Notes under the pieces: generated by a model
The model's database searches: none
The model's input: only the letters and a program-made list of their open reading frames with translations
Told to the model about the DNA's origin: nothing
In this document: in pieces, positions 1 through 13,535 of the stretch
Position numbering within the stretch: position 1 is the stretch's first letter
Layout: each line of letters starts with the position of its first letter
Position numbers and translations under genes: made by a program
From: Candidatus Caccocola faecipullorum
GTDB taxonomy: Bacteria > Synergistota > Synergistia > Synergistales > Synergistaceae
Reading direction: 5' to 3'
NCBI GenBank assembly: GCA_018716365.1
Contig: DVKA01000052.1
Coordinates: forward strand, 1-13,535
DNA length: 13,535 bases

Positions 1-711
1 GCGCGCGGCGCGGACTATTTTATAGCGGCGCACCTCGGCCTCGGCCTGCCCACTGGATGCGTATGCAGCGGCACCGGCGGCTTCCTCTGCTCCACGAAGT
101 TCGACGCGGAGTTCACCGGACGCGCGGCTCACGCGGGCGGAGAGCCGGAGCGCGGGCGCAACGCGCTGCTCGCCTCGGCGCAGGCGGCGCTTGCCATACA
201 CTCAATCGCGCCGCATTCCGGCGGCGTCATGCGCGTCAACGTCGGCGCGCTGTACGCGGGCGAGGGGCGCAACGTCGTGCCGCCGCACGCTCTGATGAAG
301 ATAGAGACGCGCGGCGAAAACAATGAGGTCGCCGCTTACGCCTACGAACGCGCGGTACAGTCGCTGAAAGGTGCGGCGCAGATGTACGGCGCGGAACTTT
401 CCGTAAAGAAACAGGGCGAGACGATAACGGCGGAGAGCGACGAAAAGCTCGCGAAGCTTGTAGCGGACGAGGCCGCTTCCATCCCCGGTGTGACGAAGAC
501 GACGCTTTACAGAAAAATGCCCGGCAGCGACGACGCCTGCTGGTTTATGCGCGAAACGCAGCAAAGCGGCGGCCTCGCGGCATATATATGTGTTGGTGCG
601 GACACCGCGGCGGGACATCACAACGGAGCCTTCGACTTCGACGAAGCGGCGCTGCCCATAGCGCTCGAAACATTACACAGAGCGGTCATGCGTATAAATA
701 GGGCGTTATAG
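1..711 (+). CDS. AbgA-like M20 family amidohydrolase, C-terminal part (5' end outside window)
   Basis: The reading frame is open from the first base to a TAG at 709-711, giving the last 236 residues of a protein normally about 430 long. It resembles AbgA, subunit A of p-aminobenzoyl-glutamate hydrolase, and related M20D metallo-amidohydrolases that cleave N-acyl or aminoacyl amides in the cytoplasm. The visible part starts in the catalytic domain and contains the inserted dimerisation domain, with the AHAGGEPERGRNAL segment near residues 46-59 and the NVGALYAGEGRNVVPPHAL stretch near 79-97. The catalytic domain then resumes with GSDDACWFM and the AAGHHNGAFDFDE signature, whose histidine is the usual C-terminal metal ligand. 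The first zinc ligands lie upstream, outside the window. The family is clear; the substrate (aminobenzoyl-glutamate, another dipeptide or an acylated amino acid) cannot be told from this fragment. No convincing terminator follows the stop codon. Confidence 0.9.
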   Translation, partial: ARGADYFIAAHLGLGLPTGCVCSGTGGFLCSTKFDAEFTGRAAHAGGEPERGRNALLASAQAALAIHSIAPHSGGVMRVNVGALYAGEGRNVVPPHALMKIETRGENNEVAAYAYERAVQSLKGAAQMYGAELSVKKQGETITAESDEKLAKLVADEAASIPGVTKTTLYRKMPGSDDACWFMRETQQSGGLAAYICVGADTAAGHHNGAFDFDEAALPIALETLHRAVMRINRAL

Positions 712-758
712 TAGATTATAATAATTTGCCAACATAAGAGAGACAACGTTATCCCGTC

Positions 759-779
759 ATGCCGCGCTTGACGCGGCAT
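759..779. repeat. REP-like palindrome A
   Basis: ATGCCGCG and CGCGGCAT flank a 5-base loop, giving an 8-bp perfect stem. It is preceded by CGTC and resembles the dispersed 'CGTCATxCCGCG' palindromes found between genes in many bacteria. A related copy lies at 1127-1161. Confidence 0.7.
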
Positions 780-967
780 CTAGCGTCGTAAAATACCGTA
801 ACGTATGGGAGTTAGAGACACTTCATCGGCGACAACGCCGCCGATGCTAGGAACGGCCTAAAGAGTTTTTTATGTCCGCTTCGCGGGCAGGCCGTTCCGT
901 CGCAAGCGCGGGGCGACGGTAAGGGGGCGGCGTTCCCCTACCGTCGTCCTGAGATGCCTCTGCTCAG

Positions 968-997
968 CGACGCGCAGCGCGGTTCGCGCAAGCGGAC
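968..997. repeat. 30-base direct repeat, copy 1
   Basis: Identical over 30 bases to 1049-1078 (begins CGACGCGCAGCG, ends CAAGCGGAC). The copies are 81 bases apart, too few and too far apart for a CRISPR array. Confidence 0.85.
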
Positions 998-1048
998 GCT
1001 ATCAATTTTCCTCAGCGCTGCGCTAGTGCAAGGCGCGCTTTGCCCTGC

Positions 1049-1078
1049 CGACGCGCAGCGCGGTTCGCGCAAGCGGAC
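1049..1078. repeat. 30-base direct repeat, copy 2
   Basis: Second copy of the 968-997 repeat. Its last bases continue into AAGCGGACATAAAA (1071-1084), which is the exact inverted copy of 868-881, so this repeat also belongs to a larger inverted arrangement. Confidence 0.85.
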
Positions 1079-1126
1079 ATAAAAGTATAGCCGCTTAAAT
1101 TAAGACAGAAACGACAAAAACTCGTC

Positions 1127-1161
1127 ATTCCGCGCGCCGGCGTAAGCCGGCGACGCGGAAT
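1127..1161. repeat. REP-like palindrome B with extended stem
   Basis: ATTCCGCG plus CGCCGGC pair with GCCGGCG plus CGCGGAAT around a GTAA loop, leaving one bulged A: 15 base pairs in 35 bases. It is preceded by the same CGTC as palindrome A. Neither strand has a T-tract after it, so it is a repeat rather than a terminator. Confidence 0.75.
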
Positions 1162-1342
1162 CCAGTTGTCCAAACCCCCATAAGTTACGGTATTTAACGC
1201 ACTGTGCCTCGCGTCATCGGCGACAACGCCGCCGCCCCGAGAATTATCTGCGCCGCCTGCCCCGGAAATTTTCTGTCTAAGGGAATCTCCACAATAGAAC
1301 AAAACCGCTTGCTTTATGAGGCTGCATGAATATCCGCGGGAG

Positions 1343-1367
1343 GTCCCCGACAGAAAATTTCGGGGAC
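1343..1367. repeat. Perfect 8-bp hairpin GTCCCCGA...TCGGGGAC
   Basis: GTCCCCGA (1343-1350) and TCGGGGAC (1360-1367) pair around a 9-base loop. The loop and half-stem sequence GACAGAAAATTT (1349-1360) has an inverted copy at 1266-1277, so two alternative structures exclude each other. No T-tract follows on either strand. Confidence 0.6.
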
Positions 1368-1453
1368 GACGGGAAGGGGGCGACGGTGAGGAAACGCCGG
1401 TAAGGGGACGGCGGCTGTGCGGGCGGCGTGGGTTGCCTTGGATTGGGGAAGGG

Positions 1454-1483
1454 AAAAGCCGGAGTGGGGAGGCCACTCCGGCT
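1454..1483 (-). terminator. Intrinsic terminator of the ompH-adhesin operon
   Basis: Read on the minus strand, AGCCGGAGTGG pairs perfectly with CCACTCCGGCT (11 bp, 5-base loop). A short T run then C-rich sequence follows. It lies about 45 bases past the adhesin stop codon. The T-tract is short (four), so it is probably efficient only because the stem is strong. Confidence 0.8.
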
Positions 1484-1526
1484 CAGTCTATGCTCCGCGC
1501 ATGGCGGAGAGGGACAGACTGCTGTG

Positions 1527-3905
1527 TTATTTGCTCTTTGCGTCAAGGCGGACTTTGAGGGCCGCGTTCTCGGCTTTGAGCTCGTGCAGGGCCTGACGTA
1601 CTTCAGCGAGCTGCGCCTGGACTTCGTTCATATCCTTCGGGGCGAGGGCTTTCTTCTTGTCTCCGCCTCTGCCGACGGTGAAGCTGATACCAGCGCGGCC
1701 CATGAGGTCGCCGTCGGAGCAGATCGACGCGCCGAGGTTGAACAGAACGTTCTCGCGCACGTAGTGGAATACGCCGACCGCGACCGCGTATTCGTCACGG
1801 TATGTGCCTATCGCGGCGGAGAGCGTCGTCGGCTCATAGGGGTTGTAGTCGATCGGGTGCAGGCCGGAGAGAGCCGCGGCGTGCGCGCCGACGATGTTGA
1901 TGCTTTCCTGCAGCTGGTCCATGCGCTTGTAGGCCTGCCAGAGCTGGTTGCCCGTCACCGCGTCCGTGCTTCCCATGTAGACGCCGCCGTCCGCGAGGCC
2001 GGTGAGCCTTCCGGCTCCGCCCATGTTGAGGGTGTTCGATACGCCGTCGTAGGTCATGCTTCCGACCTTCATGGCGTTCTCCCTGAAGTAGGCGCTGTTG
2101 TTGTTGATCGAGACGGACCCGTTGTTGATGACCGTGCCGTTTGTACCGCCGACCGTTATCTGGTTGTCAACGGTTACCGTGCCGCCGTCGATGACGGTCT
2201 GGTCGCCTTTTGTTGAGGCGAACGTTCCCTTCTGTCCGTCGATACTTGTCGTGCCGTTGGCGTTGGTGAAGGTGCCGGTTCCTTTGTCGATTACGGTCTG
2301 GTTGTCGCCCGTGCCGACGGTCACCGTGCCGGCAGTCCCGTCGATGACGGTCTGGTTCTCGCCTGTGCCGACGGTCACCGTGCCGGCAGTCCCGTCGATT
2401 ACGGTCTTGTTGTCGCCCGTGCCGACGGTCACCGTGTCGCCGTCGATTACGGTCTGCTTGCCGTCCGTGCCGACGGTGACTTTGTCATTGGCGGTTATGG
2501 TGTCGGCTGTTACGCTGTCAAACTTCGGGTTGTCGGAGACGCTGATGCTTAGGTCCGCGTCGCCGTCGGTGGCGCCGTCTCCGACGATTACTTCGATGTT
2601 GCTTCCGGCCTCAACGTTGAGGGAGCCGCCGGGCTTTACGGTGCTGCTGCCGTTGCCTGTGCCCGGAGTGCCTGTGCCGCCGGTTCCGTCCGCGCCGTTG
2701 ATGTCCCAACCCTCTGCGAGCTTTTCGATGGCGGCTGCAACGTTGGTGTACTCCGTGCCGTTGATCTCAACGCGGAAATCGCCGATCGTTATGCCGCCTG
2801 TGTAGTCCACGCCGAGTTCGCGCGCGATGGATCGAGCGAGGCTGTAAAGCTGCGCGCCGTTGACCGCGTGTGTGCTTGTCGCGTTTACGTCTCCGGCGGC
2901 TACATTGCCGATTTGAACCCGGTCTCCGCTGTTGTCGGTGAGCGTCAGTTCGTTTTTGTGCCCCGTCGTGTATTTCACGGCGTTCGCGTCGAGGTCGTCA
3001 ATGTCATCGTCTATCGCGGTGAACACATCCTGGACGGTCGTCGTGGTCGCCGGGGCATCGTCTCTGTACTTGAATCCTTTGTTGGTTATCGCGCCGTTCG
3101 TCGAGTTGACTTCCGCTATGGGGTTGCCGTCAGCGTCGGTGCCGAATATGCCGAGCGTATCGTTGAGCTGGCCGACGTTCACGGCATCGGTGTCGGCCCG
3201 GCCCGCGGCCATGTTGACGAGGCGGCGCTGGGTAAGACTACTACCGATTGAAACTACATAGTTTTCTGTCGCATTTGATCCGGAACCCAGCGCGATTGAG
3301 CCGCTAACCCCTTCCCTAACAGCTGCATTCTTGCCGATGGCTACGGATTCATTAGCTCCGGAGGTATTATTGCCCACTTGGGCATAGTCTCCGATTGCGA
3401 TAGAGTATTGGCCATATGCTTTCGCTTGGCGGCCGACCGCGACAGAGTAGCCGCCCGTCGCGCCGGCAGTTTCGCCGAGTGCGATTGAGGATTCGCCATT
3501 TGCTTTCGCATAGCTGCCGACCGCGACAGATCTGCTATTAGCATCTGTGTCAAAGCCTAAAGCGACTGATTTCTCGCCCGCCGCGTTGGCAGCTGCGCCG
3601 AGTGCGATTGAGGATTCCCCCTCCGCCTGTGCGCCCGTGCCTACTGCAGTGGCAAATTGGGCGTTCGCCGTTGTTTGCATCGGGAGGGGGGCTGGGTAAC
3701 TGGAGCCTATTGCAATTGAACTCGTCCCCTGCGCTTCCGACCCCTTGCCTATTGCTATAGCCGGCGTATCAGATGTGCCATTGTCAGCAGGAACAGTTCC
3801 GTTTATCGGAACATATTCTTCCGCCAACGCCGGAGCCGACTGGAAGGCGAGCGATACGGCGAGCGCGAAAGCTAAAAATTTTGCATAAGATCTTGTTCTT
3901 CTCAT
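1527..3905 (-). CDS. Trimeric autotransporter adhesin (YadA-like)
   Basis: This 792-residue protein is a surface adhesin of the type V-c secretion family, which trimerises and exports itself through a C-terminal barrel. Residues 1-28 are a signal peptide ending ALA|EE. Residues about 48-225 are a YadA-type head of SxAIGxxA repeats (SIAIGS, SIALGA, SVALGF, SVAVGS and others). A neck, RLVNMAAGRADTDAVNVGQL, spans 228-247 and a second, VAAGDVNATSTHAVNGAQL, about 335-353. A Gly/Thr-rich linker (406-425), an 18-residue tandem-repeat stalk (475-544) and a coiled coil at 650-669 precede the four-strand YadA anchor (about 670-745). Unusually, 47 residues follow the anchor, rich in Lys/Glu/Ala with heptads (AEVRQALHELKAENAALKVRL). 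AAGGAGAGG at 3913-3921 supports this start. The ligand is unknown. Confidence 0.93.
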   Translation of the reverse strand: MRRTRSYAKFLAFALAVSLAFQSAPALAEEYVPINGTVPADNGTSDTPAIAIGKGSEAQGTSSIAIGSSYPAPLPMQTTANAQFATAVGTGAQAEGESSIALGAAANAAGEKSVALGFDTDANSRSVAVGSYAKANGESSIALGETAGATGGYSVAVGRQAKAYGQYSIAIGDYAQVGNNTSGANESVAIGKNAAVREGVSGSIALGSGSNATENYVVSIGSSLTQRRLVNMAAGRADTDAVNVGQLNDTLGIFGTDADGNPIAEVNSTNGAITNKGFKYRDDAPATTTTVQDVFTAIDDDIDDLDANAVKYTTGHKNELTLTDNSGDRVQIGNVAAGDVNATSTHAVNGAQLYSLARSIARELGVDYTGGITIGDFRVEINGTEYTNVAAAIEKLAEGWDINGADGTGGTGTPGTGNGSSTVKPGGSLNVEAGSNIEVIVGDGATDGDADLSISVSDNPKFDSVTADTITANDKVTVGTDGKQTVIDGDTVTVGTGDNKTVIDGTAGTVTVGTGENQTVIDGTAGTVTVGTGDNQTVIDKGTGTFTNANGTTSIDGQKGTFASTKGDQTVIDGGTVTVDNQITVGGTNGTVINNGSVSINNNSAYFRENAMKVGSMTYDGVSNTLNMGGAGRLTGLADGGVYMGSTDAVTGNQLWQAYKRMDQLQESINIVGAHAAALSGLHPIDYNPYEPTTLSAAIGTYRDEYAVAVGVFHYVRENVLFNLGASICSDGDLMGRAGISFTVGRGGDKKKALAPKDMNEVQAQLAEVRQALHELKAENAALKVRLDAKSK
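2274..2483 (-). repeat. 54-base tandem repeat in the adhesin stalk
   Basis: Three nearly identical 54-base units (2382-2435, 2328-2381, 2274-2327), plus a shorter divergent 48-base one at 2436-2483, encode 18-residue repeats of the form TVTVGTGDNxTVIDGTAG. Near identity at DNA level suggests recent duplication, and unit number could vary by slippage or recombination, changing stalk length in frame. Confidence 0.85.
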
Positions 3906-3932
3906 TTTGCTGCCTCTCCTTCTTTTGCTTTT

Positions 3933-4394
3933 TTACTTCTTCTTCGCGAAATCGATTTTCACTCTGTTGAGACGTTTCAGTATCTCGCGGCTCACGTCCG
4001 CGTCGGGCTTGAAGCCGAGCGCCGAACCCGCCGGGACTACGACGGTCACCCCCTCTTTGTTTGCCTTGAGCCATCCGGCGACGGCCTTGCGGACCTCTTC
4101 CGCCATCAGCCCCGATACGCGGCTGTATTCCGCGTTGAACTGCGCGTTGAGCTCCGCCTGCTTCTGCGCAGTCTTCTGCGCCGCGTCTTTGTCCTTTGAC
4201 GCGGATTTGGCGAAGGCGGCGAGCTCGTCGTTCAGCGATTTCCGCAGGTTGTCGATGTACTGCTGTCCTTCCTTGCCGGGGACGCTCCTCTCTATCACGC
4301 GCGCCACGTCCACAACGGCGACCTCCCCGAAGGCCGGGGCGGCAAGAGCGCAAAAGGCCAACAGCAGCGCTGCAGCTAATTTTGCAAAACGCAT
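3933..4394 (-). CDS. OmpH/Skp-family periplasmic chaperone
   Basis: The 153-residue protein has a signal peptide (residues 1-23, hydrophobic LAAALLLAFCALAAPAFG). Its mature start EVAVVDVARVIERSVPGKEG is typical of OmpH/Skp. A long Lys/Ala/Gln-rich helical segment (about 48-95) follows, then a C-terminal strand-forming part ending DVSREILKRLNRVKIDFAKKK. Skp trimers hold unfolded outer-membrane proteins in the periplasm with helical tentacles. Length and order of parts match the family (about 150-170 residues). It lies 27 bases upstream of the adhesin in the same direction. It is therefore probably co-transcribed and may be a dedicated chaperone for it rather than the general housekeeping Skp, which usually sits next to bamA. 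A GGAAG sequence about 10 bases before ATG serves as ribosome binding site. Confidence 0.88.
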   Translation of the reverse strand: MRFAKLAAALLLAFCALAAPAFGEVAVVDVARVIERSVPGKEGQQYIDNLRKSLNDELAAFAKSASKDKDAAQKTAQKQAELNAQFNAEYSRVSGLMAEEVRKAVAGWLKANKEGVTVVVPAGSALGFKPDADVSREILKRLNRVKIDFAKKK

Positions 4395-4422
4395 CGTTTA
4401 AATCTTCCTTTCGTTGGTTTTC

Positions 4423-4480
4423 AAAAAAAATCGACGGGCGGCGCTCAGGACGCGAAGCCCGGCGGCGCTAGCCGTCGTCG
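4423..4480 (-). terminator. Intrinsic terminator or attenuator just upstream of ompH
   Basis: On the minus strand CGACG, GGC and GCGC pair with GCGC, GCC and CGTCG with small internal loops (4480-4432). A run of eight T (4430-4423) follows. It ends only 28 bases before the ompH ATG, so transcripts starting farther upstream would have to read through it to express ompH and the adhesin. Confidence 0.6.
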
Positions 4481-4623
4481 AAGTACGGAAGGTACTGCCC
4501 GCCTGCACGGCTCGCCGCAGCGACGGCGCAGGCGCGCCTGCCGGAGGGCGGCGATGTTGGATTCGGATGGCTGCAAAGCAGGGAGGGCCGGCAGAATGTA
4601 CATTTGCATGTTTTTCTTTCCAT
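4468..4623 (-). CDS. Possible 51-residue Cys-rich small protein or leader peptide
   Basis: I do not recognise this short frame and call it tentatively. It runs from ATG at 4623 to TAG at 4468-4470; in-frame ATGs at 4644 and 4647 and a TTG at 4674 are alternative starts. Cysteines cluster at 6, 8, 11 and 17 (KTCKCTFC...LLC), with another at 32, recalling half of a zinc-binding knuckle. The C-terminus is GGQYLPYFDDG. A purine-rich GGGAGTGGAAGG precedes the ATG. Codon use is GC-rich at third positions as in neighbouring genes. A promoter candidate lies at 4687-4715, and the stop codon sits at the foot of a hairpin followed by eight T. It could be a stand-alone small protein, a leader peptide controlling ompH, a degraded zinc ribbon, or chance. 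Confidence 0.35.
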   Translation of the reverse strand: MERKTCKCTFCRPSLLCSHPNPTSPPSGRRACAVAAASRAGGQYLPYFDDG

Positions 4624-4686
4624 TCGCCTTCCACTCCCTTCCATCATATTTGTTCTGCTGCCCTCAATGCTCAATGCGATGACTAA

Positions 4687-4715
4687 ATTCTATCGGCGGC
4701 AGGTGCAATTAACAA
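4687..4715 (-). promoter_or_regulatory. Candidate sigma-70 promoter upstream of the Cys-rich ORF and ompH
   Basis: On the minus strand TTGTTA (4715-4710) and TAGAAT (4692-4687) are separated by 17 bases, matching the -35 and -10 consensus at 4 and 5 of 6 positions. Start would be near 4680, leaving about 285 bases of leader before ompH. Confidence 0.5.
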
Positions 4716-4780
4716 CGGAGTTGGAGGCTAAACCCCCTCTAAACCCCCTTTTTTACGCCTTTAGGGGGGCGGCTCAGATG

Positions 4781-4809
4781 TTACGCCCCCTCTTCTGCTG
4801 ATATATAAT
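4781..4809 (+). promoter_or_regulatory. Candidate promoter of the MalT-like regulator
   Basis: A perfect TATAAT at 4804-4809 lies in a locally AT-rich stretch, 17 bases after a poor -35 (TTACGC, 4781-4786). The weak -35 suggests need for an activator. The 5' leader would be about 105 bases. Just upstream, 4744-4768 has CCCCCT/AGGGGG complementarity of unclear meaning. Confidence 0.45.
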
Positions 4810-4920
4810 TGATATTGATGTTGTCTGATTTTTGTTGTTTTCGGCGGTGGTCCGTATGTTCTGTTTGATTTTCTGCTTTATCCGGGCGGGCGGTTCCGTC
4901 TTCGCAGGAGGCGGCGCGCG

Positions 4921-7365
4921 GTGAAAGAGGGAGCGATCGTCTCCGGCGGATTTTTCGTCCCGGCGCGGCTCGTCGGGCGGCTGTCAGGAATGGCGGGCGC
5001 GCCCGCGGCTTTCGTCGAGGCTCCATCCGGTTTCGGAAAGACTACGGCTGTGCGCGAGTATCTGAGGGCGCGCGGCGCGCGCTCTCTGTGGCATACGTGT
5101 CTCGGCGAGCCTGCCGCGAGGAGCTGGGGGGCGGTCTGCCGCATGCTTTCCGAGTTCGCGCCGGAGGCGGCGGCTTCGCTCGCGGCGCTCGTCATGCCGA
5201 CGCGCGAGAATCTGGCGGACGCGGCGGCGATTGTGCGCGGGATTGCGCCGGAGCATGAGGTTTTTATTGTCGTAGATAATTATCAGCTTTTCCGCAGCGA
5301 GCTGCGCCGCGAGATCATGGAGGTTTTTTCTATGCACGGCGGCAGGCTTCATATGGTCTTTATATCGCAGCCGCTTGATTTCTCTTCGGATGTGCTGGGC
5401 TGGGGGCATATCCTGCGTGTGACGGCGAAGGATTTTCTTTTCGACAGGGAGAGCACGGCGGAGCTGTGCCGCCTCTGCTCCGCCGGTATGGACGACGAGG
5501 GCGTGGATTATGTGCAGCGGCTTTCCGGCGGCTGGGTGGCCGCTATCCGGCTTCAGGCGGATAATTACCGCGACTGCGGAGAGTTCGCGCGTTACGAGGA
5601 GATTTCGCAGCTGATCGACGCGGCTGTGTGGCGGCGGCTTAACGGCGCGGGGCGCGCTTTTATGATGACGGCGGCGCTGCCGGGGCGGCTTCCGGACAGG
5701 CTTGTAGGGCACGGCGTGAGGGAATTGCTTTTGAAGAATCCCTTCGTCGTCTATTCCGCTTCGGACGGTTTTTTCCATATGCACGAGCTGATGCGCCGCT
5801 TTCTGCGCGCGCGGCTCGACGTTTCGCCGCCGGATTTCAGGAGGACGGCGCTCACGCGCGCCGCGGCCCTTTGCGCAGAAGAGGGCGAGCTTTTCGAGGC
5901 TGCGAGGCTTTACGCGGACGCCGGGGATTACAAAGCCGTATTTTCGCTTCCGTTTACGAACAGCTATTTTTACGGCGCGGACAGGGATACGATCGCCTTT
6001 TTCGCCGTCGTCTGCGACGGCTGCCCGGCCGATGTGCTGACGGAGCATCACTCGGTGCTGCCGCTGCTCGCATACCAGTTTTTCAAGAACGGGATGACGC
6101 ATGTTTTTTCCCGGCTGCTCTCGATTATGCGCTCGCTTGCCGGCGAGGGCTCGCCTCTCTCCGGCACGGAGCTGAGGCGGCTGCGCGGTGAGTACGAGCT
6201 TATTTTGTCTTTTCTGGCCTATAACGACGTCGCGGAGATGAGCGCGCATCACAGGCGCGCATACGAGGAGCTGAAGGCGGTGGCGGATCCGCCGCGTTCC
6301 GCCGTCTTTTCAAACTCGATCCCTATCTGGACGTGGCGCGTGCCGTCGCTGCTGTCTCTGTTCTGGCGCGAGAGGGGCGGGCTGGACGCATCTCTGCCTG
6401 TTATGGACGAGTGCGTGCCTATCTACGCCGAGATCACTGGCGGGCAGGGGAGCGGCGGCGCTTCCCTGATGCGCGCGGACGCTATGCTGAACCGCGGTGA
6501 CGCAGAGGGGGCGGCCGCTTTCTGCCGGCGCGCGCTGTACGAGGCGAGGCCTGACGGACAGTACGGCAACTGTATCTGCGCGGAGTTCACTCTCGCGCGA
6601 GCCGCCATCCTGCTCGGCGACAGGGAGCTTTTCACCGGGGCGAGGGGGATGATAGAGAAGGACGCTTTTGAGGGAAGGCTGCGCGGCGTGTTGGCGCAGA
6701 TGGGCGAGACGGCGCTATGCGCGATCGACGCCGTATGCGGCAGCACTTCATCTGCGCCGGACCGCATGAGGAGCGTCGAGGAAATCTGCCGCACGCAGTA
6801 CATTCAGGCACAGCCGTTCGCGCTTTCGGTTTTCGCGCTGATTATGCTGCGCGAGCGGAAGTATTCCGAGCTGTACGCAATGTCGGAGCTTTTGTCGTCG
6901 CTGTGCGAAAAGCTGCATTATCAGCTGCCGCGGCTTTATCTGCTGATTTGTATGGCGGGGGCGAAGCTCGGCGAGGGGAAGGCCGGCGAGGCTTCGGCTC
7001 TGCTGGCGGATGCGCTCGCCGTCGCTTTGCCTGATCGCGTGTATCTGCCGTTCGCGGAGAATTTTTCCTATATCGCGCCGCTGCTCGAACGCGCTGCGGC
7101 CGGCAAGTCCGAGCTGGAGGACATTCTGGATTTGTGCCGCCGCCATCACGCCGGAGCGAAGCTCCTCGCGTCGGAGGCGCGCGCAGGGCAGGCTCTGACG
7201 CCGCGCCAGCGCGAGATCGCAATGCTGCTGCGTGAAGGCTATACCGCAAAGGAGGCCGCGGCGCGCCTTTTCGTCGCGGAGAGCACCGTGACTTCCGCTA
7301 GAAAAATAATTTACGAAAAGCTCGGCATCCACTCGTGCAAGGAATTGAAGGCGGCCGATATATAG
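4921..7365 (+). CDS. MalT-like (LAL-type) LuxR family transcriptional regulator
   Basis: This 814-residue protein is a large STAND-type ATP-binding activator. The N-terminal ATPase has a Walker A motif APSGFGKTT at residues 34-42 and a Walker B-like strand FIVVDN at 115-120, followed by VFISQP. A long helical, TPR-like middle (about 300-740) is the usual signal-sensing and oligomerisation part. The C-terminus (758-814) is a LuxR-type helix-turn-helix: LTPRQREIAMLLREGYTAKEAAARL then STVTSARKIIYEKLGI. Family members such as MalT (901 residues) bind an inducer and ATP before activating transcription; the inducer here is unknown. GTG start is supported by AGGAGG at 4906-4911, 9 bases upstream. 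It is divergent from the ompH-adhesin unit and could control it, but many such regulators are not linked to their targets. Confidence 0.9.
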   Translation: MKEGAIVSGGFFVPARLVGRLSGMAGAPAAFVEAPSGFGKTTAVREYLRARGARSLWHTCLGEPAARSWGAVCRMLSEFAPEAAASLAALVMPTRENLADAAAIVRGIAPEHEVFIVVDNYQLFRSELRREIMEVFSMHGGRLHMVFISQPLDFSSDVLGWGHILRVTAKDFLFDRESTAELCRLCSAGMDDEGVDYVQRLSGGWVAAIRLQADNYRDCGEFARYEEISQLIDAAVWRRLNGAGRAFMMTAALPGRLPDRLVGHGVRELLLKNPFVVYSASDGFFHMHELMRRFLRARLDVSPPDFRRTALTRAAALCAEEGELFEAARLYADAGDYKAVFSLPFTNSYFYGADRDTIAFFAVVCDGCPADVLTEHHSVLPLLAYQFFKNGMTHVFSRLLSIMRSLAGEGSPLSGTELRRLRGEYELILSFLAYNDVAEMSAHHRRAYEELKAVADPPRSAVFSNSIPIWTWRVPSLLSLFWRERGGLDASLPVMDECVPIYAEITGGQGSGGASLMRADAMLNRGDAEGAAAFCRRALYEARPDGQYGNCICAEFTLARAAILLGDRELFTGARGMIEKDAFEGRLRGVLAQMGETALCAIDAVCGSTSSAPDRMRSVEEICRTQYIQAQPFALSVFALIMLRERKYSELYAMSELLSSLCEKLHYQLPRLYLLICMAGAKLGEGKAGEASALLADALAVALPDRVYLPFAENFSYIAPLLERAAAGKSELEDILDLCRRHHAGAKLLASEARAGQALTPRQREIAMLLREGYTAKEAAARLFVAESTVTSARKIIYEKLGIHSCKELKAADI

Positions 7366-7374
7366 AGTGGACGG

Positions 7375-7411
7375 CGCCGCCGCAGCGTGAACAGCACCGG
7401 CGGCGTTTTTT
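7375..7411 (+). terminator. Intrinsic terminator of the MalT-like regulator gene
   Basis: CGCCGCCG (7375-7382) pairs with CGGCGGCG (7398-7405) and is followed directly by six T (7406-7411). It begins 10 bases after the stop codon. Confidence 0.88.
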
Positions 7412-7454
7412 ATAAAATAAATCCCTTTTTCCCAAACTTTTCATAAATTTCTGC

Positions 7455-7483
7455 TTGACGCGCGATAGACAAACGTTCAAAAT
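7455..7483 (+). promoter_or_regulatory. Candidate promoter of the lrp-aminotransferase operon
   Basis: TTGACG (7455-7460) and CAAAAT (7478-7483) are 17 bases apart, with 5 and 4 consensus matches. Start would be near 7490. The spacer and -10 contain an AT-rich imperfect palindrome around AACGTT, a plausible site for autoregulation by the Lrp-like product. Confidence 0.5.
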
Positions 7484-7518
7484 GTTGCTTTATACCGCTT
7501 AAGTTCGGAGGGTATTTT

Positions 7519-8013
7519 ATGGACAACAAGAAGAGAGAAGAAATACTTCGCCTGCTTGAGGCGAACGCGAGATACACGCCGAAAGACATCGCCGTGATGC
7601 TAGGCCTTGGACTTGAAGAGACCGAAAACGAGATAAAGCAGATGGAGAAAGAGCGCATTATCTGCGGCTACCACGCGCTCGTCAACTGGGACAAGACCGA
7701 CGACGAAAAGATCTCCGCGCTCATCGAGCTGAAGGTCATGCCGCAGCGCGGCCACGGCTACGACAGCATCGCCGAAAAGATATACCAGTACCCGGAGGTC
7801 GAGTCGCTCTACCTCATGTCCGGGGCCTACGACTTCTCCGTGATACTCAAGAAGGCGACGATGAAGGAGATTGCGAACTTCGTATCGACGCGCCTCGCCG
7901 TCATGGACGAGGTTCAGAGCACAGCGACGCACATCGTCCTCGTGCGCTATAAGGACCACGGCACGACTCTCGTCGAACAGAAAAAAGACCAGCGCGTGAT
8001 GGTGATGCCATGA
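7519..8013 (+). CDS. Lrp/AsnC family transcriptional regulator
   Basis: The 164-residue protein has an N-terminal winged helix-turn-helix (about residues 3-50: REEILRLLEANARYTPKDIAVMLGL). A C-terminal RAM ligand-binding domain follows (about 65-150), with the GAYDF turn that in Lrp relatives lines the effector site between subunits. Such proteins sense amino acids and regulate their metabolism or transport as dimers to hexadecamers. GGAGGG at 7507-7512 lies 6 bases before the ATG. The stop codon overlaps the start of the aminotransferase gene (ATGA), so the two are translationally coupled. The obvious reading is a regulator of its partner enzyme, responding to that enzyme's amino-acid substrate. 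The ligand cannot be read from the sequence. Confidence 0.92.
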   Translation: MDNKKREEILRLLEANARYTPKDIAVMLGLGLEETENEIKQMEKERIICGYHALVNWDKTDDEKISALIELKVMPQRGHGYDSIAEKIYQYPEVESLYLMSGAYDFSVILKKATMKEIANFVSTRLAVMDEVQSTATHIVLVRYKDHGTTLVEQKKDQRVMVMP

Positions 8014-9200
8014 GAGATTTTATCTGCGACAAGATAAAACAGATAAAGCCCTCTGGCATCCGCAGACTCTTCGACATCGCGAACGAGATCCCCGACGTCA
8101 TCTCGCTCGGAGTCGGCGAGCCTGACTTCGACACTCCGTGGCACATCCGTGAAGAAGGCATCTACTCGCTCCAGAAGGGGCGCACCTTCTACACCTCGAA
8201 CTCCGGGCTTCCAGAGCTGCGCGACGAGATAGCGAACTTCATGCACCGCAAGTACGGCCTCATATACGACCCGAAGCACGAAATAATCCTCACGGTCGGC
8301 GGCAGCGAGGCGATAGACATAGCCTTCCGCGCGACGCTGAACCCCGGCGACGAGGTCGTCTACCCGGAGCCCGGCTACGTCTCATACGAGCCGTGCATCC
8401 TGCTTTCCGACGGCGTTCCCGTGCCGATAGAGCTCTCGGCAGAGACGGAATTCCGCCTGCAGCCGGAGCAGCTTGAAGCCGCGATAACGCCCAAGACGAA
8501 GGTTCTGCTCATATCGTACCCGAACAACCCGACGGGAGCGATAATGGAGCGCTCCGACCTTGAAAAGCTCGTTCCGGTGATACTCAAGCACGACCTGATG
8601 GTCGTTTCCGACGAGATATACAGCGAGCTCTGCTACAAGGAACGCCACGTCAGCATCGCGTCGCTGCCGGGAATGCACGAGCGCACAGTCGTCATAAACG
8701 GATTCTCGAAATCCTTCGCCATGACCGGATGGCGCCTGGGCTGGGTCTGCGCGCCCGCGCACCTAATGGAATATATGCTGAAGATACATCAGTTCGGCAT
8801 AATGTCCGCTCCGACCATGAGCCAGTACGCGGCTATATCCGCGCTGCGCAACGGGGACAAGGACACGGAAATGATGACAGAGTCATACAACCAGCGCCGC
8901 CGCTTCCTCATGGAGGCTTTTTCCGAGATGGGACTGCCGTGCTTCGAGCCGTACGGAGCGTTCTATACGTTCCCGGACATCTCGGAATTCGGCATGGGCT
9001 CCGAAGAGTTCTGCGAGAAACTTCTGAAGGAAGAAAACGTCGCCGTCGTCCCGGGATCCGCTTTCGGCAAGTCCGGCGACAGGCACGTGCGTATCTCCTA
9101 CTGCTACTCAGTCGAGGAGCTCAAAGAGGCGATGGAGCGCATAGCCCGCTTCGTCGACAAACTGCGCTCGGAAGAGAAAGACAAGGCGAAAGAGAGATAA
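8010..9200 (+). CDS. Class I/II pyridoxal-phosphate aminotransferase
   Basis: The 396-residue protein is a fold-type I aspartate aminotransferase superfamily enzyme. The PLP-binding lysine is K234 in GFSKSFAMTGWRLG. The cofactor pocket also shows YPNNPTG (170-176), D201 and Y204 in VSDEIYSEL, and R361 in DRHVRISY, the arginine that binds the substrate carboxylate. It starts MRDFICDKIKQIKPSGIRRLFDIANEIPDVISLGVGEPDF, as in the PatA/AspB-like subgroup. It overlaps the lrp-like gene by 4 bases and is probably translated by coupling. The likely reaction is transfer of an amino group between an amino acid and 2-oxoglutarate. Substrate preference (aspartate, alanine, aromatic) is not decidable here. 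The C-terminal tail is unusually charged (EEKDKAKER). Confidence 0.93.
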   Translation: MRDFICDKIKQIKPSGIRRLFDIANEIPDVISLGVGEPDFDTPWHIREEGIYSLQKGRTFYTSNSGLPELRDEIANFMHRKYGLIYDPKHEIILTVGGSEAIDIAFRATLNPGDEVVYPEPGYVSYEPCILLSDGVPVPIELSAETEFRLQPEQLEAAITPKTKVLLISYPNNPTGAIMERSDLEKLVPVILKHDLMVVSDEIYSELCYKERHVSIASLPGMHERTVVINGFSKSFAMTGWRLGWVCAPAHLMEYMLKIHQFGIMSAPTMSQYAAISALRNGDKDTEMMTESYNQRRRFLMEAFSEMGLPCFEPYGAFYTFPDISEFGMGSEEFCEKLLKEENVAVVPGSAFGKSGDRHVRISYCYSVEELKEAMERIARFVDKLRSEEKDKAKER

Positions 9201-9203
9201 TGA

Positions 9204-9212
9204 TGCTATAAT
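9204..9212 (+). promoter_or_regulatory. Extended -10 promoter (TGCTATAAT) for the structured RNA
   Basis: A consensus TATAAT at 9207-9212 preceded by TG at the extended -10 position lies just after the aminotransferase stop codon. No -35 is evident, which extended -10 promoters can tolerate. Start would be near 9219. Confidence 0.55.
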
Positions 9213-9218
9213 AGATGG

Positions 9219-9424
9219 AGAGAAGAGAGAGCCGCAGGAAGGGTTGCGGTAAAACCTCTCTCCGGCCTGCCTAGACTGAGGGGCAACTCAGCCTAGACAT
9301 TCAAGGCCAAGTTTAAAGGTTGGTATTGCGGAGCAATTCCGCAAAAGCTGCAATAAGCGCCGCAAACGCTGTAAGCAGCTTGACGATTAGGGTCGCCCAT
9401 TCGTAGAATGAGCGGCCTTTTTCG
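9219..9424 (+). ncRNA. Candidate structured antisense RNA overlapping the 40-residue peptide gene
   Basis: Between an extended -10 promoter and a terminator, nearly every base falls in a hairpin. These are 9217-9263 (GGAGAG/CTCTCC with inner CCGCA/TGCGG), 9264-9308 (GGCCT/AGGCC with inner CTGAG/CTCAG), 9326-9344 (TTGCGGA/TCCGCAA) and 9345-9381 (AAGCTGC/GCAGCTT with inner AGCG/CGCT), then the terminator. The RNA would be about 205 bases. It is complementary to codons 4-40 and the 3' region of the minus-strand peptide mRNA, as an antitoxin RNA would be. The alternative is that it is just the 3' untranslated region of the aminotransferase operon. It does not match any RNA family that I recognise. 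Confidence 0.45.
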
Positions 9425-9435
9425 TTTTTTGCCAT
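9313..9435 (-). CDS. 40-residue single-helix membrane peptide, type I toxin-like
   Basis: This short gene starts at ATG 9433-9435 and ends at TAA 9313-9315. The peptide starts MAKNEKGRSFYEWATLIVKL and continues LTAFAALIAAFAELLRNTNL: a basic N-terminus, one hydrophobic helix of about 20 residues (14-33) and a short polar tail. GGGGG then GAGG lie directly upstream of the ATG, but the G run pairs with CCCCC in a hairpin at 9440-9463. A promoter candidate is at 9515-9520. An opposing RNA (9219-9424) covers most of the gene. Small size, one basic-flanked helix, a hidden ribosome site and an antisense transcript are the hallmarks of type I toxins. Other small membrane peptides (transporter regulators, phage-derived holin-like peptides) are possible. 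I do not recognise a named family. Confidence 0.6.
   Translation of the reverse strand: MAKNEKGRSFYEWATLIVKLLTAFAALIAAFAELLRNTNL
9391..9430 (+). terminator. Intrinsic terminator of the structured RNA or aminotransferase operon
   Basis: GGTCGCCCATTC (9391-9402) pairs with GAATGAGCGGCC (9406-9417) around a GTA loop, with one G-U pair and one mismatch. TTTTT CG TTTTTT follows. It lies within codons 2-15 of the opposing small peptide gene, so the two genes share these bases. Confidence 0.85.
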
Positions 9436-9439
9436 CCTC

Positions 9440-9463
9440 TTTCCCCCTTTCTGCCGGGGGAAA
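9440..9463 (-). promoter_or_regulatory. Hairpin sequestering the ribosome binding site of the small peptide gene
   Basis: On the minus strand TTTCCCCC (9463-9456) pairs perfectly with GGGGGAAA (9447-9440) around an 8-base loop; GAGG and the ATG follow at once. The likely Shine-Dalgarno G run is thus base paired. A second small hairpin (GGCAGT/ACTGCC) lies upstream in the same leader around 9475-9496. Confidence 0.6.
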
Positions 9464-9514
9464 TCCCTTTCTCTGGCAGTACCCGGCGTCACTGCCCGGG
9501 CCCTTCCGTTCGTT

Positions 9515-9543
9515 ATTATACTATATGAAAGCTGGCGTTAAAA
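9515..9543 (-). promoter_or_regulatory. Candidate promoter of the small peptide gene
   Basis: A perfect TATAAT reads on the minus strand at 9520-9515. The -35 region (TTTTAA at 17-base spacing) matches at 3 of 6. Start would be near 9508, giving a leader of about 73 bases. Confidence 0.5.
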
Positions 9544-9580
9544 ACACAAGCCTCTCGCATTACACAACGCTTATACCCTA

Positions 9581-10024
9581 TCAAAGCTCCTTCTCAAATA
9601 CAATCTTGTCCTCGCCCTCGTGAAATCCGTTCTTACGGTAAAATCCGCAGGCTGGCGCGCCGCGCTTCGTCCAGAGCGATACGCTTCTGACGCCGCGCGC
9701 TCTGAGGTATTCGTCCATGAGCTTCACGAACTCCGTGCCCGCGCCGCGGCCCTGCATCGACGGCAGGACGCATAGGTCGTCTATGCAGTATTCCGCGCCC
9801 CAGTACCAGCGTTTTATTCTTCCAAGCGAGACGCCCGCGAGCCGCGCGCCGTCATAGAGGCCGAGCGAGAGCGAATCGGGCGCGTTCGTCAGCCCTTCTA
9901 TGTACTCGCGCAGCGCCGCCTCGTCGTCCCACGTTTCGTTCCACGGGGCCTGCGCGAAGCCGCCGCGTATGATTTCCATGACGGCGGAGATTTCGCCGCG
10001 CACGTCGAGTTCTTTCAGTTCCAT
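9581..10024 (-). CDS. GNAT family N-acetyltransferase
   Basis: The 147-residue protein has the Gcn5-related acetyltransferase fold. Motif A, LCVLPSMQGRGAGTEFV (about residues 84-100), carries the Q-x-x-G-x-G/A acetyl-CoA pyrophosphate loop. The C-terminal motif B region reads SVSLWTKRGAPACGFYRKNGFHEGE, with the usual FYxKNGF. The N-terminal PWNETW resembles some AAC(6')-like aminoglycoside or small-molecule acetyltransferases, but substrate cannot be assigned. The start overlaps the end of the MATE gene: GTG at 10027 and ATG at 10024 are both possible, and I chose ATG. Coupling to a multidrug efflux gene makes a role in detoxifying an amine-bearing compound attractive but unproven. Confidence 0.88.
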   Translation of the reverse strand: MELKELDVRGEISAVMEIIRGGFAQAPWNETWDDEAALREYIEGLTNAPDSLSLGLYDGARLAGVSLGRIKRWYWGAEYCIDDLCVLPSMQGRGAGTEFVKLMDEYLRARGVRSVSLWTKRGAPACGFYRKNGFHEGEDKIVFEKEL

Positions 10025-11349
10025 CACATACCGCGCCTTTCAATCAGTTTTTTATTGCGAGCCGCGCGCGCCGCGTAGAGCGCGAGCAGCATAAGCCATT
10101 GGAAAGCTTCCGCGAAAGCTATCGACATATTGCCGAAGAACGGTACGAGCGCATAGGAGGCCGCGATACGGAAGGCGAGCGCGCCCATGCCCGCGCAGCT
10201 CGACCAGAGCACGTCGCCCAGCCCCTCGATGTAGCCGCGGAATGCCGTAGCAAGGCCGAAGGCCCAGTAGAAGCTCGCTATGCGCAGGAAGAAGTCATGT
10301 CCTATGGCGACCGCCTCGCCGCCCGCCCCGAAGAGCGCGATGAGGCGGCTTCCGGTCGGGATGACGAGCAGAGTCAAAGCGACGGAGACCGCCGCCATGA
10401 GCGCCGCGCCCGCGGAGAATATGCGCCCCATGCGCGCGCGGTCGCCCGCGCCGCGGCTCTGCGCGACGAGCGTAGAGATCGCCGAGCCGAGGTTGATTAT
10501 CGGCAGGAGGATGATCGTGTCTATTCTGTAAGCCGTCGTGACGGCGGCGACCGTCTGGGTGCCGAAGCCGTTCATGAAGTTCTGGAGCACGAGGTTGCCG
10601 AGCGACGTGACGCTGAACTGCACGGTCGGAGGAAAGCCGAGGCGGCAGCCTTCGGCGAGCGCGGCGCGGTCTATGAGTCTGTCCCTGAAATTGAAGCGCA
10701 GGACGGGATATTTGCGCGCGGCGTAAAAAATAAGGAAGATAGCCATCGCGGCCTGCGCGGCGACGGTAGCGGCGGCGGCTCCCGCGACGCTCCAGCGGAA
10801 GACCGCGACGAAGAGCAGGTCGAGCGCGACGTTCACCACAGACGAGACGAGGACGGCGTAAAACGGCGCCCGGCTGTCGCCGAGGCCGCGCAGCGCAGCG
10901 GAATAGACGTTGTAGAGCGCGAGGAAGGGGACGCCCGCGAGCACGATGACGAGATAATCCTCCGCCATCGCTATCGTGTCGGGCGTAGTGTGCATCAGGC
11001 GCAGCAGCGCGGGAGCGGTCGCCATCCCGAGCGCCGCGAGCGCCGAGAAGGCAGCGAGGAAGACGGCGGAGAATGTGGATAGGATGCGAGCCATCGCGCG
11101 CATGTCGCCGCTCCCGTAGGTCTGGGCGAACAATATCGAGAGGCCGACGGAAAATCCGGCGATGAGGTAAATGTAGAAGCCGACCGCCGTCGCGGTTGCT
11201 CCGACCGCAGCGAGCGCCGCCTCGCCGACGACGTTGCCGACGATGAAGGCGTCCGCCCAGTTGTAGAGCTGCTGGAGCACGCCGCTTGCGATCAGCGGCA
11301 GGCTGAAGTCCGCCAGTTCGCGCGCAGTGCTCCTGAAATCCTCCCTCAT
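10024..11349 (-). CDS. MATE family multidrug/sodium antiporter
   Basis: The 441-residue protein has twelve predicted hydrophobic segments in two six-helix halves. It begins with the family's ELADFSLPLIASGVLQQLYNWADAFIVGNVVG and contains RGLGDSRAPF in the first half and GLATAFRGYIEGLGDV in the second. It resembles the DinF/NorM-type antiporters that expel cationic compounds using a sodium or proton gradient across the inner membrane. I place the start at 11349, where GGAGG lies 9 bases upstream. A longer frame from TTG at 11421 would start inside a terminator-bearing leader and adds a basic stretch unlike the family. The GNAT gene overlaps its end. Expression is probably controlled by the leader terminator at 11378-11410. 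Confidence 0.93.
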   Translation of the reverse strand: MREDFRSTARELADFSLPLIASGVLQQLYNWADAFIVGNVVGEAALAAVGATATAVGFYIYLIAGFSVGLSILFAQTYGSGDMRAMARILSTFSAVFLAAFSALAALGMATAPALLRLMHTTPDTIAMAEDYLVIVLAGVPFLALYNVYSAALRGLGDSRAPFYAVLVSSVVNVALDLLFVAVFRWSVAGAAAATVAAQAAMAIFLIFYAARKYPVLRFNFRDRLIDRAALAEGCRLGFPPTVQFSVTSLGNLVLQNFMNGFGTQTVAAVTTAYRIDTIILLPIINLGSAISTLVAQSRGAGDRARMGRIFSAGAALMAAVSVALTLLVIPTGSRLIALFGAGGEAVAIGHDFFLRIASFYWAFGLATAFRGYIEGLGDVLWSSCAGMGALAFRIAASYALVPFFGNMSIAFAEAFQWLMLLALYAARAARNKKLIERRGM

Positions 11350-11377
11350 AGTCCGCCGCCTCCGTTTCCGCCCGTAC

Positions 11378-11410
11378 AAAAAAACCGTATGCAGCCTTCT
11401 TGCATACGGT
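11378..11410 (-). terminator. Leader terminator (attenuator candidate) of the MATE gene
   Basis: On the minus strand ACCGTATGCA pairs perfectly with TGCATACGGT around a 7-base loop and is followed by T-runs (11384-11378). It sits between a strong promoter (11453-11481) and the MATE ATG, 28 bases upstream of it. It could also terminate the upstream EamA gene, whose stop is about 92 bases before. Confidence 0.85.
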
Positions 11411-11452
11411 AAGGTACTCAAGCCGATAATTGTCGTAGTTCAATCTAAGGAA

Positions 11453-11481
11453 AATATATCAGAGGCGCGCGAAAATTTCAA
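11453..11481 (-). promoter_or_regulatory. Promoter of the MATE-GNAT operon
   Basis: TTGAAA (11481-11476) and TATATT (11458-11453) are exactly 17 bases apart and match consensus at 5 of 6 positions each. Start would be near 11446, giving a leader of about 97 bases that contains the 11378-11410 terminator. Confidence 0.7.
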
Positions 11482-11501
11482 CAGCGGCGCGCGGCGTGGA
11501 T

Positions 11502-12389
11502 TTACCGGCCTCCGCCATGTTCATCCGCCGCGCCCTCGCGCGACGAGCGCAGCGTCGAAATCAACGCCGTGCCGAGAATCACAGCGCCGCCCGCGAGTTC
11601 GCGCAGCGTCGGGAACTCGCCGATGAAGAGCGCCGCGGCCGCTATGCCGTAGACGCTTTCAAGGCTCGCTATGACGCCGGCCGTCTGCGCGCGCACGCTG
11701 CGCATCCCGCTGATGAAGAGCGAATGCGCCACGCCGGTCAGCACGACGCCGAGGATTACAAGCAGCGCCCAGTCGAGCGCCGACGCCTGCGGCCTCTCGA
11801 AGAGCAGAATCGGAAGCATCAGCAGCGCCGCCGTACCCTGTTCGTAAAAGGCTACGACGCTGCCCTCGTAACGCGAGACGAATTTCCTGTTGAGCAGCGA
11901 CATGACGGCGTAGGAGACGCTGCCGACCATGCCCCATATCATCCCCGCCGTCATCTTCGGCCCCGCGCCCGTGGGCGGCACGACGAGCAGAACGCCGCCG
12001 AACATCACGAAGGCCGCTAGCACATCCGCGCCGCGCAGCTTTTCGCGGAAGAAGAACGGTTCGAGGAAAGTTACGAAAATCGGGTAGGCGGCGAAGGTCA
12101 GTACGCCGATGGCGACGGTCGAGAGCTTGACCGAAAGATAGAAGGCCGTCCAGTGCAGCGCGAGCACCGCGCCGACCGCGGCCATCGCCGCATAGTCCGC
12201 GCCGCGCGCGAGACGTATCTCTTTCTTTCTGAAAAGGAAGTAAAGCCCCATCGATACGGAGGCGAAGAATACGCGCCCGAGCACGATGTGCGGCGCGGGC
12301 AGGCTGATGAATTTGCCGAAAAGCCCCGTGAGGCCGAAGAGCACGACGGAAAGGTGTATTTCAATAAGATTCCACGTCCGTATGTCCAC
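11502..12389 (-). CDS. EamA/DMT superfamily transporter
   Basis: The 295-residue protein has about ten hydrophobic helices arranged as two EamA repeats (about 10-140 and 150-280). Examples are IEIHLSVVLFGLTGLFGKFI at the start and AGVIASLESVYGIAAAALFIGEFPTLRELAGG in the second repeat, the latter a strong family pattern. These inner-membrane carriers often export amino acids, nucleotides or drugs. It starts at GTG with GGGGAGGGAG just upstream and lies only 15 bases after the PAS-HTH regulator gene, so the two are likely co-transcribed. That context favours an exporter or importer of the regulator's effector, perhaps an amino acid. The tail REGAADEHGGGR is polar. Confidence 0.92.
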   Translation of the reverse strand: MDIRTWNLIEIHLSVVLFGLTGLFGKFISLPAPHIVLGRVFFASVSMGLYFLFRKKEIRLARGADYAAMAAVGAVLALHWTAFYLSVKLSTVAIGVLTFAAYPIFVTFLEPFFFREKLRGADVLAAFVMFGGVLLVVPPTGAGPKMTAGMIWGMVGSVSYAVMSLLNRKFVSRYEGSVVAFYEQGTAALLMLPILLFERPQASALDWALLVILGVVLTGVAHSLFISGMRSVRAQTAGVIASLESVYGIAAAALFIGEFPTLRELAGGAVILGTALISTLRSSREGAADEHGGGR

Positions 12390-12404
12390 GCCGCGCTCCC
12401 TCCC

Positions 12405-13064
12405 CTATTCCGCGCCGCCGCGCTTCCTGACGGCGCGCAGGTCCGCGTAGAGCGTGAAGCGGCTCTTTGCCATCTCTTTAGCCAGATAGTCTATCGAGCC
12501 CTTGAGTTTGAAGAAGCCGCGCTCGTCCAGATATTTTATGCACTCGCGGCGCTCGTCGCTCGTAAGGTATTCGAGCGGGCAGCCCATGCGGCGGCGCGCC
12601 TCGGCGACGAAAGCAGCCTCGTCCTCGGGCGCTTCGAAGCGCTCGACCTGCGCGCCCTTGAACGAGAGCGGGCGCACCGCGGTCAGGAACGACGCCGCGT
12701 CGAGCAGCAGCTTCGCCTTCGTCGTGTCGTAGTTTATGCAGAGCAGGCCTACGAGCTTACGCGCCTCGCCGCGTATCAGCAGGACGCTCGAGCGCATCTG
12801 CCGCCCGTTCTGCGCCTCGGCGGGATAGTTCGCTATATAGTCGAGGCCGTCGACCTCGGGGCTCGTCATGAGAAAGCGTCCGAACTCCGTCAGCGGCGCG
12901 TCCTTGCTGCGCCCCGAGAGCCGTTCGTTGGTCGAGGCGATTATCTTCGTCCCCTCCTGCGTGAGGTCGTGCAGTATTATCTCGTATTCCGGGCCGAGCG
13001 CCTCGCCAAGCATGGCGACTAGCGGGACGAAGGGCGCGAGCAGCGGATGACAGCTTTCGGGCAT
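12405..13064 (-). CDS. YheO/DauR-like PAS-HTH transcriptional regulator
   Basis: The 219-residue protein matches the YheO family. An N-terminal PAS-like domain (about residues 8-120) contains LGPEYEIILHDLTQEGTKII, NGRQMRSSVLLIRG and VGLLCINYD. A C-terminal helix-turn-helix (about 165-215) reads LTSDERRECIKYLDERGFFKLKGSIDYLA followed by SRFTLYADLRAVR. DauR of Pseudomonas aeruginosa, in this family, controls D-arginine use and lies beside dauB, a gene of the ornithine cyclodeaminase/mu-crystallin family, as here. GGAGG lies 7 bases before the ATG. Its own promoter candidate (TATAAT at 13117-13122) overlaps the terminator of the preceding gene. The effector is unknown. Confidence 0.9.
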   Translation of the reverse strand: MPESCHPLLAPFVPLVAMLGEALGPEYEIILHDLTQEGTKIIASTNERLSGRSKDAPLTEFGRFLMTSPEVDGLDYIANYPAEAQNGRQMRSSVLLIRGEARKLVGLLCINYDTTKAKLLLDAASFLTAVRPLSFKGAQVERFEAPEDEAAFVAEARRRMGCPLEYLTSDERRECIKYLDERGFFKLKGSIDYLAKEMAKSRFTLYADLRAVRKRGGAE

Positions 13065-13081
13065 GACTGTGCCTCCAAGAT

Positions 13082-13116
13082 AAAAAATTAAGGCGAAGAG
13101 CCGAAGCTCAACGCCT
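13082..13116 (-). terminator. Intrinsic terminator with UUCG loop after the cyclodeaminase-family gene
   Basis: On the minus strand AGGCG and GAGC pair with GCTC and CGCCT, separated by a TT/TT internal loop and closed by a TTCG tetraloop. TAATTTTTT follows (13090-13082). It ends 18 bases before the regulator's ATG and 54 bases after the previous gene's stop. Confidence 0.82.
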
Positions 13117-13122
13117 ATTATA
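13117..13122 (-). promoter_or_regulatory. -10 element (TATAAT) of a candidate regulator promoter
   Basis: A perfect TATAAT on the minus strand abuts the terminator. The -35 is poor (TTTGCG or TTGCGC at 16-17 bases). Start near 13110 would fall inside the 5' arm of the hairpin. Confidence 0.45.
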
Positions 13123-13169
13123 CATTCGCCGCGGCGGCGCGCAAAGCTCGGACGCGCCGCGTGCCTGCG

Positions 13170-13535
13170 CTACAGCGCGACCTCGAGGCCCGCGCCCGCG
13201 GCTTTCGCCTTTTTCACAACCTCGGCGGCGGCGACCACGTCGAGCGTCGCGAAGCCGACGGTCTTCATTATCGTCACGTCATTCGGCGAGCGGCGGCCTT
13301 CGGCGCGGCCGAGCAGAAGCTCGCCGAGCTCGCCCGCTATCATGTCGGGCGAGAATTTCCCTTCGCGCTCCGCTATTATGAAGTCGCCCGCCTCGGCGAG
13401 CACAGCCTCGCGGTTGTCGACGAAGATGCGGGAAGCGCGCGCGAAGAGCTCCGCCGGTATCTCGCGCATCTCGGGCGTGTAGGCTCCGACTCCGGTGACG
13501 TGGCATCCGTCCTTTATATCCGCGGCGTCGAATAC
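13170..13535 (-). CDS. Ornithine cyclodeaminase/mu-crystallin family protein, C-terminal part (5' end outside window)
   Basis: The frame is open from the right edge to the stop at 13170 and gives the last 121 residues of a protein normally about 320-330 long. The family signature follows the Rossmann fold: CHVTGVGAYTPEMREIP, VDNREAVLAEAGDF, GELGELLLGRAEGR, then TIMKTVGFATLDVVAAAEVV. The family includes ornithine cyclodeaminase, alanine dehydrogenase of archaea, ketimine reductase and DauB, all NAD(P)-dependent enzymes acting on amino or imino acids. Catalytic and cofactor residues of the N-terminal half lie outside the window, so the substrate cannot be assigned. Adjacent DauR-like regulator and EamA transporter support amino-acid metabolism. 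Confidence 0.9.
   Translation of the reverse strand, partial: VFDAADIKDGCHVTGVGAYTPEMREIPAELFARASRIFVDNREAVLAEAGDFIIAEREGKFSPDMIAGELGELLLGRAEGRRSPNDVTIMKTVGFATLDVVAAAEVVKKAKAAGAGLEVAL

Follow-up and report, generated by a model that had tools for sequence, protein, structure and literature searches.

A candidate type I toxin-antitoxin module with relatives across its phylum and predicted pairing between the two ends of its mRNA

In the window considered here, a stretch of 13,535 nucleotides forming contig C244 of a 2.15 Mb draft genome in 299 contigs, about 300 bases between two ordinary genes, an aminotransferase gene (8010-9200, plus strand) and a GNAT acetyltransferase gene (9581-10027, minus strand), hold a candidate module. 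The question raised by this locus is whether a short minus-strand ORF and an antisense RNA from the plus strand make up a type I toxin-antitoxin pair, as an earlier note made from the sequence had proposed. The analysis described below indicates that the locus is probably a type I toxin-antitoxin module, and no description of its family was found. Conservation tests support the earlier reading, to which the family, its tandem arrays and a pairing between the 5' and 3' parts of the mRNA (the 5'-3' lock) are now added.

The locus and its parts

Read along the minus strand, the candidate mRNA would start downstream of a TATAAT -10 box (9515-9520), its probable 5' end, GGAAGGG (9501-9507), being the 5' half of the lock. 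A leader hairpin (9440-9463) pairs the Shine-Dalgarno (SD) G run through an 8-bp stem, both arms of which (9440-9447 and 9456-9463) are in place, and is followed by the peptide ORF, the candidate toxin, with 40 codons and a stop (9435-9313, ATG at 9435), as the earlier note had it. Two hairpins that either strand can form lie within the ORF: H4 (9345-9381) and, in the last codons, H3 (9326-9344). Beyond the ORF, H2 (9264-9308) is the stem of the mRNA 3'UTR and would be the second hairpin of the antisense RNA, while H1 (9217-9263) would be the last hairpin of the mRNA and the first of the antisense RNA; its loop reads CCCTTCC on the minus strand (9237-9243), the 3' half of the lock. On the plus strand, an extended -10 box, TGCTATAAT (9204-9212), would serve the candidate antitoxin, an antisense RNA placed at 9219-9430 between an inferred start and an uncertain end. 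Both boxes were found where they had been proposed; a simple promoter scan of the window placed neither within a two-hexamer promoter, its single hit being another site.

Folding recovered the run of consecutive hairpins claimed for the plus strand: RNA from 9215-9430 forms successive hairpins with a free energy of -90.1 kcal/mol (shuffles average -66.1, sd 4.9; z -4.9), and the minus-strand RNA fold gave a z of -4.2. The leader folded alone reached a z of -2.1, with 6 of 200 shuffles equally good. H2 and H1 are backed, in addition to the fold, by helices 6-9 and helix 10 in relatives, respectively.

The least secure part of the earlier reading is the antisense terminator, a candidate hairpin with a T run (9391-9430, plus strand). 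Of the four other full copies in the genus, C60, C161 and G001:C16 share its stem base and T run and G001:C5 lacks them, but the hairpin has an internal mismatch and does not appear in the lists of strict scans; a pattern search for the genus-type terminator gave 0 matches. A terminator-like antisense site is found in just 25 of 84 modules, so the antisense 3' end is not conserved over the family. The copy without the usual terminator, G001:C5 (L174/L183, about 9964-10089), is a diverged one, in which the frame continues to 104 codons, the ORF holds a long perfect hairpin (about 20 pairs) and the core has no helical moment (z -2.0).

Copies across the phylum and selection on the peptide

Homologues of the peptide occur in relatives. 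A single-sequence search found three further copies in the window's own genome, one of them truncated by a contig end, and two in the one other genome of the genus, with no match in 38 other near relatives. A profile of 14 genus-type peptides matched in 27 of the 185 genomes of the phylum, and a profile of 19 wider peptides found related ORFs in 52 of the 185, spread over 14 of 62 genera; some matches near the limits may be due to chance. The highest number per genome was 14 (G144), and tandem copies about 310-405 bp apart occur in G128, G124 and G144. In a protein collection, 16 proteins were matched by the single sequence and 27 and 66 by the two profiles, all with uninformative names. In another genus of the window's family, an SD-led 38-codon ORF with a pattern like that of the family (L056, G058:C31, 1501-1617) gave a weak match (E 0.02), and the usual H2 and H1 are absent by eye. 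The sister species has the same aminotransferase (94% identical protein) and acetyltransferase genes, which there flank a 167-codon ORF (L179:257-760) instead of the module, and window positions 9201-9582 have no counterpart in it. An rRNA search detected no 16S gene in the window's genome or in its sister.

For comparative work, 109 matches outside the genus (from a list reaching down to E 4.9e-5) and five of the genus were collected with their flanks, 114 in all; C35, which a contig end truncates, was excluded. Cores were obtained from 112 of the 114, and 110 of these are distinct; 84 copies remained after filtering on start, SD, length and flanks. A clear sense -10 box lay 60-125 nt away in 71 of the 84, and 69 of those 71 had the hairpin. 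Full-module references came from 61 of the 84; 40 of these entered the module alignment, and 34 of the 40 a 3'UTR alignment.

The frame looks coding and under purifying selection when copies are compared. Over 171 close pairs, pN/pS was 0.37 in frame, compared with 0.57-2.56 in the other five frames, a contrast that codon pairing works against by restricting silent change and that sampling by peptide similarity favours; over 33 disjoint pairs it was 0.38, compared with 0.52-2.52. Differences at codon positions 1, 2 and 3 numbered 622, 222 and 1000, an in-frame stop occurred in only two of 110 cores, and SD sequences such as GAAAGGAGGTGA precede the ORFs of most copies.

In 84 copies the full peptide is 24-44 residues long (median 28). 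The single hydrophobic helix described earlier suits the window's genus, whose members are longer and more hydrophobic and carry EKxRSxxEW or a close variant before the helix; the wider family is better described as mostly cationic amphipathic helices, as predicted from sequence, with a mean helical moment of 0.69 for core 18-mers (above that of their own shuffles, p < 0.05, in 106 of 112) and a mean net charge of +3.1 (positive in 80 of 84 peptides). The candidate toxins are small, hydrophobic or amphipathic, mostly predicted helical peptides with a ribosome-binding site, as is looked for in type I systems.

The earlier note recognized no named family, and database searches agreed with it. 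For the peptide, Pfam, NCBIfam and PHROGs returned no significant match (the best were weak, at E about 0.05); the outcome was the same for 19 family members in a Pfam and NCBIfam profile scan and, at the gathering score, for the window and 14 related loci in Rfam (0 matches). Beyond the phylum, the search comprised the protein collection, phage and plasmid records and genus-type pattern scans. Phage records gave no match by peptide or by DNA, and plasmid records none by peptide; a 35-base plasmid DNA match (E 0.03) was taken as chance. The exact RNA-core pattern had 0 matches in each of the collections genome_contigs and viral_contigs, and of the stretches that fitted the pattern of the genus-type peptide profile there (16 and 6, respectively), 0 were confirmed; both scans used genus-type queries and possibly missed near genomes. 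A literature search combining type I toxin-antitoxin with Synergistetes or Synergistota returned nothing on the topic, and one combining Synergistetes, toxin-antitoxin and antisense RNA returned polymorphic toxins only. Because most subscription papers lie outside the search, this gap lends weak support to novelty; the lack of matches in Rfam, Pfam and NCBIfam supports it better.

Conserved RNA structure and predicted pairing of the mRNA ends

Along the mRNA strand, the module usually runs from a -10 box through a G-rich probable start, the leader hairpin, the C-rich stretch that can pair with the SD and the ORF with H4 and H3 to H2 in the 3'UTR, H1 as the last hairpin and the antisense -10 box in reverse. 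Both promoter positions are conserved. In 63 of 83 copies the expected stretch contains a sense -10 scoring at least 9.0, compared with a shuffled mean of 3.3 and with 13 of 83 on the opposite strand; for the antisense -10 the figures are 55 of 84, 3.4 and 5 of 84. In the G000:C161 copy (L003) the leader is longer by about 80 bases, which include an inverted repeat, sit upstream of the SD hairpin and may be a small insertion; the -10 box of this copy lies 158 nt from the start.

Besides the -10 boxes, conservation extends to the RNA helices, many of which show matched changes. In a sequence-only alignment of 40 modules, 84.5% of cells were paired under the structure; shuffles gave 76.1%, and sliding the structure by 1-3 columns gave no more than 53.6%. 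The drawing of the structure on one of the 40 rows favours it over the slid versions, and sequence relatedness favours it over shuffles. Changes on both sides were seen at 41 of 54 pairs, and on each of the five measures 0 of 500 shuffles did as well. Among the helices, the leader hairpin has the least support (56.5% of cells paired); the SD can form at least five contiguous upstream pairs in 62 of 81 copies, a modest excess that 52 of 10,000 permutations equalled. H4 and H3 hold over the 110 distinct cores, H3 in two registers with matched changes: core C41 accompanies G53 in 25 of 28 copies, and G41 accompanies another base in 73 of 75. Counts of G-U versus A-C at core pairs, taken as a sign of which strand needs the hairpins within the ORF, point both ways: H4 (59:26) and H3 (19:12) lean toward the mRNA, and a wider H4 set leans the opposite way (65:264).

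The strongest result of these sequence comparisons is the 5'-3' lock, a complementarity within the mRNA between its G-rich 5' end and the H1 loop. Across the 69 copies with a -10 box and hairpin, the mean lock score was 17.6, compared with 12.6 (sd 0.37) when 5' ends were permuted among loops, and 0 of 20,000 permutations were as high; for 44 copies with distinct loops it was 17.0, compared with 12.2 (sd 0.46), again with 0 of 20,000 as high. At least six contiguous pairs form in 61 of the 69 copies, from 35 genomes, although three of these passes (G144:C95:2021, G144:C95:2817 and G110:C29) use a wrongly chosen hairpin. The helix starts 6-10 bases past the -10 box, where the RNA is expected to start, in 58 of the 61. 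Eight copies have no six-pair lock: in four the script took the wrong hairpin, and four (G109:C113:4094, G110:C16, G162:C22 and G118:C220) look really weak.

The lock is also variable in a matched manner. There are 39 distinct lock helices, 17 of them pure Watson-Crick, including GGAGAGG/CCTCTCC, GGCGAGG/CCTCGCC, GGCAAGG/CCTTGCC, GGACAGG/CCTGTCC and GGGAAGC/GCTTCCC; in the window the lock is GGAAGGG/CCCTTCC. Both-side changes occur at 7 of 7 pairs, and 93.9% of cells are paired. A looser test with a 90-base 3' segment agrees but is weaker (z 8.7; judged by its maximum, 0 of 10,000 reached it), and in only 5 of 71 did the own partner rank first or share first place. When partners were compared with a same-genome neighbour of different code, the own partner won in 53 of 76 ordered comparisons. 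A pseudoknot-free fold of the window does not choose the lock (-129.6 free, -121.9 forced), forcing of which opens H1. Six tandem peptide matches lie in G128:C99:14537-16333 (L087), with neighbours that differ in lock code (GGCGAGG and GGCAAGG types).

A search by RNA alone extended the picture. A covariance model of 34 3'UTRs, with the ORF excluded, matched 46 of the 185 genomes at E <= 0.001 and had no match in the window's own genus, where H2 and H1 have other sequences. From all model matches, a subset of 21 places, none near a collected one, was picked by eye. At 12 of these the 3'UTR directly follows a small SD-led ORF, and in eight of the 12 (L222, L223, L224, L225, L228, L231, L232 and L235) the same RNA frame encloses a second kind of small peptide, LD..I.LLQ...S.ATV.E, which came to light through this model alone and may be a distant relative or a replacement; the 5' end can pair there with the last loop by eye, sometimes with G-U. 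The other nine (L219, L220, L226, L227, L229, L230, L233, L237 and L238) are without an intact family ORF, and eight of them have an antisense -10 of at least 9.0 and none has a sense -10 with such a score. These places are possibly orphan antitoxins or remnants, and the pattern resembles loss of a toxin with retention of its antitoxin; because the antisense -10 adjoins the part searched, it is no more than suggestive. The match at L238 (G052:C169:491-583, E 4.6e-19) lies in the window's own family (f1) and resembles the type of another family, which points to transfer or contamination (listed contamination, 7%).

Proposed mechanism, alternatives and known systems

In the model proposed here, the minus strand would yield a short mRNA that encodes a small, helical peptide active at the membrane. 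The mRNA would pair its 5' bases with the H1 loop and its SD with the leader, pairings that covariation supports, and the full-length mRNA would therefore be a closed and presumably inactive store. Loss of the 3' end may open it, by analogy with hok and aapA, the full-length mRNAs of which need 3' processing before translation (PMC6733600). The plus strand would yield the antisense RNA, which is the reverse complement of the mRNA, so its first loop displays the bases of the mRNA 5' end. This loop could kiss the last loop of the mRNA once that is freed, and a duplex could then spread through the 3'UTR and across most of the ORF, leading to silencing and decay; where the antisense RNA fails, the peptide would be made and would probably harm the membrane. 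Because the 5' tail imitates the first loop of the antisense RNA and occupies the last loop of the mRNA, one code would act as both lock and recognition key, and because that code has changed often, with both partners following, tandem copies in one cell could stay partly separate. That the family as a whole is an undescribed, phylum-wide type I family, in which one RNA frame carries exchangeable peptides and a single code serves as lock and key, keeping tandem copies partly separate, is moderately likely.

Other explanations must account for the same observations. The peptide, small and of a membrane or amphipathic type, might be regulated without being a self-toxin: it could be secreted, act as a signal or modulate the membrane when made under stress, with the mRNA fold and the antisense RNA keeping it off. 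Cationic amphipathic helices would suit extracellular action equally, but no separate gene for signalling or export was noticed, the combination of lock and cis-antisense RNA is the design of known type I toxins (PMC6733600), and tandem and scattered copies, together with loci that have lost the ORF and kept the antisense -10, fit a toxin better, which makes the non-toxic peptide unlikely. It is still less probable, to the point of being very doubtful, that the module is a structured non-coding RNA or dispersed repeat with an incidental ORF. The strength of the RNA structure and covariation, the dispersal of the copies, the missing module at the matching site of the sister species and the copies without an intact ORF are what such an element would give; against this stand the in-frame pN/pS (0.37 versus 0.57-2.56, a contrast favoured by the finding of copies through their peptides), the skew among codon positions (622/222/1000), the two stops in 110 cores and the SD that most copies have ahead of the start. 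Given how common AT-rich -10 matches and short hydrophobic ORFs are, a chance meeting of such an ORF with promoter-like and hairpin-like sequence, without joint function, had to be considered, but the census, the lock permutations, the -10 enrichment and the covariation contradict it, and it is scarcely credible.

Taken as a type I module, the locus resembles several known systems. Like hok/Sok, it combines a small predicted membrane peptide, a candidate antisense RNA and 5'-3' mRNA pairing, seen here by covariation and permutation. Pfam and NCBIfam contain a Hok profile, whereas the 19 members scanned here had no significant match in either. Sok acts on an overlapping leader frame; here, in contrast, the antisense RNA would cover the ORF and 3'UTR, and the 5' end would pair with the H1 loop and the SD locally. 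The aapA/IsoA systems of Helicobacter have a 5'-3' long-distance mRNA interaction and several chromosomal copies, as here, and a cis-overlapping antisense RNA, for which this family has a candidate (PMC6733600). In aapA3 the long-distance pairing takes in the SD itself, whereas the lock helix here excludes the SD, which can pair with the leader. In the profile searches no family match linked these peptides to AapA. Fst/Ldr toxins are likewise short helical membrane peptides, of about 30-35 residues with basic C-terminal residues and a PXXXGC motif (PMC8309996); PXXXGC occurs in 0 of the 84 peptides here, and there was no significant profile match.

The window's phylum, taken to be Synergistota, is presumably none of Proteobacteria, Firmicutes and Tenericutes. 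According to PMC12390103 (2025), type I systems had previously been found only in those three, and that paper puts forward a first candidate from Cyanobacteria. That pair, msoT1/msoA1 of Microcystis, is likewise a candidate type I pair from outside the classical phyla and belongs to a different phylum. More than 100 collected copies in such a phylum, with strong covariation, would suggest that closure of a toxin mRNA through its two ends arose more than once, and the 17 distinct pure Watson-Crick locks offer a natural series for the study of mRNA opening and of how tandem copies avoid cross-talk. ORFs this small are easily missed by annotation. Elsewhere in the window, a gene for a YadA-like trimeric autotransporter with head, stalk and anchor domains (1527-3905) is followed by an OmpH-like gene (3933-4394).
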